Positions 1 to 64,000 of a DNA stretch of 64,000 bases are shown here, in pieces (positions within the stretch are counted from its first letter, which is position 1; each line of letters opens with the position of its first letter). The position numbers and the translations under genes were made by a program. The stretch covers positions 1 to 64,000 of the forward strand of contig NZ_FMXA01000008.1 in NCBI RefSeq assembly GCF_900103425.1, written 5' to 3'. Under the pieces are notes generated by a model, which saw only the letters and a program-made list of their open reading frames with translations, was not told the DNA's origin and did no database searches. The stretch comes from Dialister histaminiformans (GTDB taxonomy: Bacteria > Bacillota > Negativicutes > Veillonellales > Dialisteraceae).

Positions 1-274
1 ATCACAGAGGACTATCCATTGAAAAAAGAATAAAAGCGGTTTTCTGGTGGTGCTACATGCACTCACCGAAACCGCTTTCATCCACAGAAATACTAAAGGT
101 TATGCCGACCAATGAAAGTATTTCCGATATTTATAATACCATGAATGAACGAGGTAAATTAGAAGGATCAATTCCCACTTGGGGAGACGCTGTTGTTTGG
201 GGAGAACTTCATAAAACTGATTTTGATATTAGTTTTTACTGGGACTAAAAACACACTTTTTGTCCTATAACCCT
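1..274 (+). mobile_element. Right end of an insertion sequence (truncated by window start)
   Basis: The segment holds the last part of a transposase-like reading frame followed by an IS-type terminal repeat at 251-274. Read on the minus strand this end is AGGGTTATAGGACA, then AAAA, then GTGTGT. The same tip occurs at 30257 and 48266 in the opposite (left-end) orientation, with TTTT in place of AAAA. A coding end followed about 25 bp later by a terminal inverted repeat is the usual layout of an IS right end. The left end lies outside the window. I could not assign the IS family. Confidence 0.65.
3..248 (+). CDS. C-terminal fragment of a putative transposase
   Basis: The frame is open from the first bases of the window to a TAA at 246-248 and shows about 81 residues. 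Visible features are a basic stretch leading into WWCYMHSPKPLS and a tail rich in Trp and Asp that ends FYWD. It lies 2 bp inside a 24-bp sequence that recurs as an inverted repeat elsewhere in the window, which is the main reason for calling it a transposase end. No catalytic DDE residues are visible because the N-terminal part is missing. An internal ATG at 57 could start a small protein, but no ribosome binding site supports it. The family is unknown to me. Confidence 0.5.
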   Translation, partial: HRGLSIEKRIKAVFWWCYMHSPKPLSSTEILKVMPTNESISDIYNTMNERGKLEGSIPTWGDAVVWGELHKTDFDISFYWD

Positions 275-298
275 GCTTTTTGTATTGGTAAATTATAT

Positions 299-357
299 GA
301 CAGGTTGTCCGGTTTGCTTTTCTATACCGATAGAGACATTACCTGTCTTTATTTTTT
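299..357 (+). terminator. Hairpin with T-rich tail after the IS end
   Basis: GACAGGT at 299-305 pairs with ACCTGTC at 341-347, followed by TTTATTTTTT. The loop holds a smaller CTAT/ATAG hairpin. It would stop plus-strand transcription leaving the IS before it runs antisense into the lysR gene. The long loop makes this only a moderate candidate. Confidence 0.4.
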
Positions 358-1205
358 GCCAAAAGATTGTAGAATACCTCAACCTTGTGGGAAACCGGAG
401 CAGATTTTCTTTTGACTACGACCAGGCGGCTTTCCCAGGAGAGTTCATCCAGCTGACGGATGGTCAGCCCATGTCCCCAGCTGACAATGGAGCAGGGGAC
501 CAGAGCGATACCCATACCAACCTGAGCCAGCTGCAGGCAGGTACGCGCATCATCGGCAATGCAGAATATGGATGGGGTGAGCATTTCCCGGTTAAATGTA
601 TTCAGAATGGTTTTGGACCATCTTCTGTACAGAATAAGAGGGTGATGAGTCAGATCCCGGACGGTCAGTGAACTTTCGGTATTAAAGAATTCAGAAGTCC
701 CGGCAGCGACCATGTGGTCATGCTGAATCGGGGAGATATCCAGACCGTCACCGGAAAAAGGGGTTCTGAGGATAGCCACTTCAATTTTGCCTTTTTCCAG
801 CATATCCAGAAGTTCAAAGGTATTTCCTTCGTAAACCTTAAAGGATACATCTGGAAATGTCTTATGAAATCTGGCAAGGCTTCTGTACAGTCCGGGCGAT
901 GCGGAAGAGGAAACCAGTCCCAGTCGTATACTTCCTCTGGCTCCGGAAGTGAGGGAGGTGATTTCATCTTTGGCTACCTGTTCCAGCTCCAGCATTTCCA
1001 TGGCATAACGATACAGGGCAATGCCGGGTTCGGTCAGCTTTATCTGGCGGGCACCACGGATAAACAGGACGGCGTCCAGTTCTTTTTCCAGCAGATGCAT
1101 CTGATGGGAAAGCGGAGGCTGAGAAATATGAAGTTTTCTGGCGGCGCCGGTAATGGTGCCTTCTTCCACAATGGTGACAAAATAGGACAGCTGACGTAAA
1201 TCCAT
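339..1205 (-). CDS. LysR-family transcriptional regulator
   Basis: This is a 288-residue protein with the standard LysR layout. An N-terminal winged helix-turn-helix (residues about 1-60, with the typical GAARKLHISQPPLSHQ recognition region) is followed by a periplasmic-binding-protein-like effector domain to residue about 285. The length is normal for the family. It is transcribed divergently from the two chromate-type transporter genes starting at 1325, with a 119-bp shared promoter region. By family habit it probably autoregulates and controls that transporter pair. The inducer cannot be read from the sequence. Confidence 0.9.
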   Translation of the reverse strand: MDLRQLSYFVTIVEEGTITGAARKLHISQPPLSHQMHLLEKELDAVLFIRGARQIKLTEPGIALYRYAMEMLELEQVAKDEITSLTSGARGSIRLGLVSSSASPGLYRSLARFHKTFPDVSFKVYEGNTFELLDMLEKGKIEVAILRTPFSGDGLDISPIQHDHMVAAGTSEFFNTESSLTVRDLTHHPLILYRRWSKTILNTFNREMLTPSIFCIADDARTCLQLAQVGMGIALVPCSIVSWGHGLTIRQLDELSWESRLVVVKRKSAPVSHKVEVFYNLLAKNKDR

Positions 1206-1324
1206 AAACGAGTCCTTTCACGAATCATATTTTATAAATATGGAATACAAAGTAATAGATATTTTTACTATAGATTAACGGGTGGTATTATACAAGTATA
1301 GTTTTATGGATAACGGGAGGTTTT
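1206..1324. promoter_or_regulatory. Divergent promoter region lysR / chromate transporter
   Basis: The gap is AT-rich and contains several overlapping T-N11-A type dyads of the kind LysR proteins bind, for example around 1230-1275. A TATTATAC -10-like element lies near 1286-1293, and GGGAGG precedes the ATG at 1325. The exact operator is not resolved by eye. Confidence 0.45.
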
Positions 1325-1879
1325 ATGAATATACTCATCCAATTATTTCTTACATTTGCCAAAATCGGAGCTGTAACCTTTGGTGGGGGATATGCTATGC
1401 TTCCTATACTTCAGAGAGAGGTAGTGGACAGTAAGCATTGGGTCAGGGACGAAGAACTTATGGACTATTATGCTATTGGACAATGTACTCCAGGTGTTAT
1501 TGCAGTTAATGTGTCTACTTTCGTTGGTAACAAACTGGCAGGAATCTCTGGCGGAATAGCAGCTACCCTTGGAGTCATCACACCTTCTATCATCATTATT
1601 ACGATAATTTCTTTTTTCCTGAACAGTTTTGAGCATAACGTGTATGTAATGCATGCATTTGTTGGTATCCGTGCCTGTGTAGTTGTGCTTATTCTTGATA
1701 CGGTAATCCGCATGATCAGAAAATCGGTTAAGGATACAAGACAGGGACTCATTTTCACAGGTATACTGTTGGGAGCACTTTTTTCAGGGGTTTCACCGGC
1801 AGTCCTCGTATTGGTTGCAGCTGTTGCCGGTTACTTCTTTATGCCGGAATCACTGATAAAAAGGGAGGATAGGAAATGA
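1325..1879 (+). CDS. Chromate transporter family protein, first half-size subunit
   Basis: A 184-residue hydrophobic protein with the ChrA/CHR domain signature FGGGYAMLP near residue 20 and GQCTPGVIAVN near residue 57, plus about five to six membrane segments. It belongs to the short-chain CHR proteins, which work as pairs of genes encoding oppositely oriented halves. It overlaps the next gene by 4 nt (ATGA), typical of translational coupling. The name is inherited from the family: chromate efflux is the characterised role of long members, and the physiological substrate of short pairs is often unknown. The divergent LysR gene is the likely regulator. Confidence 0.88.
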   Translation: MNILIQLFLTFAKIGAVTFGGGYAMLPILQREVVDSKHWVRDEELMDYYAIGQCTPGVIAVNVSTFVGNKLAGISGGIAATLGVITPSIIIITIISFFLNSFEHNVYVMHAFVGIRACVVVLILDTVIRMIRKSVKDTRQGLIFTGILLGALFSGVSPAVLVLVAAVAGYFFMPESLIKREDRK

Positions 1880-2436
1880 TCTGGATTTCTATGTTTTATG
1901 AGTTTTTTAAAACTGGCCTTCTGGCGGCAGGAGGGGGACTGGCAACACTTCCCTTCCTGTATGCTATGGCAGCTAAGACTGGTTGGTTTACTACGATGGA
2001 TATAGCCAATATGGTGGCGGTTTCTGAATCGACACCAGGACCGCTTGGAGTAAATATGGCTACCTATGTAGGCTTTCAGACGCTGGGAATTCTCGGAGGC
2101 ATATGGGCTACAATTTCTCTGACCTGTCCGGCCATCATTGTGGTAACCTGCATTTCCAGGGCAATGAAGCGGTTTGAACATTCGGTAATGGTTCAGAAAA
2201 TTTTTTATGGTCTACGTCCTGCTTCTTCGGCGCTGATTTTAGCGGCAGGACTCGGGGTGATGAAAATTGCTTTTTTTACGGTGGCAGGAGGAGCTGACGC
2301 TGGATGGTTTTCACATGTGAACTGGCCTGTCCTTGCCCTGGCTGTTGTTATCTGGGGGGCATACATAAAGTTCAGATGGCATCCCATCATTTATATTGCC
2401 CTTTCCGCAGTTGCAGGAATTGTTTTCAGCCTCTGA
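1876..2436 (+). CDS. Chromate transporter family protein, second half-size subunit
   Basis: A 186-residue membrane protein homologous in layout to the preceding gene. AAGGGLATLPF lies near residue 15 and SESTPGPLGVN near residue 52, the second-half counterpart of the CHR motif. It starts inside the stop codon of its partner and has its own GGGAGG site just upstream, so the two halves are made together and presumably form a heterodimer. The final stretch is hydrophobic to the C terminus. Substrate as for the partner: anion (chromate-like) transport is a family inference only. Confidence 0.88.
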   Translation: MIWISMFYEFFKTGLLAAGGGLATLPFLYAMAAKTGWFTTMDIANMVAVSESTPGPLGVNMATYVGFQTLGILGGIWATISLTCPAIIVVTCISRAMKRFEHSVMVQKIFYGLRPASSALILAAGLGVMKIAFFTVAGGADAGWFSHVNWPVLALAVVIWGAYIKFRWHPIIYIALSAVAGIVFSL

Positions 2437-2518
2437 TAGGGAGCCACAGGTATAAGAAATTTCTGCAGAAAATTCTGTTTATGAGAAACACTCTTTTCTA
2501 TAATTCTATGAAAATCCG

Positions 2519-2527
2519 TGATATAAT
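2519..2527 (+). promoter_or_regulatory. Extended -10 promoter of pyrFE
   Basis: TGATATAAT gives a TGn-extended perfect -10 at 2522-2527, about 40 bp before the pyrF start. No good -35 is visible, as expected for extended -10 promoters. The same TGTGATATAATG string precedes ruvC and yajC. Confidence 0.55.
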
Positions 2528-2566
2528 GTAGGAGCTGAATTGAATTTTTAGAAGAGGAGATGCGGC

Positions 2567-3301
2567 ATGAACAACAAAACAGGTATCGCAGCAGATGACC
2601 GGATCATTATTGCATTGGACGTAAATTCTTTTGATAAAATGAAGAATATTGTCGATATGCTTGGTGATTCGGTCTCTTTTTACAAAGTGGGAATGGAATT
2701 GTTCTACAGCGCAGGCAGTCAGGCTGTCACCTATCTGAAGGAAAAGGGAAAACATGTATTTCTTGATCTGAAACTTCATGATATCCCGAATACGGTGGAA
2801 CACAGCATCGCTGCCGTTGCCCGACTGGGCGCTGACCTGATCACTGTCCATGCTGCAGGGGGCCGCGGAATGATGGAAGCGGCAGTAAGAGGAGCCTCCG
2901 AGGCAGCAAAAGAATCGGGACGTCCGAGACCAAAGATCTTGGCGGTAACCGTACTTACCAGCTTTGATGATAAAGGCTGGGCAGAAACGGGCGGACAGCT
3001 TCCGATACTGAACCATGTTCTTCGCCTGGCGAAGCTGGCACATGAATCCGGTGTAGATGGCGTAGTGGCTTCTCCAAGAGAAGCGACGGCCATCCGGGAA
3101 ATCTGCGGAGAACCCTTTGAAATTGTGACTCCGGGCATCCGTCCATCATTTGCTCAGTCCAACGACCAGAAGCGTATTGCCACACCGTCCAGAGCACTTC
3201 AGGATGGGGCTTCCCGCCTGGTTATCGGCCGCCCGGTAACTAAGGCAGAAAATCCGCAGAAAGCAGTAAGTCTTATTCTTAAAGAAATCAGAGGAGAATG
3301 A
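2567..3301 (+). CDS. pyrF: Orotidine-5'-phosphate decarboxylase
   Basis: Converts OMP to UMP, the last step of de novo pyrimidine synthesis. The 244-residue protein has the catalytic signature DLKLHDIPNTV at residues 67-77 (the Asp-Lys-Asp charged cluster) and the phosphate-gripping TPGIRP loop near residue 190. Length is normal for the bacterial type I enzyme. An AGAGGAG site lies just upstream of the ATG. pyrE follows directly, so the last two enzymes of the pathway are co-transcribed; the rest of the pyr genes are not in the window. No PyrR-type attenuator was seen upstream. Confidence 0.97.
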   Translation: MNNKTGIAADDRIIIALDVNSFDKMKNIVDMLGDSVSFYKVGMELFYSAGSQAVTYLKEKGKHVFLDLKLHDIPNTVEHSIAAVARLGADLITVHAAGGRGMMEAAVRGASEAAKESGRPRPKILAVTVLTSFDDKGWAETGGQLPILNHVLRLAKLAHESGVDGVVASPREATAIREICGEPFEIVTPGIRPSFAQSNDQKRIATPSRALQDGASRLVIGRPVTKAENPQKAVSLILKEIRGE

Positions 3302-3303
3302 AA

Positions 3304-3888
3304 ATGAACGAAAAAGAAGTAGAAGCATTACTCAGAAAAACCAAGGCCATTCTGGAAGGACATTTTTTACTTACATCGGGATTACACAGCCCTCTGTATG
3401 TAGAAAAGTTTAATGTACTGCAGCATCCGGAATATACAGAACAGCTCTGCCGTGAATTTGCAGAACATTTTAAGGATAAGGGTATTCAGACCGTTATTGG
3501 ACCGGCTACAGGCGGTATTATTCTGTCTCAGGTAACCGGACGCCTTCTGGGTGTTCGTTCCATCTTTACAGAACGTGAAAACGGAAAGATGACCCTGCGC
3601 CGCGGTTTCCATATTGAACCAGGTGAAAAGGTTCTCATTGTTGAAGATATCGTTACTACTGGCGGTTCCATTAAGGAAGTCGTTGATGTGGTCAACAAGG
3701 CGCATGGCGATATCGTAGGCATTGGTCTGTTCGTCGACCGTTCCGGTGGTACAGCTGATTTCGGCGTACCGAAGGAAAAGGTATTCCCGTTGCTCCATCT
3801 TACGGTTCCTACTTACAAGCCGGAAGAATGTCCGCTTTGCAAGCAGGGAGTTGCGATTACAGAACGCGGAAGCCACCATTTGAAATAA
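3304..3888 (+). CDS. pyrE: Orotate phosphoribosyltransferase
   Basis: Joins orotate to PRPP to form OMP, the substrate of the preceding enzyme. The PRPP-binding signature VLIVEDIVTTGGS is at residues 110-122, and the protein is about 194 residues. Two ATGs are possible (3298 and 3304). GAGGAG at 3291-3296 is 7 nt from the second and only 1 nt from the first, so 3304 is chosen. The pyrF stop overlaps this leader region, which suggests coupling. The C-terminal tail carries a Cys pair (ECPLCKQG) often seen in Firmicute PyrE. A strong terminator follows at 3902. Confidence 0.97.
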   Translation: MNEKEVEALLRKTKAILEGHFLLTSGLHSPLYVEKFNVLQHPEYTEQLCREFAEHFKDKGIQTVIGPATGGIILSQVTGRLLGVRSIFTERENGKMTLRRGFHIEPGEKVLIVEDIVTTGGSIKEVVDVVNKAHGDIVGIGLFVDRSGGTADFGVPKEKVFPLLHLTVPTYKPEECPLCKQGVAITERGSHHLK

Positions 3889-3901
3889 TCAGATTATACC
3901 G

Positions 3902-3932
3902 AAAAAAGGAGGGAGAGCTTCCTCCTTTTTTT
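3902..3932 (+). terminator. Rho-independent terminator of pyrFE
   Basis: AAGGAGG/CCTCCTT stem with an 8-nt loop, flanked by A and T runs. Confidence 0.9.
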
Positions 3933-3973
3933 CTGCCATGACACGTGTGGAATCTGGTATACTTATCCCTCTA

Positions 3974-4017
3974 TTGCAGGGATTTCACGATTATGCTATA
4001 GTACTATCATCAGGTGA
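3974..4017 (+). promoter_or_regulatory. fapR operon promoter with a palindrome over the -10
   Basis: TTGCAG (3974-3979), a 17-bp spacer and TATAGT (3997-4002) with an upstream TG form a good promoter. A perfect 10-bp palindrome ATAGTACTAT (3998-4007) covers the -10. FapR operators in Bacillus are dyads built around TAGTA/TACTA, so this is a plausible autoregulatory operator. AGGTGA (4012-4017) is the ribosome binding site for the GTG at 4023. Confidence 0.6.
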
Positions 4018-4022
4018 TAATT

Positions 4023-4583
4023 GTGACAATACATATTAAGGCGAACAGAGAACAGAGAAGAACAGAGATGCGTGAAACTCTCCGGCAGAATCCTATGCTT
4101 ACGGATTCTGATCTGGCAGAGATGTTTAGTGTCTCAAAAGCCACAATTCGTCTGGACCGGCAGGCTCTGGGGATTCCACAGATGCGTGAACGAATGGAAC
4201 ATGCGGTACAGAATGAAATGTCTTCATCTGGAGTCCATCATGAGAATATCGAAATTCTCCAGATGACAAGCGACAGAAATGGGCTTGCGCTTCTGGAAAT
4301 AACTGATGATATGCTTGATGAGTCCGGTTATGTGCCGGCAGAGCGGCTTTACGGAATAGCCATAGGACTGGCCCGTAAGCTGGTTGGAGGCAGGCTGGAA
4401 GCTACACAGGTTGGAAATATTAAATACAAGAAACCGGTTACAGCAGGCACAAAGCTTATCATAAAGATGAAAGTAGCGCGCATGAGGCAGGAAAAGAAAT
4501 ACATCTATATCGTTATGGATGATAAGGAAACTGAAGTATTTCGTGCTAAGTTTATCGCAAATATTGCATCGAAGGGACGGTAA
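4023..4583 (+). CDS. fapR: FapR, malonyl-CoA-responsive repressor of lipid synthesis
   Basis: The N-terminal DeoR-like helix-turn-helix (residues about 28-50, DSDLAEMFSVSKATIRLDR) is followed by a hotdog-fold effector domain to the C terminus. This is the diagnostic FapR arrangement. In Bacillus, FapR represses fatty-acid and phospholipid genes and is released by malonyl-CoA. The GTG at 4023 is chosen because AGGTGA sits 5 nt upstream; an in-frame GTG at 4014 lies inside that ribosome binding site. The gene heads the plsX-fabD-fabG-acpP-fabF run it most likely regulates. The protein is 186 residues, normal for the family. Confidence 0.93.
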   Translation: MTIHIKANREQRRTEMRETLRQNPMLTDSDLAEMFSVSKATIRLDRQALGIPQMRERMEHAVQNEMSSSGVHHENIEILQMTSDRNGLALLEITDDMLDESGYVPAERLYGIAIGLARKLVGGRLEATQVGNIKYKKPVTAGTKLIIKMKVARMRQEKKYIYIVMDDKETEVFRAKFIANIASKGR

Positions 4584-4588
4584 TAGGA

Positions 4589-5605
4589 ATGAAAAAAGTG
4601 GCAGTCGACGCTATGGGCGGCGATTTTGCTCCGCTGGAAATTGTCATGGGGGCAATTTTGGCAGTGAGGGACTTTCATATTCCTGTGGTTCTCGTAGGGG
4701 ATAGTGAAAGAATCAGAAAGATTCTGGCGGATAACGGAGAGGAATCTAATCCTCTCATAGAAGTACATCATGCATCTCAGGTTATTGAGATGGGTGAACA
4801 TCCGGGCATGGCTTTCCGCAGAAAGAAAGATGCATCCGTTTCTGTAGGGGCACGGCTGGTTAAAAGCGGAGAATGCGGTTCCCTGGTCGCGCCAGGATCC
4901 ACAGGGGCGGCTGTAACAGCAGGCCTTCTGGGAATCGGGCGCATTAAGGGCATTGAACGCCCGGCCATTGTTACTCCGATTCCTAATGAAAAGGGCGGTC
5001 ACACCTTTTTGATTGATTCCGGGGCCAGTGCCAATGCCAAGGCAAAAAATCTGCTGCAGAATGCCCTTTTAGGCTATAACTATGCCAAACGCGTTCGGCA
5101 TATTGCAGAGCCAAAGGTGGGCCTCCTGAACATCGGGGCAGAAAGCACTAAAGGCAGCACAGAAGCAACGGAAGCCTATGAACTCCTTTCTAAACAGACC
5201 TGGTTCCCCTTTGCGGGAAACTGCGAAGGGCGGGATATCCCTACAGGAAAGTTTGATGTAGTGGTTACCGACGGATTTACAGGGAATGTGGTTCTGAAGT
5301 TTGGAGAAGGACTGGGACAGCTGTTTGTCACCATGATAAAAGATGCGGCAAACCGAGGCGGAATCACCGCTAAGCTGGGCGCTCTTCTTTTAAAACCGGC
5401 ACTGAAGAAGTATATGATGAAAAAGCTGGATTATGAGGAAGAAGGCGGTGCACCGCTGCTCGGAATCAATGGTACGCTGATTATCAGTCATGGTGCATCC
5501 CGCAGGAGAGCTATCCGCAATGCGGTACGACTGGCGTCTCAGGTGGCGGAAGAGCGCATTCCGGATATTGTCAGAGAAACATTGCAGGAAGAATTGAAAG
5601 ATTAA
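4589..5605 (+). CDS. plsX: Phosphate acyltransferase PlsX
   Basis: Converts acyl-ACP to acyl-phosphate, the acyl donor for the first step of phosphatidic acid synthesis in Bacillota. The 338-residue protein begins with the family hallmark VAVDAMGGDFAP and carries the GSTGA and GFTGN-type nucleotide-fold loops. It starts 5 nt after the fapR stop, and fapR-plsX-fabD is a conserved order. Translation probably depends partly on coupling because the local ribosome binding site (TAGGA) is weak. The membrane acyltransferase PlsY that would use its product is not in the window. Confidence 0.96.
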   Translation: MKKVAVDAMGGDFAPLEIVMGAILAVRDFHIPVVLVGDSERIRKILADNGEESNPLIEVHHASQVIEMGEHPGMAFRRKKDASVSVGARLVKSGECGSLVAPGSTGAAVTAGLLGIGRIKGIERPAIVTPIPNEKGGHTFLIDSGASANAKAKNLLQNALLGYNYAKRVRHIAEPKVGLLNIGAESTKGSTEATEAYELLSKQTWFPFAGNCEGRDIPTGKFDVVVTDGFTGNVVLKFGEGLGQLFVTMIKDAANRGGITAKLGALLLKPALKKYMMKKLDYEEEGGAPLLGINGTLIISHGASRRRAIRNAVRLASQVAEERIPDIVRETLQEELKD

Positions 5606-5641
5606 TACAAAGATTAATACAGAGTCCAAGGAGGTTGCATT

Positions 5642-6580
5642 TTGAAAAAGGCATTTTTATTTCCAGGACAGGGTTCCCAGAAAGTGGGAATGGTACATGA
5701 CTTATACACCAGATACGATGCGGTAAAGAAACTGATTGGGGAAGCGGATGAACGACTGGGCTTTTCCATCTCTAAACTTATGTTTGAAGGTCCGGATGAT
5801 GAACTGATGAAGACAGAATTCACTCAGCCGGCCATCCTTACCGCCAGTGTCGCTGTCTGGACCGTACTTAAAGAACATGGAGTTACTCCGGACGTAGTGG
5901 CCGGCCACAGTCTGGGAGAATATTCTGCCCTGGTAGCGGCTGGGGTCATGTCTTTCAGCGACGCGGTACATACCGTTCATCTTCGCGGGAAATACATGCA
6001 GGAAGCCGTTCCTCTGGGAGAAGGCGGCATGGCGGCCATTATTGCGCTGAAGCCGGAAATTATTGAAGAAATCTGTGAAAAGATTTCTTCGGAAGGAAAA
6101 CCGGTTCAGGCAGTAAATTACAACTGCCCGGGACAGGTGGTCATTGCCGGCGCAACGGAAGCGGTAAAGCAGGCCTGCGTGGAAATGAAAGAAGCTGGCG
6201 CTAAGATGGCCATTATGTTGAAGGTTTCTGCGCCGTTCCATTCTACTCTTATGGAACCGGCAGCGAAAAAACTGGAATCCGTTCTCTCGGATATCACCAT
6301 TCATGACGCGCAGATTCCGGTTTACGCAAATTATACGGCTAAGCCGGAACTGAAAGCTGACGAAATCAGAAAGAACCTGATTATGCAGGCGGCTCATCCG
6401 GTACTGTGGGATGAATCTGTAAGGAATATGATTGCAGATGGGGCGGATCTGATGATTGAAGCTGGTCCGGGAACCGTTCTTTCCGGCTTCATGAAGCGTA
6501 TTAGCCGTCGTACACGCACACTTCATGCGGAAGATGCAGAAACCATTGAAAATGTACTGACCAGTCTGGAGGCGGAATAA
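5642..6580 (+). CDS. fabD: Malonyl-CoA:ACP transacylase
   Basis: Loads malonyl groups onto acyl carrier protein. The nucleophile elbow GHSLGEYSAL places the catalytic serine at residue 90, and the partner histidine is H200 in VSAPFHSTLM. The N-terminal FPGQGSQK motif is also present. The start is a TTG at 5642, fixed by AAGGAGG 7 nt upstream. The length of 312 residues is standard. fabG follows after 1 nt. Confidence 0.97.
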   Translation: MKKAFLFPGQGSQKVGMVHDLYTRYDAVKKLIGEADERLGFSISKLMFEGPDDELMKTEFTQPAILTASVAVWTVLKEHGVTPDVVAGHSLGEYSALVAAGVMSFSDAVHTVHLRGKYMQEAVPLGEGGMAAIIALKPEIIEEICEKISSEGKPVQAVNYNCPGQVVIAGATEAVKQACVEMKEAGAKMAIMLKVSAPFHSTLMEPAAKKLESVLSDITIHDAQIPVYANYTAKPELKADEIRKNLIMQAAHPVLWDESVRNMIADGADLMIEAGPGTVLSGFMKRISRRTRTLHAEDAETIENVLTSLEAE

Positions 6581-6581
6581 T

Positions 6582-7328
6582 ATGGAAAATACAGCAGTGA
6601 AAACAGCACTGGTTACCGGAGCATCCCGGGGCATTGGTGCGGCTATTGCAAAAAAACTGGCGGCCAGAGGATTTATGGTCATTATTAACTATGGTCACAG
6701 CAGCGCTGCTGCAGAAGAAGTGAAAAACCAGATTGAACAGGCTGGCGGACAGGCCGTCCTGATGCAGGGGGATGTATCCTCCGGGGACGACGTAGACAGA
6801 ATGTTTAAAGATATTAAAAAGACCTGGGGCAAGCTGGATGTTCTGGTAAATAATGCTGGAATCAACAGAGATACCCTGCTCGTCCGTATGAAAGAAGATC
6901 AGTGGGATGCTGTACTCTCCACAGATCTGAAGAGCGTTTTCTTTACTACTAAGGCAGCTGCTTCCCTGATGATGCGTCAGAGAAGTGGTTCCATCATAAA
7001 CATCGCTTCCGTTGTTGGTATTACTGGTAATGCAGGACAGGCAAACTATGCAGCTGCCAAGGCTGGTGTTATCGGATTTACCAAATCCGCGGCGAAGGAA
7101 CTGGCAGCAAGGGGAATCCGTGTGAATGCCATTGCTCCTGGATTTATCGAAACAGACATGACAGACGCCATTCCGGAAAAGATTCGTGAAGGCATGCTGG
7201 AAACCATTCCGCTCCGCAGGGGCGGGAAGGCAGAAGATGTAGCGAATGCAGTGGCATTCCTTGCTTCTGATGACGCAGGTTATATTACCGGCCAGGTTTT
7301 AAAAGTAGACGGCGGCATGGTAATGTAA
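6582..7328 (+). CDS. fabG: 3-oxoacyl-ACP reductase
   Basis: NADPH-dependent ketoreductase of the elongation cycle and a short-chain dehydrogenase. TGASRGIG (12-19) binds the cofactor; NNAG lies at 90-93; and the catalytic set is Ser143, Tyr156 and Lys160 (YAAAK). The length of 248 residues is typical. It sits between fabD and acpP, which separates the fatty-acid enzyme from the many other SDRs that share these motifs. Confidence 0.96.
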   Translation: MENTAVKTALVTGASRGIGAAIAKKLAARGFMVIINYGHSSAAAEEVKNQIEQAGGQAVLMQGDVSSGDDVDRMFKDIKKTWGKLDVLVNNAGINRDTLLVRMKEDQWDAVLSTDLKSVFFTTKAAASLMMRQRSGSIINIASVVGITGNAGQANYAAAKAGVIGFTKSAAKELAARGIRVNAIAPGFIETDMTDAIPEKIREGMLETIPLRRGGKAEDVANAVAFLASDDAGYITGQVLKVDGGMVM

Positions 7329-7371
7329 TATAATCTAGAATGTAAAATTGACATGAAAGGTGGTGAAACAG

Positions 7372-7605
7372 ATGAGCACATTTGACAGAGTTAAAAAGAT
7401 CGTTGTTGATCAGTTGGGCGTAAACGAAGCTGACGTACAGATTGACTCCACATTCATTGATGATCTGGGAGCTGATTCTCTGGACATTGTTGAACTGATT
7501 ATGGCATTTGAAGAAGAATTCGAAATCGAAATTCCGGATGATGCAGCAGAAAAGATTAAGACAGTTCGTAATGCAGTTGAATACATCGATCAGCAGATTC
7601 AGTAA
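7372..7605 (+). CDS. acpP: Acyl carrier protein
   Basis: A 77-residue acidic protein with the phosphopantetheine attachment site [12 protein letters not shown]; the modified serine is residue 36. The start is the ATG at 7372, which has AAAGGTGGTG about 7 nt upstream; in-frame GTGs at 7360 and 7363 lie inside that site. It carries the growing acyl chain for FabD, FabG and FabF encoded around it, and for PlsX. Two hairpins follow before fabF, so acpP may be expressed at a different level from the rest of the operon. Confidence 0.98.
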
Positions 7606-7640
7606 TTGAATAGTTGATAAGGAAATGGTTAATCAATGAC

Positions 7641-7736
7641 GGCCGGGGATAGTTTTTATCCCCGGTTGCCATATGATTGACAATTCTTCAAAAAAGCGGA
7701 ATCTTGTTGTTCCGTTTTTTTGAGGCATTGTCATAT
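7641..7736 (+). terminator. Double hairpin / partial terminator between acpP and fabF
   Basis: CCGGGGAT/ATCCCCGG (7643-7665) is a strong GC stem without a T-tract. It is followed by AAAAAAG-CGGAA/TTCCG-TTTTTT (7690-7721), flanked by pairing of GACAAT with ATTGTC. The second looks like a terminator. fabF has no obvious strong promoter after it, so partial readthrough is likely and would favour ACP mRNA over fabF mRNA. Confidence 0.65.
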
Positions 7737-7817
7737 GTCTTGGGTAAGTAATCCTGTGTGTACAGGCATAAATAAAAATAGCTTTTAGAAGCATAGTTAA
7801 ACAGAGAGGTGCTTTTG

Positions 7818-9059
7818 ATGAAAAGAAGAGTAGCGGTAACTGGACTTGGTGTGGTTTCTCCAGTGGGTATTGGTCTGAAGACATTCTGGAGCAACCTTGT
7901 TGCCGGAAAATCCGGAATTACTAACATTACAAGTTTTGATACCACTGATTTCCCGATTAAGATTGCCGGGGAAGTAAAGGATTTTAACGCTTCTGATTTC
8001 ATTGCGGACAGAAAGGCTGTCCGTCATATGGACAGAGATTCCCAGTTCGCTCTGGCTGCAGCCATTATGGCAGCAGAAGACTCCGGACTGGATATCTCCA
8101 AAGAGGACGCCAGCCGTATCGGTACATTCATTGGTACAGGGATCGGCGGAATTATCACTACGGAAGCTACTGTAGAAAGAATTGAAAAGCGCGGACCAAC
8201 CAAGGTTAATCCGTTTGCAGTTCCTATGATGATTGCCAATATGCCGTCTGCGCATATTTCCATTCATTTTGGACTGGAAGGTCCGGTTCTCACCGATGTT
8301 ACCGCCTGCGCATCCGGCAATAACGCTATTGGCCAGGCTGCCCGCATGATTCAGTATGGGGATGCCGACATTATGTTTGCCGGTGGTACAGAAGCAGCAG
8401 TAAGCAAGGCTCCGATGGCTGGATTCGCGGCTATGAAGGCCCTTTCCAGCAGAGACTGTGCTCCGGAAGAAGCATCCTGCCCATTTGATGCCCGCCGTGA
8501 CGGATTTGTAATGGGCGAAGGCAGCGGCATTCTGATTCTCGAAGAATATGAACATGCCGTAGCCAGAGGAGCTCACATTTACGCTGAACTGGCAGGATAT
8601 GGTACCAATGGAGATGCTTACCACATTACCGCGCCAAGACCGGATGGTGTTACACAGGTAAGATGTATGCGCAATGCGCTGGCTGATGCAGGCATTGCGC
8701 CGGAAGAAGTCAGCTATGTCAATGCCCATGGTACATCAACCCATCTGAACGACCTGACAGAAACCGCTTCCATGAAGAAGCTGTTTGGAGATAAGGCATA
8801 TGATATTCCGGTAAGCTCCACTAAGTCCATGACAGGACATCTGCTGGGCGCTGCCGGTGCTGTGGAAGCTGTTGTATGCGCGCTGGCTATTGAAAATGAC
8901 CAGATTCCACCGACCATCAATTACAAAGAAAAGGATCCGGAATGCGATCTGGACTATGTAACCGATGGCGCGCGCAAGCTGCCTGTTAATGTAACTATGT
9001 CCAATGCCTTTGGTTTTGGTGGACATAATGCAGTTCTGGTTATGAGAAAGCCGAGATAA
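7818..9059 (+). CDS. fabF: 3-oxoacyl-ACP synthase II
   Basis: Condensing enzyme of fatty-acid elongation. The Cys-His-His triad is visible: C164 in TACASG, H304 in VNAHGTST and H341 in SMTGHLLGAAG. The protein is 413 residues. The ATG at 7818 has GAGAGGTG 6 nt upstream; an earlier in-frame GTG (7809) overlaps that site. A Cys-His-His triad and this length separate it from FabH (Cys-His-Asn, about 320 residues), which is absent here. rnc begins on the base after the stop. Confidence 0.97.
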   Translation: MKRRVAVTGLGVVSPVGIGLKTFWSNLVAGKSGITNITSFDTTDFPIKIAGEVKDFNASDFIADRKAVRHMDRDSQFALAAAIMAAEDSGLDISKEDASRIGTFIGTGIGGIITTEATVERIEKRGPTKVNPFAVPMMIANMPSAHISIHFGLEGPVLTDVTACASGNNAIGQAARMIQYGDADIMFAGGTEAAVSKAPMAGFAAMKALSSRDCAPEEASCPFDARRDGFVMGEGSGILILEEYEHAVARGAHIYAELAGYGTNGDAYHITAPRPDGVTQVRCMRNALADAGIAPEEVSYVNAHGTSTHLNDLTETASMKKLFGDKAYDIPVSSTKSMTGHLLGAAGAVEAVVCALAIENDQIPPTINYKEKDPECDLDYVTDGARKLPVNVTMSNAFGFGGHNAVLVMRKPR

Positions 9060-9788
9060 ATGAAGAAGAATATTGCCGAAGAACGTCAGGACCGGGTGAA
9101 AGAACTAACCCGCTTTGCAGAAGAAAACAAAATCCCTGTAAAGAACATGATTCTTTTAAATACGGCCCTGACGCATACATCCTATGTAAATGAACATAAG
9201 AACCAGGTACATCATGATAATGAACGTCTGGAGTTCTTAGGCGATGCAGTTCTTGATTTAGTGGTTGGAGAATATCTTTTTATGCGTTTTCCTTCCTGGC
9301 CGGAAGGGGACCTGACCCGGGCCAAGGCCAGCGTAGTATGTCTGCAGTCCTGTGCAGAATGTGCATCCAGGTTTCATATCGGCGAGCATATGCGTCTTGG
9401 TAAAGGAGAAGAAAAATCCGGCGGGCGTACTCGTGAAACCATCCTTGGCGATGCGTTTGAAGCCGTAATCGGCGCCATATACCTTGACAATGATTATGAA
9501 GTGGTTTCCCGGTTTATTCTTGGACATATGAAGAAGTTCCTTGATATTGTAGATGAGGGAACCTATGACCATGATTACAAATCGGATCTGCAGGAACTTG
9601 TGCAGAAGGACGGATGTTCCCATGTTGAATATAAGGTGGCCAGGAGTGAAGGCCCTGATCACGATAAAACCATCTGGATGGATGTATACATCAATGGTAA
9701 GTGTATGGGACATGGAACAGGAAAGAACAAAAAATCAGCTGCGCAGAAGGCAGCTAAAGAAGCGATGGCCACATTACAGCATAAATAA
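9060..9788 (+). CDS. rnc: Ribonuclease III
   Basis: Cleaves double-stranded RNA in rRNA maturation and mRNA turnover. The catalytic signature NERLEFLGD is at residues 54-62, with the second acidic site in GDAFEAVIGAIYLD. A double-stranded RNA-binding domain fills the last 70 residues (DYKSDLQELVQKDG to KSAAQKAAKEAM). The length of 242 residues is normal. It is contiguous with fabF with no gap; fab-acpP-rnc linkage is common in Bacillota. A clean terminator follows. Confidence 0.97.
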   Translation: MKKNIAEERQDRVKELTRFAEENKIPVKNMILLNTALTHTSYVNEHKNQVHHDNERLEFLGDAVLDLVVGEYLFMRFPSWPEGDLTRAKASVVCLQSCAECASRFHIGEHMRLGKGEEKSGGRTRETILGDAFEAVIGAIYLDNDYEVVSRFILGHMKKFLDIVDEGTYDHDYKSDLQELVQKDGCSHVEYKVARSEGPDHDKTIWMDVYINGKCMGHGTGKNKKSAAQKAAKEAMATLQHK

Positions 9789-9794
9789 TTTATT

Positions 9795-9829
9795 AAAAAG
9801 ATGGAGCAGTCATATGTCTCCATCTTTTT
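9795..9829. terminator. Terminator after rnc (bidirectional)
   Basis: AAAAAGATGGAG/CTCCATCTTTTT stem with an 11-nt loop. Confidence 0.92.
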
Positions 9830-10024
9830 GATTAATGGACGGCGAAACAGATATAAGCACATAATCCTTGAGGTGTTGGATTCACGTGGACGCATTTCTG
9901 GATTAACCAATACACACAGATGAATGTTTCCTCTGGGGATATATGCTGAATCATCCGGGCAACACATAAAACTATCAAATGTGATAAAATTAAGGGAATA
10001 GTTGTAAAGGAGATTAGATTTATA

Positions 10025-11257
10025 ATGAACATCGCAGTAGCAGGCACAGGATATGTAGGCCTTTCTTTGGCCACATTGTTAGCTCAGAACAATCATGTTA
10101 TGGCGGTAGATATTATTCCGGAAAAGGTGGACCTGGTAAATCAGAGGAAATCACCGATTCAGGATGATTATATTGAAAAATATCTGGCGGAAAAGGATTT
10201 GGACCTTGTTGCGACACTGGATGCTGAATCTGCTTACAGACAGGCAGATTTTGTCATTATTGCTACACCGACCAATTATGATAGCACCAAAAATTTCTTT
10301 GACACCAGCTCTGTAGAAGCGGTTATCCGTCTGGTTATGAAATATAATCCAGATGCCATTATGGTGATTAAATCTACCATTCCTGTTGGATATACAAAAG
10401 CTATCCGGGAAAAGACCGGATCAGAAAACATAATATTCAGTCCTGAGTTTTTGAGAGAAAGTAAGGCACTGTATGATAACCTGTATCCAAGCCGTATCAT
10501 CGTGGGAACGGATTTAAACGACAAGCGACTGGTAGATGCAGCACATACTTTTGCCGGCTTACTGCAGGAAGGCGCAATAAAGCAGGATATCCCGGTAAGA
10601 TTTATGGACTTTACCGAAGCGGAAGCAGTTAAACTGTTTGCCAATACCTATCTGGCCATGCGTGTTTCCTACTTTAATGAACTGGACACCTACGCGGAAG
10701 TTAAAGGACTCAATACAAAGCATATTATTGAAGGGGTATGCCTGGATCCGAGAATCGGCATGTTCTACAATAATCCTTCCTTTGGATATGGCGGATACTG
10801 TCTGCCAAAGGATACAAAGCAGCTTCTGGCTAATTATGCCGATGTTCCTGAAAACCTGATTGAAGCCATTGTACAGTCTAACCGCACAAGAAAAGATTTT
10901 ATAGCCGATCAGGTACTGTCTAAAGCCGGATATTATCATGACAACAGTGCTTATAAGGCTTCCATGGAACATGAAATTGTAGTCGGAGTTTATCGACTTA
11001 CCATGAAATCCAACAGTGATAATTTCCGTCAGAGCAGTATTCAGGGAATTATGAAGAGAATCAAGGCGAAAGGCGCCTCTGTCATTATTTATGAACCGAC
11101 TCTGGATGATGGAAGTACGTTCTTTGGAAGCTCGGTAGTAAATAATCTTCAGGAATTTAAGAGAAAATCGCAGGTCATTATTGCCAATCGGTATGATAAA
11201 GTTCTGGATGATGTAAAAGATAAGGTATATACAAGGGATATTTACGAAAGAGATTGA
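10025..11257 (+). CDS. ugd: UDP-glucose 6-dehydrogenase
   Basis: Oxidises UDP-glucose to UDP-glucuronate in two NAD-dependent steps for surface polysaccharide precursors. The N-terminal Rossmann loop is GTGYVG (residues 7-12); the catalytic cysteine is C259 in [11 protein letters not shown]; and the central domain has [10 protein letters not shown]. The 410-residue length is nearer the short Klebsiella-type enzymes than the roughly 450-residue Bacillus type. The gene is monocistronic: an extended -10 (TGTGATAAAAT, near 9979) lies upstream and a terminator follows. No polysaccharide genes are adjacent, so the end product is unknown. Confidence 0.93.
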
Positions 11258-11296
11258 GAAGAAGAAGGTGAATTTCATTCACCTTCTTCTTGATTT
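11258..11296. terminator. Terminator after ugd
   Basis: AAGAAGAAGGTGAAT pairs perfectly with ATTCACCTTCTTCTT around a 3-nt loop. Confidence 0.92.
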
Positions 11297-11442
11297 TCCG
11301 GATGTTCATCCATCTTCTTTTATAATGTATATACTAATTATCTCCGGTTATGTTAAAATACAGAGAGAAATTATAAGCAGATGATGGCGTATTTCTTTCT
11401 ATATGAAATACATAGTCAGATATACGAACAGGAGGTTTGTGA

Positions 11443-13074
11443 ATGCTTACGATAAAAGGACAGAGTATATCCGGATTGATTGCCATTGCTCCATTGCATG
11501 TTTTCCATCCGTTTACACCTGATGTAACCAGAAAAGAAATTAAAGATACAGATACGGAAGTTTCCCGTTTTATAACGGCCCGTGATACAGCGTCAACCAT
11601 TATGCAGAAACTGCATGATCAGGCATTATCCACCAGCGGCGCTGATAATGCCGCTATTTTTGAAAACTACAGACAACTTCTGGCGGCACCGGAATTCACA
11701 AATCAGACGACCGGTATTATCAGAAGCCAGAAAGTAAATTTCGAATATGCGGTAAAGCAGGTAGAGGAAAATTACAGACAGATCCTTGCCTCAGATAATG
11801 CGGCCTATGCAAGTTCCAGCATGGCTGATTTTTCCGTAGTAGTTAATGCGGTAATTGAGGCCCTGCAGTCCGGAGTGCAGAGAGACACCCTTACCGGGCC
11901 ATGCATTCTGGCATCCCACGACCTTACACCGGAACAGACCATCCGTTTTGATAAGAGCAAACTGCTTGGTTTTGTAACGGTAGATGGCAATTCCCTGTCT
12001 CATACTGCCATTCTGGCCCGTTCCCTTGGCGTTCCGGCCATTCTGGCTACCGGTCATGAAATTGGCGATGAACTGAATGGACATCCGGCCATCATTGACG
12101 GATTCACCGGAACCGTATATGTTGATCCGACTCCTGAAATTATTCAGGAAATGAAGCAGAAACAGGCTGACCATAAGGCGCAGCGGGAACTGCTGGAAGA
12201 ACTTCGCGGACTGCCGGCAGAAACGGAAGATGGCCGACGGGTTGAACTTTCCGCTAATATCAGCTCTGCAGGGGATCTGGCAGCCGTTATTAAGAATGAT
12301 GCAGAAAGTATCGGACTGTTCCGCAGTGAATTCATATATATGGGACGGGATACTCTTCCCACAGAAGAGGAACAGTTTAAGATTTATAAGCTGGCAGCGG
12401 AAACCATGGCCGGCAAGCGAGTGATCATCCGTACCGTGGATATTGGTAACGATAAGCAGGCTTCTGCATTTGGTTTACCGAAAGAAGTCAATCCGGCTCT
12501 GGGTATGCGGGCTATCCGTGTAAGTCTGACCCGTCCGGATATATTCAAGACTCAGCTTCGCGCGATTCTCCGCGCCAGCGCATTTGGACGGATTGCCATT
12601 ATGTTCCCGCTTATTACTTCCGTATGGGAAGTATGGAAAGCGAAGGAAATTCTTGAAAATGTAAAGACAGAACTGGACAAAAATCAGATTCCTTATGATC
12701 ATCACCTGGAAGTCGGAATCATGGTAGAAACACCGGCGGCAGCTCTGATCAGCGATAAGCTGGCCAAGGAAGTCGATTTCTTCTCCATTGGTACCAACGA
12801 CCTGTCCCAGTACACACTGGTAGTTGACAGAAATATTCAGGATTCCTCGCAGTTCTTCAATCCGCATCATCCGGCCGTTTTAAAACTTATCCGTATGACC
12901 ATTGAAAATGCACATGCCAACCATATCTGGGTAGGCATCTGCGGTGAACTGGGCGCAGATCTGACTTTAACCAGAGAGTTCCTGGAAATGGGAGTGGATG
13001 AACTGTCTGTAGCACCATATGATATTCTTCCGCTGCGCAAGAAGGTACGTTCTCTCAATCTGTCTGAAAAATAA
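11443..13074 (+). CDS. ptsI: Phosphoenolpyruvate-protein phosphotransferase (PTS enzyme I)
   Basis: Takes phosphate from PEP and passes it to HPr at the head of the sugar PTS. The phospho-histidine is H187 in NSLSHTAILARSLGVPAI, close to H189 of the E. coli enzyme. The C-terminal PEP domain shows RSEFIYMGR, IGTNDLSQYT and the GICGELGAD cysteine loop. At 543 residues it is slightly short of the usual 570. There is no GAF domain, so it is ptsI rather than ptsP. HPr and EII genes are not adjacent, so whether it serves sugar uptake or regulation cannot be told here. Confidence 0.93.
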   Translation: MLTIKGQSISGLIAIAPLHVFHPFTPDVTRKEIKDTDTEVSRFITARDTASTIMQKLHDQALSTSGADNAAIFENYRQLLAAPEFTNQTTGIIRSQKVNFEYAVKQVEENYRQILASDNAAYASSSMADFSVVVNAVIEALQSGVQRDTLTGPCILASHDLTPEQTIRFDKSKLLGFVTVDGNSLSHTAILARSLGVPAILATGHEIGDELNGHPAIIDGFTGTVYVDPTPEIIQEMKQKQADHKAQRELLEELRGLPAETEDGRRVELSANISSAGDLAAVIKNDAESIGLFRSEFIYMGRDTLPTEEEQFKIYKLAAETMAGKRVIIRTVDIGNDKQASAFGLPKEVNPALGMRAIRVSLTRPDIFKTQLRAILRASAFGRIAIMFPLITSVWEVWKAKEILENVKTELDKNQIPYDHHLEVGIMVETPAAALISDKLAKEVDFFSIGTNDLSQYTLVVDRNIQDSSQFFNPHHPAVLKLIRMTIENAHANHIWVGICGELGADLTLTREFLEMGVDELSVAPYDILPLRKKVRSLNLSEK

Positions 13075-13104
13075 ATAATGATGTATAACCATCAATAGCC
13101 ATCA

Positions 13105-13152
13105 GGGGGCTGCGGACCGGTGAAATTTCATTTCCGGAGGCAGCTCCTTTTT
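13105..13152 (+). terminator. Terminator after ptsI
   Basis: GGGGCTGC/GCAGCTCC outer stem with an inner CCGG...CCGG stem, then TTTTT. Confidence 0.8.
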
Positions 13153-13221
13153 GACGGTTCATCTTCGAAGGGATGGGGGATCTCTTTACATAATAATGAC
13201 AAATTTCCTTATCCTGTATGA

Positions 13222-13372
13222 ATATGGTAAAATATAAGAACAGGTTGTCATTGCAGCATAAATCATTTGTTTTGATTTCTGCAGGAATCTCCTATATACC
13301 GAGACGTTTTATGCTCAGATTCGACAGCCTTTTCTGATGTCTTTCCGGCAGAATGTATGATGAGAAAAACCT
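13222..13372 (+). promoter_or_regulatory. Promoter and structured leader of the VTT-domain gene
   Basis: TATGGTAAAAT gives an extended -10 near 13223-13232. The transcript would begin with a nested structure: AGGTTGTC (13242-13249) with GACAGCCT (13323-13330), inside it AGCATAAA (13255-13262) with TTTATGCT (13308-13315), and an internal 6-bp hairpin at 13273-13288. I do not recognise a known riboswitch family in it. No T-tract follows. Confidence 0.45.
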
Positions 13373-14065
13373 ATGAACATGTTAAAAAAAGAGCGATTGA
13401 CACAAATAATTATTTTTGTTGTTTCAATGCTTATTGTAGGATTTTTGCTGTGGTATATTAATTACCTCAATCCTCATTTTTATAAGACCATATGGCAGCT
13501 CAGTGCCAGAGGCGATATGATGGGACTTTCCGAATATATCGCGTCGTTTGGATACTTTTCGGCCATTATAACCATTGTCCTGCTGGCCATATGCAATATG
13601 ACCGGTCTTCCCACTATCCCGTTTTTAACTGTAGCGGGTATTATTTTTGGTATAATTCCCGGGATTATCATTTCCTGGCTGGGAGAATTTATCGGCTGTA
13701 TACTCAGTTTTGTGTTTACCCGCTTTTTCTTCCGCGCGCATGCAGAAAAACTGATTGAAAAGAATAATATGCTCACCCGGCTGGATTCATACAGTAATAT
13801 GAAGTCCATGCTGATAGCCCGATCCATACCGTATTCACCAAACATTCTGATTACGGCTTTGGGTGCAGTGAGCAGTCTTTCCTTTAAGGCTCATTTCTGG
13901 GCGACATTTATAGGGAAATGGCCATCCGTCATCATAGAAGTCTTTCTTGGGCATGATCTGCTCAATCTGGCGGAACATGGTCTCCGTTTCATATTCCTTG
14001 TGGTTTTGTGTATCGCCGGATATTTCTATATGCGGTGGAGAAAAAACAGTAAAAACAGAAAATAG
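13373..14065 (+). CDS. TVP38/TMEM64 (VTT-domain) membrane protein
   Basis: A 230-residue integral membrane protein. The central block has the VTT/SNARE-associated pattern: GLPTIPFLTVAGIIFGIIPG, then GEFIGCILSFVFTRFFFR, then the SIPYSPNILITALGAVS loop. Five to six hydrophobic segments are visible, with a basic C-terminal tail. The DedA/VTT superfamily is linked to lipid scrambling or flipping and to membrane homeostasis, but the substrate of this branch is not known. No convincing ribosome binding site precedes the ATG at 13373; the ATG at 13379 is an alternative. It is monocistronic with a structured 5' leader and its own terminator. Confidence 0.85.
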   Translation: MNMLKKERLTQIIIFVVSMLIVGFLLWYINYLNPHFYKTIWQLSARGDMMGLSEYIASFGYFSAIITIVLLAICNMTGLPTIPFLTVAGIIFGIIPGIIISWLGEFIGCILSFVFTRFFFRAHAEKLIEKNNMLTRLDSYSNMKSMLIARSIPYSPNILITALGAVSSLSFKAHFWATFIGKWPSVIIEVFLGHDLLNLAEHGLRFIFLVVLCIAGYFYMRWRKNSKNRK

Positions 14066-14092
14066 TGTGCTGTTTGGCTTACAGACACAGAG

Positions 14093-14136
14093 AGGATTCA
14101 GTTCGAGGGCAGGTCCTGCCGGGCTGATCCTTTTTA
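14093..14136 (+). terminator. Terminator after the VTT gene
   Basis: AGGATTCAG/CTGATCCT outer stem (one bulge) with an inner GGCAGG/CCTGCC hairpin, followed by TTTTT. Confidence 0.8.
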
Positions 14137-14160
14137 TTTTCAGCGTTTTTAAAATTAAAT

Positions 14161-14189
14161 TTGCTTTTTTATTCCAGTCTTGCTATTAT
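14161..14189 (+). promoter_or_regulatory. valS promoter
   Basis: TTGCTT (14161-14166), a 17-bp spacer, and TATTAT (14184-14189) preceded by TGC. Confidence 0.6.
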
Positions 14190-14197
14190 GAGCTATA

Positions 14198-14430
14198 TAC
14201 ATAGCTAGGAAGGGAAGAAGCTATAGGATTCCTTACAGAGAGCAGCTGGCTGGTGTGAAGCTGCAGGAAGAATATAACGAGTCACCCCGGAGCAGGCATT
14301 AACAGTGCACGTATGGCGGTCGTTACCCGCTGGAGAGAGATTATGGTGTTTTATAATACCCATAATTATTTAGGTGGTACCGCGGAAGTCTTTTCGTCCT
14401 ATAGGGATGGAAAGGCCTTTTTTATTTTGA
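14198..14430 (+). promoter_or_regulatory. T-box riboswitch, valine specifier
   Basis: The leader contains the invariant T-box core TGGTACCGCGG (14375-14385) and a following terminator hairpin with a T run (about 14388-14425). In Stem I a GTC triplet at 14281-14283, followed by ACCCCGGAG, occupies the specifier position and reads Val, matching valS downstream. By T-box mechanism, uncharged tRNA-Val pairs with the specifier and the TGGT bulge, stabilises the antiterminator and allows valS transcription. Confidence 0.95.
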
Positions 14431-14443
14431 GGAGTTGAAAAGC

Positions 14444-17095
14444 ATGAGAATGACAGACGAACTTGGAAAGTATGAACCAGGTCAGATTGAACAGAAATGG
14501 TATGACTACTGGGAATCTCATGGGGTATTCCATGATGAACCGGATGATACAAAAGAAGCATACAGCATTGTGCTTCCACCTCCGAATGTAACCGGCCAGC
14601 TTCACATGGGCCATGCGCTGGACAACACATTACAGGATATTCTGATCCGCTATAAGAGAATGCAGGGATACAATGTACTCTGGCTGCCAGGTAAGGACCA
14701 TGCAGGTATTGCCACCCAGGTTAAGGTAGAAAGACAGATTGCGGAAGAAGGTCTTACCAAGTATGACCTGGGCCGTGAAAAGTTCCTGGAACGCGTCTGG
14801 GCATGGAAGGAAAAATATGGCGACCGTATCGGTAAGCAGATAAGACGTCTGGGCTCTTCCTGCGACTGGAGCCGTGAACGTTTTACCATGGATGATGTCT
14901 GTGCCCGCGCGGTACGTGAAGTTTTCGTTTCCCTTTATGAAAAGGGACTGATTTATCAGGGAAACCGTATCACCAACTGGTGCCCGCGCTGTCAGACCGC
15001 ACTGTCGGATATTGAAGTTGATCATAAGGATGAACAGGGTCATCTCTGGTATTTCAATTACCCGCTCGCTGATGGAAGCGGATATATCCAGGTAGCTACG
15101 ACCCGTCCTGAAACTATCCCGGGGGATACTGCCATTGCGGTAAATCCGGACGATGAACGGTATGCATCTCTGGTAGGCAAGATGGCTGTACTTCCGGTTA
15201 ACGGAAGAGAGATTCCTATTGTTGCTGATGACTATGTAGATCCAGCCTATGGTACCGGCTGCGTAAAGATTACCCCGGCTCATGACCCCAACGACTTTGA
15301 AGTAGGTCTCCGTCATAATCTGCCGGTAATCCTGATTATGAATACTGACGGCACCCTGAATAAGGAAGCTGGCAAGTATGAAGGCATGACCCGTGATGAA
15401 GCACGTAAGGCAATTATCAAGGATCTGGATGACAAGGGCCTTCTCGTTAAGGTGGAAGAACAGGTACATGCAGTAGGTCATTGTTCCCGTTGTAAGACGA
15501 CCGTGGAACCAATGACTACCAAGCAGTGGTTCGTAAAGATGAAGCCGCTCGCTGGTCCTGCACTGGAAGCTGTTAAGTCCGGAAAGACAAAGTTCGTTCC
15601 TGAACGTTTTACCAGCACCTATGTTCAGTGGCTGGAAAACATCCATGATTGGTGCATTTCCCGTCAGCTCTGGTGGGGGCACAGAATCCCAGTATGGTAT
15701 TGCGATGATTGCGGTGCTGTTTCAGCATCCCGTACGGACCTGACCGAATGCCCGCACTGCCACAGCAAGAACATTCATCAGGATCCGGATGTTCTTGATA
15801 CCTGGTTCTCTTCGGCACTCTGGCCGTTTTCCACCATGGGCTGGCCGGAACAGACTCCGGTACTTAAGAGATGGTATCCAACCAGTACTCTGGTAACCGG
15901 CTATGACATCATCTTCTTCTGGGTAGCCCGTATGATGTTCATGTCCATGGAATTTATGCATGAAGTGCCGTTCAGACACGTATTTATCCATGGTCTGGTT
16001 CGTGACTCTCAGGGCCGTAAGATGTCCAAGTCCCTTGGCAATGGCATTGATCCGCTGGAAGTTATTGATAAATATGGCGCCGATGCGCTGCGCTTCACTC
16101 TGGTAACCGGTAATACACCAGGCAATGATATGCGTTTCTATTATGAAAAGGTAGAAGGAAACCGTAACTTTGCCAATAAGCTGTGGAATGCCACTAAGTT
16201 TACCATTATGAATCTGGACGATTATGAGGAATCCTTCGTTCCGGACACGGCGGATCTTACTCTGGCAGACCGCTGGATTCTCGACCGCCTCAACCGTACC
16301 ATTGAAGATGTAAGCCGGAACCTGGATAAGTTTGAACTGGGGGCAGCCGCTGATAACATTTATAACTTCGCCTGGAATTATTTCTGTGACTGGTATATTG
16401 AACTGGCTAAGAACCGTCTCTATGGGCCGCACAATAAGGACAGACAGGTTACACAGTATGTACTTGTTCATACACTGACACGCATGCTGGCACTTCTTCA
16501 CCCGTTCATGCCGTTTATTACTGAACATCTGTGGCAGCATCTGCCGCACACCGGTGATAATCTGGCAAGATCTTCCTGGCCTGTTCAGGAAAAGGAATAT
16601 GATTTTGCTGTGGAAGAAGAACAGATGGAACGCATTATGGATGCCATCAAGGCTATCCGCAATATGCGTGCAGGTTCTAATGTTGCACCTAACAGAATGT
16701 GCCATGTTCAGATTGCCTTTACCAGAGATGACCTGGTATCTGCAGTAACAGAACATAAGGAATACTTCGAAAAGCTGGCGCACGTGGAAGAAATCAAAGT
16801 ACTTGATAAGAACTCCGCTAAGCCGGAAAATGCAGTAGCTTCTGTTGTGACCGGAATGGAAGTCTACATGGAACTTAAGGGTCTGGTAGATGTTGAAAAG
16901 GAAAGAGCAAGAGTTCTGAAGGCACAGGAAGCACTTAATAAGGATATTAAGCGCTCTTCCGGAAAGCTGAACAACCAGGGATTCCTGGCTAAGGCTCCAG
17001 CCGCTGTAGTGGAAAAAGAAAAGGCCAAGCTGGCTGAAATGGAAAAACAGATGAAATCATTAAACGAACGTCTGGACTTCCTTGCTAAACTTTAA
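14444..17095 (+). CDS. valS: Valyl-tRNA synthetase
   Basis: Class I synthetase charging tRNA-Val. The HIGH-like motif is HMGH at residues 54-57 (PNVTGQLHMGHALD) and KMSKS is at 526-530. In between lies the editing domain (ATTRPETIPGDTA to HAVGHCSRC). The C terminus is the family coiled-coil arm rich in Lys and Glu. GGAG 9 nt before the ATG at 14444 decides the start; an in-frame TTG at 14435 is too close to it. The length of 883 residues is normal. Expression is controlled by the upstream T-box. Confidence 0.98.
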   Translation: MRMTDELGKYEPGQIEQKWYDYWESHGVFHDEPDDTKEAYSIVLPPPNVTGQLHMGHALDNTLQDILIRYKRMQGYNVLWLPGKDHAGIATQVKVERQIAEEGLTKYDLGREKFLERVWAWKEKYGDRIGKQIRRLGSSCDWSRERFTMDDVCARAVREVFVSLYEKGLIYQGNRITNWCPRCQTALSDIEVDHKDEQGHLWYFNYPLADGSGYIQVATTRPETIPGDTAIAVNPDDERYASLVGKMAVLPVNGREIPIVADDYVDPAYGTGCVKITPAHDPNDFEVGLRHNLPVILIMNTDGTLNKEAGKYEGMTRDEARKAIIKDLDDKGLLVKVEEQVHAVGHCSRCKTTVEPMTTKQWFVKMKPLAGPALEAVKSGKTKFVPERFTSTYVQWLENIHDWCISRQLWWGHRIPVWYCDDCGAVSASRTDLTECPHCHSKNIHQDPDVLDTWFSSALWPFSTMGWPEQTPVLKRWYPTSTLVTGYDIIFFWVARMMFMSMEFMHEVPFRHVFIHGLVRDSQGRKMSKSLGNGIDPLEVIDKYGADALRFTLVTGNTPGNDMRFYYEKVEGNRNFANKLWNATKFTIMNLDDYEESFVPDTADLTLADRWILDRLNRTIEDVSRNLDKFELGAAADNIYNFAWNYFCDWYIELAKNRLYGPHNKDRQVTQYVLVHTLTRMLALLHPFMPFITEHLWQHLPHTGDNLARSSWPVQEKEYDFAVEEEQMERIMDAIKAIRNMRAGSNVAPNRMCHVQIAFTRDDLVSAVTEHKEYFEKLAHVEEIKVLDKNSAKPENAVASVVTGMEVYMELKGLVDVEKERARVLKAQEALNKDIKRSSGKLNNQGFLAKAPAAVVEKEKAKLAEMEKQMKSLNERLDFLAKL

Positions 17096-17117
17096 TAAAC
17101 AGGCATAGCAAAAGCCG

Positions 17118-17160
17118 AAAAGCTGTGAAAAATGACTATTCATTTCTTTCACAGCTTTTT
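17118..17160. terminator. Terminator after valS
   Basis: AAAAGCTGTGAAA pairs with TTTCACAGCTTTTT around a loop of about 16 nt. Confidence 0.9.
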
Positions 17161-17339
17161 GATTGAAATACATGGCTATAGATTTTCCTTTGTATGATTT
17201 ATAATGAAGAGGTCATAGATGTATATAGGTCTGCGCATTTTCCTGCCGGTCTGGATGGATAAGCCAGGACAGGTATTCCCGGGAATTTCCGCGGATTATG
17301 GATACACAGATGTGCATTAATAAGCAGGGAGGAAAGTTA

Positions 17340-18632
17340 ATGAATTACAGGGAATCGATTTCCTATCTGGAGAAAGCCGTATCTTTTGGTATTAAACCCG
17401 GTCTGGAACGAATCAGCGCCTTACTGAAGTATCTGGGAAACCCGGAAAAGAAATATAAGATAATTCATGTCACAGGGACCAATGGCAAAGGAAGTACAAC
17501 CGCCATGATCACTGCGGCACTGGAAGCAGCACATATTAAGGCAGGGCGTTATGTATCTCCGCATCTGGTAGAGTATACAGAACGTATTTATGCTATGGGA
17601 AAGGATATCAGCAGAGAGGACTTTGCTTACGTTGCCACGGCGGTAAGGCATGCAGCGGAATCCATTGTGGAAGAAGGATATGAAGCACCTACGGAATTTG
17701 AGCTTCTCACGGCGATGGCCTTTCTTTATTTTGCCAAAGTCGGTGTAGAATATGCAGTGGTTGAAGTCGGGATGGGTGGACTTTATGATTCCACCAATGT
17801 CATTGTGCCTGTGGTATCGGTTATTACCAATGTGGCTATGGATCATATGCAGTACCTGGGGAATACACTCACAGAGATTGCGCATAATAAGGCGGGAATC
17901 ATAAAGGAGTCGGTTCCCTGTGTTACCGCTGCATCCGGAGAAGCATTAACTCAAATCCAGAAGGAAGCAAAAGAAAAACATGCTCCATTGTATATTTATG
18001 GGCGAGATTTTGCTGAAATAGCCCGACATGCCGTACATGGAGGACAGATTGTTTCCTTCCGCATCGGGGAAAAGGAAACCGGAGATATACATATTTCCCT
18101 TGTGGGGCCTCATCAGGCCATCAATGCCGCAGGAGCTGTCATGGCTCTGAAAATCGTATCCGGCTCCGATCCGCGGGTAACCGGTGATGCTGTCCGCTAT
18201 GGTCTGGCGCATACCCGCTGGCCCGGTCGCTTTGATATGCACCATGTGGGAAACATACCGTTTGTTATGGATGGAGCCCATAATTCAGCCGGAGCAGTTA
18301 CATTAAAAGCTTCGCTGGAAGAACAGTTTCCTGATAAGCGCAGACTGGTAGTATTTACCTCACTGAAAGATAAGGATACAGATAAGGTCATCCGGCTTAT
18401 CATGCGGCCGCAGGATAAGGTATTTATTACGACAGCACCTACGCCACGCAGTCGTTCAGAAGATGATATTGCTGCGATGCTTCCCTGCCCATATAAAGAA
18501 GAACCGGATACGGACACAGCACTGAATGATGCAGTGGCAGAGGCAAAAGACGGAGATATGGTTCTCGTATGCGGATCTCTGTATATTCTCGGAGAAGTCA
18601 TCACATGGCTGAATCGCCAGGAGGATAAATAA
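17340..18632 (+). CDS. folC: Folylpolyglutamate synthase / dihydrofolate synthase
   Basis: ATP-dependent ligase adding glutamate to folates, possibly also making dihydrofolate from dihydropteroate. The P-loop is TGTNGKGST (residues 45-53), with the Mur-ligase-type VVEVGMGG and DGAHN motifs. About 430 residues. The ATG at 17340 is fixed by GGGAGGAAAG upstream. The folP-folB-folK genes lie 42 kb downstream, so the folate pathway is split in this window. In many Bacillota folC follows valS, as here. Confidence 0.95.
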   Translation: MNYRESISYLEKAVSFGIKPGLERISALLKYLGNPEKKYKIIHVTGTNGKGSTTAMITAALEAAHIKAGRYVSPHLVEYTERIYAMGKDISREDFAYVATAVRHAAESIVEEGYEAPTEFELLTAMAFLYFAKVGVEYAVVEVGMGGLYDSTNVIVPVVSVITNVAMDHMQYLGNTLTEIAHNKAGIIKESVPCVTAASGEALTQIQKEAKEKHAPLYIYGRDFAEIARHAVHGGQIVSFRIGEKETGDIHISLVGPHQAINAAGAVMALKIVSGSDPRVTGDAVRYGLAHTRWPGRFDMHHVGNIPFVMDGAHNSAGAVTLKASLEEQFPDKRRLVVFTSLKDKDTDKVIRLIMRPQDKVFITTAPTPRSRSEDDIAAMLPCPYKEEPDTDTALNDAVAEAKDGDMVLVCGSLYILGEVITWLNRQEDK

Positions 18633-18687
18633 ATCTGTCGGATAAGAGAACAGAATTTCGTCTTTTCATGGGGAATGTGTTCTCCTG

Positions 18688-18696
18688 TGATATAAT
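18688..18696 (+). promoter_or_regulatory. Extended -10 promoter of ruvCAB
   Basis: TGATATAAT within TGTGATATAATG, 36 bp before the ruvC start. No inverted GAAC/GTTC SOS box is seen beside it. Confidence 0.55.
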
Positions 18697-18731
18697 GAGG
18701 ACTGAACAAATGGGAGAACAGGAGAAACTTT

Positions 18732-19232
18732 ATGCGAGCATTAGGGATAGATCCGGGAACGGGGCGTTGTGGATTCGGGATTGTTGATAAAGAGGGAAAC
18801 CGGATTACAGCAGTTGATTATGGCATTATTGAAACGCCGAAGGAAATGGATCTGATTGAACGCATTCACATCGTGTATCAGGGGGTACGGGAACTGATTC
18901 AGATGTATAAGCCGCAGGTTATGGGAGTAGAGACTCTGTACTTTAACCGCAATATTACTACTGCAATTTCTGTTGCTGAAGCCAGAGGGGTTATTCTGCT
19001 TGCCGGATATCATGAAAAGATACCAGTGTATGAATGTACGCCGTTGCAGGTAAAACAGCAGGTCGTAGGTTATGGAAGAGCTGAAAAGAGTCAGGTTATC
19101 AAAATGATTATGCAGATGATGCATATTACAAAGAAAATATCTCCGGATGATGCAGCAGATGCGTTGGCTATAGGCATTACATCCATTTACCGGACTGAGC
19201 ATGAAGCAATCTATGGAGGAATCAGGGGATGA
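18732..19232 (+). CDS. ruvC: Holliday junction resolvase RuvC
   Basis: Endonuclease that cuts Holliday junctions after RuvAB branch migration. The first catalytic aspartate is in ALGIDPGTGRCG at the N terminus, the glutamate in MGVETLYF, and the C-terminal acidic pair in SPDDAADALAIG. The length of 166 residues is typical. Its stop overlaps the ruvA start by 4 nt. Confidence 0.97.
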   Translation: MRALGIDPGTGRCGFGIVDKEGNRITAVDYGIIETPKEMDLIERIHIVYQGVRELIQMYKPQVMGVETLYFNRNITTAISVAEARGVILLAGYHEKIPVYECTPLQVKQQVVGYGRAEKSQVIKMIMQMMHITKKISPDDAADALAIGITSIYRTEHEAIYGGIRG

Positions 19233-19843
19233 TTGGATACATAAAAGGAAAAATAACGGCACTTTTTGATAGGATGTGCTTTATAGAAACCGCAGGGGTA
19301 GGATATCGCGTATTTATTACAGATATAGATCACGATGAACTGCAGACGGGGGAAGAATCCAGGCTTTATATACATATGGCAGTAAGAGAAGATGCTATTA
19401 CTCTGTACGGATTCCTTTCCAGGGAAACCTATGAGGCTTTTCTGTCCCTGCTGACTGTATCTAAAATCGGACCCAAGGCGGCTATGTCCATTCTCTCGGT
19501 TATGACACCAGGGACACTGGCGATAGCGGTGCAGAACAGAAATATCAGTGCCCTCACTAAGATTCCGGGAATAGGTAAAAAGACGGCAGAACGAATGCTG
19601 GTGGAATTAAAGGATAAACTTAAAGGATTTGTTCCTGCCGGGGAGGTCACTGCAGATGTGGCTGAACCCGCTATAGCTTCAGGCATTGAGGAGGAAGTTA
19701 TGAATGCGCTCCGGTCTCTTGGTTATATGCCGGAAGAGGTGGCAGCGGTTATTCACAGGGTGGCTCTTGAACATCCTGAATTTACTGATGCAGGTCCGAT
19801 GATTGGGGCAGTTCTTCGTGAACTTGGGAAGGAGAGAGGTTAA
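19229..19843 (+). CDS. ruvA: Holliday junction DNA helicase subunit RuvA
   Basis: Tetrameric junction-binding protein. It has the N-terminal OB-fold (MIGYIKGKITALFDR), helix-hairpin-helix repeats (SKIGPKAAMSILS and TKIPGIGKKTAERML) and a C-terminal RuvB-contacting domain (EVMNALRSLGYMPEEV). It is 204 residues. Directly coupled to ruvC (ATGA overlap) and to ruvB (0-nt gap), so the three proteins are made together. Confidence 0.97.
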   Translation: MIGYIKGKITALFDRMCFIETAGVGYRVFITDIDHDELQTGEESRLYIHMAVREDAITLYGFLSRETYEAFLSLLTVSKIGPKAAMSILSVMTPGTLAIAVQNRNISALTKIPGIGKKTAERMLVELKDKLKGFVPAGEVTADVAEPAIASGIEEEVMNALRSLGYMPEEVAAVIHRVALEHPEFTDAGPMIGAVLRELGKERG

Positions 19844-20917
19844 ATGCTGGATCATATAAAAAGTCTGAGAACGGAAGAATCCGGTAAGGGAGAGCCAGAA
19901 GAAGGACGCATTGTAGCCCGTGAAGATTCAGGGCACGATGGGTGGCAGCATTCCCTCAGACCGAAAGCTCTGTCAGATTATATAGGTCAGCATACACTGC
20001 GTCAGAATCTTTCTGTATATATTCAGGCAGCTAAGAAGCGAAAGGAAGCGCTGGACCATGTGCTCCTTTATGGACCACCTGGACTGGGGAAAACTACTAT
20101 GGCAAACATCATTGCTAATGAACTGGGAGTTAATTTCCGGATTACCAGCGGTCCGGCCATTGAACGTCCGGGAGATCTGGCAGCCCTCCTTACTAATCTG
20201 GAAGAACATGATGTGCTTTTTATTGACGAAATTCACAGACTGAATCGTTCTGTAGAAGAAATCCTCTATCCGGCCATGGAGGATTTCGCTCTGGATATCG
20301 TCATGGGGAAAGGCCCCGGGGCCAGATCGTATCGTCTCGATCTTCCACCGTTTACCCTGGTGGGGGCGACTACCAGGGCGGGAGCACTGGCAGCACCACT
20401 GCGGGATCGATTTGGTATCGTATTCCGTATGCAATTCTATACACCGGAAGAACTGACACTGATAATAAAAAGGGCCGCTTCCATCCTGAATATTGATATA
20501 GCCGATGAAGGGGCACGGGAAATTGCACGGCGTTCCCGGGGAACTCCGCGTATTGCCAACCGACTTCTTAAACGGGTCAGAGATTTTGCCCAGGTAATGG
20601 GAAGCGGTATAATAACCAATGAAATTGCAGCGCATGCGCTGGCTCAACTGCATGTGGATGGTATTGGGCTGGATGCCATTGATCGTGAAGTGCTCAAAAC
20701 CATTATTTATAAATTTAACGGCGGACCGGTTGGTGTTGATACCATTGCGGCAGCTGTAAGTGAAGAGCGTGCAACGATTGAGGATGTTTATGAACCTTAT
20801 CTTATGCAGATAGGATTTTTATCCCGCACTCCCAGAGGAAGAGTGGCTACCCGTGCCGCATATGATCATTTAGGAGTTCCGTGGAATCAGAATTCTTCAG
20901 AGACAGGGGAGGAATAG
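19844..20917 (+). CDS. ruvB: Holliday junction DNA helicase RuvB
   Basis: AAA+ motor for branch migration. Walker A is GPPGLGKTT (77-85) and Walker B is [11 protein letters not shown]. Sensor 1 is GATTRAG, and an arginine-rich winged-helix C terminus ends with [10 protein letters not shown]. An N-terminal acidic extension of about 30 residues precedes the RuvB core. It is 357 residues. It begins on the base after the ruvA stop. Confidence 0.97.
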
Positions 20918-20922
20918 GATTT

Positions 20923-21129
20923 ATGGGGAAAAGTCTGATTTTTCTTGGGGTTATTCTCATTGCTGCAGGAATTCTTATTTCTATTGGTGGTAAAATACCA
21001 TTTATGGGGAATCTGCCAGGGGATATCCATTTTAAGTCAGGTAATACAGAAATATATTTTCCCTGGGTAACATGTCTTCTGATTTCCTTTCTGGGGACAA
21101 TTATCCTCAATATATTTTTCAGACATTAA
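20923..21129 (+). CDS. DUF2905 small membrane protein
   Basis: A 68-residue protein with two hydrophobic segments (about residues 4-24 and 44-66). Between them lies the conserved GKIPFMGNLPGDIHF stretch typical of DUF2905 (PF11146). The function is unknown. GGGGAGGA precedes the ATG at 20923; the frame is open further upstream inside ruvB, but that extension has no start signal. The ruvB-DUF2905-spoIID-queA order is seen in Negativicutes, from general recall. Confidence 0.8.
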   Translation: MGKSLIFLGVILIAAGILISIGGKIPFMGNLPGDIHFKSGNTEIYFPWVTCLLISFLGTIILNIFFRH

Positions 21130-21144
21130 TAAAGAGGCAAACAT

Positions 21145-22542
21145 ATGATGAAAAAGACCGCCTTAGTTATGGCAGTGTGTCTGGGACTGACAATCAGCTT
21201 TCCAGGGGCTGTCCGGGCTGCAAATGGGTCAACAATTAAAGTAGTAAGTATGGATGAGCTGGAAAAGGATTATCCGGAACTGGGTAATTCCGGCAAGCCA
21301 GACCTTAATGGCAGCCAGACCGTCGATTCGGGAAAAGTTAAGAAGGCAGACAAAAGTGCAGAAAAGAATAATAAGAAGAAAAAGGAAATAAAAAATAGGA
21401 AGAAGAAAGATAACAGTCAGAAAATCCGGAATGTGGATAAGGTTAACAACTTAGGTCCGGATATTTCTGTTGGACTGATTAATGGTAAGGTACTCGTACC
21501 GATTACCGGGCTGGTTGATTTTAAGGCGGTGGACCTGTCAGGAAATGAACTGGAAACCTATGATGCGGGTACAATACTTACGGTGACCAGAGATGGAAGC
21601 AATATATATATAAATGAAAATGATTATTCCGGACCGATTATCCTTAAGGCACAGGATGATAAAGATTCCGGGGCTGCATTTATTGTAAAAGGCAATAAAT
21701 ACAGGGGCTCTATCAAACTGCTTCCATCGCCTCAGAATGCGGGGGTGACCGTTGTCAATGTACTGCCAATGGAAGAATATCTGTATGGGGTAGTTCCTTC
21801 CGAATCTGTCCCAACATGGAAACCAAATGCACTGAGAGCGCAGGCGGTTGCGGCCAGAACCTATGCACTGAAACATAAGAATGGCTTTAAATCCAGAGGA
21901 TATGATGTAACCGATACGACTGAATCGCAGGTTTATAATGGATATTCTGCAGAAACAAAAGCTACTAATGATGCGGTAGACAGTACGGCCGGTGAAATCA
22001 TCACCTATAATGGGCAGCCTATTGATGCAGTTTTTTCTGCCAGTGCCGGGGGATACACTGAAAACAGTGAAAATGTATGGGGACAGGTAATTCCTTATCT
22101 GCGGGGCGTGAAGGAAGAAGATACTCCGGAAGTAAAGCAGGCGTGGACATCGAAAGTGTCGCTGGATACACTTCAGAAAAACCTGGGCATTGGAAACCTT
22201 CAGGAAATCCGTTTGTCCCGGTTGACAAGCGGCCCTATGTTTACTGGAGACCGCGGGGTATCTGGCCGTGTTAAGAGAATAATCTTTGTTGGATCCAATG
22301 GACAGAAGACCATAACCGGAGATAATTTCCGACGTCTGTTTGGGTTAAAGAGTACTATGTTTGACTTTGACCTTGAAGGAAATACACTCATGATTTATGG
22401 GTATGGCTGGGGCCATGGACTGGGAATGTCCCAGTGGGGGGCCGAAGCTATGGCTGAAAAGCATGATAAGGATGACGATGATTATTATAAGGATATACTG
22501 AGCCACTATTATACAGACACAGAAATTACTAAAATATATTAA
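21145..22542 (+). CDS. SpoIID/LytB-domain cell-wall protein
   Basis: A secreted 465-residue protein. The signal peptide covers residues 1-26 and is cut near VRAANG. A very Lys/Asn-rich low-complexity stretch lies at about 62-98. The SpoIID/LytB domain (about 195-455) has MEEYLYGVVPSES, ALRAQAVAARTYAL and a C-terminal GYGWGHGLGMSQWGAEAMA. Family members cleave glycan strands that lack stem peptides (SpoIID) or modulate amidases (LytB). The glutamate in VVPSES matches the catalytic Glu position of SpoIID. The neighbours are housekeeping genes, so a vegetative wall or division role is more likely than sporulation. Confidence 0.9.
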   Translation: MMKKTALVMAVCLGLTISFPGAVRAANGSTIKVVSMDELEKDYPELGNSGKPDLNGSQTVDSGKVKKADKSAEKNNKKKKEIKNRKKKDNSQKIRNVDKVNNLGPDISVGLINGKVLVPITGLVDFKAVDLSGNELETYDAGTILTVTRDGSNIYINENDYSGPIILKAQDDKDSGAAFIVKGNKYRGSIKLLPSPQNAGVTVVNVLPMEEYLYGVVPSESVPTWKPNALRAQAVAARTYALKHKNGFKSRGYDVTDTTESQVYNGYSAETKATNDAVDSTAGEIITYNGQPIDAVFSASAGGYTENSENVWGQVIPYLRGVKEEDTPEVKQAWTSKVSLDTLQKNLGIGNLQEIRLSRLTSGPMFTGDRGVSGRVKRIIFVGSNGQKTITGDNFRRLFGLKSTMFDFDLEGNTLMIYGYGWGHGLGMSQWGAEAMAEKHDKDDDDYYKDILSHYYTDTEITKIY

Positions 22543-22556
22543 CGGGAGCAGGAAGA

Positions 22557-23576
22557 ATGAAACTAGAAGAATTCAATTATGATTTACCTAAAGAACTGAT
22601 TGCACAGGAACCGGCAGAACCAAGAGATTCTTGCCGGCTGATGATGCTGGACAGGAAAACAGGAGAATATACCCATCATACATTCCGGGATATACTGGAT
22701 GAAATACGTCCGGGGGATGTATTTGTATTCAATAACACCAAAGTTATTCCTGCCCGCCTGTATGGGCACAGAAAAGAAACGGGCGGCAAAGTGGAAATCC
22801 TGCTGCTTACACCGAAGGGAAATGACAACTGGGAAATTCTGGTTAATCCGGGGAAAAAGGCACTCCCAGGACAGGTTATAGAATTTAATGAACATCTGTC
22901 CTGTGAAATTCTGGATAAAACTGATTTCGGAGGCCGGGTGGCACATTTTACCTATGATCAGGACTTTGACAGCATTCTTGAGGAAATTGGTGAAATGCCG
23001 ATACCACCTTATATTCATAAGAAACTGGAAGATAATGATGAATATCAGACTGTGTATGCTAAGTATAAAGGATCGGCAGCAGCTCCTACCGCGGGCCTTC
23101 ATTTTACAAAAGAACTGATGGAGGAAATGAAGAACAGAGGTGCGGAAATCCGTTATGTTACTCTGCACGTAGGGCTTGGCACATTCCGTCCGGTATCGGA
23201 AGAGAATATTGAAGAACACGAAATGCACAAGGAATTCTATTCCGTTACGGAAGAAACTGCTGAAGCTGTAAACCGGGCAAAAGCTGAAGGCCGTCGGATT
23301 ATTGCGGTAGGGACTACTTCTGTACGCACGCTGGAATCAGCAGGTCAGAGTGGGAAACTTCAGGCAGGCTCAGGATGGACACAGCTCTATATTTATCCAG
23401 GATATACCTGGCATATTGTTGATGCCATCTGCACTAATTTCCATCTCCCGGAATCAACGCTTATCATGATGATGTGTTCTTTCGCAGGGAAAGAACATGT
23501 ACTCAATGCGTATAAAGAGGCAGTAAGACAGAAGTACAGATTCTTCTCCTTTGGTGATGCCATGTTTATCCGCTGA
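22557..23576 (+). CDS. queA: S-adenosylmethionine:tRNA ribosyltransferase-isomerase
   Basis: Transfers and rearranges the ribosyl group of SAM onto preQ1 in tRNA to give epoxyqueuosine. The protein is 339 residues. Family features visible are the N-terminal DYDLPKELIAQEP, the central PTAGLHFT, HVGLGTFRPV, and a C-terminal TNFHLPESTL. It sits before tgt, which inserts preQ1 first, so the two steps are encoded together although a terminator and new promoter separate them. Confidence 0.97.
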   Translation: MKLEEFNYDLPKELIAQEPAEPRDSCRLMMLDRKTGEYTHHTFRDILDEIRPGDVFVFNNTKVIPARLYGHRKETGGKVEILLLTPKGNDNWEILVNPGKKALPGQVIEFNEHLSCEILDKTDFGGRVAHFTYDQDFDSILEEIGEMPIPPYIHKKLEDNDEYQTVYAKYKGSAAAPTAGLHFTKELMEEMKNRGAEIRYVTLHVGLGTFRPVSEENIEEHEMHKEFYSVTEETAEAVNRAKAEGRRIIAVGTTSVRTLESAGQSGKLQAGSGWTQLYIYPGYTWHIVDAICTNFHLPESTLIMMMCSFAGKEHVLNAYKEAVRQKYRFFSFGDAMFIR

Positions 23577-23613
23577 AAAACAGAACGGTAATGGAGACAG
23601 AATAAAGACTGAT

Positions 23614-23656
23614 GGGAGGATGTGTAAGGCCTGAGGACTCATCACATCCTCTTTTA
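23614..23656 (+). terminator. Terminator after queA
   Basis: GAGGATGTG pairs with CACATCCTC, followed by TTTT. The T run merges into TATAAT (23655-23660), a likely -10 for tgt. The same stem sequence is used at 47408-47446. Confidence 0.85.
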
Positions 23657-23817
23657 TAATGGAGCATCTGGTATTCTGCGCAGGAAAGGCAGATATATCT
23701 GTTACACATGCGGCAGAATGATGATATGGTGATATGGCTGGTCATCGGGCACATATCCTGTTATGATTAGCGGAGAGGGTCTTTTGACCAATATTACTAA
23801 AGGATAAGGATATAAAA
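23655..23817 (+). promoter_or_regulatory. tgt promoter and structured leader
   Basis: A TATAAT -10 at 23655-23660 is followed by a stem in which ATTCTGCGCA (from about 23672) pairs with TGCGGCAGAAT (to 23719), with one bulge. A CAGAT/ATCTG hairpin lies inside, and a GGTC/GACC hairpin sits near the start. It does not resemble the preQ1 classes I know. An AAAGGA site precedes the ATG at 23818. Confidence 0.4.
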
Positions 23818-24936
23818 ATGGTTATTAATTACGAACTGATTGCACAGGACCCGGCGACCGGAGCAAGAGCCGGCCTGCTGCATACACCACATGGAACATT
23901 TAAAACACCGATGTTTATGCCTGTAGGCACACAGGCCACGGTAAAGACTGTGACTCCGGATGAGTTGGAAGAGATGGGGGCCCAGATTATTCTTGGCAAC
24001 ACCTATCATCTGTTTTTGCGTCCGGGAACGGAGCTGATTGCAGAGGCAGGCGGCCTTCATGATTTTATGAACTGGCATAAAGGAATCCTTACAGACAGCG
24101 GCGGATTCCAGGTATTCAGCCTTGGAGATACACGTAAGATTAAGGAGGAAGGGGTATATTTCCGCTCGATTCTTGATGGGTCAAAACAATTTCTGTCACC
24201 GGAAGTAGCTACCAGAGCGCAGGAAGAGCTTGGGAGTGATATTGCGATGGCATTTGATGAATGCATTCCTTATCCGGCTGAATACGATTATGCTAAAAAG
24301 TCCACGGAAAGAACCACCCGCTGGGCAGAAAGATGTCTGAAAGCCCATACACGCAAGGACAGAGGTATGTTTGGCATTATTCAGGGCGGGATGTATAAGG
24401 ATCTGCGCAAGCAGAGCGCGGCGGAAATCACATCCCTTCCTTTCGATGGGTTCGCTATTGGCGGCCTGTCGGTGGGGGAACCGCATGATCTCATGTATGA
24501 GATTCTTGAACATACCACACAGTATATGCCTGTAAATAAGGCCAGATATCTTATGGGAGTAGGCACTCCTGACTGTCTGGTGGAAGGCGTTGCCCGCGGG
24601 GTGGATATGTTTGACTGCGTATTCCCTACCCGTGTAGCTCGAAATGGAATGGCGATGGTACATTCTGGAAGAATGAATATGAAGAATAAGCAGTATGAAC
24701 GTGATTTTACACCGATTGAGGAAGGCTGTCAGTGCTATACTTGCCGTCATTTTACCCGTGCATACATTCGCCATCTGTATAAAGCAGAAGAGTTACTGGC
24801 CTTTCGTCTTATTACCATTCATAATCTTTTCTTCCTCCTGCAGTTTATGAGGGATATGAGACAGGCCATTATTGATGGAAATTTTGGGGATTTCAGGGAA
24901 AGTTTTATGGCAGGCTATAGTGCCAGGGCAAAATAA
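23818..24936 (+). CDS. tgt: tRNA-guanine transglycosylase
   Basis: Exchanges guanine 34 for preQ1 in tRNAs with GUN anticodons. [11 protein letters not shown] holds the substrate-binding aspartate; [12 protein letters not shown] holds the nucleophile aspartate region; and the zinc site is CQCYTC followed by H. The length of 372 residues is standard. It follows queA, giving consecutive steps of queuosine formation. Confidence 0.97.
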
Positions 24937-25016
24937 ATGGAATTTCCATACACAGAAGCTGTAAGAATCAATTTATGATTATATGCTAAATCTCTGAGGA
25001 TAAATTAAAAAGCATG

Positions 25017-25025
25017 TGATATAAT
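25017..25025 (+). promoter_or_regulatory. Extended -10 promoter of the yajC-secDF operon
   Basis: TGATATAAT within TGTGATATAATGG, about 34 bp before yajC. No -35 is evident. Confidence 0.55.
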
Positions 25026-25058
25026 GGATGGTATGAATTTTCAGGAGGTGAATAATCC

Positions 25059-25421
25059 ATGGGTGAAATTATGACAGCTATTAAGGGCTTCTGGCCTTTG
25101 CTTCTGCTGCTTGCTTTTTTCTACTTTGCTTTAGTAAGACCGCAGAAAAAACAGCAGAATAAGAGAAATGCATTCCTTAATGCTCTTCAGAAGGGAGACT
25201 ATGTCATCACGGCAGGTGGTGTATATGGTCTGGTAAAGAAGATTACAGGCAATGTCGTTTCTGTACAGATAGCTCCAGGGACAATTATCCAGGTTGATAA
25301 GCGTGCACTTCAGGCACCGCCGGAAGATGAAGGAGACAAGAAGTCTTCGGAAAAGTCCCAGCCAGCTCACAAAGAAGAGAATAGTGCCAAAGAGGATACA
25401 GAAGAAGATGCAAAGGACTGA
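25059..25421 (+). CDS. yajC: Preprotein translocase subunit YajC
   Basis: A small bitopic membrane protein of the SecDF-YajC accessory complex. One N-terminal membrane segment (residues about 8-27, ending in FALVRPQKKQQ) is followed by the cytoplasmic core GDYVITAGGVYGLVKKI and an acidic C-terminal tail of about 30 residues. It has 120 residues and an AGGAGGTG site upstream. secD and secF follow, with only a folate-salvage gene between. Confidence 0.95.
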   Translation: MGEIMTAIKGFWPLLLLLAFFYFALVRPQKKQQNKRNAFLNALQKGDYVITAGGVYGLVKKITGNVVSVQIAPGTIIQVDKRALQAPPEDEGDKKSSEKSQPAHKEENSAKEDTEEDAKD

Positions 25422-25428
25422 TTCGGCA

Positions 25429-26019
25429 ATGTCCGATATAAAGCAATGTCTTCGAAAGAAAGTGCTCGCCGAAAGGCGGGCTCTTTCTTTTGACAGGATT
25501 TCATCCATGAGTCTCACACTGACAGAGAATCTTCTGGCACTGCCTGAGGTTAACGATGCCAGTTGCATTATGGCTTTCCTGGCTATGCCTGGAGAGTCCA
25601 ATCTGGACGAATTTATCCGGATAATGCTGAAAAAGGGGACAAGAATCTGTATTCCTGTGTGTCTTCCGAAGAGACAGATGGAGGCAGGGCGTATCATGGA
25701 TATGGAACATTTTGAGAAAGGACCGTTAGGTTTGCGCAACATTCCGTCTGGATATGATGTGATTGAACCGGAACAGATTGATCTTGTACTTGTTCCAGCG
25801 GTAGCCTGTGACAGGCAGGGGCGTCGCCTGGGAATGGGAGCCGGCTACTATGACCGGTATCTGGTTCATGTGCCTTATGAAAAACGGATTGCGGCACTCT
25901 GGGATTTCCAGGTGCTGGATGAAGATATTCCCGGAGAACCCTTTGATCAGAATGTATCTGCCATTGTAACAGATAAAAGAATTATTAGAATCCGGAAACC
26001 AAATGGGGTGAAATTTTGA
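25429..26019 (+). CDS. 5-formyltetrahydrofolate cyclo-ligase
   Basis: Converts 5-formyl-THF to 5,10-methenyl-THF. The N-terminal helix KQCLRKKVLAERRAL and the ATP/substrate signature RRLGMGAGYYDRYL are typical. The chosen ATG at 25429 gives about 196 residues, the family length. The frame stays open upstream across yajC, and an ATG at 25408 is a possible alternative. It sits as an unrelated passenger between yajC and secD, with which it overlaps by 4 nt. Confidence 0.93.
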   Translation: MSDIKQCLRKKVLAERRALSFDRISSMSLTLTENLLALPEVNDASCIMAFLAMPGESNLDEFIRIMLKKGTRICIPVCLPKRQMEAGRIMDMEHFEKGPLGLRNIPSGYDVIEPEQIDLVLVPAVACDRQGRRLGMGAGYYDRYLVHVPYEKRIAALWDFQVLDEDIPGEPFDQNVSAIVTDKRIIRIRKPNGVKF

Positions 26020-27266
26020 ATAACAAACGACCAAATACGCTGAGACCGGCAAAACTTTTCCGATTCTGGGCAGTTATTGCTGTGATTTTCGGTGTGTTTA
26101 TTTTTACATTAGTGCCATTGGCCAAAAGCATCCGGCAGGGGCTTGACCTTCAGGGCGGGACCCACATTGTGATGCAGGCAGAAGATACACCTGAAAACAA
26201 AGTTACTCCTGAAGCAGTAACTCAGGTTATTGCCATCATGCAGAAGCGTATCAATGAAATGGGACTTACTGAACCTATTATTCAGCGCGAAGGTGCTAAT
26301 CGGATCATCATCGAATTGCCTGGGGAAAAAGACCCGAAGAAGGCTATTGAAACCATTGGCAAGACGGCGGTACTGCAGTTTAAGGATGAAGACGGTAATG
26401 TGGCACTTACCGGAGAAGATCTGAAGACGGCGCAGGAACAGATGGACAGTAACTCGCGGAACCCGGTAGTTGCCCTGCAGTTTACTGATGAAGGGGGTAA
26501 GAAGTTCGCAAAACTTACCGCCGACAACATTGGACGCAAGATTGGCATCTACCTGGATGGCAAGCTGCTTACTGATCCTGTGGTTAATGAAGAAATTGAT
26601 GGGGGAAGTGCGGTTATTACCGGACAGAGATCACTGGAAGAAGCAAAGAATCTGGCTATTCTGCTTCGCAGTGGTGCTCTCCCTGTCAAAGTATCCGTTA
26701 TGGAAGTCCGTACCGTAGGTCCGTCTCTTGGCCAGGATTCCAAAGATAAGTCCGTTATGGCATTTACCATTGGGCTCTCTCTTACCGTGCTCTTCATGCT
26801 GGCTATGTACCGCATGGCAGGTTTTGTAGCAGATACCGCTCTTCTGGTATACGTGCTTATCCTGCTGGGGATACTGAGCGCATTGAAGGCAACTCTCACC
26901 TTACCAAGTATTGCGGGGGTCATACTATCCATAGGTATGGCCGTAGATGCCAATATTCTTATATTTGAACGATTTAAAGAAGAAATTGCAGCCGGTAAGG
27001 TACTGCGCCTGGCGGTGCAGGCCGGATTTAAGCGCGCTTTTACAACTATTTTTGATGCGAATATGACAGTTATCATTACCTCAGCTATTCTGTTCTTCCT
27101 CGGAAGTGGTACGGTCAAGGGCTTTGCTTTTACCCTGGGTCTGGGGGTTGCTGTAAGTATGTTTACTGCCATCACGGTAAGCCGCACATTGCTTATGCTC
27201 CTGATTGACGCATCCTGGATTCATAATCCATGGTGGTTCGGTGGAAAGAGGGGGTATGACCGTTGA
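26016..27266 (+). CDS. secD: Protein translocase subunit SecD
   Basis: Membrane component that uses proton motive force to help protein export. Domains in order: one N-terminal membrane segment; the GLDLQGGTHIVMQ motif; the periplasmic P1 domain (about 45-235); and five C-terminal membrane segments, including IAGVILSIGMAVDANILIFERFKEE. The start is a TTG overlapping the previous stop, with GGGGTG upstream. The length of 416 residues is normal for separate SecD. Confidence 0.97.
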   Translation: MNNKRPNTLRPAKLFRFWAVIAVIFGVFIFTLVPLAKSIRQGLDLQGGTHIVMQAEDTPENKVTPEAVTQVIAIMQKRINEMGLTEPIIQREGANRIIIELPGEKDPKKAIETIGKTAVLQFKDEDGNVALTGEDLKTAQEQMDSNSRNPVVALQFTDEGGKKFAKLTADNIGRKIGIYLDGKLLTDPVVNEEIDGGSAVITGQRSLEEAKNLAILLRSGALPVKVSVMEVRTVGPSLGQDSKDKSVMAFTIGLSLTVLFMLAMYRMAGFVADTALLVYVLILLGILSALKATLTLPSIAGVILSIGMAVDANILIFERFKEEIAAGKVLRLAVQAGFKRAFTTIFDANMTVIITSAILFFLGSGTVKGFAFTLGLGVAVSMFTAITVSRTLLMLLIDASWIHNPWWFGGKRGYDR

Positions 27267-28168
27267 AAAACTTTGATATTGTAGGACATCGTAAATGGTG
27301 GTTCTGTCTGTCCGGACTCCTCGTGCTGATTGCCCTCATCTGTATTATTGTGAAGGGATTCAATTTCGGAATTGATTTCACCGGTGGTACCATTCTGGAT
27401 TTAAAATTTGCGCAGCCAGTAACCGTGGCTCAGGTCAGAACCGGTCTTGAACAGGACGGCCTGCAGAGCAGCGTCATTCAGCTCAGCGGGGATACTCATG
27501 AAGAATCGGGCAAGGAAGTTATTATCCGTACCCGCAGCCTGTCCTCTGAAGAAGCACAGACCATTACCAGCCATATCAGCGCTAAAGTCGGGAAGGCGGA
27601 AATCAACCGTGTAGAAACCGTTGGTGCGGTCATTGGGTCAGAAGTAACAAAGAATACCATCCTGAACGTAGGACTTTCCTTTACCATTCTGATTATCTAT
27701 ATGTCCATCCGTTTTGAACATCGCATTGCCTTTTCTGCGATTGCGGCCATTGTACATGATATTATCGTGGTACTTGGGGTATTTGCCCTTTTCCATCTGG
27801 AAATTGACGCTTCATTCCTTGCCGCCATTCTGACGGTACTTGGTTACTCCATGAATGAATCTGTCGTAATCTTTGACCGTATTCGTGAAAATATTCATAC
27901 GCACAGACGTACAGACAGCTTCAAGGTTCTGGCCAACGATTCTATCCGCCAGACTTTCCGCAGAAGCTGCTATACACTGACTACGGTTCTTTTCTGCGTA
28001 GCCTCTCTGTACTTCTTTGGCGGGGAAACCACAAAGAACTTTGCTCTGGTTATGCTGGTAGGATTTATCAGTGGCGCATACTCTTCTATATGCGTAGCTA
28101 CTTCTCTGTGGGTTACCTGGCATGAACATTCCAGAAGCCGCAGAAATGAGACTCCTGATAAGGAATAA
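27263..28168 (+). CDS. secF: Protein translocase subunit SecF
   Basis: Partner of SecD. The FNFGIDFTGGTILDLKF motif follows the first membrane segment. The membrane bundle includes the conserved LTVLGYSMNESVVIFDRIREN. It is 301 residues. Like secD it starts with TTG inside a 4-nt overlap, so secD and secF are translationally coupled. A terminator follows and closes the operon. Confidence 0.97.
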   Translation: MKNFDIVGHRKWWFCLSGLLVLIALICIIVKGFNFGIDFTGGTILDLKFAQPVTVAQVRTGLEQDGLQSSVIQLSGDTHEESGKEVIIRTRSLSSEEAQTITSHISAKVGKAEINRVETVGAVIGSEVTKNTILNVGLSFTILIIYMSIRFEHRIAFSAIAAIVHDIIVVLGVFALFHLEIDASFLAAILTVLGYSMNESVVIFDRIRENIHTHRRTDSFKVLANDSIRQTFRRSCYTLTTVLFCVASLYFFGGETTKNFALVMLVGFISGAYSSICVATSLWVTWHEHSRSRRNETPDKE

Positions 28169-28225
28169 CCGTTTCGGCCTGTGAATTTGTGAGGATCAGG
28201 CGAATTTTTTGCAGAAACAGATTAA

Positions 28226-28259
28226 AAGGTGTCAGCTATAATCGGCTGACATCTTTTTG
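28226..28259 (+). terminator. Terminator after secF
   Basis: GGTGTCAGC/GGCTGACATC stem with a TTTTT tail. Confidence 0.88.
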
Positions 28260-28376
28260 ATTGGATAAAAGGAATAGATTCTCCATCTCCTTTATGTCAG
28301 GTAAAACAGGAAATGTTTCATCATGATATACTGAAGGGCAAATAGTTATTTAGTTTGTCCGGAAGGAGGCAGAGTT

Positions 28377-29441
28377 ATGAAATGTTACGCTGTTATTGCT
28401 GCAGGGGAGACGGCTTTTTTTCGGGCCCGGGCCGATGCGCTGCTTTTTATCAGAGCGCGCAATGATAGTAACAGCCGTCTGGAAGTGCAGGAAACGACAG
28501 AACAGCAGCTGTCCGCTTTTGCTCTTTATGATTGTACGGAATGTATAAATCTTCCTGTGGCATGGCTGCCTTCCCGGGACATACAGGATTTCTGCCGGAA
28601 TTTACTGTACCTGTGTACACACCGGGAATATTCCTGCACCGGGCTCAGAGATGTGGATATATTTAAAATAAGCACTGTGGATTTTCTTGATTATATGAAA
28701 ATGGGAAAGTCAGGTATTTCGCCCCTGGATATAGTTAAATCCTGGATACGACAGCAGGATGAAGTCGATTTAGAACAGGATATGGAGTCCGGATTTGAAA
28801 GATTTCTGGCCGAGACGCCGGTTCGTGTTTATTCCAAGGATGAAAGTGCATGGAAAGATATATTCTGTGGGATATGGAAACGGGAGATGGCGGCACGCCG
28901 GTATCCTGATAAAAAGGAACCTGTGTTTTCGGATGCGGAATGGCAGATGATTATCCGGCAGTGCAAAATCCCGGACCAGAGAACGACAGGTAAAAACATT
29001 CATGCCAGGATACGTAACCGGAGAATTATTATTGATGCCGACGGTTGTCCTGTCATAGGGCTTACAGAGAAGAATGCGAGGAAATATGGATTTGCATGCT
29101 ATATTTTCTGTGATGATACCCGGGTTATTCATTCCCGGTACAGCCGGGTGATACAGGTTCCGGAAGGAAGGAATGCCGCCGATGAGGCTATTATCTCTTT
29201 CTGCCATAATGGAGATCTGGTCATTACTCAGGATTTCGAACTGGCTGAAAAAGTGATGCGTAAAGGTGCGGCGGCAGTTCATCAGAATGGATGGATATAT
29301 AATAAAGGTTTTTTTAATAAATCTGGTAAGACGGAAAGAAAATCATATATGATCCATTCGTTTCATAGACGTTGTGCAGAAGATGATATGAATTATGAAG
29401 AAATACTTACTGAACAGCTGGAAAGAGAAGCAGGGAAATAA
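28377..29441 (+). CDS. UPF0178 (YaiI/YqxD) domain protein with an unknown N-terminal domain
   Basis: A 354-residue protein. Residues about 217-350 match the UPF0178/DUF188 family: RRIIIDADGCPVIG with the acidic metal-type site, VPEGRNAADE, and NGDLVITQDFELAEKVMRKGAAAV. Ordinary members are about 150 residues and consist only of this PIN-like domain, whose function is unknown. The first 215 residues are not a domain I recognise. They are mixed charged and hydrophobic, with several cysteines (positions 3, 53, 56, 73, 80, 87) and no membrane segment. GGAAGGAGG supports the ATG at 28377. The gene is alone between a terminator and an AT-rich gap. Confidence 0.75.
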   Translation: MKCYAVIAAGETAFFRARADALLFIRARNDSNSRLEVQETTEQQLSAFALYDCTECINLPVAWLPSRDIQDFCRNLLYLCTHREYSCTGLRDVDIFKISTVDFLDYMKMGKSGISPLDIVKSWIRQQDEVDLEQDMESGFERFLAETPVRVYSKDESAWKDIFCGIWKREMAARRYPDKKEPVFSDAEWQMIIRQCKIPDQRTTGKNIHARIRNRRIIIDADGCPVIGLTEKNARKYGFACYIFCDDTRVIHSRYSRVIQVPEGRNAADEAIISFCHNGDLVITQDFELAEKVMRKGAAAVHQNGWIYNKGFFNKSGKTERKSYMIHSFHRRCAEDDMNYEEILTEQLEREAGK

Positions 29442-29898
29442 AGCACTGATGGGTAATCAGACAGGAATATTGGACTGACAAGTATGGAATGTTGTGTTTA
29501 TTCAGACTGGAAATGATGGTATAAAACGCAGATAAGGAAATACCTGAATTTTACATTAATCACGTATTGTAAATTCAGAAGGTAAATCCTGATTACATCA
29601 GCTGAAATCCCGATAAAAAAGCAGAACTGGGATTGCTCTGTTTCATGGAAAGGGAATAAACCTGTAAAGTATAAATCCATGGGATAGTATATTGATGCAT
29701 TTAGAGTGAACTATTATACATAGAAGGTATTAATAATGAGACGTGAAAATAAAGAAAAACAGGCAAAACTCTGTTGCGTTTCATGGTGATAAATATTGTA
29801 ATTTTTTTACTATTCTTGTTGATAATGCGGGACTGATATGTTAAACTTAACCTAAGTCCTAAAAAGGACGAAGTAGTTTTTTATCAGGAGGAAATACC
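29442..29898. other. AT-rich gap and cspA leader
   Basis: No convincing gene is seen. Hairpins include CTGAATTTTACA/TGTAAATTCAG (about 29545-29580) and AATCCC/GGGATT (about 29606-29634). A GTCCT-AAAA-AGGAC hairpin (29856-29869) followed by TTTTTT lies just before the cspA ribosome binding site and is probably part of a cold-shock 5' leader. The minus-strand frame at 29498-29680 lacks start signals. Confidence 0.5.
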
Positions 29899-30099
29899 AT
29901 GAAGGGTACAGTTAAGTGGTTTAGCGCAGAAAAGGGTTATGGATTCATTGAAAAGGAAGATGGCGGCGACGTTTTCGTTCATTTCTCTGCAATCCAGGCT
30001 GACGGCTTCAAGACACTGAATGAAGGCCAGCAGGTTGAATTCGATGTTGTCTCCGGCGCTAGAGGAGATCAGGCTGCTAACGTTAGAGTCATTGCGTAA
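29899..30099 (+). CDS. Cold-shock protein (CspA family)
   Basis: A 66-residue single-stranded nucleic-acid chaperone with one cold-shock domain. RNP1 is KGYGFIE and RNP2 is DVFVHFSAI. Codon choice is that of a highly expressed gene and the ribosome binding site CAGGAGGAA is strong. The hairpin in the untranslated leader would fit temperature-dependent expression, but that is inference. A terminator follows. Confidence 0.97.
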
Positions 30100-30159
30100 T
30101 CACTTAAAGACTATAGATATATAGTTTCAAAAAGAATTAATCAATGAAAGTTTAGCCGT

Positions 30160-30198
30160 AAAAGGACTGTATCAGAAAATTTTGATGCAGTCCTTTTT
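30160..30198 (+). terminator. Terminator after cspA
   Basis: AAAAGGACTG/CAGTCCTTTTT stem. Confidence 0.9.
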
Positions 30199-30256
30199 CA
30201 GTTACTAAGGCATGGGGTACGTCGGAGATAAAGATTCGACAGGGGAGGGATAATTT

Positions 30257-30327
30257 AGGGTTATAGGACATTTTGTGTGTTTTTTAATGCCAATGGAGCT
30301 AGTGTTTATCGAGCTTCATTGGCATTT
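30257..30327. mobile_element. Solo left end of the IS family
   Basis: AGGGTTATAGGACA then TTTTGTGTG matches the IS tip at 48266 and the complement of 251-274. Immediately inside lies a 15-bp hairpin: AATGCCAATGGAGCT (30286-30300) with AGCTTCATTGGCATT (30312-30326). The copy at 48266 has the same hairpin in decayed form, so the hairpin belongs to the IS. No body or second end follows here. Confidence 0.65.
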
Positions 30328-30564
30328 ATTTTTTCTGAGATGATTTTTGAGGGTGGATAAAAAGTGATTCGTAAACGGGGAGCGAATTATCTCTGCCTTT
30401 GGCGAATCACCTGTATATAGTGGCCAGTCTTTCTTGTTACGTTTCTGATACATATTCCAACTTAACTATTTTCATGGTTTTAAATAACTTCCATTTTAGC
30501 TAAATGAGTAATCAACATTGATTTGTTAACTATACGACATTTTGCAAACACTCAGAGAATATCC

Positions 30565-30592
30565 TTTACATTAGAAAGATTTGTTTTATAAT
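30565..30592 (+). promoter_or_regulatory. Distal hpf promoter candidate
   Basis: TTTACA (30565-30570), 16-bp spacer, TATAAT (30587-30592). Confidence 0.5.
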
Positions 30593-30636
30593 GTAATTAA
30601 ATAGTAAGATTTTTATAAAATATTAGAAATTTGTAT

Positions 30637-30664
30637 TTGAAATATTAATAGAATTAATTATAAT
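30637..30664 (+). promoter_or_regulatory. Proximal hpf promoter candidate
   Basis: TTGAAA (30637-30642), 16-bp spacer, TATAAT (30659-30664), 45 bp before the hpf start. Confidence 0.5.
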
Positions 30665-30708
30665 TATAGTAGAGGATGTAAGATACATCTTCGAAAGGAG
30701 GATTCATT

Positions 30709-31245
30709 ATGGAAGTTACAGTTAGAGGCAAAAATCTCGAAGTTACCCCGGCTTTGCGCAGCTATGTAGAAAAACACACGGATAAAGTACAGAGATATTT
30801 TGATAAACCAGTAAGAATTAATGCTTTACTCCGTATTTCTAATAAGACTGAAACATGCGAAGTGACTGTTTTTGTTGATGGTGTAATTCTTCGTGGGGTT
30901 GAAAAATCCGACGATATGTACAAGTCTATTGATTTGGTATTCGACAAGATTGAACGCCAGATTCATAAATATAAGACACGTCTGGCTAAGAGATTTAAAG
31001 CAAAGAACGTGCTGAGTGAACAGTTCATCGCAGCTGAACCCAGCAAAGATGAAGCAGCAGGCGAATTTGATATTGTAAGAACAAAGCATTTTACATTATC
31101 TCCAATGTCCGCTGAAGAAGCTATTCTGCAGATGAATCTGCTTGGACACAGTTTCTTTATGTTCATCAATGCTGATACCGATGAACCGGCTCTGGTATAT
31201 CGCAGAAATGATGGCAGATATGGCCTGATCGAAGCCGATAATTAA
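30709..31245 (+). CDS. hpf: Ribosome hibernation promoting factor, long form
   Basis: Binds 30S subunits and drives 100S ribosome dimers in stationary phase. The N-terminal S30AE domain (MEVTVRGKNLEVTPALRSYVEKH) spans about 1-95. A linker follows, then the C-terminal dimerisation domain (about 120-178, VRTKHFTLSPMSAEEAILQMNLLGHSFFMF), which defines the long form found in Bacillota. It is 178 residues. GAAAGGAGG lies upstream. Two possible promoters suggest regulated expression. Confidence 0.95.
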   Translation: MEVTVRGKNLEVTPALRSYVEKHTDKVQRYFDKPVRINALLRISNKTETCEVTVFVDGVILRGVEKSDDMYKSIDLVFDKIERQIHKYKTRLAKRFKAKNVLSEQFIAAEPSKDEAAGEFDIVRTKHFTLSPMSAEEAILQMNLLGHSFFMFINADTDEPALVYRRNDGRYGLIEADN

Positions 31246-31285
31246 TGAGCTGACTTAGTATCACATTAAACAGGTAAAAAAGATT

Positions 31286-31319
31286 AACCCTGAGGAATAT
31301 GATGATTCCTCAGGGTTTT
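31286..31319. terminator. Terminator after hpf
   Basis: AACCCTGAGGAAT/ATTCCTCAGGGTT stem and T-rich tail. Confidence 0.92.
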
Positions 31320-31417
31320 CTGCTGTTTCCGTTACAGAAATAAGTAAATCCGGAATGTAAATCTATATATCAGAATTAATGCACGGAAAGTGGGGTTGCG
31401 GACAGATATCTGCTTTT

Positions 31418-31446
31418 TTGACTATAGCACCTCATTTTGATAAAAT
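31418..31446 (+). promoter_or_regulatory. secA promoter
   Basis: TTGACT (31418-31423), a 17-bp spacer, and TAAAAT (31441-31446) with TG at the extended -10 position. Confidence 0.65.
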
Positions 31447-31514
31447 ATACAAGATATAATTTCGGTTACTGTACCCTTTTGAAATCGAATCTTTGCTAAT
31501 AAGGAGCTGGGTTA

Positions 31515-33977
31515 ATGTTTAAATTTATCGAAAGACTGTTCAATGGTTCCAATGAACGTGAAATTAAAAAGATGAGGCGGGTAGTTGAGGAACAGATTAA
31601 TCCGCTGGAAGCCTCCCTGAAAAATCTGAGTGATGCTTCATTGGCACATAAGACGGTAGAATTTAAAAACCGTCTGGCTAATGGAGAAACACTGGATGAT
31701 ATCCTGCCGGAGGCTTTTGCTGTTGTAAGGGAAGCTTCCCGCCGTGTTCTCGGTATGCGTCAGTATGATGTACAGCTTATCGGGGGTATGGTTCTTCACA
31801 GTGGCAACATTGCCGAAATGTGTACTGGTGAAGGTAAGACGCTGGTCGCTGTAGCACCTGTTTATCTGAATGCGCTGGAAGGCAAGGGTGCTCATGTCAT
31901 TACGGTCAATGATTACCTGGCAAAACGAGACAGCGAGTGGATGGGACAGGTTTATAAGTTCCTTGGACTCTCTGTAGGTCTGATTGTTCATGATCTGGAT
32001 TTTAATCAGAGAAAGATTGCCTATAATTCTGATGTTACCTATGGTACCAATAACGAATTTGGTTTTGACTATCTCCGTGATAACATGGTTACCCGTCTGG
32101 ATCAGATGGTACAGCGCCCGCTTCATTATTGCTTAATCGATGAAGTGGACAGCATTCTTATTGATGAAGCTCGTACACCATTGATTATTTCCGGTCCGGG
32201 GCAGAAGTCCACTGATATGTACTATACAGTGGCTAAACTGGTTCCAAAGCTTGAAAAAGACGTGGACTATACCATTGATGAGAAACAGAAGACTGTGGCT
32301 CCGACAGAGGCTGGTGTTGCCAAGATGGAAAAACTGCTTCATGTGGACAATCTATATGACACCAAAAATCTGGAACTGAACCACATTTTCAACCAGGCAC
32401 TTCGCGCAGAAACGATGATGAAGAGAGACCGTGACTATGTGGTCAAGGATGGCGAAGTCATCATTGTTGATGAATTTACCGGCCGTATGATGTATGGCCG
32501 CCGCTACTCCGATGGGCTTCATCAGGCGATTGAAGCTAAGGAAGGATGCAAGGTGGAAAGAGAAAGCCAGACGCTGGCAACCATTACTTTCCAGAATTAT
32601 TTCCGTATGTATGACAAGCTGGCTGGTATGACAGGTACGGCTAAGACGGAAGAGCAGGAATTCATTAAGATTTATGGGCTTGAAGTTTTCCAGATTCCAA
32701 CCAACAAACCGATTCGCCGCGTAGATTTGCCAGATGCAATTTATAAGACAAAACGTGGCAAGATCAGAGCCGTTGTACGTGAAGTAAAGAGACGTCATGC
32801 CACAGGACAGCCGATTCTTATTGGTACTACATCCATTGAACAGTCAGAAGAATTGAGCCATTACCTTAAGAAGGAAGGCATCGTTCATAATGTGCTCAAT
32901 GCCAAGTATCATGAAAAGGAAGCTATGATTGTCGCACAGGCAGGTCAGAAGGGGCAGGTTACCATTGCTACCAACATGGCTGGCCGAGGAACCGATATTG
33001 TCCTTGGCGATGGTGTGGCAGAACTTGGCGGTCTGGCCATCATCGGTACAGAACGTCATGAAAGCCGCCGTATCGACAATCAGCTGAGAGGCCGTGCCGG
33101 CCGTCAGGGCGACCCGGGCAGCAGCCAGTTCTTCCTGTCTCTTGATGATGACCTGCTTCGCATTTTCGGCGGGGACAACATCAAGAAGTTCATGGAAAAG
33201 ATGGGTCTTGACGAAGATGAGGAAATCAAGAGCAAGATGGTATCCAATGCCATTCGCAAGGCACAGCAGCGTGTAGAAAACCGTAACTTTGAAACCCGTA
33301 AGTACGTTCTGGAATACGATGATGTCATGAACCAGCAGCGTCAGGTTCTGTATGAACAGCGCCGCCGTATCCTGGAAGGGGAAGACATGAAGGATCAGAT
33401 TATTCGTATGGTAGATGAACTGATTAATCATGCCATGAATACCTACGCGGACGAAAAGTTGTATCCGGAAGAATGGGATCTGGCAGGACTTATCAAATAC
33501 TGTGAAAAGTATTTCCTGGTTCCAGGTGAGATCACGGTGGAACAGATTGAGGATATGAGCCGCGAAGAAATACAGAAGCTTCTCGTTAAGACAGCTCATG
33601 ACACCTATGAATCCAGAGAAAAGTCCATTGGCTCGGAACTGATGAGAGAGCTGGAAAAGGCGGTTATGCTTAAGGTTGTTGACGCTAAGTGGATGGAACA
33701 TCTGGACAATATGGATATGCTTAAGGAAGGAATCAATCTCCGCTCCTATGGTCAGCGTAATCCGATTGTTGAATACAAGGTGGAAGCCTTTGATATGTTT
33801 GAAGAAATGGAACATATCATTATGGAAACCATTATTCTCTATATGTACCATATTCAGATCCGCGTAACAGAACCAGTACAGGCACCGGCTACAGAAGACC
33901 ACCTGAAGGGTTCTACGGCTCATTATGTGGATGACAACACCAATGAATCCGTAGCGGAAAACAATATTGATCATTAA
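31515..33977 (+). CDS. secA: Protein translocase ATPase SecA
   Basis: Motor driving proteins through SecYEG. Walker A is [11 protein letters not shown] (102-112), [11 protein letters not shown] is the DEAD-box equivalent, and [10 protein letters not shown] and the [11 protein letters not shown] arginine-finger region lie in motor domain 2. At 820 residues it is short, because the usual C-terminal zinc-binding tail (CxCxSG) is missing: the protein ends in an acidic tail VAENNIDH. That tail binds SecB in Proteobacteria and is dispensable elsewhere. prfB follows after 34 nt. Confidence 0.97.
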
Positions 33978-34011
33978 GTAAAAGAAAATAACTAAGAATG
34001 GATGTGATGAC

Positions 34012-35116
34012 ATGCTTGAAGATTTGAAGAAAACCTTATCCGATATGCTGGCGCATGAAAAAGAAATCAGGGATTCACTTTGACCTCCCCAGACTGAAAG
34101 AAAAGATTCGCAGTTATGATGTGGAAATGAGCGATCCTTCCTTCTGGGATAATCCGGACAAAGCCCGTGAGATTTCACAGAAAGCTACAGAAGCTAAAGA
34201 TACCTATGATACGTATACCCGGTTATTTGCTCAGGCAGAAGGTATACAGGAACTTCTGGACATGGCTATTGAAGAAGACGATGAATCAATGGAACCGGAG
34301 ATTAAGGCGGAAATTGACCGCATTGGCGGTATTCTGAGAGAAAAGGAAATCGAATTACTTCTCAGTGGAAAATATGATACCAACAATGCCATTGTTACAT
34401 TCCATGCCGGAGCCGGTGGTACGGAAGCGCAGGACTGGACAGAAATGCTCATCCGCATGTATATCAAGTGGGCAGAATCCAAAGGATTTGAGATTGAAGA
34501 ACTGAACATGCTCCCAGGGGATGAAGCAGGTATCAAGTCTGCTGAATATATGATTCGCGGACGCTTTGCCTATGGACTCCTGAAATCGGAAAAGGGGGTT
34601 CATCGTCTGGTCCGTATTTCTCCGTTTGATGCGGCCAAGAGAAGACATACTTCATTCTCCGCGGTAGATGTTATGCCGGAAATTACGGATGATGTGGAAG
34701 TCAATCTGAACATGGCCGATGTCCGTGTTGACTATTACCGTGCCAGCGGCGCCGGCGGTCAGCATATTAACAAGACCAGTTCAGCGGTACGTATGACCCA
34801 TCTGCCAACGGGGATTGTTGCTCAGTGTCAAAGTCAGAGATCGCAGCACCAGAACAAAGAACAGTGTCTGCGTCTTCTCCGTGCTAAACTTTATGAACTC
34901 GAACTGGAAAAGAGGGAAAAGGAAAAGCAGGCCATTGATGGAGAACAGCAGGCGATTGAATGGGGGAGCCAGATCCGTTCCTATGTATTCCAGCCATATA
35001 CTCTGGTGAAAGATAACCGGACCGGAGTGGAAACAGGAAATATTCAGGCAGTCATGGACGGAGGACTGGATCCGTTTATTGAAGGCTTCCTGAAACATAG
35101 TAAACTCCATAAATAA
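34012..35116 (+). CDS. prfB: Peptide chain release factor 2, programmed +1 frameshift
   Basis: Terminates translation at UGA and UAA. The gene starts at ATG 34012 and reads 23 codons to an in-frame TGA at 34081-34083. Ribosomes must slip +1 on CTT-TGA-C (34078-34084), with AGGGA (34069-34073) acting as the internal Shine-Dalgarno, to continue with DLPRLKEKIRSYD. The joined product is about 367 residues, the usual length. It carries the SPF anticodon-like tripeptide and GGQ in ASGAGGQHINKTSSAV. The frameshift is the classic RF2 autoregulation: low RF2 lets the ribosome pause at UGA and shift. Confidence 0.96.
34069..34084 (+). promoter_or_regulatory. Programmed frameshift site in prfB
   Basis: AGGGA, a 4-nt spacer, then CTTTGAC. 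Reading frame 1 stops at TGA; frame 2 is open from the following GAC to 35116. Confidence 0.93.
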
Positions 35117-35128
35117 AGGAAGAAAAGA

Positions 35129-37174
35129 ATGAAACTTTTTCAGACAACGATTGGCAGGATATTGGCTGTCGTAGTCCTGATCTGCCTTTTGCCGGCGATG
35201 TATATCAGCTGGCAGAGAAATCAGGTGGAAACCAGAGCCAGAACTGTGGAAATGGTATATGATTACGACAATATTCTGAGTCGTGCCGCAGTTGAAAGAA
35301 CCACAGTCGATGATTTATTCGCGTTATATCGCAAGAGTGGGATAACTTCCCTCGCATTGTATGATGAAACGGCAACCAAGCTGGTATCCCGAGGGGATGC
35401 CAGAGTTATGAGTGGCAGTGCCATGCATAATGCCGCATTGGATAATCCCGAAATTCGCGATGACTGTGTATATATCCAGCCATCTGCCACCGATACAGAT
35501 CATGTGATTTTCAATGAACTGAAAAATGCGGTAAGAGATAATTTCCGGCCTCAGGATATCCGTGAACTCACAGTTAATGGTACGGATACTATAGAGGTCA
35601 GAGCGGATTATCAGGCATTTATTGAAACTCCGCTTGGAATTTTCCCATCCCGTGTTAAAGCGGCGGCAAGCCATGGATTCTATGTAGTCCTCCGGCCGAA
35701 GAACAATCCGGAAGCAGGAAAAGTGGCAATAGATGATTTCCTGAAGGCGGTAGATGCCTCACCGAAGGTCAGCGCGGTCATATTTACAGGTAAGGATGTT
35801 CTTGGTTTTTCACACAACCGATACAATCCTTATCTTTCTGAGGAACTGAACAAACGTCATATTCCGGTTGTACTTATTGAAGCGCAGAACCAGCTTGGTT
35901 TTGAACCGCAGCAGGGAATTCTGGATATGGCCAGAGAAGACGGGTACCGGAATGTCCGGCTGTACGCCATGTCAAAGGATGAACTGATAAAACTGTCACC
36001 GGAAGAAGCATCTTCCCGTTTCTATATCAGTGATATTGAAAGAAATATCCGGATGAATCTGTTCCCATCCTATAAGGATGCCCAGGCGGGGATGACCTTG
36101 TCAGAAACGAACGCATCCTACATTAATGATGTTAAAGATCGTTTGATTCATCATGGTTTCCATATTGGCAAAGCTTCCATTATGGATCCCTATTATCCGT
36201 CACCCGTACTGAGAGCGGTAGTTATGCTTGGCGCGGCCGCTTTAGGTACTATGGCGCTGCTTCTGATTATTCCGTCCCTTACCCGTTTTGGGTTCTGGAT
36301 TTTCGGAGCCGGCGTGATTCTGACACAGGGGCTGTACTGGGGAACCCATTCTCATTCGGTAATGGCACTCCAGCTTCTGGCACTGGTCACGGAGATATGC
36401 ACACCGGTTATTGTGGTGTCATTGTTTATGGATTATTGCTTCGCGAAAAAAGAAGAAGCCTATGTACATTATGGGCTGGTACGTATATTCGCGGAAGCCG
36501 TAGTGGTTCTCTGGGTCAGCGGCATGGCGGTACTTCTCTGTGCCAACTATGTATCCGCTCTCCTTGGAGATATTACATTCCTTTTGGAAGTACAGTACTT
36601 CCGCGGGGTTAAGCTTACCTTTGTTCTTCCTGTACTTCTTATATCTTTTGTATACATTCAGAAGTTTAAGGTGCTGGGACATCGAATCACCAATGATCGT
36701 GATTTTGTCTCATTCGTTAAGGAGTTCTGCAATATTCCGATTAAGATGGGTATCCTGATCCTTATGGGGATACTGGCGCTGACGGGCATTATTTTTGTAG
36801 GACGAAGCGGTAATAACGGGGCACCGGTTCCGGGATTTGAAGTGGCCTTTCGCCGGTATCTGGAAGCCGTTATGTATGCCAGACCGAGAGAAAAGGAATT
36901 CCTTTTTGGACATCCGGCAGTATTCATGGCCCTGGTTTCTTATTACAGAAAATGGCCTGAACTGCTTCATTTCCTCTTTATACTGGCATTCACTATTGGG
37001 CAGGGGTCTATGATTGAGACCTTTGCGCATATGCGCAGCCCATTCATACTGAGCCTTGTACGCGGACTGGATGGTCTGGCCGCAGGTACTGGTATTATGG
37101 TACTGGCACTTCTGGCAGTGGCGGTCCTTCTGAGAATCACCAAGTTTTTCGGGGGAAGATATGGCAAAGAATAA
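35129..37174 (+). CDS. DUF5693 membrane protein
   Basis: A 681-residue protein: a signal-anchor segment (about 5-24), an extracytoplasmic domain of roughly 330 residues, then about eight membrane segments to the C terminus. The layout and the immediately downstream csaB match DUF5693, a family of unknown biochemistry found beside csaB in many Bacillota. The last 14 nt overlap csaB. Its neighbour suggests a part in making or exporting a wall polysaccharide, which is inference from context only. Confidence 0.8.
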   Translation: MKLFQTTIGRILAVVVLICLLPAMYISWQRNQVETRARTVEMVYDYDNILSRAAVERTTVDDLFALYRKSGITSLALYDETATKLVSRGDARVMSGSAMHNAALDNPEIRDDCVYIQPSATDTDHVIFNELKNAVRDNFRPQDIRELTVNGTDTIEVRADYQAFIETPLGIFPSRVKAAASHGFYVVLRPKNNPEAGKVAIDDFLKAVDASPKVSAVIFTGKDVLGFSHNRYNPYLSEELNKRHIPVVLIEAQNQLGFEPQQGILDMAREDGYRNVRLYAMSKDELIKLSPEEASSRFYISDIERNIRMNLFPSYKDAQAGMTLSETNASYINDVKDRLIHHGFHIGKASIMDPYYPSPVLRAVVMLGAAALGTMALLLIIPSLTRFGFWIFGAGVILTQGLYWGTHSHSVMALQLLALVTEICTPVIVVSLFMDYCFAKKEEAYVHYGLVRIFAEAVVVLWVSGMAVLLCANYVSALLGDITFLLEVQYFRGVKLTFVLPVLLISFVYIQKFKVLGHRITNDRDFVSFVKEFCNIPIKMGILILMGILALTGIIFVGRSGNNGAPVPGFEVAFRRYLEAVMYARPREKEFLFGHPAVFMALVSYYRKWPELLHFLFILAFTIGQGSMIETFAHMRSPFILSLVRGLDGLAAGTGIMVLALLAVAVLLRITKFFGGRYGKE

Positions 37175-38258
37175 AATAGTACTTTCCGGCTATTATGGTT
37201 TCAGCAATGCCGGGGATGAGGCTATGCTTTATTCCATTTTGCGCTCACTGACCATGACCATAGATAACCCGGAAATCACCGTAATTTCCGGTCATCCTGA
37301 AGTTACAGAACAGCAGTTTAATGTCAAAGCGGTTTCGAGATTCGACGGCTGGGGCATTATCAAGGCTATATGGAAATCTGACATCCTTATCTCCGGAGGC
37401 GGAAGTCTGCTTCAGGATGTGACCAGCGCAAACAGTATTCTGTACTATATGCTTATAATTCTCATTGGAGTGCTGATGAGGAAAAAGGTTGTACTGTTTG
37501 CACAGGGCATTGGGCCGGTAAGATATCGGGTAACACGTATAACGCTGAAGCATGTGCTAAACCATGTGGACATCATTACAGTCCGGGATAAGGAGTCCAA
37601 AGGTTTCCTTACCCGGCTCGGGGTGAGAACACCGATTTATCATACGGCGGATGCGGTTATGCTTTTACCGTCTGTTTCCAAGGATACCGGCCGGAAGATT
37701 CTGAATGCCTATGGCGTACCAAAAGATAAAAAGCTTATAGGAATCAGCGTCAGAAACTGGGATGGCATCGAAAAATGGAAAGATGATTTTAACCGGTTTG
37801 TGAAAAAGCTGCTGGAAGACGAAAATCTTGCAATAGTGTTCATTACCATGCAGAATCCGGACGACGCAGAAGCGGCCGGCTGTATCATTCAGCCGGATAA
37901 CAGGAGAGTGTTCCTGGTAAGGAACGTCATCAATGTCAATGAACTTATGTCAGTTATCGGGAATATGGATGTGCTCGTAGGTATGAGACTACATGCCCTT
38001 ATCTTTGCTTCGATTATGCATGTTCCAACGGTTGGAATTTCTTACGATCCGAAGATAGATAACTTCCTTGATTCTATTCATGAGGAAGTCGCATGCCATA
38101 TTTCTTCATTTGATGTTGAAAAGTTATATAATAAGACATGTGATTTATTAAAGGAACCTGCTGGCGAACATGACTGGAGTGCAGTAGAAGCTCTAAGAGA
38201 CCGTTCACAGGAAACCATAAGGCTTCTCAAGAAGCTGGCTATTCATAGGGAGGATTAA
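37161..38258 (+). CDS. csaB: Polysaccharide pyruvyl transferase CsaB
   Basis: Adds a ketal pyruvate to secondary wall polysaccharide, the modification recognised by SLH domains in Bacillus. The 365-residue protein starts VLSGYYGFSNAGDEAMLYSIL and has the family motifs SGGGSLLQDVTS, FAQGIGPV and MRLHALIFA. It overlaps the DUF5693 gene and is followed after 1 nt by the transketolase genes. If the host is a negativicute, the target glycan is uncertain, since SLH proteins there also use polyamine-modified peptidoglycan. Confidence 0.92.
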   Translation: MAKNKIVLSGYYGFSNAGDEAMLYSILRSLTMTIDNPEITVISGHPEVTEQQFNVKAVSRFDGWGIIKAIWKSDILISGGGSLLQDVTSANSILYYMLIILIGVLMRKKVVLFAQGIGPVRYRVTRITLKHVLNHVDIITVRDKESKGFLTRLGVRTPIYHTADAVMLLPSVSKDTGRKILNAYGVPKDKKLIGISVRNWDGIEKWKDDFNRFVKKLLEDENLAIVFITMQNPDDAEAAGCIIQPDNRRVFLVRNVINVNELMSVIGNMDVLVGMRLHALIFASIMHVPTVGISYDPKIDNFLDSIHEEVACHISSFDVEKLYNKTCDLLKEPAGEHDWSAVEALRDRSQETIRLLKKLAIHRED

Positions 38259-38259
38259 T

Positions 38260-39096
38260 ATGGCACATTTAACAGAGGAAAGAGTTCTGGAATTGAAAGC
38301 TATTGCCAGAAAATTACGTGTGGATATTCTGGAAATGATAACTAAAGCTGCTTCCGGACACACCGGTGGTTCATTATCCATTGCTGATCTCATAACACTT
38401 CTTTATTTCGAAGAAATGCATATTGATCCGGCAAATCCAAAGATGGCTGACCGGGATCGTCTGGTGCTTTCCAAAGGACATGCAGCTCCGGCTATGTATG
38501 CCGCACTGGCTGAAAAGGGTTACTTTGATAAAGAAGAACTGAATCATCTTCGCCAGGCAGGACATATGCTTCAGGGGCATCCGGATATGAAGCATACTCC
38601 AGGTGTGGATATGACCACAGGCTCTCTTGGTCAGGGTATTTCCGCTGCGTGCGGAATGGCACTTGCCTCCAAAATGGATCATGCTTCCTGGAGAGTATAT
38701 GCGATTTTAGGGGATGGCGAACTGGAAGAAGGCCAGGTATGGGAAGCAGCTATGTATGCTGCCCATTACAAGCTGGACCATCTGACTGCTTTTGTAGATA
38801 ATAACGGCCTTCAGATTGATGGCCCGGTAAGTGAAGTTATGTCCCCGCTGCCCATTGGTGAAAAATTCAAGGCGTTCGGATGGCACGTAATTTCTGTAAA
38901 CGGTCATGATATGTCTGCATTACATGATGCCATTGAAGAAGCGCATTCTGTAAGCGGACAACCAACGGTCATTGTGATGAAGACCGTTAAAGGCAAGGGC
39001 GTTAAGGAAACAGAAAATCAGGTGGGCTGGCATGGCAAGGCTCCAAGCCCGGAACAGTGTGTTCAGTTTGTTAAGGAAGTAGAGGAGGCAGAATAA
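38260..39096 (+). CDS. Transketolase, N-terminal subunit
   Basis: Thiamine-diphosphate half of a split transketolase. It has 278 residues with GHTGGSLSIADLITLLYFEEM, SKGHAAPAMYAALA, and the cofactor motif GDGELEEGQVWEAAMYA ending at VDNNGLQIDG. The C-terminal half is the next gene, with a 1-nt overlap, so the two subunits are coupled. It feeds the non-oxidative pentose phosphate branch and links to prs, encoded further down. Confidence 0.95.
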   Translation: MAHLTEERVLELKAIARKLRVDILEMITKAASGHTGGSLSIADLITLLYFEEMHIDPANPKMADRDRLVLSKGHAAPAMYAALAEKGYFDKEELNHLRQAGHMLQGHPDMKHTPGVDMTTGSLGQGISAACGMALASKMDHASWRVYAILGDGELEEGQVWEAAMYAAHYKLDHLTAFVDNNGLQIDGPVSEVMSPLPIGEKFKAFGWHVISVNGHDMSALHDAIEEAHSVSGQPTVIVMKTVKGKGVKETENQVGWHGKAPSPEQCVQFVKEVEEAE

Positions 39097-40028
39097 TGGC
39101 TAAGGCAACTCGTGAAGCATACGGTGAAACTTTGAAAGAACTGGGAGCACAGATTCCGGAAATTGTTGTGCTGGATGCCGACCTCTCGGCTTCCACTAAG
39201 ACTGCTGTGTTTGCAAAAGCATTCCCAGACAGATTTTTCGATACTGGCATTGCAGAAGGTAATATGATGAGTGTGGCGGCAGGCCTTGCAGCTTCTGGTA
39301 AGATTCCATTTGCATCCACTTTTGCTGTATTTGGTGCTGGCCGTGCGTATGAACAGATTCGTAATTCCATATGCTATCCAAACCTTAACGTAAAGGTGGC
39401 AGTTACTCATGCTGGCCTTACGGTAGGGGAAGATGGAGCTACCCATCAGATGCTGGAAGATATTGCGCTGATGCGTGCCCTTCCCAATATGACCGTAGTT
39501 GTACCGGCAGATGCGGCAGAAACCGCGCAGGTAATCCGCTGGGCCGCTTCCTATCAGGGACCGGTATATATCCGAATGGGCCGCGCCAAGGTAGAAGATG
39601 TAATTTCTCCGGATGCGGAATTTGTACCAGGGAAGAGCACAACTCTTGCTGATGGCAGTGACGTAACCATTATGGCCTGTGGTATCATGACACAGCAGGC
39701 CCTTCAGGCCGCTAAGATGCTTGCTGAAGAAGGAATTTCCGCAAGAGTCATTAATATGAGCTCCATTAAACCTATTGATGAAGCGGCTATCGTAAAGGCA
39801 GCAAAGGAAACAGGAGCCATCGTTACCTGCGAAGAACACACGGTTATGGGAGGCCTCGGCAGTGCTGTGGCTGAAGTGGTTGTAAGACATTGCCCGGTTC
39901 CGATGGCTATGGTAGGGACTGAAGACGTATTCGGACAGTCCGGAAAAGCCAGTGAAGTACTTAAGGTATATGGTCTTACTCCGGAACACATTGCCCTTGA
40001 AGCTAAGAAACTTGTGGAGGCAAAATAA
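39096..40028 (+). CDS. Transketolase, C-terminal subunit
   Basis: Pyrimidine-binding and C-terminal domains of the split enzyme, 310 residues. Visible motifs are VLDADLSASTKT, DTGIAEGNMMSVAAGLA, FAVFGAGRAYEQIRN and the catalytic-site THAGLTVGEDGATHQ, followed by a transketolase C domain (ITCEEHTVMGGLGSAVAE-like). Together with the preceding gene it covers a full-length transketolase; neither half would work alone. Confidence 0.95.
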   Translation: MAKATREAYGETLKELGAQIPEIVVLDADLSASTKTAVFAKAFPDRFFDTGIAEGNMMSVAAGLAASGKIPFASTFAVFGAGRAYEQIRNSICYPNLNVKVAVTHAGLTVGEDGATHQMLEDIALMRALPNMTVVVPADAAETAQVIRWAASYQGPVYIRMGRAKVEDVISPDAEFVPGKSTTLADGSDVTIMACGIMTQQALQAAKMLAEEGISARVINMSSIKPIDEAAIVKAAKETGAIVTCEEHTVMGGLGSAVAEVVVRHCPVPMAMVGTEDVFGQSGKASEVLKVYGLTPEHIALEAKKLVEAK

Positions 40029-40033
40029 GCCAT

Positions 40034-40720
40034 ATGATTACTTTCAACAATGTGACAGTGCAGTATGATGCTTCTCATACCGCTCTTCGTGGGGTCAATA
40101 TCCACATTGATAAGGGGGAATTCGTCTTTATCGTAGGGGCGAGCGGGGCAGGCAAGTCGACATTTGTTAAGATACTGACTCATGAACTGGTTCCTAAAGA
40201 AGGCTCGGTTATTGTCAATGGACAGGATATTACCCGTCTGTCCAACAGCAAGGTGCCTTATTACAGAAGAAAACTTGGCATCGTCTTTCAGGATTTCCGA
40301 CTGCTTGAAGATAAGACCGTATATGAAAACGTAGCCTTTGTGCTTCGTGTAACCGGTGCGAAAAGCAGGGAAATACGTGAGAGAACAAGTCATGTACTGA
40401 ACCTGGTAGGACTTCGCGGTAAGGAAAATGAAATGCCATCGAAACTTTCCGGCGGCGAACAGCAGAGAGTGGCTATCGCCAGGGCACTGGCCAATCAGCC
40501 GCTTCTCCTTATTGCGGACGAACCGACCGGTAACCTGGATCCTAATACCTCTCAGGAAATTATGGATTTGTTCAGTGCCATCAACCATATGGGGACTACC
40601 ATTATCATGGTTACCCATAATCAGGATCTGGTTAATGCCATGCATAAGCGGGTTATTCTGATTGATGAAGGACACATAGTCAGTGATGTTGAGAAGGGGG
40701 GATACATTTCCCATGTTTAG
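40034..40720 (+). CDS. ftsE: Cell-division ATP-binding protein FtsE
   Basis: ABC ATPase that pairs with FtsX to control wall hydrolases during division or elongation. Walker A is GASGAGKST, the signature is LSGGEQQRVAIARAL, and Walker B is LLIADEPTGNLD. It is 228 residues. GGAGG upstream supports ATG 40034. The downstream order ftsX, M23 peptidase and CtpA protease supports a septal or wall-hydrolase role over a generic ABC transporter. Confidence 0.96.
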   Translation: MITFNNVTVQYDASHTALRGVNIHIDKGEFVFIVGASGAGKSTFVKILTHELVPKEGSVIVNGQDITRLSNSKVPYYRRKLGIVFQDFRLLEDKTVYENVAFVLRVTGAKSREIRERTSHVLNLVGLRGKENEMPSKLSGGEQQRVAIARALANQPLLLIADEPTGNLDPNTSQEIMDLFSAINHMGTTIIMVTHNQDLVNAMHKRVILIDEGHIVSDVEKGGYISHV

Positions 40721-41597
40721 TACAACCCGATATTTCTGGAGAGAAACATTCCGGTCTCTGTTCAGAAATAGCTTCATGTCTCTCGCATCCATTCTTACAG
40801 TTACCCTGTCCATGTTCATTCTCGGTATGTTTGTATGCGTGGTTACCAATATTGACCATATGGCCACCTATCTGGAAAGTCAGGTAGAAATGACGGTGTA
40901 TCTGGATGATAACCTGTCTACGTCTCAGGTTATGAATGTAGGCAGTCAGATTAAAAAAATGCCGGGACTTACTAAAATTACGTTTACCAACAAAGATCAG
41001 GCCATGGTTAAATTCAGAGAAGAACTGGGAGATCAGGCCAGCATCCTTAATGCAGTAAGCGGGAATCCATTGCCGGCATCTTATGCGTTGTCCTTTGACT
41101 CTCCTGAACAACTGAAGGCTTCCGCACAGTCGGTTGCTAAGATACAGGGGGTTGAATCCGTTCAGTATGGACAGGATATTATTGAACAGCTGTATAAGGC
41201 AGCTCAATTTGTCCGTATTGCCGGAGTGATTATCATTGTATTCCTGGCTGGAGCTGAATTGTTTATTATCTCCAACACCATTCGTCTGACTGTGTTTGCG
41301 CGCCGTAAGGAAATCCAGATTATGAAATATGTAGGCGCAACCAATGGATTCATCCGCTGGCCGTTTATCAATGAAGGTCTGGTTATCGGGCTGGTAGGCT
41401 CCGGTATTGCGTCCGGTCTGGTTTATTATGGATATCAGCTGGCACTGAAGCAAATCACAGAAGCCGGTCTGGTGTTTATCCCATTTATGAAGACCTATCC
41501 GTTTATGATGTATACCGTACTGGCACTTCTTGGATCCGGCGCATTCATAGGTATTCTGGGCAGTGCAATTTCACTTCGTAAGTATATGAAAGTGTGA
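40713..41597 (+). CDS. ftsX: Cell-division protein FtsX
   Basis: Membrane partner of FtsE. A cytoplasmic N-terminal helix (YFWRETFRSLFRNSFMSL) precedes four membrane segments. A large extracellular loop (about 50-165) lies between the first two, and the conserved RRKEIQIMKYVGAT sits before the third. The ATG at 40713 overlaps the ftsE end by 8 nt and has an AAGGGGGG site upstream; the frame is open back to 40683 without a site. About 294 residues. Confidence 0.95.
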   Translation: MFSTTRYFWRETFRSLFRNSFMSLASILTVTLSMFILGMFVCVVTNIDHMATYLESQVEMTVYLDDNLSTSQVMNVGSQIKKMPGLTKITFTNKDQAMVKFREELGDQASILNAVSGNPLPASYALSFDSPEQLKASAQSVAKIQGVESVQYGQDIIEQLYKAAQFVRIAGVIIIVFLAGAELFIISNTIRLTVFARRKEIQIMKYVGATNGFIRWPFINEGLVIGLVGSGIASGLVYYGYQLALKQITEAGLVFIPFMKTYPFMMYTVLALLGSGAFIGILGSAISLRKYMKV

Positions 41598-41600
41598 GTC

Positions 41601-42842
41601 ATGAAAGAACGTAAATATGCAGTTTTTTCCGCTGCGCTTGCGTCATTGCTTCTTCTGAATTCCATAAACCCAATCCTGGCCGATGATACCACAAAGGGGC
41701 TGCGTAATCAGCTAAAGGATATTCAGGGACAGCTTTCCAATGCGCATGCAAAAAAGACCAATGCAGAAGCCATCATCCGTGAAATCACGGTTAAACTTGC
41801 CACTATTCAGGCTCAGTTGGATGCGGCGAATGCGGAACTGGTCCGTATTCATGCACAGCAGGCTCAGGTGAACCAGCAGATGGTGGTTACAAAACAGGAA
41901 CTGGCGGTAGCAACACAGCATCTGATGGAGCGTCAGCAGGTTCTGGATAAACGTGTACGTGCGATTTACATTCACGGTCAGCTGAATTATCTGCAGGTTA
42001 TTATGGGAGCCAAAGATTTCAGTGATTTTGCCAATCGTCTGGAGCTATTGAAACGTGTAGTCAGATCTGACTACAGTCTGCTCCAGGAAATACGACAGCA
42101 GCAGGCAGCTATCCAGCTTAAAAAAGATAAGCTGGAAGCCCAGAGACGCCAGCTGGCATCTCTGGAAAGTGATGCATTGCACACGCAGCAGAAGATTGCG
42201 GAAAAGAAATCAGAACAGCAGGAAGTTATGGATGAAGCCAAGGCACAGCGTGCCGCAGCTGAACAGATGGAAGCCGAACTTCAGGCGTCCAGTAATGATA
42301 TTATGCGCCAGATTCAGGCTCATGAAGCTAAAATTCGTGCACAGCAGGAGGCAGCAAGGCGTCAGGCAGAAGCCGCTGCCAGGGCAGCCCGGGCTGCTAA
42401 GGCGGCTGGAAGAAAGGCACCACCGGTTCCTGTATATAAACCAATGGTTATCGGTACAGGGAGGCTTAGTCGTCCTTGTGGCGGTCCGGTTACTTCACCG
42501 TTTGGTTATCGTATTCATCCGATTTTCCATACTAAGATTTATCATGCCGGAGTCGATTTTGGTGTACCATCCGGAACACCAATTCATGCAGCTGATAGCG
42601 GTGTAGTTATTTATGCAGGAAGCGGTATGCGTGGATATGGTAATGTGGTGATTATTGACCATGGCGGTGGCTTATCTACATTATATGCACATAACAGTAG
42701 TCTGGCAGTTCGTGCCGGACAGTCAGTAAGTAAGGGTCAGGTTATTGCCAGAGCAGGCAGTACCGGATATGCTACTGGTCCGCATTGTCATTTTGAAGTA
42801 CGCCGTAATGGTGCACCGACTAACCCAATGGGGTATTTATAA
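41601..42842 (+). CDS. Secreted M23 (LytM/EnvC-like) murein peptidase
   Basis: A 413-residue protein. The signal peptide ends near residue 27. A long Gln/Ala/Lys-rich coiled coil covers about 30-275, and the M23 domain about 290-413. Zinc-ligand motifs are intact: HAGVD in the first and HCH in GPHCHFEVRRNG. This differs from EnvC of E. coli, whose LytM domain is degenerate and only activates amidases. The position after ftsX suggests that FtsEX controls it, with the coiled coil contacting FtsX. It overlaps ctpA by 1 nt. Confidence 0.92.
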   Translation: MKERKYAVFSAALASLLLLNSINPILADDTTKGLRNQLKDIQGQLSNAHAKKTNAEAIIREITVKLATIQAQLDAANAELVRIHAQQAQVNQQMVVTKQELAVATQHLMERQQVLDKRVRAIYIHGQLNYLQVIMGAKDFSDFANRLELLKRVVRSDYSLLQEIRQQQAAIQLKKDKLEAQRRQLASLESDALHTQQKIAEKKSEQQEVMDEAKAQRAAAEQMEAELQASSNDIMRQIQAHEAKIRAQQEAARRQAEAAARAARAAKAAGRKAPPVPVYKPMVIGTGRLSRPCGGPVTSPFGYRIHPIFHTKIYHAGVDFGVPSGTPIHAADSGVVIYAGSGMRGYGNVVIIDHGGGLSTLYAHNSSLAVRAGQSVSKGQVIARAGSTGYATGPHCHFEVRRNGAPTNPMGYL

Positions 42843-43987
42843 TGAAAAAGTTCACTGATTTTTCATGGAAAAAAGGCGGCTTATGGATAGTTTCCAGCCT
42901 TGTGGGAGCTATGGCCATAATCGGCCTTTTTCTCTTTACATTTTTTGACAGTCCGAAGGCTTTTTTACAGTTTCTGCATGATTATCAGATTATCAGAACC
43001 CGCTACTTCAGACCTGTAAGTGATGAAACTCTGTTTCAAGGGGCCGTTAAAGGGATGGCGTCATCTCTTGGGGACCCTTACTCCCTTTATCTCACTGGCG
43101 ATGTCTATAAAAGCTTTATGGAGCAGACCACGTCGGCTTTTGGTGGTGTGGGAATCATCATTGGCGAGGACAAGCAGGGAGATTTTTATATCCTTGCAGT
43201 ATTTAAAAAGGGCGCTGCCCATGATGCAGGAATTCAGCCGGGAGGGAAGCTGGTTGCCGTCGATGGAAAGAAGCTGCATGGCATGGAACCAATGTTGGCG
43301 GCTAACCTGGTTCGTGGTAAAGTGGGAACTGCAGTGACCCTGACGATAGAAGAAAACGGTAAGGTTAAGGACTATAAGATGCATCGGTCGGATGTGGTCC
43401 TTCCTACGGTGTCTGATCAGATGGTTTCCGGTGACATTGGATACATTCATATATACACATTTGCCACACATACAGGGGAAGAGTTTAAGGAAGCTCTCCG
43501 CGATGTAAAGGCTAAAGGAGCCAGAAAACTCATTATTGATGTGCGTATGAATCCCGGAGGATTGATTACTTCGGTAGTCGATGTGGCGGATCAGATTCTT
43601 ACCCGTGGCCCGGTGGTTAGTTACCAGGCCAAAAACGGGACGAAACAAACCTTTGACATTGACGGCATATCCAAACCTATGCCGATGGTCATCCTTATTG
43701 ACAGAAACAGTGCCAGTGCTTCAGAAATTCTGGCAGGTGCTGTTCAGGATAAGAAGGAAGGCATTGTCATGGGAGAAAAGAGCTTTGGGAAAGGGACCAT
43801 TCAGTCTGTGGAGGAATTATCTGATGGAACGGCACTGAAGATTTCCATAGCTCAGTATCTGACTGCCGGCGGACGGAAGATTGATAAGATCGGCATTAAA
43901 CCGGACGTTGCCGTACAGCAGACGGGAACACCTTTTGATATGAACAGTGATTCTGTGCTTCAGGAGGCTATCCGTAAACTTAAGTAA
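42842..43987 (+). CDS. C-terminal processing protease (S41, CtpA)
   Basis: A 381-residue membrane-anchored serine protease. It has one N-terminal membrane segment (about 14-35), a PDZ domain (about 95-175) and the S41 catalytic core (RNSASASEILAGAV with the active serine, and KSFGKGTIQ with the catalytic lysine). The FtsEX-M23-Ctp order is common in Bacillota, where the protease may turn over or mature wall hydrolases. That functional link is inferred from context. Confidence 0.94.
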   Translation: MKKFTDFSWKKGGLWIVSSLVGAMAIIGLFLFTFFDSPKAFLQFLHDYQIIRTRYFRPVSDETLFQGAVKGMASSLGDPYSLYLTGDVYKSFMEQTTSAFGGVGIIIGEDKQGDFYILAVFKKGAAHDAGIQPGGKLVAVDGKKLHGMEPMLAANLVRGKVGTAVTLTIEENGKVKDYKMHRSDVVLPTVSDQMVSGDIGYIHIYTFATHTGEEFKEALRDVKAKGARKLIIDVRMNPGGLITSVVDVADQILTRGPVVSYQAKNGTKQTFDIDGISKPMPMVILIDRNSASASEILAGAVQDKKEGIVMGEKSFGKGTIQSVEELSDGTALKISIAQYLTAGGRKIDKIGIKPDVAVQQTGTPFDMNSDSVLQEAIRKLK

Positions 43988-44004
43988 GCGTAATAGAAAA
44001 CAGT

Positions 44005-44049
44005 AAAACGATATGGTGGTCTGTTTAGGACATACCATATCGTTTTTTT
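44005..44049. terminator. Terminator after ctpA
   Basis: AAAACGATATGGT pairs with ACCATATCGTTTT, followed by further T. Confidence 0.93.
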
Positions 44050-44217
44050 CGTGGAAAAGAGAAGTCTGCCAGAATAAGAGCAGACAATCCCTATCAGAAC
44101 ATAAAGATGTACTTCGGGACCATAGATCCTGCAAATAAGTATATACATAAAAATGAACTTACGGTAGAGGTGCACCCGTAATGTGAATAAAACATGAATA
44201 TCCGTTTATTTTTATGG

Positions 44218-44246
44218 TTGCCACAGTCTTTTACTTTTGGTACAAT
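44218..44246 (+). promoter_or_regulatory. glmU promoter
   Basis: TTGCCA (44218-44223), a 17-bp spacer, TACAAT (44241-44246). Start of transcription would be near 44253, giving a leader of about 150 nt. Confidence 0.65.
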
Positions 44247-44255
44247 GTCAATGTA

Positions 44256-44356
44256 CGTTTCGAAGAGAAACGGAGATACAGACAGGAAAAACAGTATTTT
44301 TGACGGAGGAAGGAGCTGTACAAGGCGTAATCTGAGTCAAAAAGACTGTGTTTTTT
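44256..44356 (+). promoter_or_regulatory. Structured glmU leader with attenuator-like hairpin
   Basis: A CGTTTC/GAAACG hairpin (44256-44272) is followed by ACAGTATTTTTGAC (44291-44304) pairing 13 of 14 with GTCAAAAAGACTGT (44336-44349). The 31-nt purine-rich loop contains GGAGGAAGGAG, and TTTTTT follows at 44351-44356. The layout resembles a transcription attenuator, but I recognise no known ligand class. Confidence 0.45.
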
Positions 44357-44405
44357 ATTGGTCTTTATTACATTGAAAACCTTAAAAATGATGATGGGAG
44401 GACAT

Positions 44406-45782
44406 ATGGGAGAATTATCGGCCGTTGTCCTGGCAGCTGGACAGGGAACCAGAATGAAATCCAAATTGCCTAAAGTGCTTCATAAAGTATGTGGAGTGCC
44501 AATGGTTAATCAGGTAATCCGGATTATCAAGAACGCAGGCTGTACCCGGTGCATCGCGGTAACCGGATTCAAAGAAGAACTGGTACGTAAGTCACTGGGA
44601 GACTCTGTTTCTTTTGTTCACCAGACAGAACAGCTGGGGACTGGGCATGCAGTTATGCAGGCAATGCCATTACTGGAATCGGATGAAGACGGTTATGTTC
44701 TGGTTATCTGTGGAGATACACCACTTCTCAGGGCAGAGACAATACGCAATCTGATTGACGTTTGTATCCATAACAGAGCTTCGGCAACCGTATTGACAGC
44801 CCGACTGGATAACCCGTTTGGATATGGCAGAGTTATCCGTGATAAGGATGGGCACATGCAGCGCATTGTAGAGCAGAAGGATGGAACAGAAAGCGAACTG
44901 GCGGTTAATGAAATTAACACCGGGACCTACTGCTTCCATGTGGCTGACTTAGTGGATGCGCTTCATAAGATTGATAACCATAATGCTCAGCAGGAATATT
45001 ATCTTACGGATGTATTTGGTATCATGATCCGGGAAAACAAGCAGGTTATCCCGGTCGTTGCGGAAGATGCAGATGAAACTATGGGGGTAAATTCCAGAAG
45101 ACAGCTGGCAACTGCCAATAAGGTCCTTTATCTTCGCAAGGCAGAAGAACTGATGGACCAGGGAATCACCATTGTTTCTCCTGAAAATACATACATTGGA
45201 CAGGATGTCATGGTCGGACATGATACGACTATCCTGCCGGGGACCATCCTTTCCGGGAATACCAAGGTAGGGGAAGATTGTGTCATCGGACCGGATACCC
45301 AGCTGGATAATGTAACCTGCGGGAATGGAAATACGCTGAATCGTGTGTATGCTCATGATTGCACGATTGGAAATAACAATACCATGGGACCGTTTGTACA
45401 CCTTCGTCCGGATACAGATATCCATAATCACGTTAAGATCGGCAATTTTGTGGAAGTTAAGAATTCCGTAGTGGATGATGGAACCAAACTGCCGCATCTG
45501 ATTTACTGCGGTGATGCGGATCTGGGCAAAAAGGTAAACTTCGGCTGTGGTACGGTAACGGTTAATTTCGATGGTAAGAATAAACATCGAACCGTGGTAG
45601 AAGACCATGCATTTATCGGATGCAATACCAATCTGGTGGCTCCGGTTCATGTAGGAAAGAATGCGTTTACTGCTGCCGGCTCCACTATTACTGAGGATGT
45701 ACCGGATAACGCACTGGCCATTGCAAGACAGCGTCAGACAAATAAGATTAACTGGGTGACAAAAGACACCTATAAGGATTAA
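44406..45782 (+). CDS. glmU: Bifunctional GlmU (GlcN-1-P acetyltransferase / GlcNAc-1-P uridyltransferase)
   Basis: Makes UDP-GlcNAc for peptidoglycan and other envelope polymers. The N-terminal nucleotidyltransferase has LAAGQGTRMKSKLPKVLH; a linker leads to the C-terminal left-handed beta-helix of hexapeptide repeats with the acetyltransferase site (VNFDGKNKHRTVVEDHAFIG). It is 458 residues from ATG 44406, which has GGGAGG upstream; the longer open frame upstream has no site. prs follows after 48 nt, the usual order in Bacillota. Confidence 0.97.
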   Translation: MGELSAVVLAAGQGTRMKSKLPKVLHKVCGVPMVNQVIRIIKNAGCTRCIAVTGFKEELVRKSLGDSVSFVHQTEQLGTGHAVMQAMPLLESDEDGYVLVICGDTPLLRAETIRNLIDVCIHNRASATVLTARLDNPFGYGRVIRDKDGHMQRIVEQKDGTESELAVNEINTGTYCFHVADLVDALHKIDNHNAQQEYYLTDVFGIMIRENKQVIPVVAEDADETMGVNSRRQLATANKVLYLRKAEELMDQGITIVSPENTYIGQDVMVGHDTTILPGTILSGNTKVGEDCVIGPDTQLDNVTCGNGNTLNRVYAHDCTIGNNNTMGPFVHLRPDTDIHNHVKIGNFVEVKNSVVDDGTKLPHLIYCGDADLGKKVNFGCGTVTVNFDGKNKHRTVVEDHAFIGCNTNLVAPVHVGKNAFTAAGSTITEDVPDNALAIARQRQTNKINWVTKDTYKD

Positions 45783-45830
45783 AATATATATAAGAGTTTA
45801 TTATTTTTGTTCCCATAAAGGAGAATCGTC

Positions 45831-46784
45831 ATGGACATGGAAGACACTTCAAAACTTAAGATTTTCACAGGTAACGCTCATCCTGCATTAGCACAGGAAA
45901 TCTGCGATTACATCGGCGTTCCGCTGGGAAAGGCTGTTTGCGGCCGTTTTAACAATGGTGAAATTCAGGTAATGGTTAACGAAAGTGTCCGCGGTAAGGA
46001 TGTATTTATTATCCAGCCAACCGGCGCGCCGGTTAATGATAACCTGATGGAACTGCTCATCATGGTTGATGCCATGAAGAGAGCATCCGCCCGTCATATC
46101 ACCGTTATCGTTCCATATTATGGTTATGCCCGTCAGGATCGTAAGACCCGCGGCAGAGAACCAATCAGTGCCAAGCTGGTAGCAGACCTTATGAGTACTG
46201 CCGGTGTTACCCGTGTAGTAACCATGGATCTTCATGCAGGCCAGATTCAGGGCTTCTTCGATGTTCCTGTAGATCACCTCATGTCTACTTCTATTCTGGC
46301 TAAGTACATTAAGTCCATGAAGCTGGAAAACCTGACCATTGTTTCTCCGGATCTTGGCGGGGTAACCCGTGCCAGAGAACTGGCTGACCGTCTGGGCGCA
46401 CCGATTGCCATTATTGAAAAGCGCCGTCCGGAACCAGGGGTAGCCAAGGTTATGAACATTATCGGTACGGTAAAGGACAGAAGCTGCGTCCTCGTTGATG
46501 ATATTGTCGACACAGCCGGTTCCCTCTGCGAAGGCGCTAAGGCACTGGATAAGGCGGGTGCTATGGGTGTTTACGCAGCCGTTTGCCATCCGGTTCTGAC
46601 CGATCCGGCAACTGAACGTGTAAAGAACTCCTGCCTCAAGCAGCTTATTGTAACCAATTCCCTTCCAATTGAAGATTACAAGAAACAGACCAAGCTTAAG
46701 GTTCTCTCTGTAGCACCGCTGCTCGGTGAAGCTATTATGCGTATTTTCCATGATGCTTCTGTAAGCTCTTTGTTTGATAAATAA
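45831..46784 (+). CDS. prs: Ribose-phosphate pyrophosphokinase
   Basis: Makes PRPP from ribose-5-phosphate and ATP, supplying PyrE and purine, His and Trp synthesis. The 317-residue protein shows IMVDAMKRASARHITVIVPY, the ATP loop YARQDRKTRGREPIS, and the PRPP-binding SCVLVDDIVDTAGSLCEGA. AAAGGAG lies upstream. Its stop shares one base with the pth start (TAATG). Confidence 0.97.
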   Translation: MDMEDTSKLKIFTGNAHPALAQEICDYIGVPLGKAVCGRFNNGEIQVMVNESVRGKDVFIIQPTGAPVNDNLMELLIMVDAMKRASARHITVIVPYYGYARQDRKTRGREPISAKLVADLMSTAGVTRVVTMDLHAGQIQGFFDVPVDHLMSTSILAKYIKSMKLENLTIVSPDLGGVTRARELADRLGAPIAIIEKRRPEPGVAKVMNIIGTVKDRSCVLVDDIVDTAGSLCEGAKALDKAGAMGVYAAVCHPVLTDPATERVKNSCLKQLIVTNSLPIEDYKKQTKLKVLSVAPLLGEAIMRIFHDASVSSLFDK

Positions 46785-47362
46785 TGAAACTTATTGCAGG
46801 ATTAGGAAATCCAGGAAAAGAATATGAACATACCCGTCATAATATGGGTTTTGACGTGGTAGATGAACTGGCTTCGCGCTGGCATGTTCTGAACTGGAAA
46901 GAGGCATTTAAGGCGGAAATAGCAACAGTGGTTGTCCATGGGGAAAAGGTCTGCCTTATGAAGCCACTGACCTATATGAATCTCAGCGGGGAAGCTGTTG
47001 GCGCTGCCGCCCGTTTTTACAAGATTGATGCAGAGGATATCTGGGTTATCTGTGATGATTTGGATCTTCCAGCCGGGCGGACAAGAATCAGGAAAAAAGG
47101 TTCAGCCGGTGGCCATAATGGGTTAAAATCCATCATTGCTCATCTGGGAACACAGAATTTTACAAGATTCCGTATCGGAGTGGGGCATCCTCAGGATGGC
47201 CATACCGTGGTGGACCATGTGCTTGGTAAACCATATGGTGAGGATATCGCCCGTATTGCGGAAGCAAAGAAACATACCGCTGATTCGGTGGAAGGAGCCC
47301 TTGAAATGGGCGTGGATAAGGCGATGAGTGCTTTTAATCCACATAAGGAAAGCCGGAAATAG
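46784..47362 (+). CDS. pth: Peptidyl-tRNA hydrolase
   Basis: Recycles tRNA from drop-off peptidyl-tRNA. The N terminus GLGNPGKEYEHTRHNMGFDVVD contains the catalytic histidine, MKPLTYMNLSGEAV the conserved asparagine, and DDLDLPAGRTRIRKKGSAGGHNGLKS the basic substrate region. It is 192 residues. glmU-prs-pth is a conserved run in Bacillota; mfd, which often follows, lies about 14 kb further on here. Confidence 0.97.
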   Translation: MKLIAGLGNPGKEYEHTRHNMGFDVVDELASRWHVLNWKEAFKAEIATVVVHGEKVCLMKPLTYMNLSGEAVGAAARFYKIDAEDIWVICDDLDLPAGRTRIRKKGSAGGHNGLKSIIAHLGTQNFTRFRIGVGHPQDGHTVVDHVLGKPYGEDIARIAEAKKHTADSVEGALEMGVDKAMSAFNPHKESRK

Positions 47363-47407
47363 AAAAATTCCCTGTATCAATTTCAAACTGAACAGCTAAT
47401 ATGATTT

Positions 47408-47451
47408 GAGGATGTGGAAAGACAATGTCTGTGTTTTCACATCCTCTTTTT
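47408..47451 (+). terminator. Terminator after pth
   Basis: GAGGATGTG/CACATCCTC with an inner AGACA/TCTGT stem and TTTTT. The outer stem is identical to the one after queA. Confidence 0.9.
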
Positions 47452-47505
47452 GTCTAAACCGTTAGGATTCGGAGATTATTCAAAGAAAGACCGACAGGAG
47501 GTATT

Positions 47506-48195
47506 ATGCACGGATTACTTATTGTTTTTGAAGGGATTGACGGCAGCGGCAAAGCCACGCAGTCTGCGGAACTGGTAAAACGGCTTAACGACGCAGGACG
47601 ACAGGTTATGCATGTATCTTTTCCTGATTACGACAGCCCTTCTTCAGCACTGGTTAAGATGTATCTTCATGGGGATTTTGGGAAAAATCCTTCCGATGTC
47701 AATCCCTATGCGTCATCTTTGTTTTATGCATTAGACAGGTTTGCTTCTTATCGGACGAAGTGGAAGGATTTCTATCAGCAGGGAGGAATTGTCATTGCCG
47801 ATAGGTATACCACCAGCAATATGGTGCATCAGATGACCAAATTTGATGATGAGCAGGAACGTGCACAGTTTCTTGAGTGGCTGGAAAAAACAGAATATAC
47901 AGAACTTGAACTTCCGAAACCAGATTGTGTCATCCTGCTGGATGTTCCGCTTACCATTTCTGAAAAACTGGTGAAAGAACGGGCGGTTCGAGGCGGATCC
48001 ATGGATATTCATGAGCAGCATATAGACTATCTCAGGCGTTGTCATGCAGCGTATCAGATACTTTGTCAGAAATATGGATGGAGACGGGTGGAGTGTACCC
48101 ATGAGGGAGCCATCAGAAGTATACATGATATTGCCAATGATGTATTCTGTGAAATTCAAACCCTTCTGGCCACGAAAGCGCAGGAGGAGAAATAA
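47506..48195 (+). CDS. tmk: Thymidylate kinase
   Basis: Phosphorylates dTMP to dTDP. The P-loop is FEGIDGSGKATQS (8-20), the DR motif is ADRYTTSNM, and a lid region follows (VKERAVRGGSMDIHE). It is 229 residues, slightly longer than the E. coli enzyme; the FYALDRFASYRTKWKDF segment is typical of the longer Clostridia-type variant, which may accept other deoxynucleotides. AGGAGG precedes the ATG. It is monocistronic, not beside holB as in many Bacillota. Confidence 0.9.
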   Translation: MHGLLIVFEGIDGSGKATQSAELVKRLNDAGRQVMHVSFPDYDSPSSALVKMYLHGDFGKNPSDVNPYASSLFYALDRFASYRTKWKDFYQQGGIVIADRYTTSNMVHQMTKFDDEQERAQFLEWLEKTEYTELELPKPDCVILLDVPLTISEKLVKERAVRGGSMDIHEQHIDYLRRCHAAYQILCQKYGWRRVECTHEGAIRSIHDIANDVFCEIQTLLATKAQEEK

Positions 48196-48207
48196 TCATC
48201 ATATAAG

Positions 48208-48265
48208 AAAGGGCGTGGTCTGATCCTTTTATGCAGGATATAAAAGGAGTTGACCATGCCTTTTT
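48208..48265 (+). terminator. Long two-part terminator after tmk
   Basis: AAAGGGCGTGGTC/GACCATGCCTTTTT with an inner TCCTTTTAT/ATAAAAGGA stem. The IS remnant begins directly at its T-tract. Confidence 0.9.
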
Positions 48266-48854
48266 AGGGTTATAGGACATTTTGTGTGTTTTTAATGCCA
48301 ATGAAGCTAGTATTTATCGAGCTTTATAGGCACTACAACAAGGGAATTTTGTCGTGGGTTACAAATCTTCCATTTAAGAATTTTGAAGAATTTCCTTATT
48401 AAAGGCAACCAGGTCTGCTTTAAAGCTGAAGAATAGGTATTACATATAAAATTTTGCTATGAATTTCCAGAAGGAAGCAGTTTGGTACGCTTTCTTATAC
48501 CTGTTCATGCACTTGCTAACGACCAGCAAGGTCAATTACTAGATGGTATTCCCGTCTCTGCATCATCGGATAAGAATAGGAGAATTTTATACAAAAAAGG
48601 CAAGAATACTATGCGAAGCTCCTTTCTGGAGAGAAAGGGGGGACCATCCGGTGACCGGATGATGGATAGTTGATTCCTCAATGTTGGAGTAAAGGAAATA
48701 TTGCCAAAGTATTGAACCGGTTCCTATGCTACAATTTGACATCTGATTATCTGTAATGTTTTAAATTATCTTCTTGAGCAACTTTTGTTTTGCACAACTT
48801 TTGAACGAAATTTCTTGTAGAATTCAGGAACCACACTTTTTGTCCTATAAGCCA
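48266..48854. mobile_element. Internally deleted IS remnant with both ends
   Basis: The left end AGGGTTATAGGACA begins at 48266, with a decayed copy of the subterminal hairpin (about 48294-48334). The right end is TGTCCTATAA at 48841-48850, matching 261-270. The 589 bp between are too short for a transposase. They include an open stretch around 48482-48673 without a ribosome binding site and with no homology I recognise. The right tip has lost the final CCCT, so the element is probably immobile. Confidence 0.65.
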
Positions 48855-48939
48855 ACATTACCTCGGTTGTGTGTGATGCTGTGGAAGGATAACAGCTTGT
48901 TCCAGATATAAAAACGCTTAAAACGGCCATTTCGCAAAG

Positions 48940-48951
48940 AACAAATGTTCT
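48940..48951. promoter_or_regulatory. LexA/DinR-like dyad
   Basis: GAACAAATGTTC fits the Bacillota SOS box GAACNNNNGTTC and extends to AAGAACA/TGTTCTT. It lies 41 bp past the stop of the minus-strand small gene and has no plus-strand gene directly after it, so its target is unclear. Confidence 0.35.
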
Positions 48952-48991
48952 TGAAACGGTATAAAAAAACTGGCCATTACAGCCAATCTTT

Positions 48992-49147
48992 TTATCTAAA
49001 AAATATACTTGTAATTATATTAATTGTAATAGGTAACCCAACAACAAATACACCTATAAACCAATCCGGAACGGGGCAAAAAACACCAACTAAAAATAGA
49101 ATAAAGAATATGAATGTTACAGTTGTTGCAACGCTATCATCTTTCAT
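48992..49147 (-). CDS. Small hydrophobic membrane protein, 51 residues
   Basis: The minus-strand frame starts at ATG 49147 and stops at 48992. AGGAG is 8 nt upstream of the ATG, and a TATAAA -10-like element lies about 40 bp further up. The product has a short charged N terminus (MKDDSVATT), a hydrophobic helix (about 10-24), a CPVPDW turn, and a second hydrophobic helix (about 30-50) ending in Arg. No family recognised. It lies in a mobile-element-scarred gap, with AT-rich codons unlike its neighbours, which suggests acquisition. Confidence 0.5.
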   Translation of the reverse strand: MKDDSVATTVTFIFFILFLVGVFCPVPDWFIGVFVVGLPITINIITSIFFR

Positions 49148-49513
49148 TTTAGCAACTCCTAAAAACAAATCTCTGTAAACAGTTTATAACACAAAAAACA
49201 ATCAATCAATAGAACTTATGTACTGATAATTCAACATTTAAATATGCGTCTGGAAGAATTCCTTTTTCAGAAGACTCATAAAATAGTGCAATCTACACCC
49301 GGCGTGAACGTGGTTAAGAGTTATATGGCACATAGGATTTGAGACATTAGCCGTTGGTTAAAATTCAGATAATGTGGATATAGGGAAGAAATAACCATAG
49401 GCATAAGCTATAGACATATTTAAATACATTGTGATACACATCTCCCTGATTTATAATAGAGCGCAAATGTATACTCTGGCTGTACAATATTAATCTAAAA
49501 GGAGATGCAATCT

Positions 49514-50859
49514 ATGTCAAAAAATGCAAATACAAGTGCCCTTATTATCGGGTTTGCTATGTTTGCGGTGTTTTTCGGCGCTGGCAATCTGGTGTTTCCA
49601 CCTCTGATTGGGCTTATGTCAGGAAGTTACTGGGGGATTGCCATCCTTGGTCTGGCTATTTCTGCGATTTTGTTCCCTATAGCTACCATTATCGCGGTGG
49701 ATAACATGGGAGGAACTATCCAGTCGATCTGCGCACCTGTTGCTGCATGGTTTACCAGGGGATACATGGTTATGTGGATTATATTTATCCTCACATGCGG
49801 GGTGCCGCGTCAGGCAGGTGTAGGGATTGAAAGCGGACTGCTCAGTGTATTCTCGTCACTTCAGGGTAATGATATGCTCAGGATTGCTCTTCTGGCAGGA
49901 TATTTCCTTGTTGTATTGATTCTTACCTTGCGCCCTTCTAAGATTGTTGATATTGTAGGGAAATATCTCACACCATTTCTGCTTGTTTGCCTGGCTGTTA
50001 TGATTGCTCTGGCAGTTCTTCAGCCTCTGGGAACCCCGGTGGCTCCGCAGGTGGATAATGTTTTCTCCTATTCCTTCCTACAGGGATATCAGACAGGGGA
50101 TGTGGCCGTAGGTATTGCCATTGCTGGTATGTTTATTGCATCCATTAAGGCCAGGGGATATACAGACCCGGCATTACGACACAAAATGACATTGAAGGCG
50201 GCCATTGTTGCTTTTCTGGGTCTTCTCATCGTTTATGGCGGACTTCTCTATCTGGGAGCTACCGGTTCTGGTATGTTTGATGCGAAAATGGATCAGACCG
50301 CTCTTCTTAATGGCCTGGTTCATGCACTGACAGGGACAGCAGGAAATATGATTCTTGGTATTGGTATTTTTCTGGCATGCCTTACCACGACAATCGGCGT
50401 TGGCTCTACCATTGCCAATCTGACCGTGGATTTGTCCGGCGGAAAAATTCCTTTTAACTATATGATGGTGTTTGTATGCCTCTTTGGCATGGCAGAAGCA
50501 TGTATTGGGGTTCAGGGAATTATTCGTTACACCTTCTGGATTTTTATTGCCATTTATCCTGTGTCCATTGCACTCATGATTCTCGGGGTTTTTTGCAGGT
50601 ATGTGCCAAATCATGGGGCGTGGAAGGGGGCAGTTGCCATGGCAACGATTATTGGGCTGTTTGAAGGGCTTATGCAGCTTAATGAAAGCGGTATTACGGA
50701 TCTTCCGTTGATTCTCTTATTCAGGCATATAATTGTATTCCGTTTGCATCCTCTGGTTTTGCATGGGTGATTCCTTCAGTGATTGGATTCATTATCGGAG
50801 CGGTTATCGTCAGAATGCAAGGGGGTAATCCTTATCCGATGCTTTCTGAAGATAAATGA
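49514..50859 (+). pseudogene. brnQ: Branched-chain amino acid carrier BrnQ, frameshifted near its C terminus
   Basis: LIVCS-family sodium-coupled Leu/Ile/Val transporter with the N-terminal signature FAMFAVFFGAGNLVFPP and about eleven recognisable membrane segments. The ATG at 49514 has AAAAGGAG 9 nt upstream. Frame 1 ends at 50770 with a non-family tail FRHIIVFRLHPLVLHG. From about 50707 the -1 frame continues the family sequence (LIQAYNCIPFASSGFAWVIP and GFIIGAVIVRMQ) to a stop at 50859. One missing base near 50705-50710 explains this. The lesion removes the last membrane helix; it may be a real mutation or a sequencing error. Confidence 0.85.
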
Positions 50860-50882
50860 GATAATTTAAGGAGTTTAAAATT

Positions 50883-51731
50883 ATGGCATTGGTAATTGAC
50901 AAGATAGTAGAAGATTCGCTGAATTGTAAGCAGGAAAGGCCGGCATCTCTGGAATCTCTGGTCTTTTCCATTGACGGATATCAGGTGTATGGGACGGCCT
51001 TGATACCAGGTGGAGAAAAGGAACAGGTGTATCCTTGTGTCATACTCTGTCATGGATTTCCAGGATTTGCCTCCACTTTTGATATAGCACAGAACCTGCG
51101 TCGCACCGGACTGGTAGTCATCAGTTTTTCCTATCGCGGAAACTGGGGAAGTCAGGGGAATTATACTTTTTCCGGGGCCATCGATGATGCTGTTCGTGTA
51201 GCTGAGTGGGCTCACGATGAAAAGAATGCAGTACGATATCACATAGACAGAAATAATATCTTTTTTGTCGGGCACAGCATGGGGGGATTTGTTTCTATCA
51301 ACGCCACCCGCCGTCTTCCCTGGGTAAGAGGTACAGCAGTTATGTCCCCTTATGATTTGCCGTACTGGCCACAGCATGGATTGGCAGCACCGATGCGGGA
51401 ACTGATTGATTCCAGTCTGTATGTGCTTCATGTGGAATCACCGGAAGCACTCTATGAGGATGTGGAACACTGCTGCCGGCAAAAATATGGTATCTGGCAG
51501 GCGTTTGAAGATATAAAAGACCGCAACCTCTATTTTATCGGAGCCTCTGAAGATGATGTGGCTCCGGCAAAAACCATGATAGAGCCTTTGTGGACGCAGC
51601 TTGAGAACCATGAGACGGCAGCGATTCAGAATTATGATACATTACCTACCGAACATGCGTATGACAATGTGCGGCTTACCACAAGCCGCATGATTGCGCA
51701 ATGGATAGACAAGGTTCTTGAACACAAATGA
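50883..51731 (+). CDS. Alpha/beta hydrolase
   Basis: A 282-residue cytoplasmic serine hydrolase. The oxyanion region CHGFPGF lies near residues 56-62. The nucleophile elbow GHSMGG puts the serine at 132, and likely triad partners are Asp224/225 (ASEDDVAP) and His258 (PTEHAYD). It resembles the dienelactone-hydrolase/prolyl-oligopeptidase-like peptidase group, including feruloyl- and acyl-esterases. The substrate is not predictable. AAGGAG lies upstream. It starts 23 nt after the restored end of brnQ, so the two may share a transcript. Confidence 0.9.
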   Translation: MALVIDKIVEDSLNCKQERPASLESLVFSIDGYQVYGTALIPGGEKEQVYPCVILCHGFPGFASTFDIAQNLRRTGLVVISFSYRGNWGSQGNYTFSGAIDDAVRVAEWAHDEKNAVRYHIDRNNIFFVGHSMGGFVSINATRRLPWVRGTAVMSPYDLPYWPQHGLAAPMRELIDSSLYVLHVESPEALYEDVEHCCRQKYGIWQAFEDIKDRNLYFIGASEDDVAPAKTMIEPLWTQLENHETAAIQNYDTLPTEHAYDNVRLTTSRMIAQWIDKVLEHK

Positions 51732-51751
51732 GCTGGTATGGATTTGATGAA

Positions 51752-51791
51752 CTCCTCTGGCAGGAATAGGTCCTCCTGTCAGGGGGCTTTT
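51752..51791 (+). terminator. Terminator after the hydrolase gene
   Basis: TCCTCTGGCAGGA pairs with TCCTGTCAGGGGG (with one G-T), then CTTTTT. Confidence 0.85.
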
Positions 51792-51949
51792 TCATTGCAG
51801 GTAAGAAGAAAAATATTTTCCGGAAAATTCACGATAGCATATGAATATGGCGCTGGCATGGCAGGCAGCAAAAGGAAGATTTCGTGGTAAAATCAGAATG
51901 CAGTATGGAAGTATTTTTATAAGAGCTTAAGAGAGGGATATATCACGCT

Positions 51950-52882
51950 ATGATTATCAATACTGGGCAAAGAACAGATATCCCGGCATTTTATCCTGAA
52001 TGGTTTGCCAATCGTCTTCGGGCAGGTTATGTATGTGTACGTAATCCATATAATCCTCAGCAGGTGAGTCGTTACCGTCTGGACCCCGGGGTAGTGGATG
52101 TTATCGGATTCTGTACTAAGAATCCCAAACCTTTCTTCCCATATCTGTCTCTTCTGGAACCTTATGGTCAGTACTGGTTTGTCACCATTACTCCGTATGG
52201 AAAGGATATAGAACCTTATGTTCCGCCTGCAGAGCAGGTTATGGAATCTTTTAAATTTCTGTCTTTACGAACAGGAATACATTCTATTGGCTGGAGATAT
52301 GATCCGATTCTTTTAACGCAGGAATACACAAAAGAGTGGCATATCCACGCTTTTGACAGCATGGCCGGGGTACTGGAGGGGTATACTGAAACGGTGGTTA
52401 TATCCTTTGTGGATCTGTATCAGAAGGTTCGCAGAAATTTTCCTCAGCTGCAAGAAGTTTCCTGGGAAGACCGTGTGGACATGGGGAAAGCTATGGCAGA
52501 AATTGCCAGAAGACATGGAATGGAGATAAAAACATGTGCTGAAGGCAGACTTCTGGAACCATATGGTGTAAACTGCAATGGGTGCATGACTGTGGATGTA
52601 TATGAGAAAGCCATTGGACAGCCACTGGAGGTTCCTGTTAGAAAACAAAGTCGCGCCTGGTGTTCATGCTATCTTTCCTGTGACATTGGTGCTTATGATA
52701 CTTGCGGACATCTCTGCAGATACTGTTATGCCAATAATGATGTCCGGATGGTGCAAAGACATCGAATGGACCATGATAAACATTCTCCTTTTCTTATCGG
52801 GGGATACAGGGACGGAGACATTATCCATCAGGTGCCACAGCAATCGTGGATTCGGAGAGAGCAAAATTTATTTGAAATCTGA
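51950..52882 (+). CDS. DUF1848 protein (radical-SAM-like cysteine cluster)
   Basis: A 310-residue protein. The N-terminal half has GFCTKNPKPFFPYL and WRYDPI, hallmarks of DUF1848. The C-terminal part has a dense cysteine array at about C238, C240, C244, C252, C256 and C259, ending CRYCYANN. This resembles an iron-sulfur site, and family members are often described as radical SAM-like, but no reaction is known. It is a single gene between a terminator and the riboflavin operon. Confidence 0.85.
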   Translation: MIINTGQRTDIPAFYPEWFANRLRAGYVCVRNPYNPQQVSRYRLDPGVVDVIGFCTKNPKPFFPYLSLLEPYGQYWFVTITPYGKDIEPYVPPAEQVMESFKFLSLRTGIHSIGWRYDPILLTQEYTKEWHIHAFDSMAGVLEGYTETVVISFVDLYQKVRRNFPQLQEVSWEDRVDMGKAMAEIARRHGMEIKTCAEGRLLEPYGVNCNGCMTVDVYEKAIGQPLEVPVRKQSRAWCSCYLSCDIGAYDTCGHLCRYCYANNDVRMVQRHRMDHDKHSPFLIGGYRDGDIIHQVPQQSWIRREQNLFEI

Positions 52883-52926
52883 GTTTTAAATGAGTTTTCA
52901 GTCTGGTAATTTGAATAATTTTGCTC

Positions 52927-52932
52927 TATAAT
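52927..52932 (+). promoter_or_regulatory. -10 of the riboflavin operon
   Basis: TATAAT about 25 bp before the riboswitch. The -35 is poor. Confidence 0.45.
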
Positions 52933-52955
52933 GAGGGAGAAATAAAAATGGTTAA

Positions 52956-53137
52956 TTTCTCTTCAGGGCAAGGTGAAAATCCTTACCGGTGGTGATAGCC
53001 CACGAGCGCAAGCAGATTTGGTGCAATTCCAAAGCCGACAGTAATAAAACAGTATTGGTTTTTGAGTCTGGATGAAAGACAGAGAAGACATGTAAGATAG
53101 AGCCACGCCCTGAAAAGAAACAGGGGGTGGCTTTTTT
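52956..53137 (+). promoter_or_regulatory. FMN riboswitch (RFN element) with terminator
   Basis: The conserved RFN core is present: CTTCAGGGCAAGGTGAAAAT, then CCGGTGGTGATAGCCCACGAG, then GCAATTCCAAAGCCGACAGT and AGTCTGGATGAAAGA. P1 can form from TTCTCT (52956-52961) and AGAGAA near 53090. A terminator hairpin GCCACGCCC/GGGGGTGGC with TTTTTT follows at 53102-53137. FMN binding would favour the terminator and shut off ribDEBAH. The ribD ribosome binding site lies in the terminator 3' arm, so translation may be blocked as well. Confidence 0.96.
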
Positions 53138-54317
53138 GAGTGAAGAATTAGACAGGAAATATATGGCCCGTGCGTTACAGCTGGCCCTTCGCGGAGCTGG
53201 CCATACGAGACCCAATCCCATGGTAGGGGCTGTTCTGGTCAAGGATGGTCGTATTATCGGGGAAGGCTGGCACAAACAGTATGGTGGGCCTCACGCGGAA
53301 GTCAATGCATTTGCCCGCGCCACGGAAGATCCGGAAGGGGCAACATTGTATGTAAGTCTTGAACCCTGTTCGCATTACGGGAAGACACCTCCCTGCGCGG
53401 ATCTGATTATCCGGAAGAAGGTGGCCCGTGTAGTGGCGGCGCTGGAGGATCCAAATCCTCTGGTGTCCGGACGCGGTTTCCGCAAACTGCGCGCCAATGG
53501 CATCCGGGTAACTGTCGGAGTACTGGCGGAAGAAGCCCGGCATATTAACGATGTTTTTCTTACTTATGTTACCAGAAAGCGCCCCTTTGTATTGTATAAG
53601 GCCGCTATGAGTCTGGATGGGAAGATTGCCTGCCATACCGGGGAATCCCAGTGGATCAGTTCCGAAAAATCCAGAGAGGAAGTGCAGCGGCTTCGTGGAA
53701 TCTTATCGGGGATTATGGTGGGAGCCGGAACGGTGATTGCCGATAATCCGCGCCTTACCTGCCGTATGGAGGAATATGAGAATCCGGCCCGCATCATTGT
53801 GGATGGGAAGCTTCGCGTACCCTTGGAATCCAGAATCTTTCATGAACCTGGAAGGAATATTATCCTTACCACTTCAGAGGCCTCTCCGGAAAAGAAGAAA
53901 GCTCTGGAAAATCTGGGAGTGGAATTGATAGAAGCGGACAGTGAAGAGCCTGGAAAGGTGGATCTGAAGTCAGCCATGCTGGCCCTGGGAATCAAGGGGA
54001 TTGACGGCATATTGCTGGAAGGCGGACCGACTCTGGCCGCTTCGGCCCTGGAAGCGGGGATTATCGATGCCGTACGATTCTATATTGCACAGAAAATCAT
54101 TGGAGGCAGGGAAGCGCCTTCTCCTTTTGCAGGAACCGGAGCCGCCCATATGAATGAGGTGGTGCCGTTAACTGACGCAGTGTATGGGACCAGCGGGGAT
54201 GATCTGTGGATACAGGCCTATATACAGCGGGAAAAGAAAGAACCGGAGGCCGGAGAACAGAAGGTAGAGGAAGCTCAGACGGAGTCCCATGAGGAAACGA
54301 ACGGGGGAAACAGCTGA
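53136..54317 (+). CDS. ribD: Bifunctional riboflavin biosynthesis protein RibD
   Basis: Pyrimidine deaminase (N-terminal) and uracil reductase (C-terminal) of riboflavin synthesis. Zinc ligands: HAE at 53-55 and the PCSHYGKTPPC cysteines at about 78 and 87. The reductase begins near VTRKRPFVLYKAAMSLDGKIA. The start is probably TTG 53136, with AGGGGG 7 nt upstream; GTG 53127 lies inside that site. About 393 residues, including a Glu-rich tail of about 25 residues not needed by the family. Confidence 0.95.
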   Translation: MSEELDRKYMARALQLALRGAGHTRPNPMVGAVLVKDGRIIGEGWHKQYGGPHAEVNAFARATEDPEGATLYVSLEPCSHYGKTPPCADLIIRKKVARVVAALEDPNPLVSGRGFRKLRANGIRVTVGVLAEEARHINDVFLTYVTRKRPFVLYKAAMSLDGKIACHTGESQWISSEKSREEVQRLRGILSGIMVGAGTVIADNPRLTCRMEEYENPARIIVDGKLRVPLESRIFHEPGRNIILTTSEASPEKKKALENLGVELIEADSEEPGKVDLKSAMLALGIKGIDGILLEGGPTLAASALEAGIIDAVRFYIAQKIIGGREAPSPFAGTGAAHMNEVVPLTDAVYGTSGDDLWIQAYIQREKKEPEAGEQKVEEAQTESHEETNGGNS

Positions 54318-54976
54318 TGTTTACTGGAATTGTGGAAGAAATTGGAGTGCTCATCGGCCGAAAGGACAGAAGTAATAGCTGTACGCTCACTATTGGCTGT
54401 AAGAAAGTACTGGAAAATACAAAGATTGGGGACAGTATTGCAGTAAATGGAACCTGTCTTACTGTGACATCCATGACAGATCATTCCTTTGATGCGGATG
54501 TTACACCCGAAACCATGCGCAGAACTTCCTTTTCCATTGTCCGTGCCGGCTCTCCGGTCAATCTGGAAAGGGCACTTCGTGTAGGTGACCGGCTGGGAGG
54601 CCATATCGTTTCCGGGCATGTGGACTGTGTCGGAAAGATTATCTCTATGGAAAAAGAAGGCAATGCGATAAACATCACATTTTCCGTACCTGACAGATAC
54701 ATGCGCTATATCCTGGAGAAGGGGTCGGTGGCTGTGGACGGAGTAAGTTTGACCGTAGCCAGACGGATGGAAAAATCCTTTTCCGTAGCCCTGATTCCGC
54801 ATACCGGAGATATGACCATTCTCCTGAAGAAACATAGCGGAAATCCGGTAAATATAGAATGTGACTGTATTGGAAAATATGTTGAGCAGTTAATGGGCAG
54901 GAATGACCGGGAAAGCGGTTTGACCATGGCGAAATTAAATGCCATAGGGATTACAGGAGGATATTATGGAAAATAA
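54317..54976 (+). CDS. ribE: Riboflavin synthase, alpha subunit
   Basis: Dismutates two lumazines to riboflavin. The two tandem lumazine-binding repeats start [10 protein letters not shown] and [15 protein letters not shown]. The first repeat has [23 protein letters not shown] and the second has VSLTVARR. It is 219 residues. TGATG overlap with ribD; the last 11 nt overlap ribBA. This is the trimeric alpha type that works with RibH, encoded two genes later. Confidence 0.96.
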
Positions 54977-56177
54977 ATATAATTCCATTGAAGAAATTAT
55001 TGAAGAACTGAAAAAAGGCCGATGTGTCATTATGCAGGACGCAGAATCCCGTGAAAATGAAGGGGACTATATCTGCGCTGCGGAATTTGCTACACCGGAA
55101 AATCTGAATCGCATGGCGTCTGAGGCTAAGGGAGTTATCTGCATGCCTATGTCCGGAGAAGAAGCGGACCGTCTGTGCCTGGCACCTATGATCCGGCACA
55201 ATACGGATAATCACCAGACCGCCTTTCTGGAATCCATTGATTTCGAAGATACAACTACCGGTGTTTCTGCTTTTGAACGTTCCATGACGGCAATGGCTGC
55301 AGTCCGTACGGATATTCGCCCGGATCAGTTCAGAAAACCAGGACATATGTTCCCTCTCCGGGCAAAGAAATGGGGAGTCCTTGAACGTCCTGGCCATACG
55401 GAAGCCACCGTGGATCTGTGCCGTCTGGCTGGGCTTCATCCTATGGGACTCTGCTGTGAAATCATGAATGAAGATGGCTCCATGGCACGAAAGGATGATC
55501 TGTTCCGTCTGGCTAAGGAAAAGGGAATGAAGATTGGCAACATTCAGGATCTCATTACCTACAGGAAAAAACATGAAAAATTAATGGAAAGAGTAGCGGA
55601 AGCCCGCCTTCCTACCCGATATGGCGTATTTAAGATTATCGGATATATCAATAAGCTGAATGGGGAACATCATGTAGCCCTGGTTATGGGGGATGTTTCC
55701 GATGGAAAACCGGTTCTCTGCCGGATTCACTCGGAATGTCTTACCGGGGATTGCTTTGGCTCCATTAAATGCGACTGCGGTCCTCAGCTGGATGCGGCTT
55801 TACGGAGAATTGCCCAGGAAGGCCGCGGAATACTCCTTTATCTGCGTCAGGAAGGCCGGGGTATTGGGTTAATCAACAAGATTAAGGCCTATGCACTGCA
55901 GGATCAGGGATATGATACCGTGGAAGCTAATTTAAAACTGGGATTTGCTCCTGACCTGCGTGATTATATGGTAGGAGCTCAGATGCTCTGGGATCTGGGA
56001 GTACAGGATATCCGCATCATGACCAACAATCCGCAGAAGATACATGATGTGTCTGATTATCATATTCACATTGTGGAACGGGTTCCCATTGAAATCGAAC
56101 CTAATGTGGAAGATGAACATTATCTGGAAGTTAAGCAGGAAAAGATGGGGCACCTTCTTCATCTGCATAAAAAATAA
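54966..56177 (+). CDS. ribBA: RibBA: DHBP synthase / GTP cyclohydrolase II
   Basis: Makes both riboflavin precursors. The N-terminal DHBP synthase (about 1-200) has [16 protein letters not shown] and [11 protein letters not shown]. The C-terminal GTP cyclohydrolase II (about 205-400) has [15 protein letters not shown] and CDCGPQL, whose cysteines bind zinc, and [10 protein letters not shown]. It is 403 residues, the full fusion. The start and its GGAGG site are inside the ribE coding end, ensuring coupling. Confidence 0.97.
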
Positions 56178-56227
56178 TCAGCCAGCATTGGCAATTCACT
56201 GAACAGTAATAAAAAAGGAGAATGAAT

Positions 56228-56695
56228 ATGAATATTATTTCCGGTCTTTATAATGAAAAAGATATCCGTGTAGGTATTGTGGCTTCCCGTTTTAATGAGA
56301 TTATCGTATCAAAACTGATTGACGGAGCCGCGGATGGACTTTCCCGCCATGGCGTAGATCTCGACACCGTAGATCTGGCATGGGTTCCCGGCGCTTTTGA
56401 AATTCCGCTGGCTGCGCAGAAGATGGCGGAAAGCGGAAGATATGATGCGGTCATCTGTCTGGGAGCGGTTATCCGGGGTGAAACCGATCATTACGAACAT
56501 GTAGCCTCTGAAGTGACCAAGGGGGTAGCTCAGGTTTCCCTTAAGGCGGATATTCCGGTACTTTACGGCATCCTTACCACAGATACAGTGGAACAGGCAC
56601 TTAACCGCGCAGGGCTTAAGGCAGGTAATAAGGGATTTGAATGCGCAATGGACGCACTGGAACTGGCATCCCTGTATAAAAAGCTTTCCCGTTAA
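56228..56695 (+). CDS. ribH: 6,7-dimethyl-8-ribityllumazine synthase
   Basis: Beta subunit of riboflavin synthase, condensing DHBP with the pyrimidine to lumazine. Motifs: [42 protein letters not shown] and [13 protein letters not shown]. The ATG at 56228 is 7 nt from GGAG; the ATG at 56222 is too close. About 155 residues. Last gene of the operon. No ribF or transporter gene is attached. Confidence 0.97.
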
Positions 56696-56701
56696 TCAGG
56701 A

Positions 56702-56722
56702 AGCCGGATAAACGATCCGGCA
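56702..56722 (+). other. Perfect hairpin after ribH
   Basis: GCCGGAT-AAACG-ATCCGGC without a T-tract. It may protect the 3' end or act as a pause site before the terminator at 56785. Confidence 0.6.
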
Positions 56723-56784
56723 TGGGTATAAACATGAACGGGGAGAAACCGTATACTGTAAAAGACAGGCATACAGTGGCCATA

Positions 56785-56818
56785 AAAAGGCGGTGGACCG
56801 AAGGTTCACTGCTTTTTC
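56785..56818. terminator. Terminator of the riboflavin operon
   Basis: AAAAGGCGGTGGACC/GGTTCACTGCTTTTT around a 3-nt loop. Confidence 0.92.
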
Positions 56819-56936
56819 ATATGGCAGAAAATAAGAACGAGATATATCCCGGATGATTCGCATGGTACTGTGAATTCTGATATAATAACTAGGTATTTTT
56901 AATTAAAGTGGTTAATCCCGTAAATAGTGAGGTTGT

Positions 56937-57947
56937 ATGAGTACACATGAACGAATAGGATATATTGATATTGCCAAAGCTATTGGTATTATTTCAGTCA
57001 TTATCGGACATATGTGGTGGTATCAGCCTGAAATGAACCTGATGTACAGTTTCCATATGCCATTATTTTTCCTGATTGGCGGATTTTTCATTAAGAGACG
57101 CAAACCTTTTAAAGAAATTGTTCATCAGAAGGCCGTACGACTTCTGAGCCCTTATATATTCACCTGCGCAGCCATCATGCTGGTGACGGTGCTGATGGAT
57201 TTATTTTTCGCGAAAGGCGGAAATATTGCCGGTGATGTATGGGGATGGTTCCTGGCTTCTCTGTATGGAAGCGGATCCCTTACCAGCCCGGTATTCAATA
57301 TTCATCCTATAGGACCTATCTGGTTCCTTCTGGCTATGTTTCAAGCACTGGTCATTTATAATTTCGTGTTCGGTACCCGCTGGGCATGGCCTGTATGTAT
57401 TGCCCTGTTTGCCATTGGTTATGCGGGTGCACAGTGGGCATGGATTCCCCTCAGCATCTGGGGCGCATTTACCGCCATTCTGTTTATCCATATCGGCCAT
57501 GAGACGAAAGACATCATCCTGTCCCATATGAAGCTTCCTTACGCGATTGTGGCGCTGGGAATCTGGGCCGTCTGCTTTATGTACACCGGACTTAATTTTG
57601 AAATCGATGTACCGATGTCCATGGCACGCTGCTATTACAGCAATGTTCCGCTGAATATCCTCGGTGGGTTTGCAGGTACGTTCGTAATCCTTTATGTTTC
57701 TAAATGGATTGAGAAATGCGGAAAGATCGGAAGCTGGTTCGAGACTTATGGCAGAAACTCTCTGGTAGTGCTCTGCTTCCATACGCTGGAACTGGAAGCC
57801 ATTCCCTGGGATGATCTGCTGCCTCTGGTGGGACTGACTCCTATGACCATTGATGAAACCATCTGCAAGCTGGTCTGGTCAATCTTCTGGGTGGTTGTAG
57901 CCATCCATTATAAGCCGCTGCACCGGATTTTCGGAGTGGTCGACTGA
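56937..57947 (+). CDS. Membrane acyltransferase (acyltransferase 3 family)
   Basis: A 336-residue integral membrane protein with about ten hydrophobic segments. The N terminus RIGYIDIAKAIGIISVIIGH carries the conserved catalytic-type histidine of the family, followed by FHMPLFFLIGGFF. Members O-acetylate cell-surface sugars (for example fucose 4-O-acetylase-like proteins) and other acceptors; the acceptor here is unknown. A TGATATAAT extended -10 lies near 56877. It is a single gene with its own strong terminator. Confidence 0.9.
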   Translation: MSTHERIGYIDIAKAIGIISVIIGHMWWYQPEMNLMYSFHMPLFFLIGGFFIKRRKPFKEIVHQKAVRLLSPYIFTCAAIMLVTVLMDLFFAKGGNIAGDVWGWFLASLYGSGSLTSPVFNIHPIGPIWFLLAMFQALVIYNFVFGTRWAWPVCIALFAIGYAGAQWAWIPLSIWGAFTAILFIHIGHETKDIILSHMKLPYAIVALGIWAVCFMYTGLNFEIDVPMSMARCYYSNVPLNILGGFAGTFVILYVSKWIEKCGKIGSWFETYGRNSLVVLCFHTLELEAIPWDDLLPLVGLTPMTIDETICKLVWSIFWVVVAIHYKPLHRIFGVVD

Positions 57948-57957
57948 TAACAGGTAT

Positions 57958-58003
57958 AAACATGTCTTTTCTGTAAATATACTGACAGAAAAGACATGTT
58001 TTA
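57958..58003. terminator. Terminator after the acyltransferase
   Basis: AAACATGTCTTTTCTGT pairs with ACAGAAAAGACATGTTT, one of the longest perfect stems in the window. Confidence 0.95.
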
Positions 58004-58198
58004 TTTAATTGCAGTTAACTTTCAGGCAGATAAATCCATTCAGGCAAAGCCGGGACACCTGTTGTATAATAAGATGTATTACGTATAACTGGGCTCAGGT
58101 AAAACTGTATGTGCCGGAAACACTATCTTACGTTTCCCGGTGTGATGTACAGATGGTTATGGGAGGCCGGATGACAGATAGATAAAGGAGTTGGAGTT

Positions 58199-58816
58199 AT
58201 GACAGGAAAAGAAGAGAAGTTTTTTGGGGTTCTCAGGGAATATACCGGGTACTGTGAGAAGGCAGGAGCCCTGCTCGACTCCGTAGTGTCGGGAGAAACG
58301 GATCCGGAAGAAGGATATGAATCACTTCGCCTGTTAAAACGGCAGAGCCGGGATGTACAGGGGCGTCTGATTGAGCGGCTGTATAAGGCTTATCGTGAAC
58401 CGGCCTATGCCAATGAAGCCCGGAGTATGGTTGTCCGTATGGATGGGATTATTAACGGAGCCAAGGATATTGTAAATACGCTCATTGTATATCATAAGGA
58501 GGAAACCTGCCCTGAAGGCATTCACGTAATGACCAAGCTTATCCGATGCGCTGTATCGGAAATGGTGAAGATTATAGGATATACAGATGATGTGGAAGCC
58601 AATCTGATGAAGATGGATGCCAGATGTCAGCGTATTTATAATATGGAAGAACGTGGGGATAATACGTACAGAACAACCCTTCAGAATCTGTTCTACGGAG
58701 ATCATGATCCCATGTATGCTATACGCTGGCGGGAAATTCTGGGCGACCTGGAAAAGGTTCTGGATTCCTGTGCCGGTATGATTCCAAGGTTTCAGCGGAT
58801 TATGGTGAAAGACTGA
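58199..58816 (+). CDS. DUF47 family (PhoU-like) protein
   Basis: A 205-residue all-helical protein with no signal or membrane segment. The pattern of short acidic helices, with MVVRMDGIINGAKDIVNTLIVY and a central EMVKIIGYTDDVEANLMKMD, fits DUF47, relatives of PhoU that usually regulate a neighbouring Pit phosphate transporter. No pit gene is adjacent: a kinase gene follows after 27 nt. AAAGGAG supports ATG 58199. The assignment rests on the general pattern and is moderately sure. Confidence 0.7.
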   Translation: MTGKEEKFFGVLREYTGYCEKAGALLDSVVSGETDPEEGYESLRLLKRQSRDVQGRLIERLYKAYREPAYANEARSMVVRMDGIINGAKDIVNTLIVYHKEETCPEGIHVMTKLIRCAVSEMVKIIGYTDDVEANLMKMDARCQRIYNMEERGDNTYRTTLQNLFYGDHDPMYAIRWREILGDLEKVLDSCAGMIPRFQRIMVKD

Positions 58817-58843
58817 GTAAATTTCGTGGTATGGAGTTTTCGC

Positions 58844-59701
58844 ATGCGTATTCCAAAAGTTTTAGCAATTCATGATATCAGCTGTGCCGGCAGGGCTTCC
58901 CTCACCGTCATTCTGCCAGTGCTTGCTGCCTGTGGTATTGAGGCCATACCGCTGCCAACGGCGGTATTAAGCAATCATCTGGCCTTTTCTCATGTATCCT
59001 CTCTGGATTTCACGCCATATATGCAGTCCTTTATGGATGCGTGGGACAGGAACGGCATTTCATTTGACGGAATTTACAGTGGATATCTGGCCAGTCCGGA
59101 ACAGGTATATGTGGTAAAAGAAGCGATTAAGCGCTACGGGGGCCGGATTCCGGTAATGATTGATCCGGCTATGGCTGATCATGGACGGTTCTATTCCGGC
59201 CAGAATACGGAAATGGTAGAACATATGAGGCATCTCATCCGCCGGGCCCATGTGATAAAGCCGAACTACACAGAAGCCTGTTTCCTGGCAGGGGTTTCCT
59301 GTGATAAGAATGTGATTCCGGATGAAGGGCGGATAGATTATCTGCTGGATTATCTGGGACAAAGCACAGAACGGGTGATTATCACCTCCATTCCCCGGGG
59401 ACATGATACTTACTGTAATATATCCCTGGATAAGCGGACAGGGGAAAAGGAAATCGTTTCTTTCCCTTATATTCCGTTTACGACCTATGGGACCGGAGAT
59501 ATTTTCAGTTCCATTGTGATGGCGGGAACTCTGAAGAATATACCTCTGGCACAGACGATGCGGATTGCTACCGCATTTCTGCAGAAAGCTATTGAGGCGA
59601 CGGCAAAGGCAGGAACCAGTCCGCTGGAAGGAATACTTTTTGAAAATATGCTTCCGGAACTGACAGAAATTATGGAAAGGGCGGTTGCAGGCAATGAATA
59701 A
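58844..59701 (+). CDS. Pyridoxamine/pyridoxal kinase-type protein
   Basis: A ribokinase-fold kinase of 285 residues. The N terminus VLAIHDISCAGRASLTVILPVLAACG, then PTAVLSNHLAF, and the C-terminal TTYGTGDIFSSIVMAG, with the anion hole and catalytic Asp, match PdxY/PdxK-like enzymes that phosphorylate B6 vitamers. ATG 58844 is used (GGAG 7 nt upstream); GTG 58826 is an alternative. It overlaps folP by 8 nt and so travels with the folate genes. A related substrate, such as hydroxymethylpyrimidine, cannot be excluded. Confidence 0.85.
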   Translation: MRIPKVLAIHDISCAGRASLTVILPVLAACGIEAIPLPTAVLSNHLAFSHVSSLDFTPYMQSFMDAWDRNGISFDGIYSGYLASPEQVYVVKEAIKRYGGRIPVMIDPAMADHGRFYSGQNTEMVEHMRHLIRRAHVIKPNYTEACFLAGVSCDKNVIPDEGRIDYLLDYLGQSTERVIITSIPRGHDTYCNISLDKRTGEKEIVSFPYIPFTTYGTGDIFSSIVMAGTLKNIPLAQTMRIATAFLQKAIEATAKAGTSPLEGILFENMLPELTEIMERAVAGNE

Positions 59702-60536
59702 GGAAAAAAGAAGATATACATTTAAAGATGGAAAAGAACTCATCCTTGGGGATAAGATGGTGGTCATGGGGATTCTGAATGTAACACCGGATTCCTTTTC
59801 CGATGGCGGGCACTGGGATACCGCCGGTACTGCGGCAGACCATACAAAGAGAATGTGCCGTGATGGGGCTGGAATTATCGATATGGGGGCGGAATCCACC
59901 CGCCCTGGTTCTACTCCTCTTACCGCGGATCAGGAATGGGAACGGCTTCAGACTTTTTTGCCGGTTGTGCTGAAGGAAAGTACGGTTCCTGTTTCTGTGG
60001 ATACCTATCATTATGAAAATGCCGACCGGGTTATGACTGTGGGCGCCCATGTGATGAATGATATCTGGGGACTTCAGGGCGATGATGGCAGTATGGCCCG
60101 GGTAGCGGCAGAACACGCTTGCCCTGTCATTGTGATGCACAATGACAAAAATCCGCATTATCACCAGGTGATCGAGGACATGAAACGATTCTTTGATACC
60201 TCCATAACCATTGCGGATAAGGCGGGAATACGAAGAGAAAACATCATACTGGATCCGGGCATAGGATTTGCCAAAACCAGAGAAGAAGATCTGGAAGTTA
60301 TCCGGCATCTCGATGAACTGACAGAGGCCTTCCCATTTCCGTTCCTCCTGGCAGCGAGCCGGAAACGTATCGTAGGCACTCTGCTCAGTCTTGACCGGGC
60401 AGCGGACCGTGATGAAGGTACAGGGGCCTTATCCATCTGGGGGCTGGAAAAAGGATGCGCCATGGTGCGTGTTCATAATGTGCCAATGAATGTCCGGCTG
60501 GTACGCATGTGGGAAGCATTAAAGGGAAATGACTGA
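59694..60536 (+). CDS. folP: Dihydropteroate synthase
   Basis: Condenses the pterin diphosphate with p-aminobenzoate; the sulfonamide target. MGILNVTPDSFSDGG (26-39) is signature 1, GAGIIDMGAESTRPG signature 2, and ILDPGIGFAKT and LLAASRKRIVG the distal sites. About 280 residues. The start at ATG 59694 overlaps the previous gene's end; GGAAAGGGCGG lies upstream. folB and folK follow within a few bases, giving successive folate steps. Confidence 0.96.
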   Translation: MNKEKRRYTFKDGKELILGDKMVVMGILNVTPDSFSDGGHWDTAGTAADHTKRMCRDGAGIIDMGAESTRPGSTPLTADQEWERLQTFLPVVLKESTVPVSVDTYHYENADRVMTVGAHVMNDIWGLQGDDGSMARVAAEHACPVIVMHNDKNPHYHQVIEDMKRFFDTSITIADKAGIRRENIILDPGIGFAKTREEDLEVIRHLDELTEAFPFPFLLAASRKRIVGTLLSLDRAADRDEGTGALSIWGLEKGCAMVRVHNVPMNVRLVRMWEALKGND

Positions 60537-60538
60537 AT

Positions 60539-60898
60539 ATGGATAAGATTACCTTAAAGGGAATGGAATTCTATGCCAGACATGGAGCAATGAAGGAAGA
60601 ACAGATACTGGGGCAGAAGTTTACTGTGGATATCACCATGTATCTCTCCCTGGATAAGGCCGGAGCGGATGATGACTTGGAAAAGACGGTTAATTACGCA
60701 AAGGTCTATTCTTTCTGTCGGAAGATTGTGGAAGGGGCGCCGGTCCGGCTGATTGAACGCCTGGCATGGATGATTAATGAAAAAATAATGAAGGAATATC
60801 CGGAAATCCTGTCCATCCGCACTACGGTACATAAGCCGGGGGCGCCGGTGGGAGGCATATTTCAGGATGTATCCGTAACATTGGAGAAAACAAGATAA
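60539..60898 (+). CDS. folB: Dihydroneopterin aldolase
   Basis: Splits dihydroneopterin to hydroxymethyl-dihydropterin and glycolaldehyde. MEFYARHGAMKEEQILGQKFTVDI carries the conserved YARHGA region, and VNYAKVY, LIERLAWMI and HKPGAPVGG complete the family pattern. It is 119 residues. It starts 2 nt after folP, and its stop overlaps the folK ATG by 1 nt. Confidence 0.95.
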   Translation: MDKITLKGMEFYARHGAMKEEQILGQKFTVDITMYLSLDKAGADDDLEKTVNYAKVYSFCRKIVEGAPVRLIERLAWMINEKIMKEYPEILSIRTTVHKPGAPVGGIFQDVSVTLEKTR

Positions 60899-61407
60899 TG
60901 AGCAGATTTTATATTTCCATGGGTTCCAATATGGGAAATTCACTGGAAATTTTCAGAAAGGCATTCATCCGCATTTCAGAAATTCCGGGTCTTTCTCTCG
61001 TAAAGGCATCGTCTATTTACAATACAAAACCCTGGGGGAAAACCAATCAACCGGATTTCCTGAACGCAGTGCTTCTGATAACCTTTGATGGAGAAGGAGA
61101 GGCGCTTATGCGTGAACTTCTGGCTGTGGAACAGGAATTTGGCAGGAAGAGGATTATTCACTGGGGCCCCCGTACACTGGATCTGGATATTCTGTACGGA
61201 GAGAATACAACCTGCCATAGTGAACTGCTTACTTTGCCGCATCCCTGGTTCTGGGATCGGCTTTTTGTGCTGGTTCCGATGGCGGAAATCACACCGGACT
61301 TTGTGTATAAAGGGCAGCGGATTCAGGACCGTATTCATGAACTGGGGGATTCCAGCGCCGTAAGAAAGGAGGAGTTTACATGGAAGAACAGGCCATCAGA
61401 AATATAG
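60898..61407 (+). CDS. folK: Hydroxymethyl-dihydropterin pyrophosphokinase
   Basis: Activates the pterin for FolP. FYISMGSNMGNSLE opens the protein, NAVLLI forms the pterin pocket, and the signature GPRTLDLDILYG is present with LPHPWFWDRLFVLVPMAEI. It is 169 residues, slightly long because of a C-terminal tail. That tail overlaps the mfd start by 28 nt, with the mfd ribosome binding site lying in folK codons. Confidence 0.96.
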   Translation: MSRFYISMGSNMGNSLEIFRKAFIRISEIPGLSLVKASSIYNTKPWGKTNQPDFLNAVLLITFDGEGEALMRELLAVEQEFGRKRIIHWGPRTLDLDILYGENTTCHSELLTLPHPWFWDRLFVLVPMAEITPDFVYKGQRIQDRIHELGDSSAVRKEEFTWKNRPSEI

Positions 61408-64000
61408 CGGATGTTCAATCCGGGACGGAAAAACCGGCAGAACAAACACAGAAACCGGAAGATAAACTCCTTCCGGAGCATGTGATGGGACCTTTCCTTA
61501 TCCGGGAAATCAGCAGAGATAATCCGCAGATGGAAGAAGGAGGCTTTTACCGCGATAAGAAGACAGTACAGTTGATAGGGGCCTCAGGAACACAGAAAGC
61601 CATGGCGGCTGCTATGGCCTGCGGAGAGCTGGAGGGACCGGCCGTCATTGTGGCACCTTCGGCCAGAGATCTGCGATACTGGGAAATGGACCTTCACTTC
61701 TTTATGCCTGAGAGAAAGTGCATTGTGTTCCCGGTCATAGAAAAAGCGGATGCCTCAGTAAACTTTTCATCTACCGAGCGATTAAGAGACCGGATGCGTG
61801 CACTTTCTGCCGTCAGAACCGGAGAACCGGTGGTCATCCTGGCAACCTCAGTGGAAGCGGCACAGAAGCTTCCGGAGCAGAAGACTCTTCTTTCTCAGTG
61901 CATAACGCTGACAAAAGAAGACTGTATAGAACGGGAAGACTTCCTGGCTCGACTTACCGGCATGGGCTATGAACGGGTGGATCAGGTCGAAAGATGTGGA
62001 CATTTCTCCGTTCGCGGGGATATTATCGATATTTTCCCGATAAATAAGGAACATCCGCTGCGCATAGAGTTCTTTGATGATGAAATCGATGGGATGCGCT
62101 GGTTTAATGAAGATACGCAGAGATCCATCCGTATGGCTGATAAGGCCATCATCTTCCCGATAAGCTATGAAGGGAAAGAGACAGCCATCCTCTCTGATTA
62201 TCTGAAGGATGGACTGCTGATTCTGGATGAACCGCATCGGGGAGAAGAACAGCTGAAAAGCTATTTCCGTGAAGAAAAGGAGAATGCGTTACGGGCCGTT
62301 TCCTGGAAAGAATTGGTTGCATCGGGAAATAAAAACCGCGAACTTATATTCTCTCTGATTAACCGGAGCCTTCCGGGGATATCCTGCCATCAGAGTGAGA
62401 CATGGCCCGGACAGACGATGACTAACTATCAGCGTCAGATTCCCCTGTTTATCACGGAATTGCAGAACCTGCTCAGCCATGGATGGAAAGCCGCGGTAGT
62501 GATTCCTGACCGTACGGAATACATGGAAATTGAAGGGGCCCTGTCAGAGGCAGGGATTCCTGTATCGATGGAACTGGAAGCGGGAAAGGTCACACTGGCC
62601 AGAGACGCCATCTCCGGTGGTTTTGAACTGCCGAATCAGAAGATTGCCCTTATCGCCGCCGGAGATATTCTGGGACGGCAGAAAATCAGAAGATTCAGCC
62701 GTGCCGGAAATAAAGGAAGACAGATCCGTTATTTCTCTGATCTGAATGTGGGAGATTATGTAGTACAGGATACTCATGGTATTGGTCGTTACATCGGTCT
62801 TCGTACGATTGAGCTGGAAGGGGTTCACAGGGATTATGTGACCATACAGTACTCCGGAGGAGATAAGTTATATCTCCCTATGAATCAGATTTCCACACTG
62901 GAGAAATATATAGGTCCGGAAGGGACTACTCCGGTTCTGAGTAAGATGGGCGGGGCCCAGTGGGACAGGGTTAAATCCAAAGCCGGTAAATCCATCCGTG
63001 AACTGGCGGAAAGACTGCTTAAGGTTTATGCGGAAAGAGAGATTACTCCAGGAATTGCCTTTGATAAGGACAATGTTATGCAAAGGGAATTTGAAGATAG
63101 TTTCCCTTATATAGAGACGCCTGATCAGCTGTCAGCTATACAGAAGATAAAGGAGGCTATGGAAAAACCGCAGCCGATGGATATGCTCCTTTGCGGCGAT
63201 GTGGGATTTGGCAAGACGGAAGTGGCCATGCGCGCCGTGTTTAAATGTGTAGTGAGCGGATACCAGGCTATGGTTCTGGTTCCGACCACCGTTCTGTCGC
63301 AGCAGCATTACAAGAACTTTGTTAAGCGGATGGAACCGTTTGGCATACGGGTGGCAGTCCTCAACCGGTTTGTCTCTCCTAAAGAGAAGAAACTGATTCT
63401 GCAGAAACTGGCAGCGGGAGAGATAGATGTCATTATTGGAACGCATGCCATTCTGAACAAGAAGATTCACTGCCATAAGCTGGGGCTTCTCGTTGTGGAT
63501 GAAGAACAGCGCTTCGGCGTTGTACAGAAGGAAAAGTGGAAATCCTGGTCTGCTGGAATCGATGTGCTGGCCCTTTCGGCTACCCCGATTCCAAGAACAC
63601 TCCACATGTCCCTTACCGGGGTGCGGGATATGGCCACACTTACGCAGGCACCGGCCAACCGCCATGCCATCCAGACCTATGTCACCGAATATGATGATAA
63701 TCTGGTACGGGATGCCATTATCCGCGAAAAGGAACGTCATGGGCAGACATACTTCATTTACAACCGCATTGATACCATTGAAGCCATGCAGCATCACCTC
63801 CGGCAGATTCTGCCGGAAGATGTCTCCATCGTTATAGCCCACGGCCGTATGGATGGACGGCAGCTGGAAGATATTATGGTGGATTTCTATGCCGGTAAAT
63901 TTGATGTCCTTCTCTGTACGACGCTGATCGAAAATGGCATTGATCAGCCGAACGCCAATACCATGCTGGTATATGACGCCGACCGGTTGGGACTGTCTCA
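61380..64000 (+). CDS. mfd: Transcription-repair coupling factor Mfd (truncated by window end)
   Basis: Displaces stalled RNA polymerase and recruits UvrA. 873 codons of about 1150 are visible. In order: a Glu/Pro-rich N-terminal extension (about 1-40), the UvrB-homology region (about 60-350, with VIVAPSARDLRYWEMDL and the RGDIIDIFP fold), the RNA-polymerase-interaction domain (VGDYVVQDTHGIGRYIGL), then the RecG-like motor: Walker A GDVGFGKT at 606-613, DEEQRFGV near 708, and SATPIPRTLHMSL. AAAGGAGG is 6 nt from ATG 61380. The frame stays open to the last base. Confidence 0.96.
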   Translation, partial: MEEQAIRNIADVQSGTEKPAEQTQKPEDKLLPEHVMGPFLIREISRDNPQMEEGGFYRDKKTVQLIGASGTQKAMAAAMACGELEGPAVIVAPSARDLRYWEMDLHFFMPERKCIVFPVIEKADASVNFSSTERLRDRMRALSAVRTGEPVVILATSVEAAQKLPEQKTLLSQCITLTKEDCIEREDFLARLTGMGYERVDQVERCGHFSVRGDIIDIFPINKEHPLRIEFFDDEIDGMRWFNEDTQRSIRMADKAIIFPISYEGKETAILSDYLKDGLLILDEPHRGEEQLKSYFREEKENALRAVSWKELVASGNKNRELIFSLINRSLPGISCHQSETWPGQTMTNYQRQIPLFITELQNLLSHGWKAAVVIPDRTEYMEIEGALSEAGIPVSMELEAGKVTLARDAISGGFELPNQKIALIAAGDILGRQKIRRFSRAGNKGRQIRYFSDLNVGDYVVQDTHGIGRYIGLRTIELEGVHRDYVTIQYSGGDKLYLPMNQISTLEKYIGPEGTTPVLSKMGGAQWDRVKSKAGKSIRELAERLLKVYAEREITPGIAFDKDNVMQREFEDSFPYIETPDQLSAIQKIKEAMEKPQPMDMLLCGDVGFGKTEVAMRAVFKCVVSGYQAMVLVPTTVLSQQHYKNFVKRMEPFGIRVAVLNRFVSPKEKKLILQKLAAGEIDVIIGTHAILNKKIHCHKLGLLVVDEEQRFGVVQKEKWKSWSAGIDVLALSATPIPRTLHMSLTGVRDMATLTQAPANRHAIQTYVTEYDDNLVRDAIIREKERHGQTYFIYNRIDTIEAMQHHLRQILPEDVSIVIAHGRMDGRQLEDIMVDFYAGKFDVLLCTTLIENGIDQPNANTMLVYDADRLGLS

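Follow-up and report, generated by a model that had tools for sequence, protein, structure and literature searches.

The product of glmU, an essential cell-wall precursor gene, synthesises the UDP-GlcNAc that goes into peptidoglycan and lipopolysaccharide. In many Firmicutes, the UDP-GlcNAc pathway is under RNA control by the glmS ribozyme (RF00234). The leader described here would likewise be an RNA control of UDP-GlcNAc synthesis, whereas its gene and its mechanism differ from those of the ribozyme. Among nine genomes of the family examined for the ribozyme, including both that carry the glmU leader element, none was positive (0/9), and two of three other genomes of the order were. The lack of the ribozyme and the presence of the glmU element need not be linked, because seven of the nine genomes without the ribozyme also lack the element.

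As reported, the glmUS promoters of E. coli are controlled by NagC (PMC2806358). Similar to the present locus, this control lies upstream of glmU, but the available part of that report describes an activator that binds DNA at promoter boxes rather than a leader RNA (PMC2806358). In Listeria monocytogenes, the small RNA Rli73 lies immediately upstream of glmU-prs, and two suppressor mutants of a UDP-GlcNAc-related defect of a yvcK mutant have point mutations within this RNA, at 108 and 111 bases ahead of glmU. According to the available part of that report, its authors leave the precise effect open, and both suppressor strains carry second mutations (PMC8307235). Rli73 and our leader occupy the same place before the same gene pair, a likeness of position alone, and the leader position is therefore not unprecedented. 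The sequence-only reading had stated that no element in front of glmU was described in this group. Rfam agrees with that statement, and literature searches returned no report of a glmU leader in the Dialister group; however, Listeria has Rli73 upstream of glmU-prs.

Candidates of the Gd4v (Guanidine-IV variant) riboswitch have also been reported in Dialister succinatiphilus, and in the available text they resemble our leader in having two hairpins, of which the 3' one is a terminator topped by a small hairpin (PMC9788692). In contrast, the inter-hairpin pseudoknot that defines Gd4v was not seen in the glmU leader, and the gene context reported for Gd4v there is transaminase, MATE and acetyltransferase genes, compared with glmU here (PMC9788692). 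The longest loop-loop complement in the glmU leader is 3 nt in both species compared, not above shuffles, and this identity was rejected. T-box leaders also consist of a promoter, a structured leader and a terminator before the gene, but the glmU leader has no Rfam T-box match. In a search of this leader against Rfam 15, no family matched at gathering score, and a relaxed threshold gave chance matches only.

The locus lies in the window, that is, the whole 64,000-nt stretch of Dialister histaminiformans DNA analysed here. We compared it within a set of 12 genomes of the family, including its own (G000) and one other of the same genus (G001), whose GlmU is 77% identical. The features are as follows.

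44218 to 44246, plus strand: glmU promoter TTGCCA-N17-TACAAT with TG before the -10 box, from a consensus scan; in G001, TTGCGA-N17-TACAATGTCAATGTA
44256 to 44272, plus strand: 5' hairpin 1 of 6 bp with a 5-nt loop, from the fold; arms 44256-44261 with 44267-44272
44291 to 44304, plus strand: 5' arm of the terminator-like stem, from the fold; 14 of 15 bases (44290-44304) identical in G001
44305 to 44335, plus strand: purine-rich loop of 31 nt, from the sequence, with GGAGGAAGGAG at 44305-44315; 10 of 31 columns identical in G001
44336 to 44349, plus strand: 3' arm of the terminator-like stem, from the fold; 11 of 14 bases identical in G001, with the pair preserved as G-U in two changed columns
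44351 to 44356, plus strand: run of six T, from the sequence, the expected RNA 3' end if transcription terminates; seven T in G001
44396 to 44402, plus strand: likely ribosome-binding site of glmU, GGGAGGA, from the sequence
44406 to 45782, plus strand: glmU, 458 aa, the first gene after the leader, from the open reading frame and homology
45831 to 46784, plus strand: open reading frame that we take to be prs-like, 48 nt downstream of glmU
46784 to 47362, plus strand: open reading frame, presumably pth-like, abutting prs

The promoter, the 6-bp hairpin, the arms pairing at 13 of 14 positions and the 31-nt purine-rich loop with GGAGGAAGGAG, all claimed in the sequence-only reading, were found again in the sequence and the fold. 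The sole mismatch of the main stem is A44296/G44344. The stem had also been placed directly before six T; the six T are present, but a single G (44350) separates them from the stem. From the end of the T-run to the start of glmU (44406) there are 49 bases. The promoter agrees with the consensus at 10 of 12 positions. It is supported by being conserved in G001 and not by the consensus scan, which overall is at chance level (8 promoter-like sites against 6.5 expected). Judged from the -10 box, the transcript would start at about 44253, with hairpin 1 at its 5' end. The gene upstream, which we take from its protein family to be ctpA-like, ends at 43987. A 13-bp inverted repeat (44005-44017 and 44034-44046) and a T-run of its own come after it, so glmU looks like a separate transcription unit. 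Downstream, glmU, prs and pth look co-transcribed.

The leader structure before glmU is real. The leader (44253-44360) folds at -29.0 kcal/mol, compared with -17.7 (sd 2.6) for shuffles, which corresponds to a z of -4.4, and not one of the 200 shuffles reached this energy. When the leader was shuffled with its dinucleotides preserved, 1 of 1000 versions contained a 14-position stem with no more than one mismatch ahead of a T-run. The G001 leader folds with a z of -2.9. The glmU stem is thus well supported. Its presence by itself says little, because terminator-like hairpins are common upstream of genes within one genome: in the part of the own genome that was sampled, 41 genes are preceded by 130 nt or more of non-coding sequence, and 14 of them have a hairpin with a T-run there. 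What singles out the glmU leader is its conservation.

This conservation is seen in G001, which shares the promoter block, the stem, the loop GGAGG and a run of seven T. Identity between the two genomes amounts to 25/29 in the arms and 11/13 in the T-run and adjoining bases, and to 10/31 in the loop. At the place of hairpin 1, G001 has a hairpin of other sequence, which is weaker and appears in the best fold at some lengths only. Ten of the 13 stem pairs are unchanged in G001, two are turned into G-U by one-sided changes, and one is lost; no compensatory change occurs among the 13, two sequences being too few for a covariation test. The share of paired cells is 96% and falls to 27-65% once the partners are displaced by 1-3 columns. 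The covariance model built with the G001 stem also finds that stem on the minus strand (E 0.009). Symmetry of an A-tract and a U-tract is a usual feature of intrinsic terminators, and the minus-strand match points to such symmetry here.

To place this conservation on a scale, 378 kb of the own genome (the 64-kb window included) was compared with 400 kb of G001. The local alignment upstream of glmU ranked 10th among 33 ortholog pairs, with a score of 43, compared with a mean of 11.5 for shuffled sequences. The top-ranking upstream regions include those that Rfam identifies as FMN and T-box leaders and 6S RNA, and 15 of the 33 pairs score near the shuffled level. We also compared the 35 ortholog pairs with leaders of at least 110 nt, counting a hairpin only if 40 nt or more separated it from the preceding gene in each genome. 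Four of these pairs have a terminator-like leader hairpin in both genomes, namely the valS T-box, 6S RNA, a tRNA and glmU, and among the four only glmU is without a known RNA in Rfam. Collectively, the two-genome comparison indicates that the leader structure is selectively kept.

To define the distribution of the element, the region upstream of glmU was surveyed in all 61 of 61 genomes of the order; in a survey of named loci, 77 of 80 were scanned, and three were dropped for too little upstream sequence. A hairpin with a T-run within 100 nt of glmU is present in G000 and G001 and in 0 of the 10 other family genomes, which have different and mostly short glmU leaders. In both same-genus genomes, the gene upstream of glmU is ctpA-like; as read in the rest of the family, other genes take its place. 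A covariance model (R1) built from the two leader sequences gave strong matches in G000 and G001 only. In wider searches, 9 of 61 genomes of the order matched at E <= 1, 4 of 300 in the class sample at E <= 0.05, and 1 of 398 in the phylum sample at E <= 0.001, namely G000; the phylum sample may lack Listeria, the very distant host of Rli73. With more than 40 genomes, the R1 search used stricter filters, with which weak matches can be lost. Apart from both leaders and the minus-strand match in G001, there were eight loci with weak matches, six of which (all but L126 and L127) were inspected. These six (L170, L122, L123, L124, L125 and L128) are other hairpins or coding stretches near unrelated genes, so neither a regulon nor a wider family emerged. 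A search for glmU in viral contigs yielded no relatives. As far as searched, the element appears to be restricted to the genus. The covariance-model check proposed earlier therefore came out in two parts: the structure is conserved in the same-genus genome, but the two sequences hold no compensatory change and the other 10 family genomes lack the structure. Since one sister species keeps the structure and the searches of the wider family did not turn it up, it is probably a small expression control specific to the genus.

Other hairpins were seen upstream of glmU in more distant genomes. At locus L013 (G011), a strong hairpin (ATGTCTGCCG / CGGCAGACAT) without a T-run lies about 30-60 nt upstream of glmU, between promoter and gene. 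In two Elusimicrobia loci (L036 and L046), a hairpin of 41 nt (-15.3 kcal/mol) that has a T-run lies about 79-82 nt upstream of glmU and 83-84 nt past the preceding open reading frame; it is another possible glmU leader terminator.

As a candidate, the glmU leader falls into a known class: it is most likely a terminator that is leaky or conditional. More specifically, we put at about an even chance the reading that the glmU-prs-pth leader is a genus-specific, intrinsic-terminator-like attenuator that is likely leaky and open to modulation. RNA polymerase would start at about 44253 and make the short 5' hairpin, followed by the stem with 14-nt arms and U6. If the stem closes, transcription would end at about 44351-44357 and give a leader RNA of about 100 nt; if it does not close in time, the polymerase would read through into glmU. 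The order of promoter, stem, U-tract and first gene is found in the window and likewise in G001. Between the T-run and glmU, no convincing promoter was seen on reading the sequence of either genome, and the scan lists none in G000; transcription from the conserved promoter must therefore cross the stem. Partial termination at 44351-44357 is the simplest mechanism. With a loop of 31 nt and a stem made up largely of A-U pairs, closure would be expected to be slow and easily hindered, which makes the site likely to be leaky and modulable, and a factor binding the loop with its GGAGG could keep the terminator open. By a d'Aubenton-Carafa-type score the terminator is weak, with +4 or -33 for the G000 leader depending on the stem end chosen and -12 for G001. 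With the same formula, three ordinary terminators of these genomes scored +13 to +15 and the valS T-box terminator -9; the glmU terminator is thus nearer to the latter. What was observed is the structure, where it lies and that two species keep it; from these we infer the transcription start, termination, read-through and any trigger, and with them conditional control of glmU by the leader. If the attenuator reading holds, control of the pathway would have moved to the last enzyme in one genus and, taken together with Listeria Rli73, leader RNAs before glmU-prs would seem to have arisen more than once.

Regarding the conditional terminator proposed in the sequence-only reading, the terminator-like leader is there and is kept in G001, but conditionality met with no antiterminator common to both species in the fold comparison of G000 and G001, no compensatory changes, and no counterpart in 10 family genomes. 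In G000, a weak alternative pairing occupies the 5' arm while the transcript is 48-60 nt long, and it has no counterpart in G001. With a loop so poorly conserved (10/31) apart from GGAGG, its proposed role as a binding site is not borne out. Such drift makes it less likely that the loop contains a small-molecule aptamer; the candidates left are a simple factor that recognises purines, the ribosome, or nothing. As for the ribosome, the GGAGG loop could be a landing site for 30S, spare subunits holding the loop open and blocking terminator closure, which we consider very unlikely. Complementarity of the loop to the anti-Shine-Dalgarno sequence extends over 6 nt in G000, reached by 20% of shuffles, and 7 nt in G001, reached by 1.6%, and these frequencies lend the idea weak support. 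No ATG, GTG or TTG follows the loop GGAGG at normal spacing in G000 or G001. The products of glmU, prs and pth serve cell-wall precursor synthesis, PRPP synthesis and peptidyl-tRNA rescue, respectively. If the 30S idea were true, the three genes would be transcribed in proportion to translation capacity.

Several other explanations of the same structure must be weighed against the attenuator. A leaky terminator without any trigger, setting a fixed low level of glmU-prs-pth from a strong promoter, is possible though rather doubtful. It would account for a stem and T-run that are conserved while the loop is not, and it agrees with the lack of an antiterminator common to both species, of a conserved sensing module and of any above-chance Rfam match at the relaxed threshold; however, it leaves unexplained why GGAGG is kept within a drifting loop and why the upstream hairpin is kept in place with other sequence. 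In both species, that hairpin is placed at the inferred start of the transcript, and the main stem is long, as would suit an element of mRNA stability or processing; the 5' hairpins would then shield the glmU mRNA or serve as RNase cleavage sites, and the T-run would be incidental. The T-run follows right after the stem in both species (six and seven T), as in a terminator, and such an element is unlikely. The leader might also be a free-standing small RNA gene, from its promoter at 44218 to its terminator at 44356, acting in trans through the purine-rich loop and leaving glmU to be expressed by leakage. It is indeed a full promoter-to-terminator unit of about 100 nt, and Rli73 is, in the available part of its report, a described small RNA right upstream of glmU-prs (PMC8307235), but glmU has no convincing separate promoter downstream and the loop through which the RNA would act is poorly conserved (10/31), so we regard this as quite unlikely.

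The arms form an inverted repeat of 18 nt, 89% complementary, and an 11-nt copy of an arm lies in the promoter spacer (44222-44232), as might be expected of a DNA operator whose repressor would form a roadblock just 3' of the promoter. The spacer copy is absent from G001, however, two of the three changed pairs there keep RNA pairing (as G-U) while breaking DNA symmetry, and a spacing of 31 nt is long for a dimer site; an operator is highly improbable. Finally, a chance hairpin without function might have been kept through short divergence time, in line with the comparison of two genomes only and the lack of compensatory changes. Against this, arms and T-run are kept here though the loop drifted, and the near-shuffled scores of 15 of the 33 upstream pairs imply that non-coding DNA has often diverged beyond alignment between these genomes, so this explanation is scarcely credible.

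Two further identities were tried and rejected. For a leader peptide, the ATG open reading frame at 44251 has 41 codons in G000 and 4 in G001, and the TTG open reading frames (11 and 22 codons) have no upstream ribosome-binding site. For a CsrA-controlled leader, CsrA was found in 0 of 1 genomes, the own genome, with 3 of 14 controls positive.

Apart from the glmU leader, Rfam reports two elements at gathering score in the 64-kb window: a T-box leader at 14198-14404, before a gene that we take to be valS-like, and an FMN riboswitch at 52955-53088. A long hairpin with a T-run, present in G000 and not in G001, ends about 22 nt before 29899, ahead of an open reading frame that is presumably cold-shock-protein-like. 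Between the ctpA terminator and the glmU promoter, which lie about 20 nt apart in G001, the window has about 160 nt (44054-44217) that match nothing in the other 11 relatives searched. Within this segment, a 16-nt repeat occurs twice at a distance of 46 nt, and TTACGG/CCGTAA forms an inverted repeat.
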